From Nitrospirales bacterium LBB_01 (GTDB lineage: Bacteria; Nitrospirota; Thermodesulfovibrionia; Thermodesulfovibrionales; Magnetobacteriaceae): a stretch of 64,000 bases of DNA. Made by a program: the position numbers and the translations under genes. The stretch covers positions 1,550,001 to 1,614,000 of the forward strand of contig CP049016.1 of NCBI GenBank assembly GCA_004376055.2, written 5' to 3'. The notes under the pieces were generated by a model. That model saw nothing but the letters and a program-made list of their open reading frames with translations. It did no database searches and was not told the DNA's origin. Below are positions 1 through 64,000 of the stretch, in pieces; positions within the stretch are counted from its first letter, which is position 1, and every line of letters starts with the position of its first letter.

Positions 1-1
1 T

Positions 2-952
2 TTTATTAAAGTCAACAATACCATGTGCCAGATGCTGGGATATACCGAAGAGGAATTCAAAACCCTCACATATCATGAATTAACCCACAAAGAAGATTTT
101 AATGAGCACAAGAAACTTGTAAGTAAGCTAAGAAATGCCCTAATACCCGCTTATAAGATGGAAAAACGCTACGTCAGGAAAAATGGAGAGGTAATATGGG
201 TAAACGTTATCGCTGATTTAATAAGAGATGAAAACGGTGCTGTTGTGTATGGGATAGGAATGATTGAAAATATTACACACCGCAAGGAAATGGAAATGTC
301 AATTGCCATGTACACAGACCAACTGGAATCAGTGGTACAGGAACGCACAAAGGAATTGCTGGACAGCCTTGATAAACTTCGCTCCCACACTAACGCTATA
401 ATACAGGCCATGTGCGCTGCCGTAGAGGCCAGAGATCCATACACCGCAGGACATCAACTAAGGGTAAGCAAATTGTCCTCTGCTATTGCCGATGAGTTGG
501 GACTTAGCGAACAACAGAAGGAAGGTGTGCTGCTATCGTCTGCAATACACGATCTCGGCAAGATATACGTGCCCTCTGAGATACTCAGCAGGCCGGGCAA
601 GCTGAAAGCCTCCGAGTTTAACCTTATTAAAGAGCATTCGCAGGTCGGGTTTGAAATTTTAAAAGGTATAGATTTTTCCTACCCAGTTGCTCAGATAGTA
701 TTGCAGCATCATGAACGAATGGACGGCTCAGGGTATCCACTTGGGCTTAAGGGCGACGATATTTTGCTTGAAGCAAGGATAATCTGTGTTTCCGATGTGG
801 TTGAAGCGATGGCTAACCACAGGCCGTATCGTCCAGCTCTGGGAATAGAGAAGGCATTAGAGGAGATAACGAAAAATAGCGGTGTTTTATATGACAGCGA
901 CGTCGTCTCGGCATGTGTTTCGGTTTTTAAAAAGTGGTTTAGTTTTACGTAA
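2..952 (+). CDS. PAS/HD-GYP cyclic-di-GMP phosphodiesterase, 5' end outside window
   Basis: Signalling protein predicted to hydrolyse cyclic-di-GMP. The frame is open to the left edge (FIKVNNTMCQMLGY before the first ATG at 23), so the true start lies upstream. The first ~95 residues are the end of a PAS domain with its PAC segment (YVRKNGEVIWVNVIADLIRD). A short coiled linker follows, then an HD-GYP domain with HDLGKIYVP and HHERMDGSGYPLGLKG, which carry the metal-binding HD pair and the GYP signature. HD-GYP proteins usually act in the cytoplasm on c-di-GMP. The sensory input would be in the missing N-terminal part. The assignment to HD-GYP is firm; the signal sensed is unknown. Confidence 0.93.
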   Translation, partial: FIKVNNTMCQMLGYTEEEFKTLTYHELTHKEDFNEHKKLVSKLRNALIPAYKMEKRYVRKNGEVIWVNVIADLIRDENGAVVYGIGMIENITHRKEMEMSIAMYTDQLESVVQERTKELLDSLDKLRSHTNAIIQAMCAAVEARDPYTAGHQLRVSKLSSAIADELGLSEQQKEGVLLSSAIHDLGKIYVPSEILSRPGKLKASEFNLIKEHSQVGFEILKGIDFSYPVAQIVLQHHERMDGSGYPLGLKGDDILLEARIICVSDVVEAMANHRPYRPALGIEKALEEITKNSGVLYDSDVVSACVSVFKKWFSFT

Positions 953-1109
953 ACGAAGCTATAACGTCAACAATTTCCTAATCATCTGATGAAACAAATA
1001 AGAAAATTTTACTATCCGAAAATATAATATCCACATTTTTCTATCCATCGTCCACACCTTGAGTATGACCAGTATCTTTGATATATACTACGGATATGGG
1101 AGTGTTTAT

Positions 1110-2924
1110 ATGAATAAAATGCCGGATAAGTTAAAAACTGTTGCCGCGGCCCCTGGGGTCTATATGTTTAAAAATCAAAAGGAGGTCATCCTTTATGTCG
1201 GTAAGGCACGTGTTCTCAGGAATCGTCTGCGCAGCTATTTTAATTCAAGTATCAAAACTGATCTAAGAAAAACGGCTCTTGTCAGAGAAGCTCATGATTT
1301 TACATTTATCGTGACCGAATCCGAGGTGGAGGCACTTGCTCTTGAGGCTAATCTAATAAAACAGCACCGTCCGAAATATAACATAATCCTCAAAGACGAT
1401 AAAAACTACCCATACCTGAAAGTCACAGTGACCGATAAGTGGCCTAAAATTGACGTTGTACGAAGGGTTCACAACGATGGGAATGTTTACACAGGGCCGT
1501 ATGTATCATCAAGGAGTATGAGAGAAATTTTGGATTTTGTCAAAAAACATTTTCCCCTGCGCACGTGCAACTATCGCCTTGAAAGCATTACACGCCCGTG
1601 TATTGACTACCAGATGGGATTTTGCAGCGCTCCATGTGTGGGACTCATAAGTAAGGACGAGTACATGGAGTATGTTAAAGAAGTAATTGAATTTCTTAAC
1701 GGTAAGCGCCAGACTTTGTTGGATAAACTTACCGAAAAAATGGTTTTTTTGTCGGATTCACTGCAATATGAGGCAGCCGCCAAATACAGAGATAAAATAA
1801 AGGCCATTGCAACCGCATGGGAGATGCAAAAGGTGGTTGACGTTAACTTTGCCGATATGGACGTTTTGGGGCTTTATCACACAGGAACGGAGGGGCTTAT
1901 AAATGTGTTTTTTGTAAGAAACGGCTGTCTAACCGGCGTAAAGGATTTCTACATAAAAGATATCGGTGGAGTTTCTGTAAAAGAGCTGATTTCCACGTTT
2001 ATACAACAATTTTATAATAAGGACATCTATCCGCCGTCTGAGATTGTCGTAAATGAAAGACCCGAGCACAGAGAGACACTGATGAAGTGGCTTAAGAAAA
2101 AACGCGGCACAGTTGTCAAAATAACAGTGCCTAAAGACGACAAAAAATTGAACTTGCTTAAGATGGCAAATGAAAACGCTGCGACATCTTTTAAACTGCG
2201 TCAGGGCAGCTCGGATGCGTATATACTGGATGAGCTTAGTTACCGGCTTAAACTAAGTAAAACTCCGGTCTCAATTGGAGCCTTTGATATTTCCACCATA
2301 TCGGGCAGTGAATCAGTTGGAGCTTTCATATTTTGGCAAAACGGGGGTTTTAGAAAGGAATTTTACAGGCATTTGAAAATACAAACCGTTACAGGCATAG
2401 ATGACTACTCTATGATGCGTGAAACCTTTGAGCGTACCGCAAAAAACCTCAACCAAAACTTCCCGGAGCTTGTAATAATTGACGGAGGACGCGGTCAGCT
2501 TGAGGCTGCCATTAAAGCACTACATGATTTAAGCACCTATAACATACTTAATTTAAATGAAACAATTGTTATCTCAATAGCGAAAAAACCAGACCGTGCT
2601 TTTTTTCATGATAAAACCAGAAAACCTCTAAACATAGAGGACGGACTTCCGTCATCGTTATTTCTAAAGCGAATCCGTGATGAGGTGCATCGGTTTGCCA
2701 TAACGTATCACAAGAAACTCAGGGCAAAGCGGGTTATAGAATCACCGCTTGAGAAAATTACCGGAATTTCAAAAAAGCGTAGAATTGCACTTCTTAAACA
2801 TTTTGATGGCATTACCTCAATAAGAAACGCCACAGTTGAGGAAATCTCACAGATAGACGGGTTTAATAAAAAACTTGCAGAAATAGTTTTGAAGGGCTTA
2901 CAAAAAGTCACGGATTTAGTCTAA
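1110..2924 (+). CDS. uvrC: excinuclease ABC subunit C
   Basis: UvrC makes the dual incision in nucleotide excision repair together with UvrAB. The order of domains is canonical: an N-terminal GIY-YIG nuclease (PGVYMFKN, ILYVGKA, LRNRLRSYF), a UVR motif around residues 200-235 (LQYEAAAKYRDKI), a C-terminal RNase H-like nuclease (GAFDIST, VIIDGGRGQLEAA, IRDEVHRFAITYHKK) and terminal helix-hairpin-helix repeats. The length of ~604 residues is normal. I chose the ATG at 1110 because GGGAG lies 7 nt upstream and the GIY-YIG domain starts soon after; an in-frame ATG at 1059 would add 17 atypical residues. Confidence 0.96.
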   Translation: MNKMPDKLKTVAAAPGVYMFKNQKEVILYVGKARVLRNRLRSYFNSSIKTDLRKTALVREAHDFTFIVTESEVEALALEANLIKQHRPKYNIILKDDKNYPYLKVTVTDKWPKIDVVRRVHNDGNVYTGPYVSSRSMREILDFVKKHFPLRTCNYRLESITRPCIDYQMGFCSAPCVGLISKDEYMEYVKEVIEFLNGKRQTLLDKLTEKMVFLSDSLQYEAAAKYRDKIKAIATAWEMQKVVDVNFADMDVLGLYHTGTEGLINVFFVRNGCLTGVKDFYIKDIGGVSVKELISTFIQQFYNKDIYPPSEIVVNERPEHRETLMKWLKKKRGTVVKITVPKDDKKLNLLKMANENAATSFKLRQGSSDAYILDELSYRLKLSKTPVSIGAFDISTISGSESVGAFIFWQNGGFRKEFYRHLKIQTVTGIDDYSMMRETFERTAKNLNQNFPELVIIDGGRGQLEAAIKALHDLSTYNILNLNETIVISIAKKPDRAFFHDKTRKPLNIEDGLPSSLFLKRIRDEVHRFAITYHKKLRAKRVIESPLEKITGISKKRRIALLKHFDGITSIRNATVEEISQIDGFNKKLAEIVLKGLQKVTDLV

Positions 2925-2960
2925 AATACTAAATTGTAAATAATTAAGGGGGAAATATAG

Positions 2961-3893
2961 ATGAAATTAGTAATATCAGGCTCAGTAGCGTTTGACAGGA
3001 TTATGGATTTTCCGGGTAAGTTTTCAGATCACATCCTTTCGGATAAGTTAAACAATATAAACGTCTGTTTTATGATAAACACTGTAAAGGAAAACTTTGG
3101 CGGCACTGCCGGTAACATTGCCTACACGCTGTCTCTTCTGGGTGAAACTCCGATTTTAATTTCTCAGGCAGGCAGGGACTTTGAGGCGTATCACTATTGG
3201 CTTAAGTCTAACAACATCCCCACAGAATACATAAAGATATACAGAGCAGAGTTGACGGCAGGTGCTTACATTACAACTGACAGCTCCGATAACCAGATAA
3301 CGACTTTTAATCCAGGAGCTATGAAATTCCCGTCCACATATGATTTTGACTCTCTTGATCCTGCCGATACACTGGCAATTATAGCTCCGGGAAATCTTGA
3401 TGACATGCTTAACTTTAGCCGTGTTTATAAACAAAAGGGGATCAAATATATATTTGACCCCGGACAATCACTCCCTGCGTGGAATGGTGAGAGCCTGATA
3501 GAAATGATAACAGGCGCATACATTTTCATAAGCAATGACTATGAATTAAACCTTACCATGGAAAAAACATCAAAAACACTTGCCGATTTACTAACACTCT
3601 GTAAAACCGTGATTACCACAAAGGGTGAGCATGGCTCGTCAATTCACACACTTAAGGACGGCAGCGTAAACACAGAGGAGATTCCAATAGTGAAAGCCGA
3701 CAAGCTAAGCGACCCAACAGGTGCCGGCGATGCCTATAGGGGAGGACTTCTTAAAGGACTTGCCGCAGACATTAACTATCTAAAAGTGGCTTGTGATATG
3801 GGGGCAGCAGCAGCCTCGTTTTGTGTGGAGGCCTCTGGGCCTCAGAACTTTAAATTTACACAAGAAGAATTTAACAAGCGATTTCAGAAGTAG
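2961..3893 (+). CDS. PfkB-family carbohydrate/nucleoside kinase
   Basis: ATP-dependent kinase of the ribokinase/PfkB fold. It shows the N-terminal glycine-rich substrate signature (ENFGGTAGNIAYTLSLLG) and the C-terminal anion-hole and catalytic signature DPTGAGDAYRGG, with the catalytic Asp in GAGD. 310 residues is typical. A strong GGGGGA ribosome site precedes the ATG at 2961, and the gene starts 37 nt after uvrC. The substrate cannot be fixed from sequence: adenosine kinase-like and sugar kinase members share these motifs, though the wide GGTAGN motif leans to the adenosine/nucleoside kinase side. Confidence 0.85.
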   Translation: MKLVISGSVAFDRIMDFPGKFSDHILSDKLNNINVCFMINTVKENFGGTAGNIAYTLSLLGETPILISQAGRDFEAYHYWLKSNNIPTEYIKIYRAELTAGAYITTDSSDNQITTFNPGAMKFPSTYDFDSLDPADTLAIIAPGNLDDMLNFSRVYKQKGIKYIFDPGQSLPAWNGESLIEMITGAYIFISNDYELNLTMEKTSKTLADLLTLCKTVITTKGEHGSSIHTLKDGSVNTEEIPIVKADKLSDPTGAGDAYRGGLLKGLAADINYLKVACDMGAAAASFCVEASGPQNFKFTQEEFNKRFQK

Positions 3894-3927
3894 AAAAGCC
3901 AATGGAGATTGTCACTCATTGGAGGTA

Positions 3928-5424
3928 ATGCCCGGCAGGAGGGATTTTCTATATATTGCGCAAAGTGGTAAAATCCCGCCGCTTTATACAGAGATTCCTT
4001 ACAAAAGTCCGGCCAGTTATTATGCGGCAGTTGCCGGCAAAAACTCATTCCTTTTGGAAAGCGTAAAGGGAAACTTTAACATTGCCCGGTACTCTTACGT
4101 TGGATTTGCCCCGTACTTAACTTTAATATACAAAGATTCCTCTCTTTATGTTAAATCCGATGAGGGAGATGCAATATCTTACAGAAACCCGTTAAATCGT
4201 CTGAGAGAACTTCTTGAGGCTTACCCGCAGCATCATAACCCTGAGTTACCGCCGTTTCAGGGGGGAGCTTGCGGGATGCTTAGTTATGACTTTGTGCGAT
4301 TTCTGGAAAAAATCCCAAAGACCGCCGCTGATGACTTAGAAATTCCCGATGCTCACTTTTTTATGATTGACAGACTTTTCTCGTTTGACCATAAACAAAA
4401 GAGGGGATGGTTTATCCTCTGTCCGGGGGTAAGGGAGTACAAATTCGGCTTCAATGTGCTTGACGTTGACCTCGGCGCTCTTTATGACGAGGCATCTGCT
4501 GAAATGAAACACTTTTTACAAACGGCTCTAAGAGACATCCCTGATGAGCCTGAAATCTTGCCTTACAGCGGGGTTAAACCTGAAATCATAAACAGCGATG
4601 GGGATAAGTCCCGATACATGGAGATGGTAAGCCGCACTCTTGAGTATATTAGAGCCGGGGATATTTTTCAAGCGAATCTTTCTCAGCGAATTTCAGCCAA
4701 AATTAACGATGCCGACCCGTGGCAGATATATCTGAAACTCTCAGCTATAAATCCATCCCCGTTTGCCTGTTACTTTGATTTTGATGACTATAAGATAGTC
4801 AGCTCATCACCTGAGAGGCTGATACGCGTAAACCTCTCTGATGGAACAAGTCCGGTTACGACAGACACAAGGCCGATAGCGGGCACACGGCCAAGGGGCA
4901 GCGATTTCTCGGAGGATGAAAAACTTACTGCCGAACTTCTGCTTAATGAAAAAGAGCGTGCCGAGCATATTATGCTGATAGATTTGGAAAGGAACGACAT
5001 TGGGCGGGTTTGCGACTATGGAAGCGTGCTGGTGGATGAGATGATGATAACTGAGGCATATTCCCACGTAATCCACATCGTGTCAAATGTAACCGGAGAG
5101 CTTAAACCGGATAAGGATTGTTTTGACGTCATACGAGCGGTGTTTCCGGGAGGCACAATAACCGGAGTGCCAAAGGTGCGCTGCATGGAGATAATTGACG
5201 AACTTGAGCCTGTCCTAAGAGGCCCCTATACCGGCTCATGCGGTTATATTGGTTACGGTAAAAACATGGACTTAAACATAATCATCAGGACATTTGTAAT
5301 AAAAGACGGCTTTGCCCATCTTCAGGTAGGAGCCGGCATCGTCGCCGATTCCGTGCCGGAAAAGGAATATTTTGAAACTCTGAAAAAAGCGGAGGCTCTC
5401 ATTCTGACCCTCAATACTAGTTAG
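3928..5424 (+). CDS. chorismate-utilising enzyme, component I (TrpE/PabB family)
   Basis: Aminates chorismate to anthranilate (TrpE) or aminodeoxychorismate (PabB). The N-terminal part has the LLES motif (FLLESVKGNFNIARYSYVG). The C-terminal chorismate-binding domain has PIAGTRPRG, ERAEHIMLIDLERNDIGRV, FPGGTITGVPKVR and GPYTGSCGYIGYG. The residue in PI-A-GT is Ala, as in TrpE; classical PabB has Lys there, though some PabB proteins lack it. The DLNIIIRT motif is more PabB-like, so the function is left open. No glutaminase partner is adjacent. The start is uncertain: ATG 3928 is only 2 nt from a GGAGG, and TTG 3919 is an alternative. Confidence 0.88.
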   Translation: MPGRRDFLYIAQSGKIPPLYTEIPYKSPASYYAAVAGKNSFLLESVKGNFNIARYSYVGFAPYLTLIYKDSSLYVKSDEGDAISYRNPLNRLRELLEAYPQHHNPELPPFQGGACGMLSYDFVRFLEKIPKTAADDLEIPDAHFFMIDRLFSFDHKQKRGWFILCPGVREYKFGFNVLDVDLGALYDEASAEMKHFLQTALRDIPDEPEILPYSGVKPEIINSDGDKSRYMEMVSRTLEYIRAGDIFQANLSQRISAKINDADPWQIYLKLSAINPSPFACYFDFDDYKIVSSSPERLIRVNLSDGTSPVTTDTRPIAGTRPRGSDFSEDEKLTAELLLNEKERAEHIMLIDLERNDIGRVCDYGSVLVDEMMITEAYSHVIHIVSNVTGELKPDKDCFDVIRAVFPGGTITGVPKVRCMEIIDELEPVLRGPYTGSCGYIGYGKNMDLNIIIRTFVIKDGFAHLQVGAGIVADSVPEKEYFETLKKAEALILTLNTS

Positions 5425-5446
5425 TTACTAAGGAAAACAGGCATGA

Positions 5447-5524
5447 TTAACCAATCTTTTTAGGATAAATCAGCGATAAAACTACGGCGCCGCCAAGAAA
5501 CGAAAACAGGACAGCAAGACTCAT
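5447..5524 (-). CDS. possible 25-residue single-pass membrane peptide
   Basis: Very short minus-strand ORF: ATG, a hydrophobic stretch (SLAVLFSFLGGAVVLSL), then a basic tail (YPKKIG) and stop. The same frame stays open for 15 codons upstream (ending SSYHVSPA), so it could also be the remnant of a longer membrane protein. No ribosome site is obvious. It could be chance; it is listed because the residue pattern is that of a real membrane segment in an otherwise empty 325-bp gap. Confidence 0.2.
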   Translation of the reverse strand: MSLAVLFSFLGGAVVLSLIYPKKIG

Positions 5525-5551
5525 AGCAGGCGATACATGGTAACTGCTTTT

Positions 5552-5587
5552 GGGAAGGGTTACAATTCCTTCCCTATTCTATTTTTT
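5552..5587 (+). terminator. stem-loop followed by T-run
   Basis: GGGAAGG (5552-5558) pairs with CCTTCCC (5568-5574) across a 9-nt loop, and TATTCTATTTTTT follows. It lies 128 nt after the chorismate enzyme and upstream of the TerC gene. It may end the upstream operon or attenuate the downstream one. Confidence 0.4.
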
Positions 5588-5749
5588 AATTTATGAGGAA
5601 AATTATATTAAAGTACTCACCTTGCAAAAAAGAAAATGATTGATTTATAATTGTTCTTAGCATACAACTGATGCCGCTATACAATCAGAGCCAAACGGTT
5701 TTTAGCGCACTCAGGCAATATCTTGTTTATTGCAAGAGGAGGTTTAATT

Positions 5750-6700
5750 TTGCTTTTTGGATATTCTGTACTAACAGTTGTAACATTTATTATTTTAATA
5801 ATTGTCTCATTAGTAATTGATCTATATTCAAGCAATAGTAACAAGCCATTGTCGTTTAAAAATGCAGCAGTCAGGTCTTCTCTATGGATTTTCCTATCTC
5901 TGGGTTTTGCATTGTTCATAGCAAAGACTAACAGCATAGAAAAATCTCTTCTTTTTATTTCAGGGTACCTTATAGAACTTTCACTATCAGTTGATAATTT
6001 ATTTGTTTTCATGGCAATATTTTCAAGTTTTTCAATAAAAAATGAATATCAACACAGAATTCTTTATTATGGAATACTTGGTGCCATAGTTTTTAGAATA
6101 GTCTTTATTGCAATCGGCACTTCTCTCATATTGCTTGGCAAATGGGTTTTGGCATTTTTTGGCATATTTGTCATATGGACAGCATGGCAGATGTATAGAC
6201 ATATGGATACTAAAAAGGATGTGATTGTTGATTATAGCGGTCACTGGTCAGTGAAATTAGCCAGACGTTTTTTTCGCATACATCATCATATTAAAGAAAA
6301 TGAGTTTTTTACAAAAATTGGAGGTTTTTGGCATTTAACGCCCATGTTTTTATGTCTGATAGTAATTGAAATTGCTGACCTGATGTTTGCAATAGATTCC
6401 GTACCTGCAGTCATTGCTATAACGCAGGACCCCTTTTTGGTTTATACATCAAATATTTTTGCTATTTTGGGGCTTCGCTCTATGTATTTTATGTTAGTGT
6501 CAGCCAAGGGTCATTTAGTCCATTTAGAAAAAAGCGTGATTGCTATTCTTTTCTTTGTAGGTGTTAAAATGCTTCTTGACGTTTTTAATGTCATTCACAT
6601 AATACCCAACATTAGCCTTATGATTGTGTTTATTTTATTAATGTCCGGTATAATATTTTCTCTCACTCATCCTAATAAGCATAACACACCGAAGAATTGA
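5750..6700 (+). CDS. TerC/Alx-family integral membrane protein
   Basis: Polytopic inner-membrane protein of the TerC family, members of which are implicated in tellurite resistance and metal (Mn) export. The family signature acidic residues in membrane helices are visible: SLSVDNLFVFMAIFSSF and IEIADLMFAIDSVPAVIAI, followed by NIFAILGLRSMYF. About eight or nine hydrophobic segments are present over 316 residues. The start is a TTG at 5750, decided by a perfect AGGAGG (5737-5742) 7 nt upstream; the in-frame TTG at 5723 has no such site. It stands alone, so the transported ion is unknown. Confidence 0.88.
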   Translation: MLFGYSVLTVVTFIILIIVSLVIDLYSSNSNKPLSFKNAAVRSSLWIFLSLGFALFIAKTNSIEKSLLFISGYLIELSLSVDNLFVFMAIFSSFSIKNEYQHRILYYGILGAIVFRIVFIAIGTSLILLGKWVLAFFGIFVIWTAWQMYRHMDTKKDVIVDYSGHWSVKLARRFFRIHHHIKENEFFTKIGGFWHLTPMFLCLIVIEIADLMFAIDSVPAVIAITQDPFLVYTSNIFAILGLRSMYFMLVSAKGHLVHLEKSVIAILFFVGVKMLLDVFNVIHIIPNISLMIVFILLMSGIIFSLTHPNKHNTPKN

Positions 6701-6766
6701 GCAAATTACTCTGTAAAAAAATCCCAGTTCTACAAGTCTTAATCTAAAGCGGATGCCTTTCTCATG

Positions 6767-7279
6767 TTATCCGAATATATCCCTGACATTAACTGCAAGC
6801 CCTTCTATGACTTTAGACGTAACCACGCCTTCAAGTGCCGCAGAGGAATACAGTCTGTACTTATTATCTTCAATGGTTAATATCTGAATCGTTTGCAGCT
6901 CCGGCATCACTATCCAGTACTCCGGCACCCTGTATCTTTCATAGATAGCCTTCTTAATCTCGGTATCCTTTTCGTAACTGCCCGGAGATATTATCTCACA
7001 AACCATATCCGGTACGCCTCTTATCCAATCCTGGATGATACTCATGTTCTCTTTCCTGATAAACAGTAAATCAGGCTGGAGCCTGTTAATTCCCTCTTCA
7101 AAGATTACGTCAAGTGGTGATATGTATAATTTCCCTAAATTATGTTTTTCTAAGTGAAACAGTATTTTCTTTGCTATCTCTGTAACAACATCCTGATGAC
7201 GTCTAAATGGACTGGGCCCCATGATTTCCTCTCCGTTAATGATTTCCGTTAAATCTAAATCTCTCTCTATGGTATCCAT
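6767..7279 (-). CDS. Uma2-family (DUF820) putative restriction-fold nuclease
   Basis: Protein of 170 residues of the Uma2/DUF820 family, which has a PD-(D/E)XK nuclease fold; its cellular role is not established. The core is QPDLLFI, then VCEIISPGSYEKDTEIKKAIYERYRVPEYWIV, with the E..SPG..D..K..Y.. pattern of the family. A close paralogue lies at 20093-20605. There is no Shine-Dalgarno; TATACT (7286-7291) is 6 nt before the ATG. It follows the polyamine genes on the same strand with a 69-nt gap but probably has its own promoter. Confidence 0.8.
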   Translation of the reverse strand: MDTIERDLDLTEIINGEEIMGPSPFRRHQDVVTEIAKKILFHLEKHNLGKLYISPLDVIFEEGINRLQPDLLFIRKENMSIIQDWIRGVPDMVCEIISPGSYEKDTEIKKAIYERYRVPEYWIVMPELQTIQILTIEDNKYRLYSSAALEGVVTSKVIEGLAVNVRDIFG

Positions 7280-7285
7280 AATGAA

Positions 7286-7291
7286 AGTATA
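7286..7291 (-). promoter_or_regulatory. -10-like hexamer at leaderless start of Uma2 gene
   Basis: TATACT on the minus strand, then 6 nt, then ATG at 7279. If used, transcription would start at or within a base or two of the start codon. Confidence 0.4.
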
Positions 7292-7347
7292 TCAACAGAG
7301 TTATGGTTTTGTCTATAACGAAAAGACTCTGTCACCCGGCAAACACC

Positions 7348-8181
7348 CTACCACTTAAGCTCTCTGTTGATTAACTTCTTATAGAACTTTTTTGTAACAA
7401 ATAGGCGCTCGTGGATTTCATCGTCATAGTATTTAGTTTCTATTTCAAAGGGATGCCTCATCACACGCGGGTCAAGACCGCTTGTGCCAACTGCAAAAGC
7501 CCACCAGTTGCCGGGATACGTGGCTATGCACTGTGTGTATAAGTCCACAACTGGAAAAACTTTTTTAAGATTTTCCTGCATCTCTATCACAATGTCTTTG
7601 TGAAAGTGAAGCGATTCTGTGTGCGTTACAAACATTCCGTTTGAGTTCATTGAGTTTTTTACGTTGTCAAAAAACTCTTTAGTAAAAAGTGTTCGGGCAA
7701 AACCAATAACGTCTGTAGAGTCAACTATCGTTATGTCTATGTTTTTAACGCTTCTAACAAACTCGGCGCCATCCATGACTTTTATCTCAACTTTCGGGTC
7801 ATCTACCTTTTCTGAAACTGACGGAAAAAACTCCTTAGAGACCCTGATAACGGCCTCGTCTATCTCAACAAAATATACCTTTTCTACACTTTTGTGCTTT
7901 AGCACCTCTTTTACCACGCCGCCATCGCCGCCACCTATTACGACCACCCGCTTAGGCTCCGGATGAGCGTGCATCACAATTTGGGTAATAATCTCATGAT
8001 AAAACAGCTCATCCCTATCCGTTATCTGGACGATTCCGTCTAACAAAAGCATCCGCCCGAAGAAAGGATTTTGTATTACGGTTAACTCCTGAAATTTGCT
8101 TTTTTCCTTGTGAAGGATTTTCTCCACCTCATACGTGTGAGCAATCGGTGAGTATGGCTCCTGTTCAATAAATTTTATCAT
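7348..8181 (-). CDS. speE: polyamine aminopropyltransferase (spermidine synthase)
   Basis: Transfers an aminopropyl group from decarboxylated S-adenosylmethionine to putrescine. Motifs: LLLDGIVQITDRDELFYHE, VVVIGGGDGGVVKEVLKH, VYFVEIDEAVI, VMDGAEFV and IVDSTDVIG; the DSTD motif carries the catalytic Asp. 277 residues is the short bacterial form. AAAGGAGG lies upstream of the ATG. It sits 35 nt downstream of the PLP decarboxylase on the same strand, so the two probably form a polyamine operon. The product could also be a related triamine. Confidence 0.93.
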   Translation of the reverse strand: MIKFIEQEPYSPIAHTYEVEKILHKEKSKFQELTVIQNPFFGRMLLLDGIVQITDRDELFYHEIITQIVMHAHPEPKRVVVIGGGDGGVVKEVLKHKSVEKVYFVEIDEAVIRVSKEFFPSVSEKVDDPKVEIKVMDGAEFVRSVKNIDITIVDSTDVIGFARTLFTKEFFDNVKNSMNSNGMFVTHTESLHFHKDIVIEMQENLKKVFPVVDLYTQCIATYPGNWWAFAVGTSGLDPRVMRHPFEIETKYYDDEIHERLFVTKKFYKKLINRELKW

Positions 8182-8216
8182 TTTAGACGCTGCCTCCTTT
8201 TATCATTTTAAACGTT

Positions 8217-9380
8217 TTATACGATTACAGTGTGCGGTATGGCACAGCCGTTAAACTCCGATGCGTAGGAAATTGTATATGCTCCGCCGGAAAGAATAAG
8301 AACTATATCGCCGGGTTCGGGCTCATTTAGATACACGTTTTTATCTATGACGTCAAAGCTGTCACAGCTTGGCCCGGCAAGCACCCAGTGCTGTTTTGCT
8401 GCTGTATGCGGTGTGGTTTCAACGATATAGCTGTACTTAATTCCGCCAATGCTCTCCATCAGTCCGTTAAACACTCCGACATCAATATAGAGCCATTTCT
8501 CGTTTAACCTGTCCGCCTTACCGGTTACTCTGGATACCATAATGCCGGCATCACCTACCATAGAGCGCCCGGGCTCAAGATGAATCTCCATAGTGCGGCC
8601 AAATCTCTGTGCGATTAGTTTATTGATGTTTTGCTCAATTATCTGCACACCGGGTACATCTCTCGTATATTTTATCGGATACCCACCACCAACATTAAGC
8701 ACACTCAGAGAGACCCCGGCTGATGCCGCCATATCAAAGACAAGCCCTGCCTTATCCACCGCTATGTTCCAGTTATATACGTTGTTACACTGCGAGCCAA
8801 CATGAAAAGTGACCCCGACTGGATTTAGACCATAATCTTTAGACATGAGGATTAATGAAAGCGCATCGTCAATTTCCACCCCAAACTTTTTGCTTAATGG
8901 CCACTCGCTGCCTTCATTGGGGACGGAAAGCCGCACATAGACACTGCTGCCCGGAGCATGCACCGATATTTTTTTGACCTCAGTCGTTGAATCCAATGAA
9001 AACATTCGTATGCCGTAGCTATAAGCGGCTGCGATGAAATCCGGAATTTTAACCGGATTACTTGATATAATTCTATCAGGCGCAATGTTAAGGGCAGCCA
9101 ACACGTTTAACTCACCTGTCGATGATATCTCAAACCCGAGGCTTTGCCGGTTTAGGAAATCCAAAACCTCAGTGGCAGGATTAGCCTTTACAGCATAGAA
9201 CACCTTACTATTTTGTATCCCTCTGCCTATAGTTGCGGCATTTCTGGCAAGTTTATCGCCATCAATAACCAGACACGGAGTTTTCACAAGACCAGAGTCA
9301 ATGTAGTTGAGAGTTTTTAAAAAAGTTGTCTTATCAACAAGTTTTGCCAATGACTCATCTATGATAAATGTCCTAACCAT
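8217..9380 (-). CDS. PLP-dependent fold-III decarboxylase (ornithine/diamino-acid type)
   Basis: Group IV amino-acid decarboxylase, probably forming putrescine from ornithine (or cadaverine from lysine) for the adjacent speE product. Seen: FYAVKAN with the PLP-binding Lys, GVTFHVGSQ, VLNVGGGYP, HLEPGRSMV, and the C-terminal AGPSCDSFDVI with the catalytic Cys-Asp of ODC-type enzymes. ~387 residues fits ODC; biosynthetic DAP decarboxylases are usually longer. I prefer the ATG at 9380 (GAGGG 10 nt upstream) to the GTG at 9389. Arginine decarboxylases of this fold are much larger, so that role is unlikely. Confidence 0.87.
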   Translation of the reverse strand: MVRTFIIDESLAKLVDKTTFLKTLNYIDSGLVKTPCLVIDGDKLARNAATIGRGIQNSKVFYAVKANPATEVLDFLNRQSLGFEISSTGELNVLAALNIAPDRIISSNPVKIPDFIAAAYSYGIRMFSLDSTTEVKKISVHAPGSSVYVRLSVPNEGSEWPLSKKFGVEIDDALSLILMSKDYGLNPVGVTFHVGSQCNNVYNWNIAVDKAGLVFDMAASAGVSLSVLNVGGGYPIKYTRDVPGVQIIEQNINKLIAQRFGRTMEIHLEPGRSMVGDAGIMVSRVTGKADRLNEKWLYIDVGVFNGLMESIGGIKYSYIVETTPHTAAKQHWVLAGPSCDSFDVIDKNVYLNEPEPGDIVLILSGGAYTISYASEFNGCAIPHTVIV

Positions 9381-9531
9381 TATACACACACCCTCTCTCT
9401 CTGATGATATAGACCAATTGGATGGTAATTATAACAAAAAAAGCCCATTAAAAACACGGATGCGGATAAAATTGATTTTTGCGGACTCTGAAGGGCACAT
9501 GGATATACTTGTTTTTTTTTGGGTTAAGAAT

Positions 9532-9537
9532 TACAAT
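9532..9537 (+). promoter_or_regulatory. -10-like hexamer at leaderless start
   Basis: TACAAT, then 5 nt, then ATG 9543, with no Shine-Dalgarno. A TTGTTT at 9509-9514 is at -35 distance (17-nt spacer). Confidence 0.35.
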
Positions 9538-9542
9538 ACATA

Positions 9543-9902
9543 ATGGCCGGAAAGGCATTTGAAGATAATTTATTAAGATACGGCGCGGTAGTTATCATTG
9601 CTTTGGCAGTGTTTATGTTAGCAAGCGAAGCAGGAGCTCAGTTTACTACAACAATAGCCACAGTCAAAAATAAAGATATTGCTGCAAAGCTCACAGAGGC
9701 ACAAACTGCTTTGGATGAGAAAAAGACAGCTAAAACTATTACGCAAAAAGATTTGATTACTTATCAACACAAGATAAACGTTATCAGGACTAAGGCGGTT
9801 CGTAAAGAACAACGCGGTATGAGACCACAAGAGGCAGAGGAAATTTCCAAATCCCTTGATATTTTAATTATTGAAATCAAAGCTCCAGATAAATCTCAAT
9901 AA
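9543..9902 (+). CDS. unknown protein with one N-terminal membrane segment or signal
   Basis: I do not recognise the family. The 119 residues comprise a short N-terminus (MAGKAFEDNLLRYG), one hydrophobic segment at ~14-31 (AVVIIALAVFMLASEAGA), and a Lys/Glu/Gln-rich, probably helical tail. It could be an exported protein with cleavage after SEAGA or a membrane-anchored periplasmic protein. It has no ribosome site, but a -10-like hexamer lies 5 nt before the ATG. It is divergent from the decarboxylase gene across a 160-bp gap. Confidence 0.55.
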   Translation: MAGKAFEDNLLRYGAVVIIALAVFMLASEAGAQFTTTIATVKNKDIAAKLTEAQTALDEKKTAKTITQKDLITYQHKINVIRTKAVRKEQRGMRPQEAEEISKSLDILIIEIKAPDKSQ

Positions 9903-10056
9903 TTATCCTCCAAAGTGTGATCTCATCTACACATTGTTGTAAATCTCTATGTATTCCATCACCAACCATGTTAAGAATTCCAGAATAACGCCGATAAACA
10001 AAGTAGATGCATTATTTTGGTACCAGATTGATATTCAAGAAACTGGAGGTGGAATT

Positions 10057-10956
10057 ATGGGTTATACGATAGCAAAGTCTTTAGGCATGAAAACCAGAGA
10101 ATTAGAGGAACTTATACCTGCCGATAAGTTAGAGATGTTAGCGCCGATAATGAAACACTGGGCAGGCAAATTATATGAAAGCTTTGATGGAGATATAGAT
10201 AAGGAAAAGATTGAAGAGCATATCCGGTGGATATATACCTCAAATAAATATCAGTATCCGCACATAGTTTATACATATAACCCTGAAGTGTACAAATCCT
10301 TAGTTGCAGAAATACTCATCAATGGGAGAGACGTTCCTGTAGAGATTAATATGAGAAGTTATTTAACCAAAATGGTTAGACCTCCTATTTGGCTTTCAGT
10401 CAATACCGAGAGTGAAATAACCTATATCGAGCGTTTTCAATCCTCAATTAAAAATATAATTTCAGGGTTACCGTATAGGAATAGTGCTGAGTTTAGGCCT
10501 TTTGTTTCACATGCCAATGATTCTACTCAGTCAAGATCATTGTCCGATAGTAGTGAAAGTCTCAACGGTGCTTTTTTGTTAAATTGGTTCCGTAACGCCC
10601 AGTTAAATAAATCTCGTAATGCGCAGTTAAAGCAAATGTTTAATGGCTCTGGGCTCTGGGCTGATAGTGCATGGTTTTTTCTGTTTGATTATATATCGGC
10701 AATAGGCGTTCGTAAAAGTGAGTTTATAGATGAGTACAAAGACTTTCTACACTCTGGCGTCTTTGCATCTATGTTTTTTGAAAAACACGCCGTTATTCTT
10801 ATTCAGCCACAGTTTGTAAAAATGACGGCAAACAGTCAATTCCATTGTGATGGCGGTGCAGCTATAGAGTGGAGGGATGGGCATAAGACATATTTGCTTC
10901 ACAATGTGCTGACACCTGAGTATTTAGCAGTAACCCCTTATGTGCCTGTCACATAA
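10057..10956 (+). CDS. DUF6745-like protein of unknown function
   Basis: A 299-residue soluble protein. The C-terminal segment FHCDGGAAIEWRDGHKTYLL resembles the repeat signature of DUF6745 proteins (LHNEDGPAIEYRDG-type), whose function is not known. The N-terminal half has LEELIPADKLEML and a helical region but no enzyme motif I can name. ATG 10057 is chosen because GGAGGTGGA lies just upstream; an upstream extension to 9949 lacks a ribosome site. It overlaps the convergent gene at 10949 by 8 bp. Confidence 0.6.
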   Translation: MGYTIAKSLGMKTRELEELIPADKLEMLAPIMKHWAGKLYESFDGDIDKEKIEEHIRWIYTSNKYQYPHIVYTYNPEVYKSLVAEILINGRDVPVEINMRSYLTKMVRPPIWLSVNTESEITYIERFQSSIKNIISGLPYRNSAEFRPFVSHANDSTQSRSLSDSSESLNGAFLLNWFRNAQLNKSRNAQLKQMFNGSGLWADSAWFFLFDYISAIGVRKSEFIDEYKDFLHSGVFASMFFEKHAVILIQPQFVKMTANSQFHCDGGAAIEWRDGHKTYLLHNVLTPEYLAVTPYVPVT

Positions 10957-11362
10957 AATATGGACCGATAAAACACTGCTTTGAAGCCTCCACTAAAGCG
11001 CCAAGGTGTTTTAGTGCCTCATCATTCATCTCAACACCTTTTGCTTGCAAGGCTTCTATATAGTTTTCCCAGTCGGAATGGGTCCATTTACCGTTCGTAG
11101 CTTTCAGAAATTTTGCTGTGGCATCAGAAACACCACCCAATATGTTAGTCATTCCGTTTGTTTCAAGCATAATCATATAATATTTTCTCATGGCCTCTAC
11201 TATGCCTCCAGCGTTTACCACAGTGTCATCACATATAGACATTCCCCTTTTCTGTATCTCTGAATTAAAATTAAGCCATGCCTTGCTGTCACAAACTCCT
11301 TTGTTATTTTCTACAAACTTACTCGCTATAAACATGAATTCTAACATATTCTTTACAACCAT
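10949..11362 (-). CDS. unknown 137-residue helical protein
   Basis: Family not recognised. Predominantly helical, without signal peptide or membrane segment. It contains two similar pieces: KRGMSICDDTVVNAGGIVEA in the first half and AKGVEMNDEALKHLGALVEA near the end, suggesting an internal duplication of a ~70-residue unit. The ATG at 11362 has GAGGAGG 6 nt upstream. That site sits inside the end of a preceding short zinc-ribbon ORF, so the two may be translationally coupled. It ends tail-to-tail with an 8-bp overlap on the DUF6745-like gene. Confidence 0.6.
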   Translation of the reverse strand: MVVKNMLEFMFIASKFVENNKGVCDSKAWLNFNSEIQKRGMSICDDTVVNAGGIVEAMRKYYMIMLETNGMTNILGGVSDATAKFLKATNGKWTHSDWENYIEALQAKGVEMNDEALKHLGALVEASKQCFIGPYFM

Positions 11363-11363
11363 T

Positions 11364-11474
11364 TTACTCCTCCTCATTTGTGATAGTAGTGATGTTTCCC
11401 CTGCAAAGTGGACACCAATTTAAGGATACACCAAATCTTGTTTCATAATCAACAGGGCATAGATATTCTATAAT
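11364..11474 (-). CDS. short zinc-ribbon ORF (no standard start codon)
   Basis: The frame encodes YLCPVDYETRFGVSLNW followed by CPLCRGNITTITNEEE and stop. CPVD plus WCPLC is a rubredoxin/zinc-ribbon-like pattern. The frame is open from 11492, but no ATG, GTG or TTG precedes the first Cys; the start given is a tentative ATT. The stop is 1 nt before the next gene's ATG, and the last codons (GAG GAG GAG) form that gene's ribosome site. This arrangement, together with the protein-like sequence, argues for a real or recently damaged gene. Confidence 0.35.
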   Translation of the reverse strand: MIEYLCPVDYETRFGVSLNWCPLCRGNITTITNEEE

Positions 11475-11504
11475 GGAAAAGTAACCGCTTACTCAACACA
11501 AAAA

Positions 11505-11533
11505 CGGGGCACAGATTCCTCACCTGTGCCCCG
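11505..11533 (-). terminator. rho-independent terminator of secreted-protein gene
   Basis: CGGGGCACAG (11505-11514) pairs perfectly with CTGTGCCCCG (11524-11533) over a 9-nt loop. On the minus strand the stem is followed by TTTTTGTG. It lies 28 nt beyond the stop of the gene at 11561-12235. Confidence 0.85.
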
Positions 11534-11560
11534 CAATTTACCGCGATTTAGCTGATTTTC

Positions 11561-12235
11561 TTAGAAACTTAACACGTTTTTACCACCTGCCACTCCAGTA
11601 GTGCTGTCGTCTTCACAAGTGTAGCCGCCAATTGGACGTTTGGGATTGGTCGTGCCCTGAAAACATGACATGGCAATCTTCTTACAGTCTATGCTTGAGC
11701 CGGAGGCAAATGAAAGTGTGCCGCCGTAGTAAACCTTATCACTGTTGTCGCTGCCGCTGTTTGAGAAAATACTAAAGCTGTTATCTTTGCTGCCGCCTTT
11801 GCCGCCGCCTGTCGTATTGTCACTGCCGCCTGTCGTATTGTCACTTGAGGATGTTAATCCAAGACTTGTTGATAAATCTGCTACCTTAGTGCTCCCCACG
11901 TATATGTATTTGCCGGTAAATGAGAGCATATTAGAGCTGCCAGCACTAAAAGACACCGTTGATGGGAATGTTAACGCTGTCTGTGTAGGGTTTGAGTTTG
12001 ACGATGCTTTCACAGTAAAGCTTGCCGATGTTACGTTATTTGAAGAAAGATTGGCTACTATACAATATACCACTCCGCTTGGATTAGTGTGTAAATAGGG
12101 CAGATTATAATATACATTTCCGCCTGTTGTGGTAGTATTGTCACTACCTGCTGCCGACACCATCCCTGTCCCTGCCATCGCAACTAATGCCATTGCAAAT
12201 AACATTACTGCTAAATATATTCCTGCTTTTTTCAT
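11561..12235 (-). CDS. secreted Ser/Thr/Gly-rich protein of unknown function
   Basis: 224 residues with a clear signal peptide (MKKAGIYLAVMLFAMALVAM, cleavage probably near VSAAG). The mature part is rich in Ser, Asn, Thr and Gly and has repeats of the type SDNTTGG in its middle, acting as a low-complexity linker between an N-terminal beta-rich segment and a C-terminal segment with three Cys (DCKK, MSCFQ, YTCED). ATG 12235 has GGAGG 7 nt upstream. It stands alone with its own terminator. It could be a surface or filament-associated protein; I cannot assign a family. Confidence 0.65.
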   Translation of the reverse strand: MKKAGIYLAVMLFAMALVAMAGTGMVSAAGSDNTTTTGGNVYYNLPYLHTNPSGVVYCIVANLSSNNVTSASFTVKASSNSNPTQTALTFPSTVSFSAGSSNMLSFTGKYIYVGSTKVADLSTSLGLTSSSDNTTGGSDNTTGGGKGGSKDNSFSIFSNSGSDNSDKVYYGGTLSFASGSSIDCKKIAMSCFQGTTNPKRPIGGYTCEDDSTTGVAGGKNVLSF

Positions 12236-12472
12236 TGTCACGCCTCCTGTTTGAATGTTTTTACTGTGTAACATTTTTGAAACCCCCTTTGCAAATCTTT
12301 AATTTTGTTTAATCCATGTTGTTTTAAACTATTACATCCATTGTACACAACATTTTAGTTTAATTTTGTCATCTGAGTGACATTTTTTTAAATATTTTTA
12401 AATCAGTCAGACTAACTACCACAGAAGTGTCTGCAATGTGTTGCTCTATATCTGATTCTGACCAAAATGTGA

Positions 12473-12478
12473 TACAAT
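12473..12478 (+). promoter_or_regulatory. -10-like hexamer at leaderless start of efflux operon
   Basis: TACAAT, then 6 nt, then GTG 12485. No Shine-Dalgarno precedes this GTG, which is the only plausible start. Confidence 0.35.
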
Positions 12479-12484
12479 GATACT

Positions 12485-13660
12485 GTGAAAAAGCTTATTA
12501 TTGCTGTCGTAGCTTTGGCGTTACTGACAATTGCGATTTATTTTTTCTTTATGGGTAAAAAAAACGATACGCTCAGATACCGCACCGAACAGATTGAAAA
12601 GGGCGAAATAGTGTCCGTGATTACGGCAACTGGCGTTGTTAATCCTGTAACTACAATTTCTGTAGGCACTCAGGTCTCAGGCACTATCAAAGAAATATTC
12701 GTTGACTATAACTCTCCCGTAAAAAAAGGACAGCTGATTGCACGTATTGATCCCGACACATTTCAGGCGCAAGTCAATCAGGCTCAGGCAAATTTAAAAC
12801 TGGCACGGGCTAATCTTAAAAAATCAAAAGCCTCCCTTAACGATGCCCAAAGAGGTATGAAACGAAATAAAGAGCTGTTTGAAAAAAAGTTTATATCACA
12901 AAGCGATATGGATACATCTGAGACAAATTACCTTACTGCCTCAGCCACTGTTGATGCCTCTGTTGCACAGGTTGAGCAGGCTCAGGCAGCGCTTATCCTG
13001 TCGGAGAGCAACCTAAAGTACACAAATATTTACGCTCCAGTTGATGGAATTGTCGTCTCACGCTCAGTAGAAGTCGGACAGACGGTAGCCTCAAGTTTTC
13101 AAACTCCTACGCTTTTTAGTATTGCCGGAGATTTAACTAAAATGCAGATTGATACAAACGTCGTTGAGGCAGACATCGGCAAAGCCGCAAAGGGACAGCT
13201 GGTAGAGTTTACCGTGGACGCCTACCCTGAAATTATATTTAAAGGCGTTGTAACTCAAGTTAGAAACGCGCCCATTACGGTCTCTAATGTTGTCACATAC
13301 GACGTCGTAGTGCGAGTTGACAATGCCGAGTTAAAATTAAAGCCGGGAATGACAGCAAATGCCACAATCATAGTGGATAAAAAGTCCGATATACTGAAAG
13401 TCCCAAACAGTGCTCTCAGATTTCAACCATCCATGTTGTCCAAAAAAAGTGAGTCAAAAAGCACTTCAATTTGGATTTTAAAGGCTGGGAAACCGCAACG
13501 TATCGCTGTTACAAAGGGACAGAGCGATGGTAACTACACGGAGGTAATCTCAGAACAGTTAGCCCCCGGCATGGAGGTAATAGTTGAATCTAAAACCTCT
13601 TCAAACACCTCAAAACCGCCTGTGAGCAAACATCAGCCCCACGGAGCCATACTCTTTTAA
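12485..13660 (+). CDS. MacA-type periplasmic adaptor (membrane fusion protein)
   Basis: Periplasmic adaptor linking an inner-membrane ABC transporter to an outer-membrane channel. It has an N-terminal anchor (LIIAVVALALLTIAIYFFF), a biotinyl-lipoyl-like first half (VSVGTQVSGTIKEIF-type, VKKGQLIARID), an Ala/Gln/Asn-rich coiled-coil hairpin (~100-170), the second lipoyl half (NIYAPVDGIVVSRSVEVGQT), and a beta-barrel and membrane-proximal domain. 391 residues fits MacA. The GTG at 12485 starts the gene. It is the first gene of a tight operon with the ATPase (3-nt gap) and permease. No TolC gene is nearby. Confidence 0.88.
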   Translation: MKKLIIAVVALALLTIAIYFFFMGKKNDTLRYRTEQIEKGEIVSVITATGVVNPVTTISVGTQVSGTIKEIFVDYNSPVKKGQLIARIDPDTFQAQVNQAQANLKLARANLKKSKASLNDAQRGMKRNKELFEKKFISQSDMDTSETNYLTASATVDASVAQVEQAQAALILSESNLKYTNIYAPVDGIVVSRSVEVGQTVASSFQTPTLFSIAGDLTKMQIDTNVVEADIGKAAKGQLVEFTVDAYPEIIFKGVVTQVRNAPITVSNVVTYDVVVRVDNAELKLKPGMTANATIIVDKKSDILKVPNSALRFQPSMLSKKSESKSTSIWILKAGKPQRIAVTKGQSDGNYTEVISEQLAPGMEVIVESKTSSNTSKPPVSKHQPHGAILF

Positions 13661-13663
13661 CTG

Positions 13664-14344
13664 ATGATTGAAACCACAGACATTACAAAGGTTTACAGGA
13701 TGGGGGATGTTGACGTTGCTGCTTTGAGCGGGATTTCATTAACTATTAAAAGCGGGGAATTTACTTTTCTTATGGGACCCTCAGGCTCTGGAAAAACCAC
13801 TGCCATGAATCTTATAGGCTGTCTTGATAAACCCACATCCGGCAAGTATTCTCTGGATGGCGAGGACGTAGGAACTTTAAGCAGGGACAGCCTTTCAAAG
13901 CTAAGAAATGAAAAGATAGGTTTTGTGTTTCAGGGGTTTAACCTACTACCGCGCACATCGGCTCTTGAAAATGTGGAGCTGCCGTTGCTCTACATGGGAG
14001 TGTCTCAAAAGGAAAGACGCAACAGGGCGATGGCTGCTCTTGAGCGCGTAGGGCTAAGTGACAGAGCGCATCATCAGCCCAATCAGCTCTCAGGAGGGCA
14101 GCAGCAGCGGGTAGCCATAGCAAGAGCTTTGGTTAATAACGCCCGTCTAATCCTTGCCGATGAGCCAACCGGTAATCTTGACACTAAAACCAGCGCCGAG
14201 GTCATGAAACTATTTACTGCACTCAATGAGGATTCAGGCATTACTATTGTCGTAGTCACCCATGAGCCGGATATTGCCGCTTATGGAAAACGCATCATCA
14301 GATTTCTTGACGGTAAGATTTTAAGCGACGAGATTAGGAACTAA
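13664..14344 (+). CDS. ABC transporter ATPase, MacB/LolD type
   Basis: ATP-binding subunit driving the adjacent permease. Walker A GPSGSGKTT, Q-loop FVFQGFNLLPR, signature LSGGQQQR, Walker B LILADEPTGNLD, switch His in VVVTHEP. 226 residues is the usual length for the stand-alone MacB-type ATPase. It starts 3 nt after the adaptor stop and ends 8 nt before the permease. The substrate class (macrolide, peptide, lipoprotein or other) cannot be told from sequence. Confidence 0.92.
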   Translation: MIETTDITKVYRMGDVDVAALSGISLTIKSGEFTFLMGPSGSGKTTAMNLIGCLDKPTSGKYSLDGEDVGTLSRDSLSKLRNEKIGFVFQGFNLLPRTSALENVELPLLYMGVSQKERRNRAMAALERVGLSDRAHHQPNQLSGGQQQRVAIARALVNNARLILADEPTGNLDTKTSAEVMKLFTALNEDSGITIVVVTHEPDIAAYGKRIIRFLDGKILSDEIRN

Positions 14345-14352
14345 CTCAAAAA

Positions 14353-15582
14353 ATGATGAATTTATCTTCAACACTTACAACAGCACTGAGAGCGCTCAGA
14401 GTCAACAAAATGCGCTCTCTACTAACTATGCTTGGGATAGTAATCGGCGTCTGTGCCGTAATTGTGATGATAGCTGTAGGGACGGGCGCCCGCATTCAGC
14501 TTGAGGAACAGAACCGCGCCATGGGGAGCAATCAACTGTTGGTGCTACCAGGTTCAAGTACATCTGGAGGAGTAAGAATGGGCGGCTCTACCATGAACAC
14601 CCTGACACTTAACGATGCTGAGGCAATAAGAAAAGAATGCCCAGCTGTTGAACTTGTGGCTCCCGACTATGGAGGTGTGGCTCAGGCTGTATTTAATAAC
14701 TACAACTGGGCAACCTCCATAAAAGGCACTACGCCTGAGATATTTGAAATCAGAGAGTGGAGCCTTACCTCAGGAAAATACTTTACAGCACAGGATGTAA
14801 ACGCCGCCTCAAAGGTATGTCTTGTTGGGCAGACTGTGGTGGAAAACCTTTTTGGCGGTACAGACCCAGTTGGTCAGGCAATAAGAATAAAGAACCTTCC
14901 GTTTAAGGTAATTGGAATACTTAACAAAAAAGGGTCATCGCCAATGGGGCAGGACCAGGACGATACAATATTTGTGCCCATTACTACTGCCCAGAAAAAA
15001 CTCTTTGGCACTCAACTGCCAGGACTTGTTAAGGCTATAATCGTTAAAGCGAGAAGTCTTGAGGAAATGCAAACTGCAGAGTTACAAATCGGAGACCTTC
15101 TAAGACAAAGGCATCATTTAAGAGGTGCTCAGGAGGACGATTTTACTGTAAGAAACATTACCCAAATAATGCAGGCTGCCGAGGAGTCCTCTAAGATGAT
15201 GTCTGTTCTGCTTGGTTCTATAGCCTCAGTGTCCTTAATGGTCGGAGGGATTGGAATTATGAATATAATGCTTGTTTCAGTTACCGAGCGAACCCGTGAA
15301 ATAGGCATTCGTATGGCAGTAGGCGCTCAGGTGTGGGATATCAGGCTTCAGTTTATCACAGAGGCAATAGTGCTATCATTAGCAGGCGGAATAACAGGAA
15401 TTGCCGCAGGAATTGCCGGAGCTCACATCCTATCTGGTTTTGCAGGCTGGAAAACAATTATAAATCTCTATTCGCTGGTAATATCACTGGGATTTTCCGG
15501 TCTTATCGGTGTGTTTTTCGGATTCTATCCAGCCTACAGAGCATCTGAGTTAAACCCGATAGACGCTCTGCGATATGAGTAA
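14353..15582 (+). CDS. ABC transporter permease, MacB/FtsX type
   Basis: Integral membrane subunit of a mechanotransmission-type ABC transporter. It has an N-terminal helix (MRSLLTMLGIVIGVCAVIVM), a large periplasmic MacB-PCD domain (~50-270), then three C-terminal helices with the FtsX signature SVTERTREIGIRMAVGA. 409 residues is typical. It forms a split MacAB system with the two genes before it; such systems export lipoproteins, peptides or drugs. No terminator is evident right after it; a repeat begins ~25 bp downstream. Confidence 0.9.
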   Translation: MMNLSSTLTTALRALRVNKMRSLLTMLGIVIGVCAVIVMIAVGTGARIQLEEQNRAMGSNQLLVLPGSSTSGGVRMGGSTMNTLTLNDAEAIRKECPAVELVAPDYGGVAQAVFNNYNWATSIKGTTPEIFEIREWSLTSGKYFTAQDVNAASKVCLVGQTVVENLFGGTDPVGQAIRIKNLPFKVIGILNKKGSSPMGQDQDDTIFVPITTAQKKLFGTQLPGLVKAIIVKARSLEEMQTAELQIGDLLRQRHHLRGAQEDDFTVRNITQIMQAAEESSKMMSVLLGSIASVSLMVGGIGIMNIMLVSVTERTREIGIRMAVGAQVWDIRLQFITEAIVLSLAGGITGIAAGIAGAHILSGFAGWKTIINLYSLVISLGFSGLIGVFFGFYPAYRASELNPIDALRYE

Positions 15583-15606
15583 TAGTAGTAAAAAATAATT
15601 TATTGT

Positions 15607-15840
15607 CTATGCAGTTAGCTCCGTTAGTAAAAAACTGGATTCCTGCTTTCGCAGGAATGACACTCCCCTAAAGGGGATTCCCCTGTAAAGGAATGACAAG
15701 AAAAAAAGGAATGGCCCCCCTTTGTCATTCCCGCCTCTTCCCTTTGTCATTCCCGCCTACGAGCGGGAATCCAGTCCTTTTAAATGTATCATTTGCTGAC
15801 TGAAAAAAATTTACAGGAGTTAACTCAATAAGCATTAATA
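15607..15840. repeat. composite palindromic repeat (REP pair with GTTAACTCCG-type ends)
   Basis: Left end ATGCAGTTAGCTCCG, right end GGAGTTAACTCAATAAGCA; between them are paired REP-like palindromes (CTGGATTCCTGC...GCAGGAATGAC and GTCATTCCCGCC...GCGGGAATCCAG). A diverged relative is at 34480-34747, and its inner left segment is shared with the MITE-like elements. No coding frame of interest. The gap 15583-15994 holds nothing else clear. Confidence 0.7.
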
Positions 15841-15994
15841 ATTTTTGTTACACTCTACTTAATGTATTCTTTTGTTATTGACATTTCAGAATTAATTTGT
15901 TTAACGTATAGCCAGTCAAAATAGTTCTCTGCCTGTGGACAGGTATGAGGAGCGGCTTTTATAAACGTTTTTAAAGTAAGGAGGCTTGTCACTC

Positions 15995-17152
15995 ATGAAA
16001 AGAATAGTGGTCATTGGTGGTGGAAGCGGTGGTGTTATGTTTTCAAACCGCATGAGAAGGGAATACAGTCCTGACGACTTGGAAATTGTGGTAATTGAGC
16101 GGAGTGAAAAGCATTTTTATCAGCCGGCATTTACTCTTGTCGTTTTTGGTCTGGATGAACCCAAAAATTTAACAAGACCCGTGAAAGATTTGTTTTTTGA
16201 AGGTATTACTCTGATGCACGATGAGGCTGTAAAGATTGACGCCGCAAACAACAAGGTAATAACCGGTAAAAGCGGTGAGCTTTACTACGACTATCTTGTA
16301 ATAGCTACCGGAGCAAAACTGATTTTTGATGAGACCGAGGGGTTAAAGGAAAGTCTTGACGCAGATAAAAATGTGTTTACCTTCTATAACCTAAACGGCG
16401 CAATAAAACTCAGGGACAAACTTAAGGATATGGACGGCGGCACGATAGTATCGTCAGTGTGTGAGATGCCGATTAAGTGCCCAGCAGCCCCTATGAAGTT
16501 CATAATGATGGCTGAGGATACAATGAGGCTTAAAGGGCTGAGAAACAAGTTTAAATTTATATTTACAACCCCAATGCCGGCTGTTTTTAGCAGAGAGCCT
16601 TATGCTTCAAAGCTCAATGCTATATTTGCATCAAGAGGTATTGAGACAGTCGCAAACTTCACGCCGTCAGAAGTTGATCACGAAAAGGGAGTGTTAAAGG
16701 ATTTTGGCGGAAAAGAGGTTAAATTTGATCTCCTATCCATAACCCCTCCTCATGGCGGTGAGTTTGTTATTGAGAACTCGGAAAACGTTGGAGACGCAGC
16801 AGGGTGGGTCAGTTGTGATAAACACCTAATGGTAAGCAAAAAGTTCGCTAATATTTACGGCATTGGAGATGCTACTGATTTCCCGACGTCTAAGACCGCC
16901 TCTGGCATCAGAAAGCAGGCGAAGGTGCTTGTTGAAAGGCTTAAGGCAGACATGAAGGGTGAGGTTTCCGACGCCAAGTATGACGGTGAGATTATATGTC
17001 CGATGCTCACTAAATACAAGAGAGTTATGTTTGCCCACTTCAACTATGAGGAGTCTATGTCTCCGGCATTAGAGAGCTACTCCAACTGGGTACTCAAGGC
17101 ACACATGCTCAGGCCTCTTTACTGGAACCTCATGCTTAACGGCTTAGTGTAA
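15995..17152 (+). CDS. sulfide:quinone oxidoreductase-type flavoprotein
   Basis: FAD enzyme of the SQR family that oxidises sulfide and passes electrons to the quinone pool at the membrane. N-terminal dinucleotide-binding motif VIGGGSGGVMFSNRM, mid-chain YDYLVIATGAKL, and the catalytic Cys contexts CEMPIKCPAAPMKF and EIICPMLTKYKRVMFA; the latter matches the SCPLVTGYGKV-type motif of SQRs. The C-terminal AHMLRPLYWNLMLNGLV is the amphipathic membrane-binding end. ATG 15995 has TAAGGAGG 10 nt upstream. It is followed 12 nt later by a DUF1641 gene, a common pairing. Exact SQR type not assigned. Confidence 0.87.
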   Translation: MKRIVVIGGGSGGVMFSNRMRREYSPDDLEIVVIERSEKHFYQPAFTLVVFGLDEPKNLTRPVKDLFFEGITLMHDEAVKIDAANNKVITGKSGELYYDYLVIATGAKLIFDETEGLKESLDADKNVFTFYNLNGAIKLRDKLKDMDGGTIVSSVCEMPIKCPAAPMKFIMMAEDTMRLKGLRNKFKFIFTTPMPAVFSREPYASKLNAIFASRGIETVANFTPSEVDHEKGVLKDFGGKEVKFDLLSITPPHGGEFVIENSENVGDAAGWVSCDKHLMVSKKFANIYGIGDATDFPTSKTASGIRKQAKVLVERLKADMKGEVSDAKYDGEIICPMLTKYKRVMFAHFNYEESMSPALESYSNWVLKAHMLRPLYWNLMLNGLV

Positions 17153-17164
17153 GGGGTGGGCGCT

Positions 17165-17878
17165 ATGGCTAAGAAAAACACAGAAGTAACCTCAAGCGGC
17201 ACAGAGAGAATGGCCGCACAAGTTAATGATATTTATAACAGGCTCAGCATTGTAGAGGGATTTGTATCCGATTTGATGCCTGCTATGGAAAAAATTACAA
17301 AAGAAATAGGCGAAACTTTAAATGGTCTCAGAGAACGCTACGAAAGGGATGAAACCCTTGAGCTGATTAAGAAACTAGGCGATAATATCCCAACTTTCAT
17401 TCAGATGCTTGATGCTATGAAGGCATTTAAAGGGTTTTTTGAGGATATGATGCCTGCTGTTGACACTATGATGAAAGAGTTAACACCAACCATTAATTCG
17501 CTGCGGCTACTGTATGAAAAGGATGAGACTCTTGACTTACTCGTTAAAACAGGCGAAAACATACCATCATTCATTAAGCTTCTGGATTTCTTACATAACT
17601 TTGACAAAGACGGCGGTTTGGATTTTGCACTTGAGGCTGCCTATGCAAAAGAAACGGAGTTTATGATAAAGGGTATGGAAAAGTGTGCGGTTCGTACCAT
17701 GCAGCAGCTTATGGAAAAACCCCTTAAGCCCGGTGTGTTTAGTCTATTTTCAGCTATAAAGGACCCAGAAGTACAAAAAGGGTTTATACTTATGACCACC
17801 TTCGCAAGAAACATGCCCCAGTGTATGCTTGAAACCATTGAGGCAAGCGGAGAGATATTTAAACCTAAAACGCGATAG
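17165..17878 (+). CDS. DUF1641 protein, partner of SQR-type flavoprotein
   Basis: 237 residues, soluble and helical, with several repeated units of the form MPAM(E/D)..-KE(I/L)..T(L/I)N.LR..YE(R/K)DETL(E/D)L(I/L), seen at ~40-75 and ~95-130. DUF1641 proteins are regularly encoded beside SQR or formate dehydrogenase-type oxidoreductases; their biochemical role is not established. ATG 17165 has AAGGGG 8 nt upstream, and the gene follows SQR by 12 nt, so the two are co-transcribed. A bidirectional terminator follows. Error-rich copies of its 3' end appear in the 23-31 kb block. Confidence 0.85.
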   Translation: MAKKNTEVTSSGTERMAAQVNDIYNRLSIVEGFVSDLMPAMEKITKEIGETLNGLRERYERDETLELIKKLGDNIPTFIQMLDAMKAFKGFFEDMMPAVDTMMKELTPTINSLRLLYEKDETLDLLVKTGENIPSFIKLLDFLHNFDKDGGLDFALEAAYAKETEFMIKGMEKCAVRTMQQLMEKPLKPGVFSLFSAIKDPEVQKGFILMTTFARNMPQCMLETIEASGEIFKPKTR

Positions 17879-17901
17879 ATTCACTCAGTCTGCTAAGTTA
17901 C

Positions 17902-17942
17902 AAAACAAAGGGAAAGGCATCGAGCCTTTCCCTTTGTTTTTT
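17902..17942. terminator. bidirectional terminator between DUF1641 gene and pgi
   Basis: Perfect 17-bp inverted repeat AAAACAAAGGGAAAGGC (17902-17918) / GCCTTTCCCTTTGTTTT (17924-17940) with a 5-nt loop. Flanking A- and T-runs allow use from both strands. It sits between convergent genes. Confidence 0.9.
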
Positions 17943-18007
17943 CTAAATGCTTATGAAGTTTATTCAGGTAGAGTGAATTCTGCCAACTAAGAATGTATTG
18001 AAAATGA

Positions 18008-18088
18008 CTGGATTCCCGCTCGTAGGCGGGAATGACAAGGAGGAGATGCTTTTCTCTTTCTGTCATTCCTGCGAAAGCAGGAATCCAG
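18008..18088. repeat. stand-alone REP palindrome pair
   Basis: CTGGATTCCCGC...GCGGGAATGAC faces GTCATTCCTGC...GCAGGAATCCAG in inverted order. It lies just past the pgi stop. Confidence 0.75.
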
Positions 18089-18104
18089 ATTTTGATCCTG
18101 TTTT

Positions 18105-19700
18105 CTATCCAATAAACTTAAACTGGGACTCTGTAAGAGTATCAGCTTTAAGGATTTTAACGTTATGGTCTGGATTAGATGCTGCATGGAGGAGGAGTTT
18201 AAACAGGGTTTCAACATCCTCCGGTGAGCCAATAGATGAGGCAACCTCATCGGCAGTGTAAGATTTCCCAGTGTTAGCCCTTAGGTGAGAAAAGGCTGTG
18301 CGCTGAAGTTTTGCTACAACTCCGGCGGCTTTTTTACCGGCCTCAACACCGGGTTGATGATAGGCGTTTATATTAACAAGCGAGGCGTAATATCCTGTCG
18401 CCCTTTCATAAAGCGCAATAAGGACTCCCATTGAAAACGCATCCAGCTTTTCTATTGTAATAGTGACAGACTCCCGTGCATTACCGGAAAGAGCGGTGCG
18501 TGTGCCTTGATAGAAAGCATTCAAATAATCTCCGGTTGTGAAGTCATCCTCTACTTTCATGGATGTTCCCGCTCTGTCTTTTAACACCTCAATGAATGTG
18601 ACAAAGAAATTACTAACGCCGTCTCTAAGCTGTTGAATGTAGGCGTGCTGGTCTGTTGACCCCTTATTGCCATATACGGCAATCCCCTGATTTACAACTT
18701 TACCGTCTAAATCTTTCTCCTTACCCAAAGATTCCATAATCAACTGCTGAAGGTACTTGGCAAACAGGTGGAGGCGGTCTTTATAAGGCAGTATGACCAT
18801 ATCCTTAAGTCCTGTACCGGATGAGCCATAGTGCCACATCAGAGATAGCAGCATAGCGGGGTTTTTAAGCGGCTCTTTAGTTCTGGTTACCTCATCACAG
18901 GCGGCAGCGCCTTTAAGCAGTGTGTCTATGTCTAATCCTTGCAAAGCCGCAGGGAGCATTCCAACTGCTGAGGTTTCAGATGTGCGCCCACCAACCCAGT
19001 CCCACATAGGGAATCGCTCAATCCACTTATCAGCTATTGCTACTTTTTCAAGATCGCTGTCTTTACCGGTAACGGCAACGGCATGATGTGCAAAGTTAAG
19101 ACCCTTTGCCTCATAAGCGGCTTTTGCCTCAAGCATTCCGTTACGTGTCTCTTTAGTGCCTCCACTTTTTGAAATTACAACCGAGAGTGTCTCAGAGAGA
19201 CTGTCGCCAATTTGCCCAAGCACGTAGTCCATGCCGTCAGGGTCTGTGTTGTCAAAAAAGTAAGAGGTCATTGGGTTAGAAGCGCCGCCAAGCGCAAACG
19301 ATACCAGTTGCGGCCCAAGAGCCGAGCCGCCTATGCCTATTATCAGAATGTTTTTGAATTTCTTACCGCTTTTGGGTGAAACAATCTCCCCATTGTGAAC
19401 TTTTTTAGCAAATTCTTTAACCGCTGAAAGTGTTGAGTTAATCTCGTTTGTCAGCTCCTTATTTGGGGCAAGGGCTGCGTTTCTAAGCCAATAGTGACCA
19501 ACCATCCGGTTTTCGTCAGGATTAGCTATAACTCCGGATTCAAGAGCGTCCATGTTTTTAAAGGCTCTATCTATCAAAGGTGTCATTTTAGTTATGAAAT
19601 CATTCGGAAAATTCATCTTGCTTACGTCTATGGTAAGCCCCAGCTTTTCATTATGGTATAAGTATTTTTTATAACGCTTCCACGAGTTTTTACCGCTCAT
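18105..19700 (-). CDS. pgi: glucose-6-phosphate isomerase
   Basis: Interconverts glucose 6-phosphate and fructose 6-phosphate in glycolysis and gluconeogenesis. SIS-type sugar isomerase motifs are visible: [64 protein letters not shown] and a C-terminal [15 protein letters not shown] with the conserved His and Lys. 531 residues matches the longer bacterial PGI type. GGGAGG lies 8 nt before the ATG at 19700. Fragments of its 3' end recur, with many errors, at about 24.5-25.9 kb. Confidence 0.95.
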
Positions 19701-19827
19701 ATTATATGCCTCCCTTGTTTATTTATTTAATTAGTTTCATTTAAAATGCTTATGTATATTATACAGAAAACCAGATAAAACTTAAATGGTTGAAATCAAG
19801 TTAAATGTAACATGACCGGTCGTTCCG

Positions 19828-20044
19828 CAGGGCAAACGCATTTCACAGAAAATAATAATATATTGCCAATGCAGTGTAGCTTCGCTAAAAAACTGGATTC
19901 CTGCCTGCGCAGGAATGACAAAAAAAAGACATATCCTTCCTTGTCATTCCCGCCTCCGAGCGGGAATCCAGTCCTTTTCTCTAAAAATTCTGCCTTGCAA
20001 CAGAGAAGTCTTTTGCTGCTTTTTTCTCTAATGCGTTTGCCCTG
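19828..20044. mobile_element. MITE-like element, copy 1 (217 bp)
   Basis: Terminal inverted repeats CAGGGCAAACGCATT / AATGCGTTTGCCCTG flanked by a 10-bp direct repeat GGTCGTTCCG (19818-19827 and 20045-20054), a target-site duplication. The interior carries the REP pair CTGGATTCCTGCC... / ...GAGCGGGAATCCAG and no transposase. It inserted just upstream of the promoter of the Uma2 gene at 20093. ORFs inside it are repeat-derived. Confidence 0.85.
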
Positions 20045-20057
20045 GGTCGTTCCGTAA

Positions 20058-20087
20058 TTGACACAGCGGTGACTTTGTTGCTATATT
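20058..20087 (+). promoter_or_regulatory. sigma-70-type promoter of leaderless Uma2 gene
   Basis: TTGACA (20058-20063), 18-nt spacer, TATATT (20082-20087), then 5 nt to ATG 20093. The -35 box starts 3 bp after the MITE target duplication. Confidence 0.6.
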
Positions 20088-20092
20088 AGCAT

Positions 20093-20605
20093 ATGCAAAC
20101 AATAGAAGTAGATTTAGACTTAACGGAAATTATCAACGGAGAAGAGATTATGGGACCTAGTCCATTTGGAATACATCAGAGGGTTAGCAGTAATCTAAAT
20201 TATATTATACATCATTATGTTAAAACAAATGACTTAGGACAGGTTTATTATTCGCCATTAGATATAATCTTTGAAGAGGGTATTAACAGGCTTCAACCAG
20301 ATATATTGTTTATCAGGAAAGAGAACATGAGTATCTTTCAGGACTGGATACGGGGTGTGCCGGATATGGTTTGTGAGATAATTTCACCCGGCACTTACGA
20401 AAGGGATACCGCCGTTAAGAGGACTATCTACGAAAGATATAAAGTCCCAGAGTACTGGTTAGTCCTGCCTGAGTTTAAAACTGTTGAGATATTAACCATT
20501 GAAGGTGACAAGTACAAGCTGCATTCAGTTGCAGCATTTGAAGGTGTTGTTACATCAAAAGTCATAGAAGGGCTTCAAGTCAACATCAGTGAAATATTTG
20601 AATAA
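20093..20605 (+). CDS. Uma2-family (DUF820) protein, second paralogue
   Basis: 170 residues, nearly colinear with the protein at 6767-7279 (shared DLDLTEIINGEEIMGPSPF, LDVIFEEGINRLQPD-type and RGVPDMVCEIISPG segments). PD-(D/E)XK-like core QPDILFI...CEIISPGTYERDTAVKRTIYERY. Biological role unknown; families like this expand in some bacteria and cyanobacteria. No Shine-Dalgarno, but a good promoter ends 5 nt before the ATG. It is followed 9 nt later by the acetolactate decarboxylase gene. Confidence 0.8.
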   Translation: MQTIEVDLDLTEIINGEEIMGPSPFGIHQRVSSNLNYIIHHYVKTNDLGQVYYSPLDIIFEEGINRLQPDILFIRKENMSIFQDWIRGVPDMVCEIISPGTYERDTAVKRTIYERYKVPEYWLVLPEFKTVEILTIEGDKYKLHSVAAFEGVVTSKVIEGLQVNISEIFE

Positions 20606-20614
20606 TATAACAGC

Positions 20615-21376
20615 ATGAAAAAAACGCTTTTAAGCCTTATCTTTTTAATATTAACCGGCTGTGCAACTCATAATTCTGCAAACAATACAATTTATCAGGT
20701 TTCAACTCTTGATGCACTTATAAAAGGTCAGTACGAGGCATTTGTAGAGTTTAGTGAATTAAAAGAGCATGGTGATTTCGGTCTTGGCACGTTTGACAGT
20801 CTTGACGGGGAGATGATTGCAATTGACGGTAAATTTTATCAGATAAAAAGTGACGGCGTTGTGTATCCTGTCTCACTGAACACTAAAACTCCTTTCGCAG
20901 ATATGATATTTTTCAATGCCGACACGTTATTTGATATAAACAAAGAGACATCTTGTGAGGATGTTATCGCTGAGATTAGCAAACGGCTTTCCTCATGGAG
21001 TATATTCTATGCCATAAGGGTGGACGGTATATTTGAAAAAGTAAAGATCAGGAGTGTACCGGCTCAGAAAAAACCGTATCCCGGTCTTTTAGAAGCCGTT
21101 AAGGGTCAAACTGTGTTTGATTATGAAAATGTAAACGGCACTATACTGGGTTTTTGGTTCCCTGAATTTATGAAAGGAGCTGGCATCACCGGTTTTCACT
21201 TTCATTTTATATCAGATGACAGGGCTAAAGGCGGACATCTGCTCACGTGTAAATTAAAAAAAGCTGTTGTTAAGATAGATTATTCTACAAGACTTTTTCT
21301 AAAACTGCCGGAAAATGGCCAATATCCAAACCAAACTAAAGATAATTTGACACCCTCAGCTGTTTCTTATCACTAA
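20615..21376 (+). CDS. budA: alpha-acetolactate decarboxylase, lipoprotein form
   Basis: Converts alpha-acetolactate to acetoin. The family core is seen in order: FGLGTFDSLDGEMIAIDGKF, GVVYPVSLNTKTPFADMIFF, LLEAVKGQTVFDYENVNGT, GFWFPEFMKGAGITGFHFHF, then ISDDRAKGGHLLTCKL; the HFHF pair and the later GGH histidine are the expected zinc ligands. The N-terminus MKKTLLSLIFLILTGCATH has a lipobox (LTGC), so the protein should be exported and lipid-anchored. Exported AlsD homologues are known. It has no Shine-Dalgarno. Damaged copies lie at 28.4-29.6 kb. Confidence 0.85.
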   Translation: MKKTLLSLIFLILTGCATHNSANNTIYQVSTLDALIKGQYEAFVEFSELKEHGDFGLGTFDSLDGEMIAIDGKFYQIKSDGVVYPVSLNTKTPFADMIFFNADTLFDINKETSCEDVIAEISKRLSSWSIFYAIRVDGIFEKVKIRSVPAQKKPYPGLLEAVKGQTVFDYENVNGTILGFWFPEFMKGAGITGFHFHFISDDRAKGGHLLTCKLKKAVVKIDYSTRLFLKLPENGQYPNQTKDNLTPSAVSYH

Positions 21377-21400
21377 AACTCTGATATAATAGTTCCATAG

Positions 21401-21694
21401 GTGGAAAGGGAAAAGAAGAAAATACCATGTCCTGCACGCATGGCAATAGAGGGGCTTGAGAAGGCGTTTTCTCATTGGGGAATAGAGCACGCTCAAAAGC
21501 AGTCGTGTTGGCAGTACAAAAGCTGCCCGCCTAATGTTTATTGTAAGTGTCCTGCCTACATTGGACACGCAGGGAGACGGTGCTGGCTTGTAGCGGGTTC
21601 TTTTAGCAGCAAAAATCCTTATTGTGACCACACTAAAAAATTGAAAGACTGCTCAGAGTGTTCTTTTTACAAAGAAGTTAAAAGCAATACGTAG
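21401..21694 (+). CDS. two-CW domain protein 1 (Cys-rich, probably metal-binding)
   Basis: 97 residues with conserved PCPARMAIEGLEKAF, then SCWQ..SCPPNVYCKCPA, AGRRCWLVAG and KLKDCSECSFY. Two Cys-Trp pairs plus CxxC match the two-CW domain family, presumed metal-binding, function unknown. The GTG at 21401 aligns with the start of the next gene's product. TATAAT at 21385-21390 leaves almost no leader, and there is no upstream Shine-Dalgarno. It is the first of two tandem paralogues. Confidence 0.75.
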   Translation: MEREKKKIPCPARMAIEGLEKAFSHWGIEHAQKQSCWQYKSCPPNVYCKCPAYIGHAGRRCWLVAGSFSSKNPYCDHTKKLKDCSECSFYKEVKSNT

Positions 21695-21736
21695 AGTGCT
21701 GTTTTAGTTAAACAAGTGTAATGTGAGTCTTTGTAG

Positions 21737-21742
21737 TATAAT
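21737..21742 (+). promoter_or_regulatory. -10 box at leaderless start of two-CW gene 2
   Basis: TATAAT followed by 6 nt and GTG 21749. An ATG at 21743 touches the box directly, so the GTG is the better start; it also matches the paralogue's N-terminus. Confidence 0.45.
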
Positions 21743-21748
21743 ATGATT

Positions 21749-22048
21749 GTGGATGAGGAAAGCAAGGTTCCGTGCCCGGCACGTATGGCAATAGAGTGGC
21801 TGGAGAGCGCTTTTACTAACTGGAGTAAAGAAAAGGCGGAACAAAAGTCATGTTGGCAGGTAATAGGTTGTCCCTTTAACATTCGTTGCAAGTGTCCTGC
21901 TTTCGTTAATCGCGCAGGGAGACGATGTTGGCTTGTGGCTGGCACTATGGGTGAAAACCCATTCTGTACTCATCTTACAAAGTTGAAAGATTGCACCGAG
22001 TGTTCTTTTTACATAGAGATTAAGTGTATAAAGGAACAAGACAAATAG
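21749..22048 (+). CDS. two-CW domain protein 2
   Basis: 99 residues, paralogue of the preceding protein, with the same spacing: VPCPARMAIEWLESAF, SCWQVIGCPFNIRCKCPA, AGRRCWLVAGT, KLKDCTECSFYIEI. I start it at GTG 21749 (MDEESKVPCPAR) rather than ATG 21743, because this matches MEREKKKIPCPAR of the paralogue and gives proper spacing to TATAAT. 26 nt later a one-domain FAD protein begins, so a redox or metal role shared by the three genes is plausible but unproven. Confidence 0.75.
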   Translation: MDEESKVPCPARMAIEWLESAFTNWSKEKAEQKSCWQVIGCPFNIRCKCPAFVNRAGRRCWLVAGTMGENPFCTHLTKLKDCTECSFYIEIKCIKEQDK

Positions 22049-22074
22049 TTACACTTTAGGAGGTGAGACTTAAA

Positions 22075-22674
22075 TTGGATAAATACACAGTGGCAATAAT
22101 AGGTGGAGGGGTGGCGGGGCTTTCGTGTGCGCTTACTTTGGCCTCTGCAAAAGACAAGGGTGACTGGGCTTATGGTAGGAGATATATTGTAATTGACAGC
22201 GGAGCCTCCGATTTACTTAAGGCAAAGTTATTTAATGTGCCTGGGGTTGCTCTGGGCGAAAGCGGCAAGGATGTATTAGAGCAAATCAGAGGGCAGATAA
22301 ACCATTACGGCTGTGTTGATTTTGTAGGTGGTGAGGTAAAAGGTGTCGCTGGTACACGGGGTGATTTTAGCATAAGACTAAGGGACGACGGTGATATTAA
22401 AGCTGAAATCGTTGTAATAGCAACTGGTTACAAGAGCTTTGAGATAGATATTAACGGGCTTAAGGTTGTTCCCCATAAGCATACAAGTAAACCTGATCGG
22501 GTTATGATAGAAACCGATGAGTACAGCATGGCAGCTGATGGGATATACATAGCGGGGACTTTGTCAGGAGTCAGCAGCATGTTTGCAACGGCAGCAGGTT
22601 CGGGAGTTCAATCGGCATGCAGCATTTTATCAACATTTAGCGGTAAACCTACTATTGTACACGATAAGGTTTGA
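22075..22674 (+). CDS. single-domain FAD-binding protein, thioredoxin-reductase-like
   Basis: 199 residues with the FAD-binding motif VAIIGGGVAGLSCALTLA at the N-terminus, VVIATGYKSF mid-chain and DGIYIAGTLSGVSSMFATAA near the end. These are the first and last parts of a TrxB-type flavoprotein; the NAD(P)-binding domain and the CxxC pair that normally lie between are absent. It could be an electron-transfer or regulatory flavoprotein. The TTG at 22075 has AGGAGG 11 nt upstream; the in-frame GTG 22063 overlaps that site. An exact second copy lies at 30291-30890. Confidence 0.75.
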   Translation: MDKYTVAIIGGGVAGLSCALTLASAKDKGDWAYGRRYIVIDSGASDLLKAKLFNVPGVALGESGKDVLEQIRGQINHYGCVDFVGGEVKGVAGTRGDFSIRLRDDGDIKAEIVVIATGYKSFEIDINGLKVVPHKHTSKPDRVMIETDEYSMAADGIYIAGTLSGVSSMFATAAGSGVQSACSILSTFSGKPTIVHDKV

Positions 22675-22700
22675 GACGGGTAGAAGACTAATTATAAGAT

Positions 22701-22917
22701 CAGGGCAAACGCATTTCACAGGAAATAATAATATATTGCCAATGCAGTGTAGCTTCGGTAAAAAACTGGATTCCTGCCTGCGCAGGAATGACAAAAAAAA
22801 GACATATCCTTCCTTGTCATTCCCGCCTCCGAGCGGGAATCCAGTCCTTTTCTCTAAAAATTCTGCCTTGCAACAGAGAAGTCTTTTGCTGCTTTTTTCT
22901 CTAATGCGTTTGCCCTG
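22701..22917. mobile_element. MITE-like element, copy 2 (217 bp)
   Basis: Same ends and core as copy 1, flanked by the 9-bp direct repeat TTATAAGAT (22692-22700 and 22918-22926). Its sequence is the same as the copy at 30917-31133, which belongs to the duplicated block. Confidence 0.85.
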
Positions 22918-23015
22918 TTATAAGATATTGTGCTATTGACAAATAATAAACAGATTTGTGTTATAATTAATTACTGGGTTTGGAGTTATCATAGTGAACA
23001 AGAGAGAAACTTAAA

Positions 23016-23339
23016 ATGGAGGATAAGGTGAAGATAGAACAGAATCCGCAGCAGGCGCACAAGGGGCGGCAAATCAGAAGAAAAGACTAAAGGTCTTAAA
23101 AGCAGCAGCGAAAATCAGCAGGATGTTAGCTCTAAAACGGATGCTTACACACTGGATATAAAGAGCCAGACAACAACTGCCGAATCAAGCATTACATCAG
23201 AGTCACAGGCTACCAGTTCCGCATACGGCTTAAAAGAAGCGATGCTTAAAATCCGACACTTTCCTATAATTCTTTGGCTTTTGATAACACGAGGGTTTCC
23301 GCTTTGCTTGGCGCTATAGCGTCAGACCAGGCGGCATAG
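23016..23339 (+). pseudogene. frameshifted copy of the gene at 31235-31564
   Basis: Begins MEDKVKIEQN like the intact copy, then loses single bases (CCGGCAGC to CCGCAGC, GAGAAAGACTGCT to GAAAAGACT) and goes out of frame. Confidence 0.8.
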
Positions 23340-23450
23340 GCTTTTTCTGTCAGAAATACTTCATGGCCTTTAATGCACAAGGCGGCGGAACCGTCTATAG
23401 CAGCTAAACCACGCCAGTTGTTGTGTTTAAAAAGTCAACAGAAAAGACAT

Positions 23451-23653
23451 TTAATCGAGTTTTGTTACATTTGTGGCTTTTGGCCTCTGTCCTCGTCAAC
23501 AAGATCAAATGAGACACTTTGTCCCTCTCTCAGGGTTTAAACCCACTCCCTTGAATTGATGAAAAGTGAACAATACGTCGCCTCCATCTTCTTTCTGGAT
23601 AAACCATACCCCTTAGCCTCATTAAACCATTTTACCTTACCAGTTTGTGACAT
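23451..23653 (-). pseudogene. frameshifted copy of the cold-shock gene
   Basis: Matches 31677-31883 but has one-base losses in runs (GGTTTTAAAC to GGTTTAAAC, CTTTTTGG to CTTTTGG), which break the frame. Confidence 0.8.
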
Positions 23654-23771
23654 CTCTGAAAATACCTCCCTTGTTTTTCTATTGCCCAAAAGCCGTCATT
23701 ATGTTATACCCATTTCTTGTTTCCTAAGTCAAGGAAATTTTTGTACTCTTTATAGATTAATGTCTATTACT

Positions 23772-24079
23772 TTAACGGCTTATTGTCATCCGATAGCACA
23801 ATTTGGTTCGTAGTTTTCGGAATTTCATCCTCAAAGCAGGCGCTAAAATAATTATCTTGTCCCCAACAACGCCTCTTCGTGCAGTCCGTTTAAACATATC
23901 TCCCTGAGCCACGCTTTCCCGGATTAAATACGTCTCAAACCGCTGGCCATTATTTACGTTACTTATAAGCACCCTCTCATATTGGTACATTCCGGCTAAA
24001 CGATCCTCATCAACCGTAAGACTTCCCGAATAAAGAATATTGGCCCGTAACCCTTGCCATGTAGCTTTGCCCTTAACAT
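23772..24079 (-). pseudogene. frameshifted copy of panD
   Basis: Matches 32002-32355; retains ANILYSGSLTVDED and YQYERVLISNVNNGQRFETYL in pieces but lacks several short stretches, including part of the pyruvoyl-forming N-terminal region. Confidence 0.75.
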
Positions 24080-24189
24080 ACACCTGTATTTTAACGCTCA
24101 CTTCTTGTCATTAAGTTTATTTCTACGACCGCAGCAACTCTGTAACCTATAATAACAAATTGCAGATTTAATGCAAAATTAATACGTTA

Positions 24190-24450
24190 AATTATTACAA
24201 TCATTTATAATTATCGGGAATGAGTTAAGATTTTGATATGGAGATATGGCTTTTTCCTGCAGTTGAAGGGCGATTTGAAGCTGAAAACGGACGATTGCTC
24301 TGATTTCACGAATATCGGCGTGTTGAAGGCCAGGGCAATTTGAGGCGGCTATAGTCAGAGCAAAGCCTATTGCCACGTGCATGGATTGAGGCCGGATAAG
24401 AGCGGTATACTTAACAATGCCACAAAGAGTAAACACATCGCTGTTACAAG
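24190..24450 (+). pseudogene. heavily damaged copy of the response-regulator gene at 32520
   Basis: Short matches such as GAAGCTGAAAACGGA align with 32600-32630; the rest is strongly eroded. No open frame. Confidence 0.5.
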
Positions 24451-25030
24451 GAACATCCAGAGAATATTAACGGAGATTGTTTTTGATGTTACGCTACTTC
24501 TTCAGACAGAGTTCGTCATTATTACATAAAAAGGATGCCTATATGCGCTATAGGAGATTTCGCTTTTGAACATAAACCTTACGACTAACTGAGATGTCAG
24601 AAATCGGGAGTTACAGCCATGCCCAGCGGTTTTAACACCCGAGTTTCGTCACATGTCATCTTAAGATGAAAAACTTTTTAAACCCTTTGCCATCACAGAA
24701 CTATCGTTGTTCTCTGCCGATACCAGAGTTCCGCTTGTGGCTTTTGATAGAAAACAGTGATAAAATTCTCAAAACAGGAGACAGAAAGAGAAAAGATCTT
24801 TCGAACCATGGATTTTCTCAACAATTCTTGGCAGAATTCACCTGCCACCCTCATAAGTAGGATGCCCTCCCTTGCTTTGTAACTCAGCAGATCTATCTTA
24901 GGTTTAACATTTTCCGGCTGCTTCAGCAGATCAAAGATTTCTTAGCGGTGTTCAGGATAAACCCTTTTGTATTTCCGAATGCGAATACTATTAGCCGAAC
25001 CGCACACTTTCATACCATTATATAAACCTG
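24450..25030 (-). repeat. inverted error-rich copy of the pgi 3' end to DUF1641 region
   Basis: The reverse complement matches ~18400 down to ~17600: TTTTGATAGAAAACAG, the run GACAGAAAGAGAAAAG, TTCTTGGCAGAATTCAC and CGAACCGCACACTTTC all recur in inverted order. It folds back near 25030. Confidence 0.65.
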
Positions 25031-25870
25031 TTTCTTACATACTTTGACAAAGACGGCGTTGGATTTTGCACTTAGGCTGCTTATGCAAAAGAAACGGAGT
25101 TTATGATAAAGGGTATGGAAAAGTGTGCGGTTCGTAACCATGCAGCAGCTTATGAAAACCCTTAAGCCCGGTGTGTTTAGTCTATTTTCAGCTATAAAGG
25201 ACCCAGAAACAAAAAGGGTATCTTATACCACCTTTCGCAAAAACACCCCAGTTGTATAAACCATTAGGGCGGCAGATATTTAAACCTAAGAACATTTTCA
25301 ATCAAAGTAAGTTTTAAACAAAGGGAAAGGCATCGGAGCCTTTCCCTTTGTTTTTTTAATGTTATGAAGTTTATATAGAGGAACTCCAATAAGAATTATT
25401 GAAAAACTGATCTGGCGGAATTAACAAGAAGATTTTCTTTTATCATTAGAAACATCGATTTTGATCCTGTTTTCTATCCAATAAACTTAAACTGGGACTC
25501 TGTAAGAGTATCAGTTTAAGGATTTTAACGTATTCATTAGATGCTGCATGGAGGAGGAGTTTAAACGGTAATATCAAGCCAAAGATGGGAAATGGCAAAT
25601 CCCAGTGTTAGCCGGTGAAAGCTGTGCGCTGAAGTTTTCTACAACTCCGGCCTTTTTTACCGGCCTCAACACTATGATATTTATATTAACAAGCGAGGCG
25701 TAATCTGTCGCCCTTTAAAGCGCAATAAGGACTCCCATTGAAAAGTCCAGCTTTTCATTGCATAGTCAGACTCCCGGCATTACCAAAAGCGGTTGGCCTT
25801 AAAAAGCATAAATAATCTCGGAAGTCATCCTTCACTTTCATGGATGTTCTCTGTTTTAATCAATATGTGA
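25030..25870 (+). repeat. direct error-rich copy of DUF1641 3' end, terminator and pgi 3' end
   Basis: Follows ~17590-18600: the TTTGACAAAGACGGCG run, a copy of the terminator stem GGGAAAGGC...GCCTTTCCC at about 25323-25350, then damaged pgi sequence. No intact gene. Confidence 0.75.
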
Positions 25871-25899
25871 CATACTCTTTTGTAGGGTCATCGGTAAAA

Positions 25900-26150
25900 A
25901 ATGTACCATCCCGCTCAATTGCCTTTTGAATATCGGCTGTGACGGTTTCTGAACTTCAATCCATCCAATAGTATGTAAATCAAAACAACATCGAAACTTT
26001 TTCAGGGTCAGTCCGTTTCAGCTTCAAAATTCATACTCAACTTTGGGAAGACTGGCCTTAAAGCGAGGTGAATCCATATCATTAATCTTCTCAAACTTAC
26101 ATAGGCTTTAACAGTAAATAATTTAATATTATTTTTGCATTTAATGGTAT
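25900..26150 (-). pseudogene. inverted damaged copy of the response-regulator gene
   Basis: The reverse complement matches ~32780 down to 32480, e.g. TTTTGAATATCGGCTGTGAC and GGGAAGACTGGCCTTAA. Confidence 0.6.
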
Positions 26151-26193
26151 TATAGGTTACGGAGAGGGTTGCGGCGCGGCAGGTAAGCGTTAA

Positions 26194-26458
26194 ATGTATG
26201 TTAAGCAAAGCTTCACATATTCGGAGGATTCTATTCATACGGTTGTTTCATGGTTGCCGGAATACCAATATGAAATAAGTAACGTAAATAATGGCGGTTT
26301 GAGACGTATTTATCCCGGAAAGCGTGGCTCGGAGATATGTTTAAACGGACTGCCGGCGTGTTGGGGACAAGATAATTATTTTTAGCTGCCCTGCTGAGGA
26401 TTCGAAAACTACGAACCAAAATTATTGTGCTATCGGATGACAATAAGCCGTTAAAGTA
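26194..26458 (+). pseudogene. inverted damaged copy of panD
   Basis: Encodes recognisable pieces (YQYEISNVNNGG, IYPGKRGSEICLNG) of PanD on the strand opposite to the intact gene; the N-terminal Gly-Ser cleavage site is lost. Confidence 0.75.
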
Positions 26459-26556
26459 ATAGACATAATCTATAAAGTACAAAAATTTCCTTGACTAGGA
26501 AACAAGAAATGGTATAACAATGACGGCTTGGGCAAAACAGGGAGGTATTTTCAGAG

Positions 26557-26735
26557 ATGTCACAAACTGGTAGGTAAATGGTTTAATGCTAAGGGGTATG
26601 GTTTTATCCAGAAAGAAGATGGAGGCGACGTATTTGTTCACTTTTCATCAATTCAAGGAAAACCGAGAGAGCAAAGTATTTGATCTTGTTGACGAGGACA
26701 GACCAAAAAGCCACAAATGTAACAAAACTCTAAAT
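26557..26735 (+). pseudogene. inverted damaged copy of the cold-shock gene
   Basis: Starts ATGTCACAAACTGG as in the intact gene, then breaks; pieces such as VDEDR remain. Confidence 0.75.
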
Positions 26736-26829
26736 GTTTCTGTTTTTTTTAAACACAACAACTGGCGTGGTTTGCTTATAGACGGTTCCGCCGCCTTGTA
26801 TTAAGGCCATGAATTTCTGACAGAAAAGC

Positions 26830-27099
26830 CTATGCCGCCTGGTCTCGTTCGCCAAGCAAAGCGAAACCGTGTTATCAAAAGCCAAATGGAAAGTGTCGGA
26901 TTTTGCATCGCTTCTTGTATGCGGAACTGGTAGCCTGTGACTCTGATGTAATATTCGGCGTTGTCTGGCTCTTTATATCCAGTGTGTAACATCCGTTTAG
27001 AGCTAACATCCTGCTGATTTTCGCTGCTGCTAAGACAGTCTTTCTGACCGCCCCTGTGCGCCTGCTGCCGTTCTGTTCTATCTTCACCTTATCCTCCAT
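26830..27099 (-). pseudogene. inverted damaged copy of the gene at 31235
   Basis: Reads MEDKVKIEQNGSRRTG and then diverges from the intact product through frameshifts; later pieces (TLDIKSQTT, SESQATSSAY) survive. Confidence 0.75.
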
Positions 27100-27172
27100 T
27101 TTAATTTCCTTTCAAACTCAATAATTAATTATAACACAAATCTGTTTATTATTTGTAATGCATATCTTATAA

Positions 27173-27308
27173 CGGGCAAACGCATGGAAAAAAAAAACTC
27201 TCTGTTGCAGGCAGAATTTGAGAAAGGACTGGATTCCCGCTGGGCGGGTGAAAGAGATGTCTTTTTCGGGCAGAATCGGACTACTATTGAATCTGTGATG
27301 GTTTGCTG
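27173..27308. mobile_element. eroded inverted copy of the MITE-like element
   Basis: CGGGCAAACGCATGG at one end and remains of the REP core (GACTGGATTCCCGCTGGGCGGG) lie between inverted copies of the same flanking genes. About 80 bp shorter than intact copies. Confidence 0.65.
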
Positions 27309-27319
27309 ATCTTATAGTC

Positions 27320-27790
27320 TTCTACCCGTCTCAAACTTATCGTACAGTTTACCCTAAATGTTCTGATGCCCTCCGAACTGCTGCCGTTGCAAACATGCTG
27401 TGACTCTGACGCCGCTATCCCATCAGCTGCTGCTGTACTCATCGGTTCTCACCCGATCAGGCTTGTATGCAGGGGAACAACCTTAACGTATCAAACTCTT
27501 GTAACCAGTTGCTTTACAACGATTTCAGCTTTATCACCGTCGCCCTTATGCTAAATCAACCCCGTACAGCGACACCTTTTACCTCACCACCTACAAAATC
27601 AACACAGCCGTAATGGTGCCCTCATTTGCTCTATCATCCTTGCGCAGAGACCCCAGCACATAAATAACTTTTAAGAAATCGGAGGCTCCGCTGTCAATAA
27701 TAATCTCCTACCATAAGCCCAGTCTGTCTTTGCAGAAAAGGCGCACAAAAGCCCGCCACTATCCACTGTGTATTTATCAATTTAAGTCTC
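27320..27790 (-). pseudogene. inverted damaged copy of the FAD-protein gene
   Basis: The reverse complement follows 22675 down to 22070 but is ~130 bp shorter; fragments include the end GGTAAACTGTACGATAAG and the ribosome-site region before TTG. Confidence 0.7.
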
Positions 27791-27799
27791 ACCTCTAAA

Positions 27800-28375
27800 G
27801 TGTAACTATTGTCTTGTTCCTACACTTAATCTGCTCGGTGCAATCTTCAACTTTAAGATGGTGGGTTTTCACCATGTGCCAGCCACAAGCAACATCGTCC
27901 CTGCGCGATTAACGAAAGCAGGACACTTGCACGAATGTTAAGGGACAACTTACTGCCAACATGCTTTTGTTCCGCCTTTCTTTACTCCAGTGGCGCTCTC
28001 CAGCCCTCTATTGCCATACGTGCCGGGCACGGAACCTTGCTTTCCTCATCCACAATCATAATACTACAAAGACTCACATTACACTTGTTTAACTAAAACA
28101 GCACTCTACGTATTGCTTTTAACTTCTTTGTAAAAAGAACACTCTGAGCAGTCTTTCAATTTTTTAGTGTGGCACAATGATTTTTCTGAACCCGCTACAA
28201 GCCAGCACCGTCTCCCGCGTGTCCAATGTACAGGACACTTACAATAAACATTAGGCGGGCAGCTTTTGTACTGCCAAAGATGCTTAGCGTGCTCATTCCC
28301 CAATGAGAAAACGCCTTCTCAACCTCTATTGCCATGCGTGCGACATGGTATTTTCTTCTTTTCTTTCCACCTATG
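27800..28375 (-). pseudogene. inverted damaged copies of both two-CW genes
   Basis: The reverse complement follows 22050 down to 21390. Gene 1 survives as an internal piece with KSCPPNVYCKCP and KLKDCSECSFYKEV; gene 2 is broken in several places. Confidence 0.75.
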
Positions 28376-28389
28376 GAACTATTATATCA

Positions 28390-29070
28390 GAGTTTTATGA
28401 TAAGAAACAGCTGAGGGTGTCAAATTATCTTTAGTTTGGTTTGGATATTGGCCATTTTCCGGCAGTTTTAGAAAAAGTCTTGTAGAATAATCTATCTTAA
28501 CAACAGTTTTTTAATTTACACGTGAGCAGATGTCCGCCTTTAGCCCTGTCATCTGATATAAATGAAAGTGAAAACCGGTGATGCCAGCTCCTTTCATAAA
28601 TTCGGGAAAAAAACCCAGTATATGCCGTTTACATTTTCATAATCAAACACAGTTTGCCCTTAACGGCTTCTAAAAGACCGGGTACTTTTTTCTGAGCGTA
28701 CACTTGATTTACTTTTTCAAATATACCGTCCATTTGGCATAGAATATACTCCATGAGGAAAGGTTTGCTAATCTCAGCGATAACATTCACAAGATGTTTT
28801 GTTTATATCAAATACGTGTCGGATTGAAAATATCATACTGCGAAAGGATAGTGTTCAGTGGACAGGATACAACGCCGTACTTTTTATCTGATAAAATTTA
28901 CCGTCAATTGCAATCATTCCCGTCAAGACTGTCAAAGTGCCAAGACCGAAATCACCATGCTCTTTTAATTCACTAAACTCTACAAATGCCTCGTATGACT
29001 TATAAGTCATCAAGAGTTGTGATAAATTGTATTGTTTGCAGAATTAAGTGATTGCAAGCCGGTTAATATT
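28390..29070 (-). pseudogene. inverted damaged copy of budA
   Basis: The reverse complement follows 21370 down to ~20645, then switches orientation at ~29071, where direct-orientation budA sequence (from ~20842) begins. This fold-back has no spacer. Confidence 0.75.
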
Positions 29071-29590
29071 AAGATAAAAAGTGACGGCGTTGTGTATCCT
29101 GTCTCACTGAACACTAAAACTCCTTTCGCAGATATGATATTTTTCAATGCCGACACGTTATTTGATATAAACAAAGAGACATCTTGTGAGGATGTTATCG
29201 CTGAGATTAGCAAACGGCTTTCCTCATGGAGTATATTCTATGCCATAAGGGTGACGGTATATTTGAAAAGTAAAGATCAGGAGTGTACCGGCTCAGAAAA
29301 CCGTATCCCGGTCTTTTAGAAGCCGTTAAGGGTCAAACTGTGTTTGATTATGAAAATGTAAACGGCACTATACTGGGTTTTTGGTTCCCTGAATTTATGA
29401 AAGGAGCTGGCATCACCGGTTTTCACTTTCATTTTATATCAGATGACAGGGCTAAAGGCGGACATCTGCTCACGTGTAAATTAAAAAAGCTGTTGTTAAG
29501 ATAGATTATTCTACAAGACTTTTCTAAAACTGCCGGAAAATGGCCAATATCCAAACCAAACTAAAGATAATTTGACACCCTCAGCTGTTT
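29071..29590 (+). pseudogene. direct copy of budA 3' two-thirds, frameshifted
   Basis: Encodes KSDGVVYPVSLNTKTPFADM onward, then one-base losses (GGGTGGACGG to GGGTGACGG, AAAAAACCG to AAAACCG) shift the frame. Confidence 0.8.
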
Positions 29591-29625
29591 CTTATCACTA
29601 AAACTCTGATATAATAGTTCCATAG

Positions 29626-29914
29626 GTGGAAAGGGAAAAGAAGAAAATACCATGTCCTGCACGCATGGCAATAGAGGGGCTTGAGAAGGCGTTTTCTCAT
29701 TGGGGAATAGAGCACGCTCAAAAGCAGTCGTGTTGGCAGTACAAAGCTGCCCGCCTAATGTTTATTGTAAGTGTCCTGCCTACATTGGACACGCAGGAGA
29801 CGGTGCTGGCTTGTAGCGGGTTCTTTTAGCAGCAAAATCCTTATTGTGACCACACTAAAAATTGAAAGACTGCTCAGAGTGTTCTTTTTACAAAGAAGTT
29901 AAAAGCAATACGTA
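29626..29914 (+). pseudogene. direct copy of two-CW gene 1 with homopolymer losses
   Basis: Identical to 21401-21694 except for single-base losses, all in runs: AAAAGCTGCC to AAAGCTGCC, CAGGGAGACGG to CAGGAGACGG, GCAAAAATCC to GCAAAATCC, CTAAAAAATTG to CTAAAAATTG. Confidence 0.85.
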
Positions 29915-29969
29915 GAGTGCTGTTTTAGTTAAACAAGTGTAATGTGAGTCTTTGTAGTATAATATGATT

Positions 29970-30264
29970 GTGGATGAGGAGCAAGGTTCCGTGCCCGGCA
30001 CGTATGGCAATAGAGTGGCTGGAGAGCGCTTTACTAACTGGAGTAAAGAAAAGGCGGAACAAAAGTCATGTTGGCAGGTAATAGGTTGTCCCTTTAACAT
30101 TCGTTGCAAGTGTCCTGCTTTCGTTAATCGCGCAGGAGACGATGTTGGCTTGTGGCTGGCACTATGGGTGAAAACCCATTCTGTACTCATCTTACAAAGT
30201 TGAAAGATTGCACCGAGTGTTCTTTTACATAGAGATTAAGTGTATAAAGGAACAAGACAAATAG
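29970..30264 (+). pseudogene. direct copy of two-CW gene 2 with homopolymer losses
   Basis: Identical to 21749-22048 except for losses such as GAGGAAAGC to GAGGAGC, GCTTTTACT to GCTTTACT and TCTTTTTACA to TCTTTTACA. Sequence becomes exact after ~30231. Confidence 0.85.
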
Positions 30265-30290
30265 TTACACTTTAGGAGGTGAGACTTAAA

Positions 30291-30890
30291 TTGGATAAAT
30301 ACACAGTGGCAATAATAGGTGGAGGGGTGGCGGGGCTTTCGTGTGCGCTTACTTTGGCCTCTGCAAAAGACAAGGGTGACTGGGCTTATGGTAGGAGATA
30401 TATTGTAATTGACAGCGGAGCCTCCGATTTACTTAAGGCAAAGTTATTTAATGTGCCTGGGGTTGCTCTGGGCGAAAGCGGCAAGGATGTATTAGAGCAA
30501 ATCAGAGGGCAGATAAACCATTACGGCTGTGTTGATTTTGTAGGTGGTGAGGTAAAAGGTGTCGCTGGTACACGGGGTGATTTTAGCATAAGACTAAGGG
30601 ACGACGGTGATATTAAAGCTGAAATCGTTGTAATAGCAACTGGTTACAAGAGCTTTGAGATAGATATTAACGGGCTTAAGGTTGTTCCCCATAAGCATAC
30701 AAGTAAACCTGATCGGGTTATGATAGAAACCGATGAGTACAGCATGGCAGCTGATGGGATATACATAGCGGGGACTTTGTCAGGAGTCAGCAGCATGTTT
30801 GCAACGGCAGCAGGTTCGGGAGTTCAATCGGCATGCAGCATTTTATCAACATTTAGCGGTAAACCTACTATTGTACACGATAAGGTTTGA
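30291..30890 (+). CDS. exact second copy of the single-domain FAD protein
   Basis: Same protein as 22075-22674, inside the exact ~990-bp repeat at an offset of 8216 bp. It has the same TTG start and AGGAGG site. If the block is an artefact, this is the one true gene counted twice. Confidence 0.6.
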   Translation: MDKYTVAIIGGGVAGLSCALTLASAKDKGDWAYGRRYIVIDSGASDLLKAKLFNVPGVALGESGKDVLEQIRGQINHYGCVDFVGGEVKGVAGTRGDFSIRLRDDGDIKAEIVVIATGYKSFEIDINGLKVVPHKHTSKPDRVMIETDEYSMAADGIYIAGTLSGVSSMFATAAGSGVQSACSILSTFSGKPTIVHDKV

Positions 30891-30916
30891 GACGGGTAGA
30901 AGACTAATTATAAGAT

Positions 30917-31133
30917 CAGGGCAAACGCATTTCACAGGAAATAATAATATATTGCCAATGCAGTGTAGCTTCGGTAAAAAACTGGATTCCTGCCTGCGCA
31001 GGAATGACAAAAAAAAGACATATCCTTCCTTGTCATTCCCGCCTCCGAGCGGGAATCCAGTCCTTTTCTCTAAAAATTCTGCCTTGCAACAGAGAAGTCT
31101 TTTGCTGCTTTTTTCTCTAATGCGTTTGCCCTG
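30917..31133. mobile_element. MITE-like element, copy 3 (duplicate of copy 2)
   Basis: Matches 22701-22917 and has the same flanking TTATAAGAT repeats, as expected if this is the same genomic copy represented twice. Confidence 0.8.
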
Positions 31134-31151
31134 TTATAAGATATTGTGCTA

Positions 31152-31180
31152 TTGACAAATAATAAACAGATTTGTGTTAT
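31152..31180 (+). promoter_or_regulatory. sigma-70-type promoter
   Basis: TTGACA (31152-31157), 17-nt spacer, TGTTAT (31175-31180), in the gap between the MITE and the gene at 31235. An overlapping TATAAT sits 3 nt downstream. Confidence 0.55.
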
Positions 31181-31234
31181 AATTAATTACTGGGTTTGGA
31201 GTTATCATAGTGAACAAGAGAGGGGAAACTTAAA

Positions 31235-31564
31235 ATGGAGGATAAGGTGAAGATAGAACAGAATCCGGCAGCAGGCGCACAAGGGGCGGCAAATCAGAAG
31301 AGAAAGACTGCTAAAGGTCTTAAAAGCAGCAGCGAAAATCAGCAGGATGTTAGCTCTAAAACGGATGCTTACACACTGGATATAAAGAGCCAGACAACAA
31401 CTGCCGAATCAAGCATTACATCAGAGTCACAGGCTACCAGTTCCGCATACGGCTTAAAAGAAGCGATGCTTAAAAATCCGACACTTTCCTATAATTCTTT
31501 GGCTTTTGATAACACGAGGGTTTCCGCTTTGCTTGGCGCTATAGCGTCAGACCAGGCGGCATAG
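31235..31564 (+). CDS. small low-complexity protein of unknown function
   Basis: 109 residues, rich in Ser, Thr, Gln, Ala and Lys, probably disordered for the first ~80 residues (NPAAGAQGAANQKRKTAKGL, SSENQQDVSSKTDAY). It ends with a more ordered stretch (LSYNSLAFDNTRVSALLGAI). No family recognised. AGAGGGGA precedes the ATG. A different ORF overlaps its 3' end on the opposite strand. This is the intact version of the broken copies at 23016 and 26830. Confidence 0.55.
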   Translation: MEDKVKIEQNPAAGAQGAANQKRKTAKGLKSSSENQQDVSSKTDAYTLDIKSQTTTAESSITSESQATSSAYGLKEAMLKNPTLSYNSLAFDNTRVSALLGAIASDQAA

Positions 31565-31676
31565 GCTTTTTCTGTCAGAAATACTTCATGGCCTTTAATG
31601 CACAAGGCGGCGGAACCGTCTATAGCAGCTAAAACCACGCCAGTTGTTGTGTTTAAAAAGTCAACAGAAAAGACAT

Positions 31677-31883
31677 TTAATCGAGTTTTGTTACATTTGT
31701 GGCTTTTTGGCCTCTGTCCTCGTCAACAAGATCAAATGAGACACTTTGTCCCTCTCTCAGGGTTTTAAACCCACTCCCTTGAATTGATGAAAAGTGAACA
31801 AATACGTCGCCTCCATCTTCTTTCTGGATAAAACCATACCCCTTAGCCTCATTAAACCATTTTACCTTACCAGTTTGTGACAT
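31677..31883 (-). CDS. cold-shock domain protein
   Basis: 68-residue CspA-type nucleic-acid-binding protein. It carries both RNA-binding motifs, KGYGFI and VFVHFS, in [20 protein letters not shown] and later [12 protein letters not shown]. Such proteins act as RNA chaperones. ATG 31883 has GGGAGG 11 nt upstream; a TTG at 31919 would add 12 atypical residues. It is downstream of panD on the same strand (118-nt gap). Confidence 0.93.
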
Positions 31884-32001
31884 CTCTGAAAATACCTCCC
31901 TTGTTTTTCTATTGCCCAAAAAAAGCCGTCATTATGTTATACCCATTTCTTGTTTCCTAAGTCAAGGAAATTTTTTGTACTCTTTTATAGATTAATGTCT
32001 A

Positions 32002-32355
32002 TTACTTTAACGGCTTATTGTCATCCGATAGCACAATAATTTTTGGTTCGTAGTTTTTCGGAATTTCATCCTCAGCAAAGTAGGCAAAGCTAAAAATAAT
32101 TATCTTGTCCCCAACAACGCCTCTTCGTGCGGCAGCTCCGTTTAAACATATCTCCCCTGAGCCACGCTTTCCCGGGATTAAATACGTCTCAAACCGCTGG
32201 CCATTATTTACGTTACTTATAAGCACCCTCTCATATTGGTACATTCCGGCTAAATCCATGAGATCCTCATCAACCGTAAGACTTCCCGAATAAAGAATAT
32301 TGGCCTCCGTAACCCTTGCCATGTGAAGCTTTGCCCTTAACATACATCTGTACAT
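32002..32355 (-). CDS. panD: aspartate 1-decarboxylase proenzyme
   Basis: Makes beta-alanine for pantothenate and CoA synthesis. It is a pyruvoyl enzyme cleaved between Gly24 and Ser25: the site is visible in ILYSGSLTVDED, with Ser at residue 25. Also LAGMYQYERVLISNVNNGQR with the conserved Tyr, and GAAARRGVVGDKIIIFSFA. 117 residues is typical. The N-terminus MYRCMLRAKLHMARVTEAN aligns with the usual MLRTMLKSKIHRATVTEAN pattern. Confidence 0.95.
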   Translation of the reverse strand: MYRCMLRAKLHMARVTEANILYSGSLTVDEDLMDLAGMYQYERVLISNVNNGQRFETYLIPGKRGSGEICLNGAAARRGVVGDKIIIFSFAYFAEDEIPKNYEPKIIVLSDDNKPLK

Positions 32356-32519
32356 TTTAACGCTTACCTCTTGTCATTAAGTTTACTTTCTACGACCGCA
32401 GCCGCTTAACCCTCTCTCTGTAACCTATAATACCAAATATTGCAGATGTAATGCAAAATTAATACGTTTAAATTATTTTTACAAAAATGTTATAATGCCT
32501 ATCGGGTAAGTTTGAGAGC

Positions 32520-32906
32520 ATGATTAAAAAAATTTTGATAGTGGATGATTCAACGTCCTCTCGCTTTTTTCTTAAGGCCAGTCTTCCCAAAGAAGTTGAG
32601 TATGAGATTTTTGAAGCTGAAAACGGACTGATTGCCCTTGAAAAATTTAAAGAGTTTCGGCCTGATGTTGTTTTTATGGATTTAACAATGCCGGTAATGG
32701 ATGGGTTACAAAGCCTTGAGGAAATTTTAAAAGTTGACAGAAACGCTACAGTTGTCATAGTCACAGCCGATATTCAAAAAAAGACAGTCCAGCGGGCTAT
32801 GGATTTGGGAGCATTTACTCTTATCGCTAAACCTATAAAGAAGGATAAGATTGAAAACGTTGTTTCTATAATTAATAAAATTAAAAATCCCGAAAATGCC
32901 GTATGA
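32520..32906 (+). CDS. single-domain response regulator (CheY-like)
   Basis: 128 residues, a receiver domain only. The acidic pair is in ILIVDDSTSSR, the phospho-acceptor Asp in VVFMDLTMPVMDG, the Thr in IVTAD and the Lys in IAKPIKKD. It overlaps the next gene (CheC-like) by 4 bp, and that gene overlaps the PAS-GGDEF gene by 4 bp. This three-gene operon suggests phospho-signalling, phosphatase control and c-di-GMP output in one unit. Confidence 0.92.
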   Translation: MIKKILIVDDSTSSRFFLKASLPKEVEYEIFEAENGLIALEKFKEFRPDVVFMDLTMPVMDGLQSLEEILKVDRNATVVIVTADIQKKTVQRAMDLGAFTLIAKPIKKDKIENVVSIINKIKNPENAV

Positions 32907-33550
32907 GGGAAAAACAGGATAAAATATTCACACCGCTTGAGATAGATACACTTCAGGAGATAATGAATATTGCCTTTGGACAGGCTGCCGCCGAGCTTTC
33001 CGAGATTATTAACATTATGGTAGTTTTAAGCGTGCCAACTTTAAAAGTTTTTGATGCTTACGACTTACATAGGTACATCACAAACGAAATAAAGGACTTT
33101 GACTCATGCAATATCGTACAGCAGGACTATATCGGTAATTCAAAGGGTATTGCCTTTTTGATATTTTCGCATAGCTCCAAAGAGGAGCTGATTTCTCTTT
33201 TTCAACCAGACAATCACCTCACCTACACATCTGACTTAATAACTGAAACAGAAAAGGAAATTTTCACAGAAATAGGGAATATTCTTATTGGGGCATGTAT
33301 AGGGAAAATGTCGGAACTTTTGAACGACAACGTTCAGTTTCTTCCACCAAGATGCTCTATCGGCAAGGCTTTCAGCTCGGTTTATAAAAGTGGTGCTTTT
33401 TTTAACGACCAGAGCTTTGCCATTTCACTAAAAACTGTCTTTACGTTTGAAGGACATCCTACTACCGGTTATTTATTTTTAGTGAACAGTCAGGAATCTG
33501 TCTCCAGCCTTAAAAAAGCTCTGGAGGATTTCTGGAAAGAATATGAATGA
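32903..33550 (+). CDS. CheC-family phosphatase-like protein
   Basis: 215 residues with two CheC/CheX signatures: LQEIMNIAFGQAAAELSEI near residue 18 and EIFTEIGNILIGACIGKMSE near residue 120. Each holds the E...N pair that CheC and CheX use to hydrolyse CheY-phosphate. The likely target is the receiver encoded just before it. No CheD gene is adjacent. It differs from chemotaxis CheC only in context: no che genes are seen here. Confidence 0.82.
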   Translation: MREKQDKIFTPLEIDTLQEIMNIAFGQAAAELSEIINIMVVLSVPTLKVFDAYDLHRYITNEIKDFDSCNIVQQDYIGNSKGIAFLIFSHSSKEELISLFQPDNHLTYTSDLITETEKEIFTEIGNILIGACIGKMSELLNDNVQFLPPRCSIGKAFSSVYKSGAFFNDQSFAISLKTVFTFEGHPTTGYLFLVNSQESVSSLKKALEDFWKEYE

Positions 33551-34455
33551 ATACTGATAACATTCTTAATCTTATAAACATGGGCATCGTCATTCTGGAC
33601 AGAGACTACAATGTTACCTTTTGGAACCGATGGATTTCTCTCAATACCGGTGTTAAGGAGGAGCATATTCTTGGCAAGTCCATAATAGATGTGTATCCTA
33701 ATTTAGATAATAACAGTTTTTTAAGGAACTTAAAATCGGTGCTGACCTTTGGCAATGTCGTGTTTCTCTCCCAAAAACTGCATAACTACCTGTTTCCGAT
33801 AAAACTTTCCGGCAGTTACGCAGCTCAGCTTGAATTTATGCAGCAAAGCTGTGTAATCATGCCACTTAGAGACAAAGACTCAAAAATAACCAACATTGTT
33901 ATTACAGTGTCTGACGTTACTGAAAATGTCTGTTACGAAAAGCAGCTTTATGAGATGAATATCAAAGACTCCCTAACCGGCATATACAACCGAGGTTTTT
34001 TTGATATTCGCTATGAGGAGGAATTTAGGCGGCATATAAGATACGCCAGACATTTGTCGTTGATTGTTTTTGACGTGGATTACTTTAAGAAAATTAATGA
34101 TGGCTTTGGTCATCAATGCGGAGATTTAGTTTTAAAGAACATTGCATTGACCAGCCTTAAAGTTATTCGGGATATGGATATTCTGGCAAGGGTAGGGGGC
34201 GAGGAGTTCTGCTGCATACTTCCTGAAACTACTACAGAAGGCGCTATCACTATAGCTGAAAGACTGCGCTGTGAGGTATCTGAAATGACAAGCACATACA
34301 ACAATACCCCCGTAAAAGTTACGATAAGCCTTGGCGTCGCTGAGCTAAACAGCTCTATGGAGAGCAAAGAGCTGTTGTTTGAACTTGCCGACTCAGCTCT
34401 TTATGATGCTAAACGCTCCGGCAGAAACAGGGTTATATATAAAAGCCAACATTAA
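33547..34455 (+). CDS. PAS-GGDEF diguanylate cyclase
   Basis: Makes cyclic-di-GMP. An N-terminal PAS domain (~1-125: IVILDRDYNVTFWNRWISLN, IVITVSDVTE) leads into a GGDEF domain (DSLTGIYNRGFFD, VFDVDYFKKINDGFG, ARVGGEEFCCILPET). The active-site motif is GGEEF, an active variant. RDMD lies 5 residues before it, so the inhibitory I-site is intact. It is last in the operon with a response regulator and a CheC-like protein. Confidence 0.92.
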   Translation: MNTDNILNLINMGIVILDRDYNVTFWNRWISLNTGVKEEHILGKSIIDVYPNLDNNSFLRNLKSVLTFGNVVFLSQKLHNYLFPIKLSGSYAAQLEFMQQSCVIMPLRDKDSKITNIVITVSDVTENVCYEKQLYEMNIKDSLTGIYNRGFFDIRYEEEFRRHIRYARHLSLIVFDVDYFKKINDGFGHQCGDLVLKNIALTSLKVIRDMDILARVGGEEFCCILPETTTEGAITIAERLRCEVSEMTSTYNNTPVKVTISLGVAELNSSMESKELLFELADSALYDAKRSGRNRVIYKSQH

Positions 34456-34479
34456 GTTGTGATGATTATTATTTTAATT

Positions 34480-34747
34480 ACCAATGCAGTTAACTCCGCT
34501 AATCAAAAACTGGATTCGCATTTTCATGGAAATTACAGAAAAAGTAAGTATTAATCCGCAGATGACACAGATGGACACAGATGAAGAAATCTGCGAGAAT
34601 CTGCGCAATCTGCGGATAGAATCCTTTCTCTGTATCCTTTATTATGATTTTTTGATGTTATAGAAAAACTTTTAAATACTATATATTTGAACTCCAATCA
34701 GTATTATATGGTAAAAACTCATCTGCCGGAGTTAACTCAATAAGCAT
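34480..34747. repeat. diverged composite repeat, relative of 15607-15840
   Basis: Left end AATGCAGTTAACTCCG, right end CGGAGTTAACTCAATAAGCA, with one remaining REP arm (AACTGGATTC). The middle differs and contains a local ATCCGCAGAT...ATCTGCGGAT pairing. It fills the gap 34456-34781. Confidence 0.6.
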
Positions 34748-34781
34748 TTTATTTTATGGTATATGTGTGGTCTGAAATAGC

Positions 34782-35702
34782 CTACTTGTGAGGCATTGGC
34801 GACTGGGTTGGTGTTGGTTTAGGAGGATGCACAGGTGTTGGTTGTGCCGATGGCGGTGGAGACGGCGGTGGCATTAGCTTAGGAGGCTGTACCGGTGTTG
34901 GTTGGGGTGACGGAGTTGGAGGGGGAGGGGGTGTAGGTGCCGGTTTAGGATTTGTCGTTGCCACAGGTGTTGGTAAAAGAATCCGAGCCGGTGGAGGCGC
35001 TGGCACAAGGGCAGGCTTAGGCGTTGGTATTAGTACTGGTGACGGTGTTTGTATTGAAGGATGTTGTAATACCTGCGCTGGTGATAAAATCCCAAAAAAG
35101 GAAGCCATAATCTGATCGATTGCGTCTATCTTTAATACAGTGCCGCCTGTAGTATCAGCAGTCAATAGGATACCAGCCAGATACTGATTATCTCTATCAG
35201 AAAAGTAAAAAGCGCTGCCGATTAAATTTGGCGTTATAGAAACATACTCAGCGCTGTCTGCTATAATGTGTATTGTATCAGCTGTTGCATTTCTTGTCAC
35301 TCTGACGGGTATTGTCGCTAAATCACCATTTTCTCCGGCAACTTTCAACACTCCGAGCTTCATAGTGTCTGCTAAGCTGCCTAAATCTGAGGGCACACTG
35401 TAGGCATAACAGCCGCCACTAACATTTTCCAGCACAATAACGGCAATATCACCGAGGTCTGATGACACTGGAAACCCAACTATCTTTCTGTTATCTGCAA
35501 AATAAACAGTCACCGGTCTATTGCTATTGCCAACTATATCTTTTGGCGTTATCACATAGCAATTATTTCCAACAGGCTTGGTAATTCCTCTCCCTGTATT
35601 TCCTGCCCTTATAAACACCTCATCGGCAAAAACATAAGAGGCGGTAAAAAAAATAAGACAAAAAATTATTAAAAATTTATTCCTTATAAGGCTTGCTTTC
35701 AC
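34782..35702 (-). CDS. exported protein with degenerate trypsin-like domain and Pro-rich tail
   Basis: 306 residues. A signal peptide (NKFLIIFCLIFFTASYVFA) is followed by a ~190-residue beta-rich domain whose order recalls trypsin-like proteases: CYVITPKDIV where the catalytic His would be, SDLGDIAVIVLE resembling the Asp motif, and LIGSAFYFS where Gly-Asn-Ser would be. The His and Ser motifs are not intact, so it is probably not an active protease. The last ~100 residues are a Pro-rich tail with repeated QPTPVQPPK / QPTPVHPPK units. The GTG start at 35702 has TATAAT 6 nt upstream and no Shine-Dalgarno. Confidence 0.6.
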   Translation of the reverse strand: MKASLIRNKFLIIFCLIFFTASYVFADEVFIRAGNTGRGITKPVGNNCYVITPKDIVGNSNRPVTVYFADNRKIVGFPVSSDLGDIAVIVLENVSGGCYAYSVPSDLGSLADTMKLGVLKVAGENGDLATIPVRVTRNATADTIHIIADSAEYVSITPNLIGSAFYFSDRDNQYLAGILLTADTTGGTVLKIDAIDQIMASFFGILSPAQVLQHPSIQTPSPVLIPTPKPALVPAPPPARILLPTPVATTNPKPAPTPPPPPTPSPQPTPVQPPKLMPPPSPPPSAQPTPVHPPKPTPTQSPMPHK

Positions 35703-35708
35703 AAACGT

Positions 35709-35714
35709 ATTATA
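35709..35714 (-). promoter_or_regulatory. -10 box at leaderless start
   Basis: TATAAT on the minus strand followed by ACGTTT and GTG at 35702. Confidence 0.4.
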
Positions 35715-35857
35715 CCATTTATAAAATATGAGCGCTTTGATTATATTTTTTTTCGTGAGGCAAGGAAATTTTATGTGATGTTTTGTTAAAATCACACTAT
35801 GTACAGGTTAACTGCTTTTGTTTTCAAACAGAGTTGTGGGACTCATAAAATGCCTTT

Positions 35858-37117
35858 ATGCGGCGGCATATAGCAATGCTGCTTATTGTGTCGCATTCAA
35901 TAGTTTTGCACAGGGTGCTTGAGCATTACCTGAAGAAACACTTTCCGCATATTACGTACGATAAGGTCTTTAACGATATAGACGCTGTTAAGATTCTTGA
36001 GGGGAGCACCACGTATGAGCTTATTTTAAGCGATTGGGACGAGGAGTTTGTTGACGGATTTAAACTGCTGACCATGGTCAGGGAAAACCCTGTAACAAAG
36101 CACATACCTTTTGTAATTATCACTGAAAAGCAAGACAGTGGAAGCATAATAAAGTGTGTTAATGTCTCTGTGTCGGGATTTGTCAGAAAACCTGTTGATT
36201 TTGATGTTATTGAGCAGAAGATTAAACCTTTTTTTGAAAAAGTTAATGTAACGGGTTCAGAGGTTGTAAAAAAACAGGTTGTCATAAATAGTTTAAACAT
36301 ACCGCCATGTCCTGCCATAATTAATGTGCTTAGGGCTGAGTTAAAAAAACAAACACCGGCTCTGGATAAAATAGTTGAATACATAAAAAAAGACGTGGCT
36401 CTTACGGCATCCATAATAAAGCTGGCAAGTTCTCCGATTTATGGCGCCGGTAAAGTTGACACCGTTTTAAGGGCGCTCAATATTTTAGGGTTGGATAATT
36501 TTGCCAATATGGTTTTAGCAGCCGTCTTGCAAAATGCAATTAAAGAAATAGGTGTTGTTACTGAGACATTTTGGCGGCACTCTTTGACCTCTGCTGTACT
36601 ATGCTCCTTTATAGCGAACAAGAAACACCCAAAACACGCAGAGATTGCGTATCTTGCAGGGCTTTTCCACGATTGTTCAATACCGCTGTTTTTAAAAAGA
36701 TTTCCAGACTACGAAAAATATGCTGATTTGGCTTTATCTAACTCTACTGGAGGGATTGAGCTGGAGGATAAGCACTACAGCACCAATCACTCCGATGTGA
36801 GCGCTCTAATAGTGAAAACATGGAAAGTGGAAGATGTCATTGTTGAGGCAGTAAGATACCACCACAGTGCCGATATTGGCACGCCTCGTAATATGGGGAT
36901 TTATCAGGATGTCAGAGAGCTGTGGGCTATACTTGTTTTAGCTGAGCATATAAGCCAATACTACGGCTACTCAGGTGCAATGCCGATTAACTCTGACGAG
37001 GATTTTTTTAATGTTTATGAAAAAGCTATGGTTGAGTTGCAATTTGACGTCATTGACATAAGAGACCTAAAAGAAGATGCCAGCATGATTTTAGAAACTA
37101 TTAGTGACACTTTTTAA
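35858..37117 (+). CDS. receiver-HDOD domain protein 1
   Basis: 419 residues: a receiver-like domain (1-130) and an HDOD domain (~150-400). The receiver keeps the Asp of LILSDWDEEFVDG and the Lys of FVRKPVD, but the usual acidic pair at the N-terminus is replaced by SH (LLIVSHSIV), so Mg-dependent phosphorylation is doubtful. HDOD signatures: LNIPPCPAIINVLRAEL, SSPIYGAGKV, AYLAGLFHDCSIP, VRYHHSADIG. HDOD proteins act in signalling without known hydrolase activity in most cases. ATG 35858 is the longest start; ATG 35876 aligns better with the paralogue's start. Confidence 0.85.
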   Translation: MRRHIAMLLIVSHSIVLHRVLEHYLKKHFPHITYDKVFNDIDAVKILEGSTTYELILSDWDEEFVDGFKLLTMVRENPVTKHIPFVIITEKQDSGSIIKCVNVSVSGFVRKPVDFDVIEQKIKPFFEKVNVTGSEVVKKQVVINSLNIPPCPAIINVLRAELKKQTPALDKIVEYIKKDVALTASIIKLASSPIYGAGKVDTVLRALNILGLDNFANMVLAAVLQNAIKEIGVVTETFWRHSLTSAVLCSFIANKKHPKHAEIAYLAGLFHDCSIPLFLKRFPDYEKYADLALSNSTGGIELEDKHYSTNHSDVSALIVKTWKVEDVIVEAVRYHHSADIGTPRNMGIYQDVRELWAILVLAEHISQYYGYSGAMPINSDEDFFNVYEKAMVELQFDVIDIRDLKEDASMILETISDTF

Positions 37118-37166
37118 AAAAATGAATAGTATTAACTGCTATGATAGAAAGGAGTGACAATCGACT

Positions 37167-38408
37167 ATGATGCTTGTAATATCACATTCTCTGCCTTTAC
37201 ACAGGACACTAGAGCTTTATCTGAAAAAGTATTTTTCACAGATTACCTATGAGATAGTTTTTAATGATACAGACGCCTTTAAAAAGCTGCAAACCCTCAC
37301 AGACCTGGAGCTTATCTTAAGCGATTGGGATGATGACTACGTTGACGGATATAAACTGCTCCTGTTTACAAGACAAAATCCGGCGACAAAGGATGTCCCT
37401 TTTGTGATGATTACTGAAAAACATGACAGCGGGAGTATTTTAAAGTGCGTTAGCGCAAACGTATCGGGATACGTCAAGAAACCGATAGATGACGAAATTA
37501 TTGAACAGAAAATTAAATCATTCCTTGGAAAAGTAAATATAAAAACCAATGAGTCCATACAAAAGCAGGTAAACATAAAGAGTTTGAACATTCCGCCGTG
37601 TCCTGCCATAATAAATGATCTTCGTATTGAGTTAAAAAAACCAACTCCGGCAATTGATAAAATTACAGAGCTTATAAAGAAAGATGTGGCGGTTACGGCA
37701 GTTCTGTTGAAATTTGCAAATTCACCAATATATGGCTCCGGTAAGGTGGATAACATTGTTAGGGCTTTGCAAGTGTTGGGGTTAAAAAACTTTGCCGATA
37801 TGGTTTTAGCGGCAATGCTGCATGTAACCCTAAAAGAAATTGGTAATGTTACGGAGACATTTTGGAAACATTCTTTAGCCTCTGCTACTTTGTGTTCATT
37901 CATAGCCGGTAAGACTAATCCCAAACATACAGATTCTGCGTATCTTATGGGATTATTTCATGATTGCGCTATGCCGCTGCTCCTTAAGAAATTTTCTGGA
38001 TACGAACAATATATGGATTTGGCAATGTCTAATTCTCCTGGAATAATTGAGAAGGAAGACGAGGAGTTTAGCACAAACCACACAGAGGTAAGCGCTATGG
38101 TGGTGAAAAGCTGGAAAGTGGATACTGCAATTGTTGAAGCTATAAAGTATCATCACAGTACTGAGCTTGGAACCTCACGCAGCATTGAATATTATCCACA
38201 AGCAAAAGAACTATGGAGTATTATTATTTTAGCCGAACATCTGTGTCAATACTATGGCTTTTCTGGCGCATCACTGATTAAATCTGACGAGGATTTTTTT
38301 AGTATCTATGAAAAAGCGATGATAGAACTGCGTATGGAAATACAGGATATAAAGGACTTAAAAGATGATGCATTCTCTGTTATAGAAAATATTTCCGTTA
38401 CGTTTTAG
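37167..38408 (+). CDS. receiver-HDOD domain protein 2 (tandem paralogue)
   Basis: 413 residues, colinear with the preceding protein along its whole length (LNIPPCPAIIN, SPIYGSGKV, LMGLFHDCAMP, KYHHSTELG). The receiver again lacks the acidic pair (LVISHSLPLHR) but keeps LILSDWDDDYVDG and VKKPID. AAAGGAG lies ~11 nt before ATG 37167. The pair probably arose by tandem duplication and is likely co-transcribed (49-nt gap). Confidence 0.85.
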   Translation: MMLVISHSLPLHRTLELYLKKYFSQITYEIVFNDTDAFKKLQTLTDLELILSDWDDDYVDGYKLLLFTRQNPATKDVPFVMITEKHDSGSILKCVSANVSGYVKKPIDDEIIEQKIKSFLGKVNIKTNESIQKQVNIKSLNIPPCPAIINDLRIELKKPTPAIDKITELIKKDVAVTAVLLKFANSPIYGSGKVDNIVRALQVLGLKNFADMVLAAMLHVTLKEIGNVTETFWKHSLASATLCSFIAGKTNPKHTDSAYLMGLFHDCAMPLLLKKFSGYEQYMDLAMSNSPGIIEKEDEEFSTNHTEVSAMVVKSWKVDTAIVEAIKYHHSTELGTSRSIEYYPQAKELWSIIILAEHLCQYYGFSGASLIKSDEDFFSIYEKAMIELRMEIQDIKDLKDDAFSVIENISVTF

Positions 38409-38413
38409 CTGTA

Positions 38414-39541
38414 TCATTCAAGCGGTTCAATCTCTATAATTGTAACCTCAGGTGGTGCAAGCAGGCGTATTGGAGGGCCCCATGTACCGGCTCCACGGTT
38501 TAAGTATATGGATGAACCTTTTGATAGCATATTGTAACCTGAGTTGATTCTAAACAATAAGTGTGGAAACACACTGTATGGGAAAATCTGCCCGCCATGT
38601 GTGTGGCCGGAAAGTTGAAGGTCAAACTGTCCGATAGAGTCCGGATTGATAATCGGCCTGTGTTTTAGTAAAATTGTAAAATTTTTTCTCGGTAAGCCCG
38701 AAAGTAGGTCTGGTTCGGTTTTCGTTTCAACAATATTAAATCTGCTGATATCTTTGTCATCCACTCCGGCTATATTCAAAAATCCAACCGTAATTGCCTC
38801 ATTTCTAAGTATCGTAAAACCTGATTTTTTGGTAAATTCAAGAGAGTCCTTGAGTCCTGCGTAGAGTTCATGGTTTCCAATGACTGCATATTTACCGGAT
38901 AGAGGCTTCAGCTCCAAAAAAAGGTTTGACAGTCCATTTAGATGATCAAGTTGTCCATCCACAAAATCTCCGGTTGACAGAATCATATCAGGGTTTTCGC
39001 GCTTAAGTATGGAAATAATTGGTCTGATTCTGCTTTCTCTGACAAGAACTCCTACGTGGACATCAGATATTTGGGCTATTTTAATCTTATCGGCACCTTT
39101 AGGAATCTTTGAAGTTTTTATTGTAAGACGCTCTGTCCGTATCGTTCTGGCTTCTATAAAAGCATAAATGTAGGCTGAGAGTGTTATTAAAATAGTCAAC
39201 AAAAAAACAGTCCGGCTGGGAATTTTTAGCTGTAATATTTTTGAAAGTAACTCAGATTTTGATATTAACTGAATAATTTCAAGTGAAATAGAGACAGGAA
39301 TAAAAATAAGTACAAGCCCCATCCATGTATAGCCCACATTAGCATCAAGAGCGGCAACATGTTCATAACCGTACATTTCAGCGAATCTTACAAGTATAGG
39401 GGTGAAGATCATGAGCGCCATAAAAACCGCCATTGCAGCTTTTAGATAAACCGGCACTGAGAGAGCATTGGTTATCCGGCCATAGATGTAGTAGTGGATA
39501 GAGCTGTAGAGCGCTACATAAATTAATACGAATAATTTCAT
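38414..39541 (-). CDS. membrane-anchored calcineurin-like metallophosphoesterase
   Basis: 375 residues. Four or so hydrophobic segments in the first ~130 residues, then a metallophosphoesterase domain: IAQISDVHVG, STGDFVDG, VIGNHELY, LSGHTHGGQIFP. These are the five canonical metal-binding blocks (DxH, GDxxD, GNHE, H, GHTH). The layout resembles YkuE/YaeI-type phosphodiesterases acting on lipids or cyclic nucleotides at the membrane; the substrate is unknown. It converges on the HDOD genes with a 5-nt gap. Confidence 0.9.
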   Translation of the reverse strand: MKLFVLIYVALYSSIHYYIYGRITNALSVPVYLKAAMAVFMALMIFTPILVRFAEMYGYEHVAALDANVGYTWMGLVLIFIPVSISLEIIQLISKSELLSKILQLKIPSRTVFLLTILITLSAYIYAFIEARTIRTERLTIKTSKIPKGADKIKIAQISDVHVGVLVRESRIRPIISILKRENPDMILSTGDFVDGQLDHLNGLSNLFLELKPLSGKYAVIGNHELYAGLKDSLEFTKKSGFTILRNEAITVGFLNIAGVDDKDISRFNIVETKTEPDLLSGLPRKNFTILLKHRPIINPDSIGQFDLQLSGHTHGGQIFPYSVFPHLLFRINSGYNMLSKGSSIYLNRGAGTWGPPIRLLAPPEVTIIEIEPLE

Positions 39542-39646
39542 TGCCGTACTAATCTGCAGTTGCTGATTTCTGTCATATTATTTAAAATAATAATGTCTTA
39601 TTGTAGAATAACAGCACATAATAAATCAGCAAGGAGGCAAACAGGG

Positions 39647-39979
39647 TTGGCTTTTAAAATAAAAAGAATAAAACTGGAAAAAAAAACCGTTGGGAAGATG
39701 ATTGCCCTCTACTGCAGGAAAAACCACAAAACCGCAGATAAAACACTATGCCCCGACTGCCAGTCACTTCACGATTACTCCCAGTTACGCCTTGACAGAT
39801 GTATATTTCAGGACAACAAACCAAACTGCAGCCACTGCACAATACATTGTTATAAACCCGATATGAGAGTGAAAATCAAAGAGGTTATGCGCTTTTCAGG
39901 TCCACGGATGATTTTAAGAAACCCTATCCTTGCTCTTTTGCACTCACTTGATGGAATAATCAGAAGAAAAAGCGATTAA
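39647..39979 (+). CDS. YgbA-family (nitrous oxide-stimulated promoter) protein
   Basis: 110 residues with the Cys-rich pattern KMIALYCRKNHK, TLCPDCQSLHDYSQLRLDRC and CSHCTIHCYKPDMR, then RFSGPRMILRNPILALLH. This matches the YgbA_NO family, small Cys-rich proteins whose expression follows nitric or nitrous oxide in some bacteria; the biochemical role is unclear, but metal binding is likely. The TTG at 39647 is chosen for AAGGAGG 9 nt upstream and the normal family length; an upstream ATG-type start would add 29 residues. Confidence 0.82.
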   Translation: MAFKIKRIKLEKKTVGKMIALYCRKNHKTADKTLCPDCQSLHDYSQLRLDRCIFQDNKPNCSHCTIHCYKPDMRVKIKEVMRFSGPRMILRNPILALLHSLDGIIRRKSD

Positions 39980-40024
39980 TGGCGGCTGCCCCCTTGGCAG
40001 GGGCAGCCAGCCCGCTATAATGCG

Positions 40025-40528
40025 TTACTTAGCAGCGGCTAATGCCTTACTGTAATCCGGCGGATTAGTGACCTCAGGTACAATCTCGATGTATTTAATA
40101 ACATCATTCTTATCAACAACAAAAATAGCGCGTGTAAGCAGCCTCAGTTCTTTAATTAATACCCCGTAGTTTAAGCCAAATGATGCGTCCTTGTAATCAG
40201 AAAGGGTCTTAGCGGCACTGATGCCGGCAGCGGCACAAAACCTTGCATTAGCAAAGGGTAAGTCCATGCTTACGTTTAACACAACAACATCGGAGCCTGA
40301 TTTTGCGGCCTCTTCGTTAAATTTCCTCAACTGAGCGTCGCACACGGGGGTATCAAGAGACGGGGTAACGCTGATTATTTTCGTTTTCCCCGCAAAATCT
40401 TTAAGGGTAACTGCCCCGAGGGCATTGTCCATAAGTGTGAAGTCAGGCGCCTTACCGCCAACCTTCACCTCGTTTCCAGTAAGCGTTAAAGCACCTCCCT
40501 GAAATGTTATAACTCCTGTCCTATCCAT
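40025..40528 (-). CDS. tpx: thiol peroxidase (atypical 2-Cys peroxiredoxin)
   Basis: Reduces peroxides using thioredoxin. 167 residues: GGKAPDFTLMDNALG, the peroxidatic Cys in TPSLDTPVCDAQLRKFNEE, and the resolving Cys in FANARFCAAAGI. ATG 40528 has GGAGG 5 nt upstream; a longer start at 40543 reads through that ribosome site. Divergent from the heat-shock operon across a 184-bp gap. Confidence 0.95.
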   Translation of the reverse strand: MDRTGVITFQGGALTLTGNEVKVGGKAPDFTLMDNALGAVTLKDFAGKTKIISVTPSLDTPVCDAQLRKFNEEAAKSGSDVVVLNVSMDLPFANARFCAAAGISAAKTLSDYKDASFGLNYGVLIKELRLLTRAIFVVDKNDVIKYIEIVPEVTNPPDYSKALAAAK

Positions 40529-40643
40529 ACAAACCTCCTTCAATTTTTTTTATTGGAACCTTTCGGAAATCTTATAATAAGTAACAAGTGTTTGTAAAGG
40601 TCTCTCAGTCCCTAAAAAAACATTATATAATCTTATGTAAGAT

Positions 40644-40674
40644 ACTTGACATGAGTCATGTAAAGTATTATAAT
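40644..40674 (+). promoter_or_regulatory. heat-shock operon promoter with HAIR-like operator
   Basis: TTGACA (40646-40651), 17-nt spacer, TATAAT (40669-40674). An 11+11 imperfect palindrome (ACTTGACATGA, one base, TCATGTAAAGT; 40644-40666) covers the -35 and spacer. Its outer arms, CTTGACA-N7-TGTAAAG, have the size and spacing of the HspR operator (CTTGAGT-N7-ACTCAAG). hspR is in the operon it would control. Confidence 0.7.
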
Positions 40675-40712
40675 ATACACAGTAAATATAAGAATTGAGG
40701 GACATTGAAGAG

Positions 40713-41738
40713 ATGGCAACAGGAACGAAAGACTATTACGAATTGTTAGGAGTTGGGAAAAAGGCTACGGCTGAGGAGATTAAGAAATCATTCCGAAAGC
40801 TTGCGCGGAAATATCACCCTGACCTTAACCCTGGAAATAAAGACTCTGAGGCAAAGTTTAAGGAAATCAGCGAGGCTTATGACACCCTTGGCGACCCTAA
40901 GAAACGCAGCGAATACGACAACATGAGGTCAAATCCGTTTGGTTTCCAAAGCGGTTTTGACAGAGCCGCCGGTAACAATTTTACCGGAGGTTTTAGAGGT
41001 TTTACTGATAAACGTAATGGCGCTAATTTTGACTTCGGAGGTTTTGGCGATGTTTTTTCAGAGCTCTTTGGATTTCATGAAAGGGCACCCGGTTCTACCT
41101 CTATGTTTTCCCGGGGTACAGACATTGCAACTAATCTTACGCTTACCCTTGAAGAGGCATTTACCGGAGTTACTAAATCCCTGAATCTGAAACGCGATGC
41201 GCCGTGTAAGTATTGTGGCGGCTCAGGCAAAAAAAACAAAACAGTTTGCAGGGTTTGTAATGGCAGAGGGAGCACTCATGCCAATGAAAACATAAAGGTC
41301 AAGATTCCCCCCGGGGTCTCACAGGGCTCTAAGGTGCGTCTTAAAGGTAAGGGCACTCTTGGCACTGGAGGCGGTGAGGCTGGAGATATTATCATTGAGC
41401 TTGACGTACTTCAACACAGAGTGTTTACCAGAAAAGGCGATGACCTCTATGTTGATGTCCCTGTAACAGTTGTTGAGGCGGCTCTTGGTGCAAAAATTGA
41501 AGTCCCCTCACTTAACGGCGCATCTATTATGACACTGCCTGAGGGCTCTCAAAGCGGTAAGACATTCAAACTTAAGGGTAAAGGTATGCCAAGTCCTCAA
41601 AACAGCAACACAGGCGATCTGTATGCTGTAATCAAAGTTGTCGTACCAACCGATCTGTCTGAAAACGACAAGGAATTGGTGCGTCGCCTTGACGCTCTTT
41701 ATAAGGAAAATCCACGTACTGGGATGGTGAAAGAGTGA
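40713..41738 (+). CDS. DnaJ-type co-chaperone with half-size zinc finger
   Basis: 341 residues. J-domain ([23 protein letters not shown] in [10 protein letters not shown]), Gly/Phe-rich linker ([14 protein letters not shown] to [13 protein letters not shown]), then a cysteine segment with only two CxxCxGxG motifs ([16 protein letters not shown]) where classical DnaJ has four, and the C-terminal substrate domains ([19 protein letters not shown]). It stimulates DnaK ATPase. First gene of dnaJ-hspR-clpB; overlaps hspR by one base (TGATG). ATG 40713 rather than TTG 40695. Confidence 0.9.
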
Positions 41739-42088
41739 TGTTTACAAAAGATAAAGACCGTCCGCTTTATGTTATAAGCGTTGTGGCTGAGATGTTGGGA
41801 GTGCATCCCCAGACTCTCAGACTTTACGAAAGAGAAGGGTTTATTGCCCCTACAAGGTCAAATAAGCAGCGAATGTATTCGGATGACGACATTGATGAGT
41901 TGTCGTTTATTCTTAATTTGACCAAAAACCTGGGGGTCAATAAGGCAGGCCTTGAGATTATACTTCCTATGAAGCGGCGGCTGCAAGCGATTCAGAATGA
42001 GATGGAGCAGTTTATGGTCTGCCTTGAGGATGACTATAAGAAGGAGCTCCAGGAGAGGTTACAGAGGGTTTTGAGGGAGGTAAAATGA
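41738..42088 (+). CDS. hspR: MerR-family heat-shock repressor HspR
   Basis: 116 residues. The N-terminal MerR winged helix-turn-helix is HspR-like: [41 protein letters not shown] short coiled C-terminus follows. HspR represses heat-shock operons at HAIR sites, often with DnaK as co-repressor. The gene lies between dnaJ and clpB with overlaps on both sides (1 bp and 4 bp), and a HAIR-like operator overlaps the operon promoter, so autoregulation is likely. Confidence 0.9.
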
Positions 42089-44736
42089 CACTTGATAAAT
42101 TGACAGTGAAAAGTCAGGAGGCATTGGCGCAATCTCAGAAAGCGGCGGAGAAAGCCGGCAATCAGGAGCTTAATCCAGAGCACCTGTTATTGGCGCTTTT
42201 GTTAGACAAAGAGGGTACCGTAAATCAGATACTTCTAAAGCTCGGTATAAACACCGGAGATTTAATAAAGGCCACACAAGAGGCAGTGGAGAGATACCCT
42301 AAAGTCAGCGGTTCTACTCCATTTGGACAAACTTATGTATCTGTAAGGTTTAAGGACTCCTTAGATGAGGCGTTCAATCAGGCCGCTCACTTTGGCGATG
42401 AGTATGTAAGTGTGGAGCACATTATGCTTGGGATAATACTCAAGGGCGGTGCCGCCTCAGAATTACTCAAAAAGCACGGCGTAGCTAAAGAAGACTTTCT
42501 GACAGCTATGCAGGCTGTACGCGGGCACAGCAGCGTTTCAGACCGAAGCCCGGAGGAAAAATACCAGGCGCTGAAAAAGTATAGCAGGGATTTAACAGAG
42601 CTTGCAAGACGCGGCAAGCTTGACCCGGTGATTGGTAGAGACGAGGAAATCCGGCGGGTTATACAGGTGTTGGCACGGCGCACTAAGAACAATCCAATTT
42701 TGATAGGTGAAGCGGGAGTCGGGAAAACCGCTGTTGCCGAGGGACTTGCCCTAAGAATCATAGACGGAGATGTGCCGGAGCCTCTTAAGGGCAAGACCGT
42801 GGCAGCCCTTGACCTTGGCGCACTGATAGCAGGCTCAAAATTCAGGGGTGAATTTGAGGATAGACTCAAGGCTGTCGTCAAGGAGGTCGAGGAATCCACG
42901 GGCGGTGTAATTCTGTTTATAGATGAGCTGCACACATTGGTAGGCGCAGGGGCAGCTGAGGGCGCTATGGATGCCTCAAATATGCTTAAACCTGCTCTAT
43001 CCAGAGGTGAGCTTCGCTGTGTAGGCGCAACCACCCTCAATGAGTACAGAAAGTACATAGAAAAGGACGCCGCACTTCAACGCAGGTTCCAACCGATTTT
43101 AATTAAGGAGCCATCCGTTTCAGAGACAATCTCAATCCTAAGAGGACTTAAGGAGCGTTACGAGATTCACCATGGTGTAAAAATTAAGGACTCGGCTCTT
43201 ATTGCTGCCGCTACCCTTTCTCAACGCTATATTGCGGATAGATTCCTCCCTGATAAGGCGATTGACCTTATAGATGAGGCCGCCTCAAAACTCAGGATGG
43301 AGATAGATAGTATGCCGGTAGAACTGGATGAGATGCAAAGACGGGCAAGACAGCTTGAGGTAGAGCGTCAGGCGCTCCTAAACGATCCATCCAGAGAGGG
43401 TGAAGAACAACTTGAGAAAATTAATCGTGAGTATGCGGAATTAAACGAAAAACGCAACGCTCTTAAAGCAAAGTGGATGGGTGAAAAGGATATAAACACT
43501 AATATTCGGAAACTTAAAGAGGAAATAGATGTAACACGAATTGAAGCTGAAAACGCTGAGAGAGAAGCCAATTTGGCGCGTGCTGCAGAGCTAAAGTACG
43601 GGAAACTCATAGAGCTTAATAAAGCCCTTGATGCAGAAACCCAGAAACTAAAACTCTGGCAAACGGATAATAAAATGATAACCGATGTGGTGACAGATGA
43701 GGACATTGCCAGAGTCGTTGCCAAATGGACGTCTATTCCTGTCACCCGAATGCTTGAAGCGGAAACCGACAAACTTCTTCATATGGAGGACAGGCTAAGA
43801 CTCCGTGTGGTAGGGCAGAACGAGGCAGTTTGTAAAATATCTAATGCTATAAGACGAGCGCGGGCCGGGATTCAGGACCCTAATCGTCCTGTTGGTTCAT
43901 TCATATTTTTGGGCCCTACAGGCGTTGGTAAGACAGAGCTTGCCAAAGCGCTTGCAGAGTTTCTCTTTGACGATGAAAACGCTATTGTGCGAGTTGATAT
44001 GAGCGAGTATCAGGAAAAACACTCAATATCGCGGCTTATAGGGGCGCCTCCCGGATATGTAGGGTACGATGAGGGGGGGCAGCTTACTGAGGCAGTAAGG
44101 AGAAAGCCGTATTCGGTAGTTTTGTTTGATGAGATAGAAAAGGCGCATCAGGAGGTTTTTAATGTGCTCTTGCAGGTGCTGGATGACGGGCGGCTGACGG
44201 ATGGTCAGGGAAGATCGGTTGACTTTAGAAATGTTCTCATCATAATGACCTCCAATATCGGGAGCCGTCATATAGTGGAATTTCTTGAGGACAAGTACCT
44301 GCACCCGGACTCTTACTGGATATCGAATGAGAATTCAGAGATTGTCAGCAAAGTTTTGGAGGATTTGAGGGAGCATTTTAAGCCGGAGTTTCTCAATCGT
44401 GTTGACGACATCATAGTGTTTAACCCTCTCAGTAAGGAGCTTATCAAAAAGATTGTAGATATTCAACTCTATCGGATGAGAAAGCACCTGAAAAACAAGC
44501 AAATAGATATAATTCTCACAGACTTGGCTAAGGAGGCGATTGCCGAATCCGGCTATGACCCTGTGTATGGTGCAAGACCGTTAAAGCGTGTACTTCAAAC
44601 AGAGGTTTTGAATCCGCTTGCAATGAAGATTATTGAGCATACCGTCACAGAGGGAGACACAGTAGAGGTTGACTATGTCGGCGGAACAATGCGCTTTTCT
44701 AAAGTTGACGTGGCTGAGTTTGTGCAAGAGGAATAG
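42085..44736 (+). CDS. clpB: ATP-dependent disaggregase ClpB
   Basis: 883-residue Hsp100 protein that rescues aggregated proteins with DnaK/DnaJ. N-terminal Clp repeat domain (1-150: [32 protein letters not shown]), NBD1 (Walker [10 protein letters not shown], Walker [16 protein letters not shown]), coiled-coil middle domain (~400-525), NBD2 ([36 protein letters not shown]). The middle domain separates ClpB from ClpA/ClpC. Last gene of the operon; ATGA overlap with hspR. Confidence 0.96.
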
Positions 44737-44868
44737 GGTTTTACCTTTACCATTTTTTTGAAAAATTTTTAAACTATGACTATATAAAAACAGTTATATT
44801 AGTAAACTCTGATGTTGTGTATAAGAGAGATGTGTGATAAGTTATAATGTTTGTTAAGGAGGTGTGTT

Positions 44869-45102
44869 TTGAAGACAGCTTTGGAATCTGTATCGGTTAA
44901 CATAGATACTGAATTATTGCATAAACTTGATACTCTGGCTATGAATACAAACAGCTCAAAAAGTTCATTAATACAGGAGGCTATTGAGTATTATCTTGAA
45001 GAAATATCGGATTTTAACAGCGCTTTTGAAATACTAAATAACCCAGATTCTGAGTATATAGAGTGGGAGCCTGTTAAGAATGACTTACTCAATAAAGATT
45101 GA
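44869..45102 (+). CDS. ribbon-helix-helix antitoxin
   Basis: 77 residues. The N-terminal RHH motif SVSVNIDTELLHKLDTLAMN with SSLIQEAIEYYLEEI is a CopG/RelB-type DNA-binding domain. The acidic tail (NPDSEYIEWEPVKNDLLNKD) would bind the toxin. TTG 44869 has AAGGAGG 6 nt upstream. It overlaps the toxin gene by 23 bp, the usual layout. TATAAT at 44843 may be its promoter, which the complex would repress. Confidence 0.87.
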   Translation: MKTALESVSVNIDTELLHKLDTLAMNTNSSKSSLIQEAIEYYLEEISDFNSAFEILNNPDSEYIEWEPVKNDLLNKD

Positions 45103-45334
45103 AAAAGAAGCATATAAGGCATTATCTAAGATTCCAAAAACAGAAAGGGTAAAAATCATAGATACAATAAGCGATTTAGCTAATAATTATGAAAACGGGA
45201 AGCAGCTAAAAGGGAAATGGCACGGGCTAAAATCTATAAGAGATGGCGATTATCGGGTAATTTACAAAACACTACAAGTTGAGCTATTAGTTTTAGTTGT
45301 AAAAATCAGCCATAGAAGGGATGCCTACAGATAA
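45080..45334 (+). CDS. RelE/ParE-superfamily toxin
   Basis: 84 residues: MTYSIKIEKEAYKALSKIPK, then KQLKGKWHGLKSIRDGDYRVIYK and KISHRRDAYR. This is the RelE-type fold with the basic RDGDYRVIY and terminal HRRDAY residues that typify ribosome-dependent mRNA interferases. The family also has ParE gyrase toxins, but the C-terminal pattern favours RelE. Paired with the overlapping RHH antitoxin. Confidence 0.87.
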   Translation: MTYSIKIEKEAYKALSKIPKTERVKIIDTISDLANNYENGKQLKGKWHGLKSIRDGDYRVIYKTLQVELLVLVVKISHRRDAYR

Positions 45335-45476
45335 TTTATAATTTTTTCTTGACAGCTTTTTTTCAATATGTTCTATACTCATGCCCATAACAGCGTGAAT
45401 GTATATAGTGTGATGCTTTACAGGTTAAAGAAATTCCATTGTGGCGTATCAATCATGATTTTCAGGAGGAGGGAAT

Positions 45477-45814
45477 ATGGAGGTTGTTTTGAAATCGAAC
45501 AGGTTTTTGGTATTGTTAATGTTGGTGATGTTGTTTATACCGACAGTGTCTCATGCAGGGTGGACTTGGACGGAGAGGACGAGTGCTGGCAGCAGATATT
45601 GGTGGAGTATAGCGTCTTCATCAGAGATGAGTCAAAACTCGCTGCTGGTATTTTTAGTGGTTATATTTATACATCTGCTGATTCTGGCGTTACATGGACT
45701 GCACAAGCGAGTGCTGGTAGCAGATTCTGGTATGGTATAGCATCTTCATCAGATGGAATAAAGCTTGTTGCTGTAGCTAATATCAGGGAACAATCACTCC
45801 AAGGCGTAACCTGA
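45477..45814 (+). pseudogene. frameshifted fragment of an exported beta-propeller-like (BNR-type) protein
   Basis: A ribosome site (GGAGGAGGG) and signal peptide (RFLVLLMLVMLFIPTVSHA) start a reading frame that encodes TWTERTSAGSRYWWSIASSS. Near 45625 the frame shifts, and another frame continues AAGIFSGYIYTSADSGVTWT, AQASAGSRFWYGIASSSDGI, then ends soon. The repeat unit (SGVTWT..SAGSR.WYGIASSSDG) is the BNR/sialidase-like propeller repeat type. Full proteins would have many units; this is a truncated, broken remnant, or carries an unpolished base error. Confidence 0.65.
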
Positions 45815-45948
45815 TAGGATATGTCTGTGAAGACGACAGCACAGAGGGCCCAGGCGGCAATAAAATCATGCTTGGGTTTTAAAGAAATATTTACTTGAAA
45901 AAGACAGTAAAGAAAAGCTAAACTCACTATTCACATACATGGTCGTCA

Positions 45949-46205
45949 CAGGGCAAACGCATTAGAAAAAATATTGTTATTATCGCTTTGTTTCTTAGGC
46001 GAGATTGCCACGTCGCTATCGCTCCTCGCAATGACAGATAAGAGAAACAGCCAAGTTTGTCATTGCGAGCGTAGCGAAGCAATCTCGTCAAACCTACAAA
46101 ACGTTAAAATTCAGCCTCCTTCTCATCAAAAGTACCTTATTTTAAGAATGTGTGTTAATCGCTCGCAAGCTGTTTAATCTTTTCCAATGAAATGCGTTTG
46201 CCCTG
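45949..46205. mobile_element. MITE-like element, variant copy with different core (257 bp)
   Basis: Same ends (CAGGGCAAACGCATT / AATGCGTTTGCCCTG) flanked by a 10-bp direct repeat ATGGTCGTCA (45939-45948 and 46206-46215). The core differs from other copies: it holds another palindrome family, GAGATTGCCACGTCGC... facing ...TTGTCATTGCGAGCGTAGC with GAAGCAATCTCGTC. It lies between the broken propeller gene and larC. Confidence 0.85.
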
Positions 46206-46272
46206 ATGGTCGTCACTTTAAACTAATCCGATACATTCCCAATGTGCTATAATACTTTCCTAAGGAATCACG

Positions 46273-47463
46273 ATGAAAATTTGTTATATAGAATGCAAGT
46301 CCGGAGTAAGCGGGGATATGTTAAGCGGTGCGCTGATAGATGCCGGTGTGCCAATAGGGTATCTAAAGAGCACATTAGAAGGGCTTTCTTTACAAGAGTT
46401 TGAAATTACGTCAAGGCCTCTTATGAGAGGCGGCATTCGGGGGGTTAAATTTGATGTTGTGACTGTTGAAACCGGAGCCGAAAGAAACTGGAGCGATATC
46501 AACGAAATCTACGTAAATTCAACACTGTCTGATAATATAAAACATCGGTCGTTGTCCATTTTTGAATCCCTTTTTAAAGCTGAGGGAAAGGTGCACGGCA
46601 AGCCGTATGATGAGGTACACCTGCACGAGCTTGGAGCGGTTGACTGTATGGTTGATATAACGAGTTTTGTTGCCGGGATTCAATATCTTGGAGTTGAGGA
46701 CATCCGGTTTTCCAAAATAAACGTAGGAGGTGGCACTGTGATGACCTCGCACGGAATATTACCCGTGCCTGCCCCTGTAACGGTAGAGCTTTTAAAAGGA
46801 GTTCCAATATACTCCGATTGTGAGAACATGGAACTCTCTACACCAACCGGAGCTGCAATAGCAAAGACAATGGCAAGCGGATTTACTCCGATGCCGGATA
46901 TGACTGTTAAATCGGTTGGGTATGGCTGCGGCGAAAAGGATATCCCCGGCAAACCAAATGTGTTACGTGTTTTTGTTGGGGAGACGCAAGGAGAGGCTAT
47001 GGGAGAGCGTGTGCTTGCCATAGAAAGTAACATAGATGATATGCCAAGTGAAATTTATGGCTATCTTATGGAAAGACTCTTTGCTGCCGGAGCGCTTGAT
47101 GTGTATTTCACTCCGATAGTAATGAAAAAGAGCCGGCCTGCTACAAAGTTGACTGTGCTATGCTCTCAGAGCATAGAGAACGCCATTAGCGATATAATAT
47201 TTGCTGAGACAACAACATTTGGTCTAAGAAGTTGGGAACTTTCACGGCGAGTGCTGAAACGGGAAATGAGGATGGTCATTACTCCATACGGTTACATTAA
47301 TGTAAAGACAGCCATTGGGCATGATGGCCGGGTTATTACAGTATCCCCTGAGTATGAGGATTGCAAGCGGGTTGCCGTCTCCCATAAAATCCCGCTAAAG
47401 AGAGCCATGGAGGAGGCATTAAAGAGTTTTGAAGAAATTCAAAGGCTGGATAAAAAATCATAA
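46273..47463 (+). CDS. larC: nickel-pincer cofactor biosynthesis protein LarC (DUF111)
   Basis: 396 residues. LarC inserts nickel into the pyridinium-dithiocarboxylate cofactor of lactate racemase-type enzymes. Seen: YIECKSGVSGDMLSGALIDA, VHLHELGAVDCMVDI, INVGGGTVMTSHGILPVPAP, MELSTPTGAAIAKTM, and ESNIDDMPSEIYGYLMERLF. The reading frame is continuous; in some lactobacilli larC needs a frameshift. No larB, larE or larA is nearby. AAGGA precedes the ATG. Confidence 0.9.
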   Translation: MKICYIECKSGVSGDMLSGALIDAGVPIGYLKSTLEGLSLQEFEITSRPLMRGGIRGVKFDVVTVETGAERNWSDINEIYVNSTLSDNIKHRSLSIFESLFKAEGKVHGKPYDEVHLHELGAVDCMVDITSFVAGIQYLGVEDIRFSKINVGGGTVMTSHGILPVPAPVTVELLKGVPIYSDCENMELSTPTGAAIAKTMASGFTPMPDMTVKSVGYGCGEKDIPGKPNVLRVFVGETQGEAMGERVLAIESNIDDMPSEIYGYLMERLFAAGALDVYFTPIVMKKSRPATKLTVLCSQSIENAISDIIFAETTTFGLRSWELSRRVLKREMRMVITPYGYINVKTAIGHDGRVITVSPEYEDCKRVAVSHKIPLKRAMEEALKSFEEIQRLDKKS

Positions 47464-48685
47464 AAAGTTTTCACTTGCAGTCCTTGCCGTTTTCATATCA
47501 ATACTAATCTGGATAATTGGGCGGGAGCCTTCATGGTATGAGATAGTGGAAACAGCTAAGGCTGAGCGTTCATCTATAGATAATGTCGTAGTGCAAACCG
47601 GAATAATAAAGCCTCAGGTGGGCGCAATTGTTAAGATTGGCGCACGGACAACGGGTGAGATTATCGCAATGTACGCTCGTGTTGGGCGTGAGGTGAAAAA
47701 GGGCGAATTAATTGCCAAAATAGACGACAGAGATATAAAGAAAGAGATAGAAGAGCTTCAGATGAACATAGCAAAGGTAGAGGCAAATCTCACCAAACTT
47801 AGGGGAAGCTACCCACAGAAAATGGATGAGGCGCTGTCCGACTTTAAGGGAAAGACGGCAAAGTCTGATCTGGCTAAATTGCAGTATGAGCGGCAAAAAG
47901 AGTTGTTAGAGAAAGGCTATATTTCAAAAAATGACTATGACAAAGCAAAATCCGAGTTTGTTCAGGCATATCTGGATGCCGCCAAATCTGACAATACTCT
48001 AAAGCGTACAAAGATAGAGAGCGTTGGAGACATAAAAATAGCTGAGGGTGATTTGGCTTTGCTCAAACATAGTTTGCAAAGGGCGGAGATACGGCTTTCC
48101 TACACCAACATCATTTCGCCGATAGATGGCGTGGTAACAGAAGTAAGCGGTCAGGAGGGTGAGACTGTTGTGACAGGCTTACAGGTGGCAAATCTTGTAA
48201 CGGTGCTTTCCCCGGGAAAACTTGACATGTGGATATACGTAGATGAGACCGATATTGGGCGGATAAAAAAAGGACTTGAGGCGGAATTTACAGTAGATAC
48301 GTACCCAGACAAGACGTTTAAAGGAGCAATCGACAGAATTGACCCACAACCACTTGTTAAGGACAATATCGTGTATTTTCAGGCAATTGTGATGCTCCCT
48401 AAAGAAACAGCAGCCGTGCTGAGACCAGAGATGACTACCCACGTTAAAATTGTAACCGAAACAAAGAAAAACGTTCTAACAGTGCCCAATGGCGCAGTAA
48501 AGTACGAAGACGGCAAGTATTTGGTATATTTGGTAAAAAAAGGCGGCGCAATAGAAAAGGCAGATGTAAAAATCGGAATCCGTGGGCAACAAAAGACAGA
48601 GATACTCTCAGGTCTAAAAGAGGGAGATGTAGTTGCTTCAAAACTTATAATAAAAAAGAAACCTAATAAAAAAGAGAGAAAATAA
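47429..48685 (+). CDS. HlyD/RND-type periplasmic adaptor, no transporter partner nearby
   Basis: 418 residues. N-terminal anchor (KKFSLAVLAVFISILIWIIG), lipoyl half-motifs (GARTTGEIIAMYARVGREVK, KKGELIAKIDDRD and SYTNIISPIDGVVTEVSGQE), a coiled-coil hairpin (~100-190), and a beta-barrel domain (IYVDETDIGRIKKGLEAEF). It starts at a TTG inside the end of larC (35-bp overlap), so it is co-transcribed with it. No ATPase, permease or TolC follows; the next gene is convergent and encodes a barrel protein. Confidence 0.87.
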   Translation: MKKFKGWIKNHKKFSLAVLAVFISILIWIIGREPSWYEIVETAKAERSSIDNVVVQTGIIKPQVGAIVKIGARTTGEIIAMYARVGREVKKGELIAKIDDRDIKKEIEELQMNIAKVEANLTKLRGSYPQKMDEALSDFKGKTAKSDLAKLQYERQKELLEKGYISKNDYDKAKSEFVQAYLDAAKSDNTLKRTKIESVGDIKIAEGDLALLKHSLQRAEIRLSYTNIISPIDGVVTEVSGQEGETVVTGLQVANLVTVLSPGKLDMWIYVDETDIGRIKKGLEAEFTVDTYPDKTFKGAIDRIDPQPLVKDNIVYFQAIVMLPKETAAVLRPEMTTHVKIVTETKKNVLTVPNGAVKYEDGKYLVYLVKKGGAIEKADVKIGIRGQQKTEILSGLKEGDVVASKLIIKKKPNKKERK

Positions 48686-48732
48686 GAACAGTTTTTTGGG
48701 ATTGTCATATCCTGCAATAGATAGATGAGGTC

Positions 48733-48760
48733 TAATGGAGAGGGCAAGCCCTCTCCATTA
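48733..48760. terminator. bidirectional terminator
   Basis: Perfect stem TAATGGAGAGGGC / GCCCTCTCCATTA with a 2-nt AA loop, between convergent genes ending at 48685 and 48771. Confidence 0.8.
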
Positions 48761-48770
48761 TTATCAATAT

Positions 48771-50303
48771 CTAAAACGTCAGCAATATGCCGTGTCTCAG
48801 TGCATAGGCATTGGCACGGGTATATTCGTATGTTACGTAAGGTGTTGTTGACGGATTTGTATAGGTAAAGGTCTCAGTCTTTACACGATTATATATAGCA
48901 CCGGTAAACAGATAACCGCCCTCTATCCAGTACGTCAGGTTTTTAGCTATTTTGTATGCTACTTTAGCATCTATTTCCCAGCCAATATCCTTAGAAGGCT
49001 GGCCGTCATACATGTAAGTTTCCTCTGGTGCTCTCAGCCAAAGGGCATAGAGTTCGCCAATGAGGGTTTTTGTCAGTTCTGCGCTCACTCCGCCCTTTAT
49101 ATACATAGTGTTACAGAGGTTTGAACCGCTTGTAACCCCATTTAAACCGGTGCAGGCATTAGCAACATGGTAGTCATACACATACGCGTAGCCCTTTTCC
49201 TCAGTGTTTTGAGTATTTGCAAAGGATTTTATATCTGACTTATTAGGATCGTCTTTAGCCTGTCCGCTTCCATACCCATACTCCAGTGTCAATTTGGCCG
49301 GGCCTATCTTGTAATCCACACCGGCTAAAAGAGCCCAGCCTTTGAACTTGCCGCTGTCGTTTGCATTCCAGTCTATGGTGCCGGTCTGAACCTCCAAATC
49401 GCCCCTAAGTGTCAGAGCTGTCCATGTATAATCAGCTCTAAGCCCCAAATTAACCAGGTGTACCTTAGATGTAGTGTCATTAAACGATTGACCGTTTACA
49501 AGGGATAAGTCGCCACTAATATTTAAATTATCTGATGTGTATATACCCAACAGAGAATAGAGATCTACGTCATCTGCTGAGTTAACAGTGTTCTCTTGAA
49601 GTTTTGCCGTAAGTGCCGCAATCGTAACGTTTTTCATAGGCTTAGCAAACACGAAAATAACGTCGTCGCCATCTGTTGAATGGTCAAGAAATATACCATT
49701 ACCAAGCACGAGAGGCTGATGTCCAACTTTTACGCCAATAAACTTACCGGTGTACTGAATCCATGCCTGACGGAGCCTCATATCACCGCGCTTTGCGTTA
49801 CCAGCATTGTAAAGCCCTGTAGCTCCTGAGGAGCTGCCCCATGTATAAACATCTGTAATGTTATTTCCCATATTTGACTCAAGCTCAACCATGGCTAAAA
49901 TTGCATCCGATACCTGAGCCTCAAGACCAATGCGCACACGTGTGTCATACCACGACGCATGGTCATCCCCTGAGCTTATTGAACGGCTTCCCAAAACATA
50001 TGAGCCGTTTGTTGCTGTGCCTTTGAAATTTGTACCAGCGTTATTTGTCACGTTATAGGCAACAGCTGAGCCAGGATTGTACCCAACTATGTTTAACCTG
50101 GTCGTGTTTGCCGTGCCGTCACTTATCGTGTCGGTGACATTATGCTCATACATACCCCTGAAGCGAAGCTCTCCGCTGATTGTTATCTGAGTCTGCCCCT
50201 TTGTGACAACAGAAGTGTCTGAGGGTGTCTCATCTGCCGCATGGACAAAGACTGGTAAACACAGAATCAGCACCGTTAAAGCTGATAAGAGTAACTTTTT
50301 CAT
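48771..50303 (-). CDS. outer-membrane beta-barrel (porin-like) protein
   Basis: 510 residues with a signal peptide (MKKLLLSALTVLILCLPVFV, cleavage near VHAAD). The mature protein alternates polar and hydrophobic residues in long beta strands (ISGELRFRGMYEHN, YTWTALTLRGDLEVQTG, YWIEGGYLF) and ends in Phe (YALRHGILLTF), as expected for a Bam-inserted barrel. ATG 50303 has AAGGAGG upstream; 50342 is an overlong alternative. No family more specific than alginate-export-like or generic porin can be defended. Confidence 0.75.
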   Translation of the reverse strand: MKKLLLSALTVLILCLPVFVHAADETPSDTSVVTKGQTQITISGELRFRGMYEHNVTDTISDGTANTTRLNIVGYNPGSAVAYNVTNNAGTNFKGTATNGSYVLGSRSISSGDDHASWYDTRVRIGLEAQVSDAILAMVELESNMGNNITDVYTWGSSSGATGLYNAGNAKRGDMRLRQAWIQYTGKFIGVKVGHQPLVLGNGIFLDHSTDGDDVIFVFAKPMKNVTIAALTAKLQENTVNSADDVDLYSLLGIYTSDNLNISGDLSLVNGQSFNDTTSKVHLVNLGLRADYTWTALTLRGDLEVQTGTIDWNANDSGKFKGWALLAGVDYKIGPAKLTLEYGYGSGQAKDDPNKSDIKSFANTQNTEEKGYAYVYDYHVANACTGLNGVTSGSNLCNTMYIKGGVSAELTKTLIGELYALWLRAPEETYMYDGQPSKDIGWEIDAKVAYKIAKNLTYWIEGGYLFTGAIYNRVKTETFTYTNPSTTPYVTYEYTRANAYALRHGILLTF

Positions 50304-50368
50304 TTTTACTGCCTCCTTATTTATTCTTGTCCATTGTAACAAACACAGTTTTTTTAATGCAAGTTTTT

Positions 50369-51679
50369 TTAATGTTCAAAATCGTATCCGTTCTCTCCGT
50401 GTACGGCAAGGTCAAGCCCCATAGACTCATCCTCCTCAGAAAGCCTCAACCCTATAACCATATCAACTATTTTCAAAATTATAGCCGATACTACAAATAC
50501 AAACACGTAGCTTGCCACCACTGCTATTAACTGCTTCATAAGCAGCCCGGGGTTGCCGTGTAACAGCCCGTTTTTACCAGCCGGGTTAATCACAGTGGAT
50601 GCAAACACACCGGTTAAGAGTGCTCCCAGTGTTCCTCCAACTCCGTGAATACCAAGCACGTCAAGTGAGTCATCAAGGCCATGCTTTGGTCTGAAACTTA
50701 CCGCTATGTAGCAAATAACTCCTGCTGCGCCGCCTATTATAATAGAAGCCACAGGCCCTACGTATCCTGCTGCCGGTGTTATTGCAACAAGACCTGCCAC
50801 AGCGCCGCTGACTACACCAAGGGCTGTCGGTTTCCCTCTATGATACCATTCAACAAATGTCCATGCCATTGCGGCTGCTCCTGTTGCCGTGTTTGTGGTA
50901 ACAAACGCAATAGATGCAAGACCGCCAGAGGTTAGGGCGCTCCCGGCGTTAAATCCAAACCACCCAAACCACAGAAGCGCTGCTCCCATAATGGTCATAG
51001 TCACGTTATGAGGGGGCATCGCAACTTTTCCGTAACCCTTACGTTTACCGATAAAAAGGATGGCGGCAAGTGCAGCCACAGCCGAGTTTATATGCACAAC
51101 TGTACCTCCTGCAAAATCAAGAGCGCCGAGCGCCCCGCCTATCCAGCCGCCACCCCACACCCAATGACAAAGAGGCGCATAGACAAAGGTCAACCACAGC
51201 GCAGAGAACATAAGGAGTGCTGAAAATTTCATCCTCTCAGCAAACGCTCCGGTTATAAGAGCCGGTGTGATTGCAGCAAACATTCCCTGATACATCATAA
51301 AAAGCAGATGAGGTATTGTTGTGGCATAATCAGATGGCTCCTGCCCGACTCCATTTAGACCAAACCATTCCAAGCCTCCGATTAACCCTCCCTTATCAGG
51401 CCCAAAAGCAAGCGTATATCCCCACAGAACCCATATCACGCTTACCATACAGAGTATGATAAAACTCTGTATAATAGTGCCCAAAACGTTTTTTCGTCTA
51501 ACCATCCCTCCGTAAAACAACCCAAGCCCAGGCGTCATCAACATTACAAGCGCAGTGGAAACCAACATCCATGCCGTATCTCCGGTATTTAACACCTTTT
51601 GTGGCGGCGGTGCATCGGCAGCATAACTCAGAGCCGCTCCAGCCAGTACAAATCCTACAGTTAACAGTATTTTTAACAT
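50369..51679 (-). CDS. amt: ammonium transporter
   Basis: 436 residues. An N-terminal signal-like segment (KILLTVGFVLAGAALSYAAD), then the Amt core: DTAWMLVSTALVMLMTPGLG, LFYGGMVRRKNVLGTI, FAGGTVVHINSAVAALAAIL, GAALLWFGWFGFNAGSAL, DSLDVLGIHGVGGTLGALLT. The twin His of the pore are in VVHIN and GIHGVGG. Eleven or so helices. It is downstream of glnK on the same strand (43-nt gap), the standard glnK-amt pair, here in the order glnK then amt. Confidence 0.95.
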   Translation of the reverse strand: MLKILLTVGFVLAGAALSYAADAPPPQKVLNTGDTAWMLVSTALVMLMTPGLGLFYGGMVRRKNVLGTIIQSFIILCMVSVIWVLWGYTLAFGPDKGGLIGGLEWFGLNGVGQEPSDYATTIPHLLFMMYQGMFAAITPALITGAFAERMKFSALLMFSALWLTFVYAPLCHWVWGGGWIGGALGALDFAGGTVVHINSAVAALAAILFIGKRKGYGKVAMPPHNVTMTIMGAALLWFGWFGFNAGSALTSGGLASIAFVTTNTATGAAAMAWTFVEWYHRGKPTALGVVSGAVAGLVAITPAAGYVGPVASIIIGGAAGVICYIAVSFRPKHGLDDSLDVLGIHGVGGTLGALLTGVFASTVINPAGKNGLLHGNPGLLMKQLIAVVASYVFVFVVSAIILKIVDMVIGLRLSEEDESMGLDLAVHGENGYDFEH

Positions 51680-51722
51680 CTACCCCTCCAGTTTATAATG
51701 TTTTTTTATTTCATTTGTCATA

Positions 51723-52076
<354 letters not shown>

Positions 52077-52109
52077 TTAGTTTGATTTCCATCTGATAAT
52101 ATATATATA

Positions 52110-52125
52110 TCACAAACTGTGCCAA
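52110..52125 (-). promoter_or_regulatory. candidate sigma-54 promoter for glnK-amt
   Basis: Minus-strand TTGGCACAGTTTGTGA. The -24 part (TTGGCAC) is good; the -12 part has GA instead of GC. Predicted start about 36 nt before the ATG of glnK. Confidence 0.4.
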
Positions 52126-52177
52126 TGTTATATGCTTGAATTTAAAGGATATTATTGAAATAAGTTTATGTATAATG

Positions 52178-52209
52178 CTACAATTTTGTAGTAAGCTACA
52201 ATTTTGTAG
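52178..52209. promoter_or_regulatory. two tandem palindromes upstream of glnK-amt
   Basis: CTACAATTTTGTAG occurs twice (52178-52191 and 52196-52209), 18 bp apart. The arms CTACAA / TTGTAG are perfect. They are centred ~88 and ~106 bp upstream of the predicted glnK start, a usual enhancer position. Confidence 0.5.
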
Positions 52210-52306
52210 GGTTTAGTGGGAGTCGAGCTCTGCCCGCAAAACAGATGTCCAGATTAAAGAATTTACAAAATGTTATCGCTTAAGTGTAAACCAGTATAAA
52301 TAGAAA

Positions 52307-52954
52307 TCAGCCCCATTTTTTGTTATTAATAAACTCTTTCAAGTCGTTTTCAAGAGACATAAATGCGGGTAAATTTTTTAAGAGTGCAAAATTCTCAATA
52401 TTCTCAGCAACCAGGTAAGCTTTCTTATGTATATCACGCTTTAATTTTTCTAAATGCCTGCCCTTAAGTCCACTGGCTGAAATTAGAAGATCCATTAAGT
52501 ATCCTTTTGGATCGCTTAGGGTTTCAATAGTGTTAAAATCTGGTAGAGTCAGCTTTATCTTTCCATTTGGGTTGCCTGCAGCTTTGCGTATCGCAGGTTC
52601 ATCAAATAGAATCCATGCTTCTTGCATCCTTACAGGCACCACACATATTGAGGGAGGCTCAGGTATTCTTTTAGAGACGGTCTTAACCGCCTGAATAATT
52701 TCTTGTATTCGTTGCTCATGTGAAATACCCTCAGCATCCCTATGAATAAAAAGAATATTGCAAGGGTATAGCTCAATGCTCTTTTGTATTTTATCTTCTA
52801 AGGTCTTTGGTTTTTGTGGCAATCTGCTAAAATCTGCCCACTCGGATTGAACTGTTAATTCGGGACAGTGTTCATTAAGCAACCAATCAAGGATTGGAAT
52901 GAGCCTTTTATCTGAGCTGCCATCTGACAACAATGTGTACTTAATTTCTTTCAT
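52307..52954 (-). CDS. TOPRIM-like (DUF4276/OLD-nuclease-type) partner of AAA ATPase
   Basis: 215 residues. The N-terminus TLLSDGSSDKRLIPILDWLL has the E/D-G-x-S-D type start of TOPRIM-like nucleases, and NILFIHRDAEGISHEQR gives the DxD/E-type second motif. C-terminal part helical (ASGLKGRHLEKLKRDIHKKA). It overlaps the ATPase gene by 4 bp (ATGA). Such pairs are typical of anti-phage modules (PARIS- and OLD-like). The family name is inferred from motifs, so the exact system is open. Confidence 0.65.
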   Translation of the reverse strand: MKEIKYTLLSDGSSDKRLIPILDWLLNEHCPELTVQSEWADFSRLPQKPKTLEDKIQKSIELYPCNILFIHRDAEGISHEQRIQEIIQAVKTVSKRIPEPPSICVVPVRMQEAWILFDEPAIRKAAGNPNGKIKLTLPDFNTIETLSDPKGYLMDLLISASGLKGRHLEKLKRDIHKKAYLVAENIENFALLKNLPAFMSLENDLKEFINNKKWG

Positions 52955-54444
52955 TTTGAATTATCAGAAGGAAAAGGAAGTAATTGTTGAATGTCATCTC
53001 TGTCTATTACCCGATGTTCTTTTTCATGTGCCTCATCTTTTGCAGCTACTGGGTTTAAATACGCAAGAAGTGTACCTTTATTAACTATTTCAATCCCATC
53101 CCGCTTTTCAGCTCTCCATGTTTTATCTAAGCAGCTAAAACGAACACTTTTAAAACGTTTACCACCTCGCTTATTTTCTTTAAGTTCGGCAACAAGGAGG
53201 CTGTCATCGGGAACCTGAGCAACAACGGCTGGTGAGTGAGTGTTTATTATGACTTGACGAGGCGGATTATCAGAACCGGCAGGCAATTCTGCGTTAGTTG
53301 TTATATCTCTTAGAAGCTGAATCATTGCAGGAATTCTTGCCGGGTGAATACCATTTTCAGGCTCCTCCAAACAAATAAGCCCCTGCGCCTGAGTATCCAG
53401 CTCAAGCACCGCTGCAGCCAAAAAACGCAGTGTCCCATCGGATAGATCCCGGGCTGCAAAAGTACAACCACTACGATCGGTTAGTGCAAGCGTAAGTAAC
53501 TCACGTTTTTCATCACGGTCAACACTTATTTCATAGACGTCGTCTATTAACTCAGAAAGCCGGTTTGCAACCTCTGCATAGACCTGCGTTTCAATCTCAA
53601 ACTGATTTTCTTTATTAAAATTCTCTTTTGTTCGCGGTAAATGGTATAAAGTTGATGGAAGGTTAGAGCCATCAGAACCTAACTTTTTTGGAGCATTAAA
53701 TTTATCGGGTTTACGTAGGGCGGTTGGCTCAAGGAGCAATAATCTCCATGACTGCATTTCCCTTTTTGCTATAATTGCCGTGCGTGTCTCAGTTGCATTT
53801 GTTAAAGTGGAGAGTACGGTTCTGCCTATATTTTTGGCAAGGATTGGACGAGGTCTGCCACCACCCTTATTCTCTCCACGGTCTTGATGAATTATAATTA
53901 GAGCCTCTGAACCCTCTTTTTCAGTAGAAATAAATGGCGCTGTTCTCCTTCCTTCAATTACAGTATCACGCCAGGGCTTTTTATGTGGAAAGAGAAGATG
54001 TTTGGAGGCATCACCAATTTTGATATGAGAAAGTTCTTCTTTGAGTATTTGGATATTGCCCTGAGAACCTGTGTTTTCAACTTCAGTAAGACCCAGCTTA
54101 ATAGAATATCTTAGAAACGTAATACTTGCCACTGCATCCTGACCGAGATCGTCAACGTCTTTTTTAGGAACTATCATCTCTGCTTCTAAAGTAATAATAT
54201 TATCTGTGAAATTACCCGATCTATGAAATATACTTTTAACGTCAGTTGCTCTGCCATTTTCATCCCGAACCGACATAGCGGCATCAATGAATGGCTTTTC
54301 GGCAAGAGAACTAAAAAAAAGTATTGCATCAAACAAGTTTGATTTTCCGACACCGTTAGCGCCTGCGATACACGTAAAAGGTCCAAACCTAATGTCAACA
54401 TCAATAAGGTTCTTAAACCCGGATACTTTAAATCTCGTAAGCAA
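52951..54444 (-). CDS. AAA/ABC-type ATPase (AAA_15/AAA_21, OLD-like)
   Basis: 497 residues. N-terminal beta hairpin and P-loop: FKNLIDVDIRFGPFTCIAGA with Walker A GANGVGKSN; a long inserted arm domain (~100-320); ABC-like signature DLSDGTLRFLAA; Walker B GLICLEEPENGIHP; switch His in VIINTHSPAVVAQV. This is the SMC-like ATPase type found in OLD, RloA and many defence systems. It is followed by an overlapping TOPRIM-like gene. Together they form an isolated two-gene unit; the role is inferred. Confidence 0.82.
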   Translation of the reverse strand: MLTRFKVSGFKNLIDVDIRFGPFTCIAGANGVGKSNLFDAILFFSSLAEKPFIDAAMSVRDENGRATDVKSIFHRSGNFTDNIITLEAEMIVPKKDVDDLGQDAVASITFLRYSIKLGLTEVENTGSQGNIQILKEELSHIKIGDASKHLLFPHKKPWRDTVIEGRRTAPFISTEKEGSEALIIIHQDRGENKGGGRPRPILAKNIGRTVLSTLTNATETRTAIIAKREMQSWRLLLLEPTALRKPDKFNAPKKLGSDGSNLPSTLYHLPRTKENFNKENQFEIETQVYAEVANRLSELIDDVYEISVDRDEKRELLTLALTDRSGCTFAARDLSDGTLRFLAAAVLELDTQAQGLICLEEPENGIHPARIPAMIQLLRDITTNAELPAGSDNPPRQVIINTHSPAVVAQVPDDSLLVAELKENKRGGKRFKSVRFSCLDKTWRAEKRDGIEIVNKGTLLAYLNPVAAKDEAHEKEHRVIDRDDIQQLLPFPSDNSK

Positions 54445-54505
54445 TAGTTTTTCCTTTTTTCCCAGTATTAACTATACATGTTTTTAGCGGATTTTGACAA
54501 CCGAA

Positions 54506-54571
54506 TTGCCTCAGCAAAAAACTATATAAAAGGAAATGTTGCCTCAAGTAAAAATCTATATGAAAAGACAC
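54506..54571. repeat. 33-bp imperfect tandem duplication
   Basis: TTGCCTCAGCAAAAAACTAT and TTGCCTCAAGTAAAAATCTA start at 54506 and 54539, and similar bases follow. It lies in the 166-bp gap between the ATPase gene and selA. Origin unknown. Confidence 0.35.
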
Positions 54572-54610
54572 GATAAAGACTCTTTCAGCGCATTTATCTT
54601 TAAACTCTTA

Positions 54611-56014
54611 TTAATTAACCTCTCTGAATATCTCAATAACCTCTTGTATCTGGCTGTCAAATATCGTTCTGACATCCAGTATCAAAGTGTCGTCCTTAAT
54701 TCGCCCGATAAGTGGAGTTTTTGTGGTCGTTTTCCCATCTCTAACAAGTTTCTGTAATTGTTCAGCCGGTATTTCGGAGTGTTTAACCTGTACCGTGTAA
54801 GTTTTAAACTTAACGCCGGGCAGTGAGCCGCCTCCGGCTTCTGAGTCATCCTCTCTGACAGTCACAGTAAAATTTTGAAGCGATTTTAATCCCTTCTTAA
54901 TTTTAAGAGCACGCTCTTTTATTTTGGCTGGATCACACAGAAGCATTTCAAGAACCGGAATATTTTTAGTTATATCATCACTACTTACATAATCCATAAG
55001 GACTGCCTCCATGGCAGATATTGTAAACTTATCCACTCTTAAAGCCCTTGCAAGAGGATGTTTTCTCAATATCTCTATATATCTTTGCTTGCCAGCAATT
55101 ACTCCGCACTGGGGGCCGCCAAGGAGCTTATCTCCACTAAATGTTACTATATCAACTCCTGCTTTGACCACATCGCTCACTACAGGTTCTGTGTGTATTC
55201 CCCATGGCTTTAGGTCAATAAGACAGCCGCTTCCAAGATCATACATCAACGCTTTTGACGTCTTTGCCGCCAGCTTTACTAAATCTGCTGTCTCAACCTC
55301 CTCGGTAAATCCGGTTAGTTTAAAATTAGAGCGATGTACTTTTAAAATCAGCCCCGTGTTGTCAGAGATTGCATTTTCGTAGTCATAGAGATGGGTTTTG
55401 TTAGCCGTTCCGACTTCTTTCAGTATGGCGCCACCTGCAGCCATTATATCAGGAATGCGAAATGAGCCGCCTATTTCTATAAGCTCTCCGCGAGAGACGA
55501 TTACCTCTTTCCTTTGAGACGTCAGTGCAGTGAGCGCTAAAAACACAGCCGCAGCATTGTTATTTACCACCATAGCGTCCTCAGCTCCGGTCAACTCCTT
55601 AAGAAGTGCGGTCAAGTGGACATGCCGCTTACCCCGGCTGCCGGTATTCAGGTCATACTCAAGGTTAGAGTACCCTGAGGCTACAGTGGTAAGATGTTTA
55701 AGGGTTTTGTCACTAAGCGGCGCTCTGCCAAGATTTGTGTGTATAACTATGCCTGTAGCGTTTATAACAGGTTTTAGGCTAAATGAGCCGGATTCTGTGA
55801 GTTTTTTTTCTATTACTTCAAACAAATTGCCAGAGACCTTGCTTTCAGAGCCGTTCTGGAGAAGCTCTGTGCGTTTTTCCTCAAGAGATTCCCTTATCGC
55901 CTTTAGAACAACTCTGCGTGGGAAGTCTTTTAGCCAATTCTGGCATTCCTCCGATTGAAGTAATTTATCAACCGAAGGAAGCCCTCTCAGCGTTTTATTC
56001 GATGTTTGTTGCAT
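54611..56014 (-). CDS. selA: L-seryl-tRNA(Sec) selenium transferase
   Basis: PLP enzyme converting Ser-tRNA(Sec) to Sec-tRNA(Sec). 467 residues. Seen: LPSVDKLLQSEECQNWL, NATGIVIHTNLGRAPLS, YDLNTGSRGKRHVHL, VNNNAAAVFLALTAL, DLGSGCLIDLKPWG, and FSGDKLLGGPQCGVIAG with the PLP Lys. ATG 56014 overlaps the end of the SPFH gene by 20 bp, so it is co-transcribed with purQ and that gene. selB, selD and the tRNA gene are not in this window, but the cell presumably makes selenoproteins. Confidence 0.95.
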   Translation of the reverse strand: MQQTSNKTLRGLPSVDKLLQSEECQNWLKDFPRRVVLKAIRESLEEKRTELLQNGSESKVSGNLFEVIEKKLTESGSFSLKPVINATGIVIHTNLGRAPLSDKTLKHLTTVASGYSNLEYDLNTGSRGKRHVHLTALLKELTGAEDAMVVNNNAAAVFLALTALTSQRKEVIVSRGELIEIGGSFRIPDIMAAGGAILKEVGTANKTHLYDYENAISDNTGLILKVHRSNFKLTGFTEEVETADLVKLAAKTSKALMYDLGSGCLIDLKPWGIHTEPVVSDVVKAGVDIVTFSGDKLLGGPQCGVIAGKQRYIEILRKHPLARALRVDKFTISAMEAVLMDYVSSDDITKNIPVLEMLLCDPAKIKERALKIKKGLKSLQNFTVTVREDDSEAGGGSLPGVKFKTYTVQVKHSEIPAEQLQKLVRDGKTTTKTPLIGRIKDDTLILDVRTIFDSQIQEVIEIFREVN

Positions 56015-56843
56015 CAATAAACGGCATAGTTTGAGTGGTAACCTTCGGCATTATGCCGTTCCACTTATCTATGGCCTTCATTGTGGCCTCAATTCTTCTT
56101 AGCTTAATGAGATCGGGCGAGATGTTTTCCTTTTGCAGTCTCAAAGCCTCAGCCTCAGCCTTTGCCTGTGTGATTTTCTGCTCGGCTTCTATCTTTATTC
56201 TGTCAAGGTCACGTGAGGCCTTTAGAGCTAACTGCTCAGCCGTCTGCTTGGACTCAATAGCCTCCATAAAGAGCTTTGAAAATGCGAAGTTGACTATAGA
56301 AACCTCATCCACTATTATAAAATGCTTATGCAGCCGCTGCATGAGGCCGTCTTTCATAGCGGTACTTACAATGGGTCTTTTGGTAATTAACTCCTCTGCC
56401 GTATATGTGGCTGCCACTGCCTTTACCACCTCTTGTATGGCAGGATCTATTACTCTTTCCTTGTAGCTCATACCAATACCTTGATAGATCATGTTTGCCT
56501 TATCGGGCAGGATGTGGTAGTTAATTGCTATTACGGTAGTAACCTCCTGGAGATCTCGCGATGAGGCCTCAGCATTTGTCTGAGCCTTATGCACCTTTAC
56601 GTCCATCTTTATCACTTTTTGTACCACCGGAATTACAATATGGATTCCCTCGCTAAGAACCAAAGGCTGCACAGCTCCGAAATTAAGCACGACGCCTCTT
56701 TCGCCTGCCCCTATTGTTACAAACGGATTTATCGCAAGTAGAACAAAAAATCCAATTATTAGTAAAAGAACAAAAAGGTAACTCTTCTTAAAAACCGGCT
56801 TCTGCATTTTAGGTTCAAAACCGTCAAAAATACCACCTGGCAT
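55995..56843 (-). CDS. SPFH/prohibitin-family membrane protein
   Basis: 282 residues. One N-terminal membrane helix (YLFVLLLIIGFFVLLAI), then an SPFH domain (GERGVVLNFGAVQPLVLSEG, IHIVIPVVQKVIKMDVKVHK, DLQEVTTVIAINYHI) and a long Ala/Glu-rich coiled coil (LALKASRDLDRIKIEAEQKI, TQAKAEAEALRLQKE). Prohibitin-like proteins form ring assemblies at the membrane and may regulate FtsH proteolysis. AGGAGG lies 4 nt before the ATG. Between purQ and selA in one operon. Confidence 0.88.
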   Translation of the reverse strand: MPGGIFDGFEPKMQKPVFKKSYLFVLLLIIGFFVLLAINPFVTIGAGERGVVLNFGAVQPLVLSEGIHIVIPVVQKVIKMDVKVHKAQTNAEASSRDLQEVTTVIAINYHILPDKANMIYQGIGMSYKERVIDPAIQEVVKAVAATYTAEELITKRPIVSTAMKDGLMQRLHKHFIIVDEVSIVNFAFSKLFMEAIESKQTAEQLALKASRDLDRIKIEAEQKITQAKAEAEALRLQKENISPDLIKLRRIEATMKAIDKWNGIMPKVTTQTMPFIDATNIE

Positions 56844-56851
56844 ATAACCTC

Positions 56852-57553
56852 CTATTTGAGCTTGTTTTTTACAAACTGCAAGGCTGATTCAAAAATCGCC
56901 CTGCCATCGGTATTTCCGAGTATTTCTTCAGAGCACCTCTCAGGATGAGGCATCATACCAACAACATTACCGGTAGAGTTGGTAATCCCTGCTATATTTA
57001 GAACTGCACCGTTAGGATTGGCTTCAAGGTTTTCCTCTCCGTCACTATTGCAGTAGGTAAAGGCAATGCCGTTATATTGTTTTATTTTATCAATGGTCAC
57101 CGTATCGGCATAGTAATTGCCCTCGGCATGGGCTATGGGGATTTTAAGGACTTGCCCCGTTTTGAGAGAGGACGTAAACGGCGTGTTTGTGTTTTTAACT
57201 TTTATATAAACGTCTTTACAGATAAACTTTAGGTTTTTGTTTCTTAGCATGGCTCCTGGCAAAAGCCCTGCCTCAAGAAGTATTTGAAACCCGTTACATA
57301 TGCCAATTACAGAGCCGCCATTTGCGGCAAACTCAGACACCGCCGACATTATCGGTGAAAACCCGGCTATTGCACCGGCTCTCAGATAATCACCGTGTGA
57401 AAACCCGCCGGGAAGCACAACAACTTTAACGTCCTTTCCTATTGAAGTTTCCTTATGCCACACAAATCTGACCTCAGCGCCGCAAACGTGCTTTAGCACG
57501 TGATAACAGTCATGGTCACAGTTGCTGCCCGGAAACACCACTATTGCAAACAT
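56852..57553 (-). CDS. purQ: FGAM synthase glutaminase subunit
   Basis: 233 residues. Supplies ammonia from glutamine to PurL in purine synthesis. Class I glutamine amidotransferase triad: nucleophile Cys in [15 protein letters not shown], His and Glu in [12 protein letters not shown]-terminal [11 protein letters not shown] and [19 protein letters not shown] are PurQ-specific. purL and purS are not adjacent; purC lies 4 kb away on the other strand. Confidence 0.95.
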
Positions 57554-57649
57554 TTAGCTAACCAGCACATCCTTTATTTTGTTAACGCTGCCAAAGAAAT
57601 ACATTATGTATATGATATACTGTTTTAGTTACTTTTGTCAATGTAAGCT

Positions 57650-57866
57650 CAGGGCAAACGCATTTCACAGGAAATAATAATATATTGCCAATGCAGTGTA
57701 GCTTCGCTAAAAAACTGGATTCCTGCCTGCGCAGGAATGACAAAAAAAAGACATATCCTTCCTTGTCATTCCCGCCTCCGAGCGGGAATCCAGTCCTTTT
57801 CTCTAAAAATTCTGCCTTGCAACAGAGAAGTCTTTTGCTGCTTTTTTCTCTAATGCGTTTCCCCTG
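57650..57866. mobile_element. MITE-like element, copy 4 (217 bp)
   Basis: Same ends and REP-pair core as copy 1, flanked by a 10-bp direct repeat AATGTAAGCT (57640-57649 and 57867-57876). One base in the right terminal repeat differs (CGTTTCCCCTG). The left repeat is normal. Confidence 0.88.
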
Positions 57867-57913
57867 AATGTAAGCTCCATGCAAAACGGCTGGTGTTGTT
57901 AAAGTAAGGAACT

Positions 57914-58333
57914 CTATTGCTGATGTATGCCGTATTTTAGCAGTATATCGGAAAGAACTTGGAAATCTATCGGTTTTGTGACATAATCGTCACATCTGTT
58001 GACACCTTTGTAGAAAGCGTCAATTAAATCTAATGGCGGATCTAAAGACGTAGTCATAATAATTGTTACTGCATTTTCTGGTGTAATTCCCATAGCCTTT
58101 TCTTTATTACGAATATGCGCTAAAGCACTGATTCCATCCACCTCAGGCATCATAATGTCAAGGCAGATGAGGCCATATGGCTCTGTAGCATCAATGGCAG
58201 TTTGGAAGGCCATAACCGCCTCAGCCCCATCTATTGTGACATCAACGTCGCCATATTTTTCTAAAAAACGCTGCAATAATGTGCGGCTTGAAAAATCATC
58301 ATCAGCTATTAATATTTTATAAACTCCGTCCAT
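57914..58333 (-). CDS. single-domain response regulator
   Basis: 139 residues, receiver only: KILIADDDFSSRTLLQRFL with the acidic pair, LICLDIMMPEVDG with the acceptor Asp, IIMTTSLD with the Thr, and YVTKPIDFQVL with the Lys. It starts 4 nt after the MCP-hemerythrin stop (an ATG at 58345 would overlap it by 8 bp), so it is probably part of that signalling unit. Confidence 0.9.
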   Translation of the reverse strand: MDGVYKILIADDDFSSRTLLQRFLEKYGDVDVTIDGAEAVMAFQTAIDATEPYGLICLDIMMPEVDGISALAHIRNKEKAMGITPENAVTIIMTTSLDPPLDLIDAFYKGVNRCDDYVTKPIDFQVLSDILLKYGIHQQ

Positions 58334-58337
58334 GTTT

Positions 58338-60353
58338 TTACGCATGCCCTTTAGTTGCAAGAAATTTACTCAACAAAACATCAACATTTTTTATATGAGA
58401 CGTAAGCCAACTGTCAACCGCATGTTGAATATCCAAAAGAAGGGCACGTGACGGGCCATTTTTTATGAATCTTTCCTTAAAACCTGTAACTGCTTCAAGC
58501 AGCGCCTTATGTTGAGGTATGTGTGAATTCATTTCCGGGTAGTCATATTTTTTCATAAGATTCTCTTCAGTTGAAAAATGCTTAACCACGTAATCCTCAA
58601 GAAAACGCAGAACTTTCGCTATTTCTTCTTTTCCCTTGCCCTCAGACATGACGGCTACAAGATCATTTTTCAATTTAAATAATTCCTTATGCTGGCTGTC
58701 TATTGTTTTATTTCCAACTATAAAACTATTGTCAAACTGTACTCCAAGGGCGGCAGGCTGCGACTCATGCCCAGTGTGTGCCGAGTGCTCAACTTGTCTT
58801 TGCATATCCACTCTTGCCGTTTTCTTAGAGCTGGTTTTAAACTTAGCCGAGGCAGCCATCAGTTCACCTGAGATGCCGGTCATAAGTGCCAGCTCCTCAA
58901 TCACCTCATCAGCCATGTTACCCATATCAGAAACCACAGCAGAGGTCTTTACCACATTGGCTGACACTCTGTCTGAAAGCTCCACTTGTCTGTTTACAGA
59001 TGTCTGTATCTGTTGAACCTGATCCCGTGTGTTTTTTACATTGTCCACAATCTTTGTAAGAGAATTGCCAACCTCGTTTATATATTCGGTAGCTTTTGCA
59101 ACGCCTACAGAGGCATCAGCCATTGACTTAGCAGTCCCCTCGGAGTCCTCCTGTACGGCCTTAATTTTCTGATAAATCTCAGCGGTTTGTTTTATTGTCT
59201 TTTCAGCAAGTTTTCGCACCTCATCGGCAACAACAGCAAAGCCGCGTCCTTGCTCTCCGGCTCGTGCCGCCTCTATGGCAGCGTTAAGCGCAAGCAGATT
59301 GGTCTGGTCGGCAATATCATTGATTACTGTTACAACGTTGCTGATTTCTGCAACACTTTCGTTTAAGTTTTTAACCATTGACGACAGTTCCAAAGTGGAG
59401 GAGTGTACATGATTGATAATCTGTATAGCTCCATCGGATACTTCTTTACCCTTATTAGCGCTTTCCATAGCCTCTCTTGAGGCCTCATCCACCAGAGTTG
59501 TATTGGCAGCGATGTCGGTAATGGTGAGAGTTAAATCCTCGGCAGCCCCTGCTGATTGCGATGCTTGTGCAGAAAGGTTTTCATAACCGGTTCTTGTCTT
59601 TTCAGCTTTGGATCTCAGGATTTTTTCGGTGTTTACAGAAAGCCTGTCTGCTATGTCAAGTATTATATTTATAGTGTCGCTGAAAGAGCGAACCATCTCG
59701 TCCATTCCTTGCGAAAGTACCCCTATTTCATCTTTACTTCTGTAATCAATGCTAAGCCTCAGATCTCCCCTTACCATCGTGTCAACTTTTGATACAAGCA
59801 TAGTCAGGGGTGAGGAAAAATGCTTATCACTAAATATCCATATAAAAATTAAAATAGTCAAACTAAAGATTAAGATGGCTATTTGAATGTGCATGAGGGT
59901 ATCTACTTTATGCTTTGAGAACTGCTCAGCTACAGAGACAGCCTTATTGGTCAACTCAAAGAATTCCTCGCTTTGCTTCATTACAGAGTCCCTCAATGCG
60001 GCATCTGTCCTTGCTTTTATCAGTACAGTTTTTAGCTCGCCCCATGACTTTTTGACATCATTCATAGTGTCAATGTAGCTGCTGTCAGAAGCCGCAGGAA
60101 GTTGCAGCTCAGCACTGCCTGTGATTAAACCGTCTATAATTTTATCTAACTTCTGCATAAGGTCATCCATCGGCTTACCTGATGTCTCTAATTTTACAAG
60201 TCTTTGGGTGGCGCCCCTTACAATACCTGAATAATTGACGACCCTTCCGTCAAAAGTCATCCCATTAAGCAGTGTATAAACTGAAACGGCACTGGTTAAT
60301 GTGAGCAAAAAGACCATTAACACCGTTCCTCTCATTTTTGTCTTAATCTTCAT
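58338..60353 (-). CDS. methyl-accepting chemotaxis protein with C-terminal hemerythrin domain
   Basis: 671 residues. N-terminal membrane helix, a ~150-residue periplasmic helical sensor (LDKIIDGLITGSAELQLPAA), second helix (IQIAILIFSLTILIFIWIF), HAMP, then the MCP signalling hairpin (AIEAARAGEQGRGFAVVADE, VRKLAEKT). After it comes a bacteriohemerythrin domain with the di-iron ligands: DSQHKELF, HFSTEENLMKKYDYPEMNSH, HKALLEAV, HIKNVD. It should sense O2 (or NO) and control motility. ATG 60353 has AGAGG 8 nt upstream; 60359 is an alternative. Confidence 0.92.
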   Translation of the reverse strand: MKIKTKMRGTVLMVFLLTLTSAVSVYTLLNGMTFDGRVVNYSGIVRGATQRLVKLETSGKPMDDLMQKLDKIIDGLITGSAELQLPAASDSSYIDTMNDVKKSWGELKTVLIKARTDAALRDSVMKQSEEFFELTNKAVSVAEQFSKHKVDTLMHIQIAILIFSLTILIFIWIFSDKHFSSPLTMLVSKVDTMVRGDLRLSIDYRSKDEIGVLSQGMDEMVRSFSDTINIILDIADRLSVNTEKILRSKAEKTRTGYENLSAQASQSAGAAEDLTLTITDIAANTTLVDEASREAMESANKGKEVSDGAIQIINHVHSSTLELSSMVKNLNESVAEISNVVTVINDIADQTNLLALNAAIEAARAGEQGRGFAVVADEVRKLAEKTIKQTAEIYQKIKAVQEDSEGTAKSMADASVGVAKATEYINEVGNSLTKIVDNVKNTRDQVQQIQTSVNRQVELSDRVSANVVKTSAVVSDMGNMADEVIEELALMTGISGELMAASAKFKTSSKKTARVDMQRQVEHSAHTGHESQPAALGVQFDNSFIVGNKTIDSQHKELFKLKNDLVAVMSEGKGKEEIAKVLRFLEDYVVKHFSTEENLMKKYDYPEMNSHIPQHKALLEAVTGFKERFIKNGPSRALLLDIQHAVDSWLTSHIKNVDVLLSKFLATKGHA

Positions 60354-60551
60354 CTTCATATCCTCTGTATAATTTTTTTTGTATGTTAACTTACATTGTA
60401 GAACAATCCTTGAAAAATATTCAATATGTTTTGTTATAAACAACCAAATTCATAGTGATTTGATTCACCTTACACTTTACAAATATGCAAACATTATTGT
60501 AAAGTACGACAAACGTTTGTGAAGTATAACCAAAAACAGGGAGGCCCTTTG

Positions 60552-60998
60552 ATGGAGCGTTCGGTAGAGTGTAAGGTTAAGAAAGTAAATGTAGTAAAAT
60601 TCGCAAGCATAATACTGTTAGCGACTGTAATCTTTGTTTATTCTATAATGTTGTTTACAGGGAGTTTTGGCAGGGTTCAAACAAAGGCTCCACAAAGAAG
60701 CACTGATCCAAAGGTAATAGAAGCTGCCAACAATGCACTTGATGGTATTTTTGTGAAGAACACATATGGTTTTGTTAAAGACCACAGTGAGACCGGTGGT
60801 AGTCTTGTGGTGAAAGTTGACGGTACGCTCTGGAAAAAAAATGGAATTAATGAAAGAAAAAGTTTTATTAAGTCTATTGCCAGTGCCAGGGAATCACTTG
60901 GTCTTTCTCTCAGTATAAAGGTGAGAGATGAAAAGTCAGGTGTAGAGTACGCCTCACTGGAAAACGGCCGGATTACTCTCGCTGATTTTAGCCTGTAA
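60552..60998 (+). CDS. unknown membrane-anchored protein
   Basis: 148 residues. N-terminal cytoplasmic piece, one membrane helix (FASIILLATVIFVYSIMLF), then a ~100-residue soluble domain (GGSLVVKVDGTLWKKNGINE, RKSFIKSIASARESLGLSLS, IKVRDEKSGVEYASLENGRI). The last part looks like a small mixed alpha/beta domain, but I know no family. GGGAGG lies 7 nt before ATG 60552. Divergent from the MCP gene. Confidence 0.6.
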   Translation: MERSVECKVKKVNVVKFASIILLATVIFVYSIMLFTGSFGRVQTKAPQRSTDPKVIEAANNALDGIFVKNTYGFVKDHSETGGSLVVKVDGTLWKKNGINERKSFIKSIASARESLGLSLSIKVRDEKSGVEYASLENGRITLADFSL

Positions 60999-61029
60999 CA
61001 TTTAGCAAAACTTACGTTAAAGGGGAGTG

Positions 61030-61338
61030 TCAGCTCTTTTTTAGGATGCCTGGCAGAGATTCTTTTATTGTATCTATAATGTGATCATAGCTACCAAGAG
61101 TCATCTTCGCTTTTGTCAGGATGTGTGTGCTATTTTCTATCAGCCTTATTGCAACACTGTCAAGGTGCTCTGTCATATTCTCCTTGAACGCTTCCGCTGT
61201 ATCACCCAGTTTATCCTTCAACCCTTCTGCGGCTGCTTTAGGCGTAGTTATTATAGTTACCGCAGCTCCCATGAAACTGCCTAAAAATACCGATGCAAAC
61301 ACTATTGCACTGGCTAACTTCTGTTTTGGATTTATCAT
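61030..61338 (-). CDS. small membrane protein, YtxH-like layout
   Basis: 102 residues: KLASAIVFASVFLGSFMGAAV as one membrane segment, then an amphipathic helical tail (AAEGLKDKLGDTAEAFKENM). The arrangement recalls YtxH-type stress proteins, but no strict signature is present. Converges on the preceding gene with a 31-nt gap. Confidence 0.55.
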   Translation of the reverse strand: MINPKQKLASAIVFASVFLGSFMGAAVTIITTPKAAAEGLKDKLGDTAEAFKENMTEHLDSVAIRLIENSTHILTKAKMTLGSYDHIIDTIKESLPGILKKS

Positions 61339-61552
61339 AACTTTAAACCTTTATCCCCTGTTGACTCTTATTGAGCACATCATTAGTTATAATATAGGAC
61401 GAAAGTGTATTTTGTCAATTCCCCCCAGAAAAAAAAGAATTTACTTAAACTTGACAAGAGTTTTTATTATAATTTACTATGTTATTAGCTAATTTTGTAT
61501 TTTCTCATGAAAATTGCAACGGACTGAAACAATCTGTGAAAGGGAATGCCTT

Positions 61553-62428
61553 ATGAGCGTTGTAAGAGAGACTGATTTTAAAGATTTGAATTTGCTAAGA
61601 AGAGGTAAAGTGAGGGATATATATGAGATGGACGAGTATCTCTTATTTATCGCAACAGACAGAATATCAGCCTTCGATGTTGTGCTCCCTGACTGCATAC
61701 CCTCTAAAGGGCATGTGCTTACGGCTATTTCCATATTTTGGTTTTCATTTCTAAAGGATATTGTTGGAAATCATCTTCAAGGCACTGATATATCAGAGTT
61801 TCCAGATGTCTGCCATAAGTACAACGAGAGCTTGAAGGGTAGGGCGCTGCTTGTTAAAAAGGCTGCTACATTTCCGGTTGAGTGCATAGTAAGGGGGTAC
61901 ATTTCAGGCTCTGCGTGGGGCGAGTACAAAAAAAACGGAAAGGTTTGTGGGATTACTCTGCCATCAGGTCTTAAGGAATCGGATAAACTCCCAGAACCAA
62001 TTTTTACTCCCAGCACAAAAGCAGAGCATGGTCACGACATTAATATATCGTTTGACGAAGCGTCTGGTATAGTTGGCAAAAGCCAAATGGAAAAACTTAA
62101 AGAACTTAGTGTAAATATTTACAAAAAAGCCTCAGAGTATGCACTGTCAAAGGGAATAATAATTGCGGATACTAAATTTGAGTTTGGTTTGCTTAATGGA
62201 GAGATTATTTTGATAGATGAGGTTCTGACTCCTGATTCTTCAAGATTCTGGCCAAAGGCAAAATATATAAGCGGCGTACCTCAGGAAAGTTTTGATAAGC
62301 AAATAGTGAGAGACTATCTGCTGACTCTCAGTTGGGATAAGACCTACCCAGGCCCCTCGCTTCCACCTGAGGTGATAGAAAAAACAACTCAGAAATATAA
62401 AGAGATACTTAGCATTTTAACAGGATAA
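61553..62428 (+). CDS. purC: SAICAR synthetase
   Basis: Joins aspartate to CAIR in purine synthesis. 291 residues: LLRRGKVRDIYEMDEYLLFI, ATDRISAFDVVLPDCIPSKG, VECIVRGYISGSAWGEYKKN, PIFTPSTKAEHGHDINISF, IIADTKFEFGLLNGEIILID, EVLTPDSSRFWP. The longer, yeast-like PurC type rather than the ~240-residue form. ATG 61553 has AAGGGA upstream. It overlaps the next gene by one base (TAATG). Confidence 0.95.
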   Translation: MSVVRETDFKDLNLLRRGKVRDIYEMDEYLLFIATDRISAFDVVLPDCIPSKGHVLTAISIFWFSFLKDIVGNHLQGTDISEFPDVCHKYNESLKGRALLVKKAATFPVECIVRGYISGSAWGEYKKNGKVCGITLPSGLKESDKLPEPIFTPSTKAEHGHDINISFDEASGIVGKSQMEKLKELSVNIYKKASEYALSKGIIIADTKFEFGLLNGEIILIDEVLTPDSSRFWPKAKYISGVPQESFDKQIVRDYLLTLSWDKTYPGPSLPPEVIEKTTQKYKEILSILTG

Positions 62429-64000
62429 TGTTAGATAATCAATTAAAAATGGTCTGCGGATGGTGCAAAAAAATCAGAGCAGACGACACCTCGTGGCAGA
62501 CAATAGAGGAGTATTTTGCCGCTAAGGGGATGGGAGAGACCACTCACGGAATGTGCCCTGATTGTTCCGAGAAGATTTTTGAAAAAAGAGTGTATCTTGA
62601 AAGCTATCAAAATATTTGTAAAGTCATAAGTTCAAGTATCACTTTAGAGGAGACTCTAAACCTTATAGTAACAAGCATTGTAAAGGTCATGAATGTAAAG
62701 GCAAGTCTGCTAAGGCTTGTAAATAAAAAGTCCGGAACTCTTGACGTAGCGGCATACTATGGTTTAAGCCAGGAGTATGTCAATAAAGGGTCGGTTGAAA
62801 TTGATAAAAGCATAGAGGATGCCCTCTCCGGTAAGCAAATCTCCGTTTATGATATAACCTTTGATGCAGATTCAAAGTACTATAAGGAGGCTAAAAAAGA
62901 GGGAATCAGCAGCATTTTATCAATACCTCTGAGATTTAAAGATGAGATAATAGGGGTACTTAGGATGTACACGGCTGAGCCTCGTGATTATGTCGAAGAG
63001 GACAGGAAATTTCTACTGGCCATTGCCGAACAGGCTGCTATAGTCATAATGAATGCCAAAGAATATGAGACTTTGGTCACAAGAGAAAAGGAATATCTGA
63101 GGCTATTTAGAGAGATTTCAAAAGCGGTAAGCTCCTCTCTGAAACTTGAAGAGGTTCTGCAAAGTATAGTTAAAAAGATAGCCGATGCCTTTAGGGTTAA
63201 GGCAGTTACGATAAAACTGGTTGATGAGATGACAAGGAAATTCACAGTTGCTGCCTCATGTGGTTTAGGTGAAAAGTTTTTTGCAAATGCCCCGTTAAAA
63301 GATATGAACATATCTCAGGCATTGCGATACCTTTATCTTGAAAATCCAGCAATACCATTCCCTCACGAAAAGGATATAAGAATACTGCAAGAGCTTAATC
63401 TGTCCCCAGTTGCCATTTATGACGCCACAACGGACAGCCGTGTCCTTAATAGAAAGGATATCATAGAGGAGGGCATAAAGAGCATACTGACTGTGCCGAT
63501 TCAAGTTAGAAGCAAACTAATCGGTGTGCTTACCATATACACCGGATGGTATAAAAACTTCACACAAGAGGAAACCGATTTCTCGTCCTTTCTGGCAGAG
63601 CAGTGCGGTATTGCAATAGAAAATGCAAGGATGTACGAAAAGAAATACAAAGAGGTGACCTATTTAAAAACAATTCAGGAGCTTACAAAGCTGATGAGTA
63701 AGCATAAGGATCTCAACGAGATTTTAGACTTAATAGTGAAAAAGCTCCCAGAGGTAATGAACACAAAGGCTGCCACCATACGGCTTATTGATCCAGAGAC
63801 AAATAAACTAAAACTTATGGCGTCCTCTGGGTTGAGCAGTCAGTACCTTAGTCGCGGTGATGTTGAGGTTGAAGAGAACATAAAGGCGGCACTAAAGGGC
63901 GAACCTGTCGCTATTTACGATGTGGCTAAGGACTCACGGGTACTCTATCATAAAGAGGCCAAAGAAGAGGGCATAAAGAGCCTTCTGGCTGTCCCCCTGA
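62428..64000 (+). CDS. multi-GAF sensor protein with N-terminal Cys4 motif, 3' end outside window
   Basis: Open from ATG 62428 to the right edge (over 520 residues). It begins with MVCGWCKKIRADDTSWQTIE and GMCPDCSEKIFEK, a C-x2-C...C-x2-C zinc-knuckle-like motif often seen beside PAS/GAF domains. Three GAF domains follow (~65-205, ~225-395, ~415 onward), each with the (L/I)..VP(L/I/Q)...(I/L)IGVL pattern or its start (SILSIPLRFKDEIIGVLRMY, SILTVPIQVRSKLIGVLTIY). The effector, perhaps a kinase or GGDEF/HD domain, would be past the edge. Translationally coupled to purC. Confidence 0.85.
   Translation, partial: MLDNQLKMVCGWCKKIRADDTSWQTIEEYFAAKGMGETTHGMCPDCSEKIFEKRVYLESYQNICKVISSSITLEETLNLIVTSIVKVMNVKASLLRLVNKKSGTLDVAAYYGLSQEYVNKGSVEIDKSIEDALSGKQISVYDITFDADSKYYKEAKKEGISSILSIPLRFKDEIIGVLRMYTAEPRDYVEEDRKFLLAIAEQAAIVIMNAKEYETLVTREKEYLRLFREISKAVSSSLKLEEVLQSIVKKIADAFRVKAVTIKLVDEMTRKFTVAASCGLGEKFFANAPLKDMNISQALRYLYLENPAIPFPHEKDIRILQELNLSPVAIYDATTDSRVLNRKDIIEEGIKSILTVPIQVRSKLIGVLTIYTGWYKNFTQEETDFSSFLAEQCGIAIENARMYEKKYKEVTYLKTIQELTKLMSKHKDLNEILDLIVKKLPEVMNTKAATIRLIDPETNKLKLMASSGLSSQYLSRGDVEVEENIKAALKGEPVAIYDVAKDSRVLYHKEAKEEGIKSLLAVPL

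Follow-up and report, generated by a model that had tools for sequence, protein, structure and literature searches.

Among described systems, the closest to the gene pair analysed here is HEC-01 (Hma-embedded candidate 1 of PADLOC-DB 2.0.0), which owes its listing as a candidate to guilt-by-embedding, having been found within other systems. According to PMC12988326, several HECs, including HEC-06, are antiviral; in the literature searched, no experimental test naming HEC-01 was found. Here, we describe a pair of this type on the minus strand of a 64,000-nucleotide stretch of DNA from a Nitrospirota bacterium (the window), which covers positions 1550001-1614000 of one 3.27-Mb contig. Gene A (HEC-01A; 52951..54444) is an open reading frame for an SMC/OLD-type ABC ATPase of 497 amino acids with a TTG start, and gene B (HEC-01B; 52307..52954) is an open reading frame for a diverged DUF4276 protein of 215 amino acids with an ATG start. 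The two share four bases (52951..52954), the junction AAATGAAAG being an ATGA in which the stop of A overlaps the start of B. A promoter-like TTGTCA-18-TATAGT on the same strand (54471..54500), a match to the consensus only, lies just upstream of A. A sequence-only reading of this DNA had proposed a two-gene unit with such an overlap, and both frames were found where it placed them, together with all of the motifs that it quoted: GANGVGKSN, LEEPENGIHP and NTHSPAVVAQV in A, SDGSSD and HRDAEG in B. Since these motifs hold positions that are invariant, or that vary only between acids, across 66 A and 71 B proteins, they go beyond chance.

By profile match, the pair is already covered by the HEC-01 models and is a catalogued defence candidate. 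A matches HEC-01A (PDLC04184) at 7.7e-93 over residues 1-414, and B matches HEC-01B (PDLC04210) at 1.4e-25 over residues 2-209, a model that is also matched by 71/71 aligned relatives of B. With existing models for both genes, the suggestion of a possible variant system falls away. The ATPase motifs of A comprise a Walker A (G28-S35), an LSDGT signature (334-338), a Walker B with its glutamate (LICLEEPEN, 356-364) and an H-loop (H403). The Walker A, LSDGT, EEPEN and H-loop elements are invariant or almost so in the 66 homologues, with G28, N30, G33, K34, S335, G337, E360, E361, P362, E363 and H403 unchanged throughout. In Pfam, A matches AAA_21 (3.9e-27) and also AAA_15. Its AlphaFold model is confident (pLDDT 92), and the closest folds in the PDB are those of PtuA from Septu and retrons (9e90, 8eea; E ~2e-12 to 2e-11), with SMC/Rad50 heads found too. 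The earlier description of A as an SMC/OLD-like ATPase is thus borne out by its AAA_21 and HEC-01A matches, by PtuA/SMC-head folds and by intact ATPase motifs. A has no nuclease domain of its own, and neither Pfam nor a genome-wide OLD-like_TOPRIM search at 1e-6 found an OLD-like TOPRIM in it.

The small partner had been read as carrying TOPRIM-like acidic motifs while not obviously matching the usual partners. The latter does not hold, since B is, from profile evidence, a diverged DUF4276 protein, and DUF4276 was on that reader's own list. B itself scores 17.8 bits against Pfam DUF4276 (PF14103), under the curated cut-off of 30.2; the homology is drawn from its relatives, of which 67 of 71 match DUF4276 (best 9.3e-13), and from hhalign of the B profile against 17 DUF4276 proteins (1.9e-10 over 186 columns). 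TOPRIM proteins carry a glutamate after beta1 and a DxD after beta3. In the model of B, which is very confident (pLDDT 94.7) and runs beta1-alpha1-beta2-alpha2-beta3-alpha3-beta4 and then into helices, D11 comes directly after beta1 and D73/E75 directly after beta3, which is the TOPRIM placement in a D/E-swapped form, and all three acidic motifs are at the expected places. D73, E112, W114, P138 and E144 are invariant in the 71 B proteins, and D11 and E75 vary only to the other acid. When profiles were compared, DUF4276 matched the OLD TOPRIM at 5.6e-5, in the first motif, the positive control (the known TOPRIM family DUF4435) reaching 4.2e-4 against OLD. B alone gave only 0.013 against the OLD TOPRIM, with a score of 21.8, and 60 column shuffles all scored lower (maximum 18.2). 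Foldseek of the B model against the PDB and viral structures returned no match below 0.001; TOPRIM proteins were absent among the 50 matches listed, which were weak generic folds, many of them Rossmannoid, and a sequence search of solved structures with B produced chance matches only. Motif order, predicted topology and the DUF4276-OLD profile match speak for a TOPRIM fold, and the Foldseek result against it. Because Foldseek returned no TOPRIM structure, we call B TOPRIM-like on the strength of its motifs, topology and ancestry, and do not regard the fold as proven. Judged by these features, B is a probable, if putative, small metal-dependent nuclease, and it seems fairly likely that the pair has nuclease activity.

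With the B alignment as query, a scan of ~85,000 species genomes yielded 326 relatives, of which 80 were kept; the B sequence alone had yielded none from genome contigs. The two genes lie side by side in 79 of the 80, across about a dozen phyla. In 78 loci, the two genes lie on one strand with A immediately upstream; one locus is cut by a contig end, to which A was lost (L093), and another is convergent. In L062 and L074, a B match lies directly behind A. The sole convergent arrangement among the kept relatives comes from candidate division KSB1 (L032:6001-8220). Pairwise distances of A and B are correlated (r 0.734; permutation maximum 0.296) and dN/dS is 0.10-0.39 in close pairs: A and B coevolve, under purifying selection. 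The tree has 26 phylum-label changes against a shuffled mean of 43, so that phyla are partly intermixed, a picture compatible with some transfer over vertical descent.

We propose a chromosomal defence module of the HEC-01 type, in which an oligomer of A would hold B and sense infection and B would cut nucleic acid, and we place the probability of this reading at roughly 0.6. The idea of a candidate defence module had been raised from the sequence; it gains from the HEC-01 family match and from relatives that lie in defence loci, and a role in defence is, on balance, probable. A, as an OLD/SMC-head ABC ATPase, would form an oligomer as in PARIS and Septu, holding or recruiting B, and would sense an infection cue. 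B, as a DUF4276-type (TOPRIM-like) protein, would act as a metal-dependent nuclease with a predicted centre of D11, D73, E75 and E112. Once activated, A would let B cut tRNA or DNA, and either phage growth or the cell would be stopped. Such a trigger-and-release mechanism, suggested by analogy with AriA/AriB, is put forward tentatively; for the analogy that A senses and gates and B cuts, PMC12839542 is cited. The conserved residues of the pair are named targets for mutation.

The pair might instead be an ATPase-nuclease pair for nucleic-acid repair or stress response, with a housekeeping role and none in defence, although we consider this unlikely. Most relatives, the window copy included, have housekeeping-gene surroundings. 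In the window, the pair stands alone between selA and glnK-amtB, and three congeners retain hflC-selA with no pair behind it. In one related genus, where gene identities were read from sequence, the pair comes after pyrR-pyrB-pyrC-carA, a Rieske protein, a large peptidase-like protein and an Smr-domain protein, and the downstream genes differ; in Nostocales, it adjoins coaD. Fixed chromosomal places within clades, such as these two, favour a housekeeping role, as do strong purifying selection and low carriage by mobile elements (among viral contigs there were no close relatives, B was not found in phages, and only one close relative is in a plasmid record). In addition, an archaeal OLD-type ATPase outside defence, Cran1, is described in PMC12796447. 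Consistent housekeeping neighbours, which the sequence-only reading had named as telling against a defence module, were seen inside single clades (e.g. the related genus above) and not across genomes. Three family genomes have the pair near glnK-amtB and/or a common porin-like gene (window 50369-54444, L015:4985-10006, L021:6912-10764), with outer neighbours that differ.

Copies that lie inside Hma or beside BREX or Gabija in several genomes speak against a housekeeping role. In L043, the pair is located between HmaA (8e-181, upstream) and HmaB (1.8e-50, downstream), and in L101 it is beside HmaB (3.7e-214). PglZ and BrxL of BREX adjoin the pair in L086. In Candidatus Magnetominusculus sp. LBB02, a member of the window's own family, the pair is directly upstream of a complete Gabija (L035:4562-10848; GajA 1e-241, GajB 1e-228). 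SNF2-type helicases matching ZorD/DpdE models are the neighbours in L026 and L049, and TIR-like genes flank the pair on both sides in L092. As the count of defence neighbours had no matched control, we claim association and not enrichment. The distribution also argues against housekeeping. Even inside the family and genus, the pair occurs patchily (8 of 60 relatives, with broken copies counted), and the majority of genomes in each phylum lack it: one phylum gave 3 close matches in 292 genomes, and another gave a few in 301. Phyla are intermixed on the tree as well. Moreover, the pair is broken in two congeners, in which the same IS630-like insertion splits B after residue 35 (G002, loci L021/L008; G003, loci L020/L007); G002 has, in addition, a frameshift in A near residue 44. 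An IS-broken B and a frameshifted A are as expected of a dispensable module. On a different contig of G002 (L022), a C-terminal fragment of B lies beside another copy of the IS.

It is rather improbable that the pair works as a plasmid-restriction or toxin-antitoxin-like module, with B held in check by A and with mainly plasmids or the host cell, not phages, as targets. An ATPase and a small effector in one operon, the deposition of AriA in the PDB as 'AriA antitoxin' and the decay of both genes together in a congener would suit such a module, but toxin-antitoxin modules are usually more mobile than this pair. It is very improbable that B is a non-catalytic Rossmannoid partner that binds nucleotide or metal and has no nuclease activity, as generic Foldseek matches lacking a TOPRIM nuclease might suggest, given that two acidic positions allow D/E exchange only, that D73 and E112 are invariant and that the order and spacing of the motifs are as in DUF4276/TOPRIM.

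The presumed active site of B carries an unusual exchange of acids. Positions 11/75 are D/E in 64 rows of the 71-row alignment and E/D in 6, one row being without its start, and neither D/D nor E/E ever occurs. A larger set of 120 rows, made up of the B subfamily, bridging sequences and canonical DUF4276, holds 81 rows of D...DxE, 25 of E...DxD and 0 of D...DxD. D73 and E112 are fixed in this set except in 1-2 rows, and the second motif is loose only in remote DUF4276 proteins, whose alignment is uncertain. The E...DxD form occurs in four subfamily members (L065, L067, L089, L094). Three of them, from Chloroflexota (L065, L089, L094), have in common a DnaJ-like neighbour that is ~66% identical, suggesting a single vertically retained locus. 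A quick tree for the acid states was built without the acid columns; the best tree needs five changes, two of them within the subfamily, and well-supported branches carry one independent pair only, for which reason the claim of a repeated acid swap was dropped. The D/E coupling is clear as a pattern, and repeated coupled switching is no more than suggested. The TOPRIM-type metal centre could possibly be rewired in the B subfamily, the Glu having changed places with the second Asp of DxD (D...DxE); the two positions would change only together, always with one Asp and one Glu. If this is true, the acids of a nuclease centre would have been swapped in a compensatory way, with metal use or substrate possibly altered, and the swap provides a natural test of how far a TOPRIM-type centre tolerates acid exchange. 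Within a limited literature, no earlier description of a coupled D/E exchange is known to us.

The pair shares features with several known systems. RloA/RloB was rejected, no RloB family match having been found among the 71 B proteins at E 0.1. The similarity to MADS lies in A, which matches NCBIfam MAD3 at 3.5e-42. Membership was rejected, as the score of 145 bits is under the cut-off of 420, B has no match to MAD4 and no MADS cluster was seen; two distant DUF4276-type proteins match MAD4 weakly (1.3e-4 and 6.5e-3). With OLD and GajA, the pair has in common the class of ATPase and a TOPRIM-type acidic motif, but here the ATPase and the acidic domain are encoded apart, and a helicase partner is lacking. 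A single-protein OLD/Gabija was rejected, as a search of the genome for OLD-like_TOPRIM at 1e-6 gave no match. PtuA of Septu and retrons provides the best PDB folds for A, whereas the partner here is DUF4276-like and not the HNH nuclease PtuB, and no retron was seen.

PARIS (AriA/AriB) also has a separate ABC ATPase and TOPRIM-like protein, and the PARIS-like build noticed in the sequence is indeed present in the pair. A matches the PADLOC AriA model at 4.9e-27 but fits HEC-01A far better, and B is DUF4276-like, unlike AriB, which is DUF4435. hhalign of B against DUF4435 gave 0.45, and no DUF4435 match came from B, from the 70 relatives aligned with it, from the genome that holds the pair or from 148 genomes of the phylum. 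Membership of PARIS was rejected on this ground, B not being DUF4435; by analogy, the pair may work like PARIS though it is not PARIS. DUF4276 proteins (PF14103) share with B the three acidic motifs and an upstream ATPase partner, but canonical members are E...DxD, and the B subfamily is D...DxE, with the window B below the Pfam cut-off. The same genome holds two more ATPase + DUF4276 pairs, which do not belong to the B subfamily (L211:2567-4515 and L212:4625-6468, at ~40.6-42.5 kb and 1476.6-1478.5 kb), and with these it appears to carry three modules of this build. Finally, the pair resembles HEC-01 in its two-gene build, in the match of both proteins over most of their length and in the relative that is embedded in Hma (L043), the source of the name; it differs in that the window copy lies outside Hma and in that B carries D...DxE. 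HEC-01 is supported as a true two-gene unit by 80 loci spread over many phyla, by the strict pairing and coevolution of A and B, by their decay in congeners and by an Hma-embedded copy.
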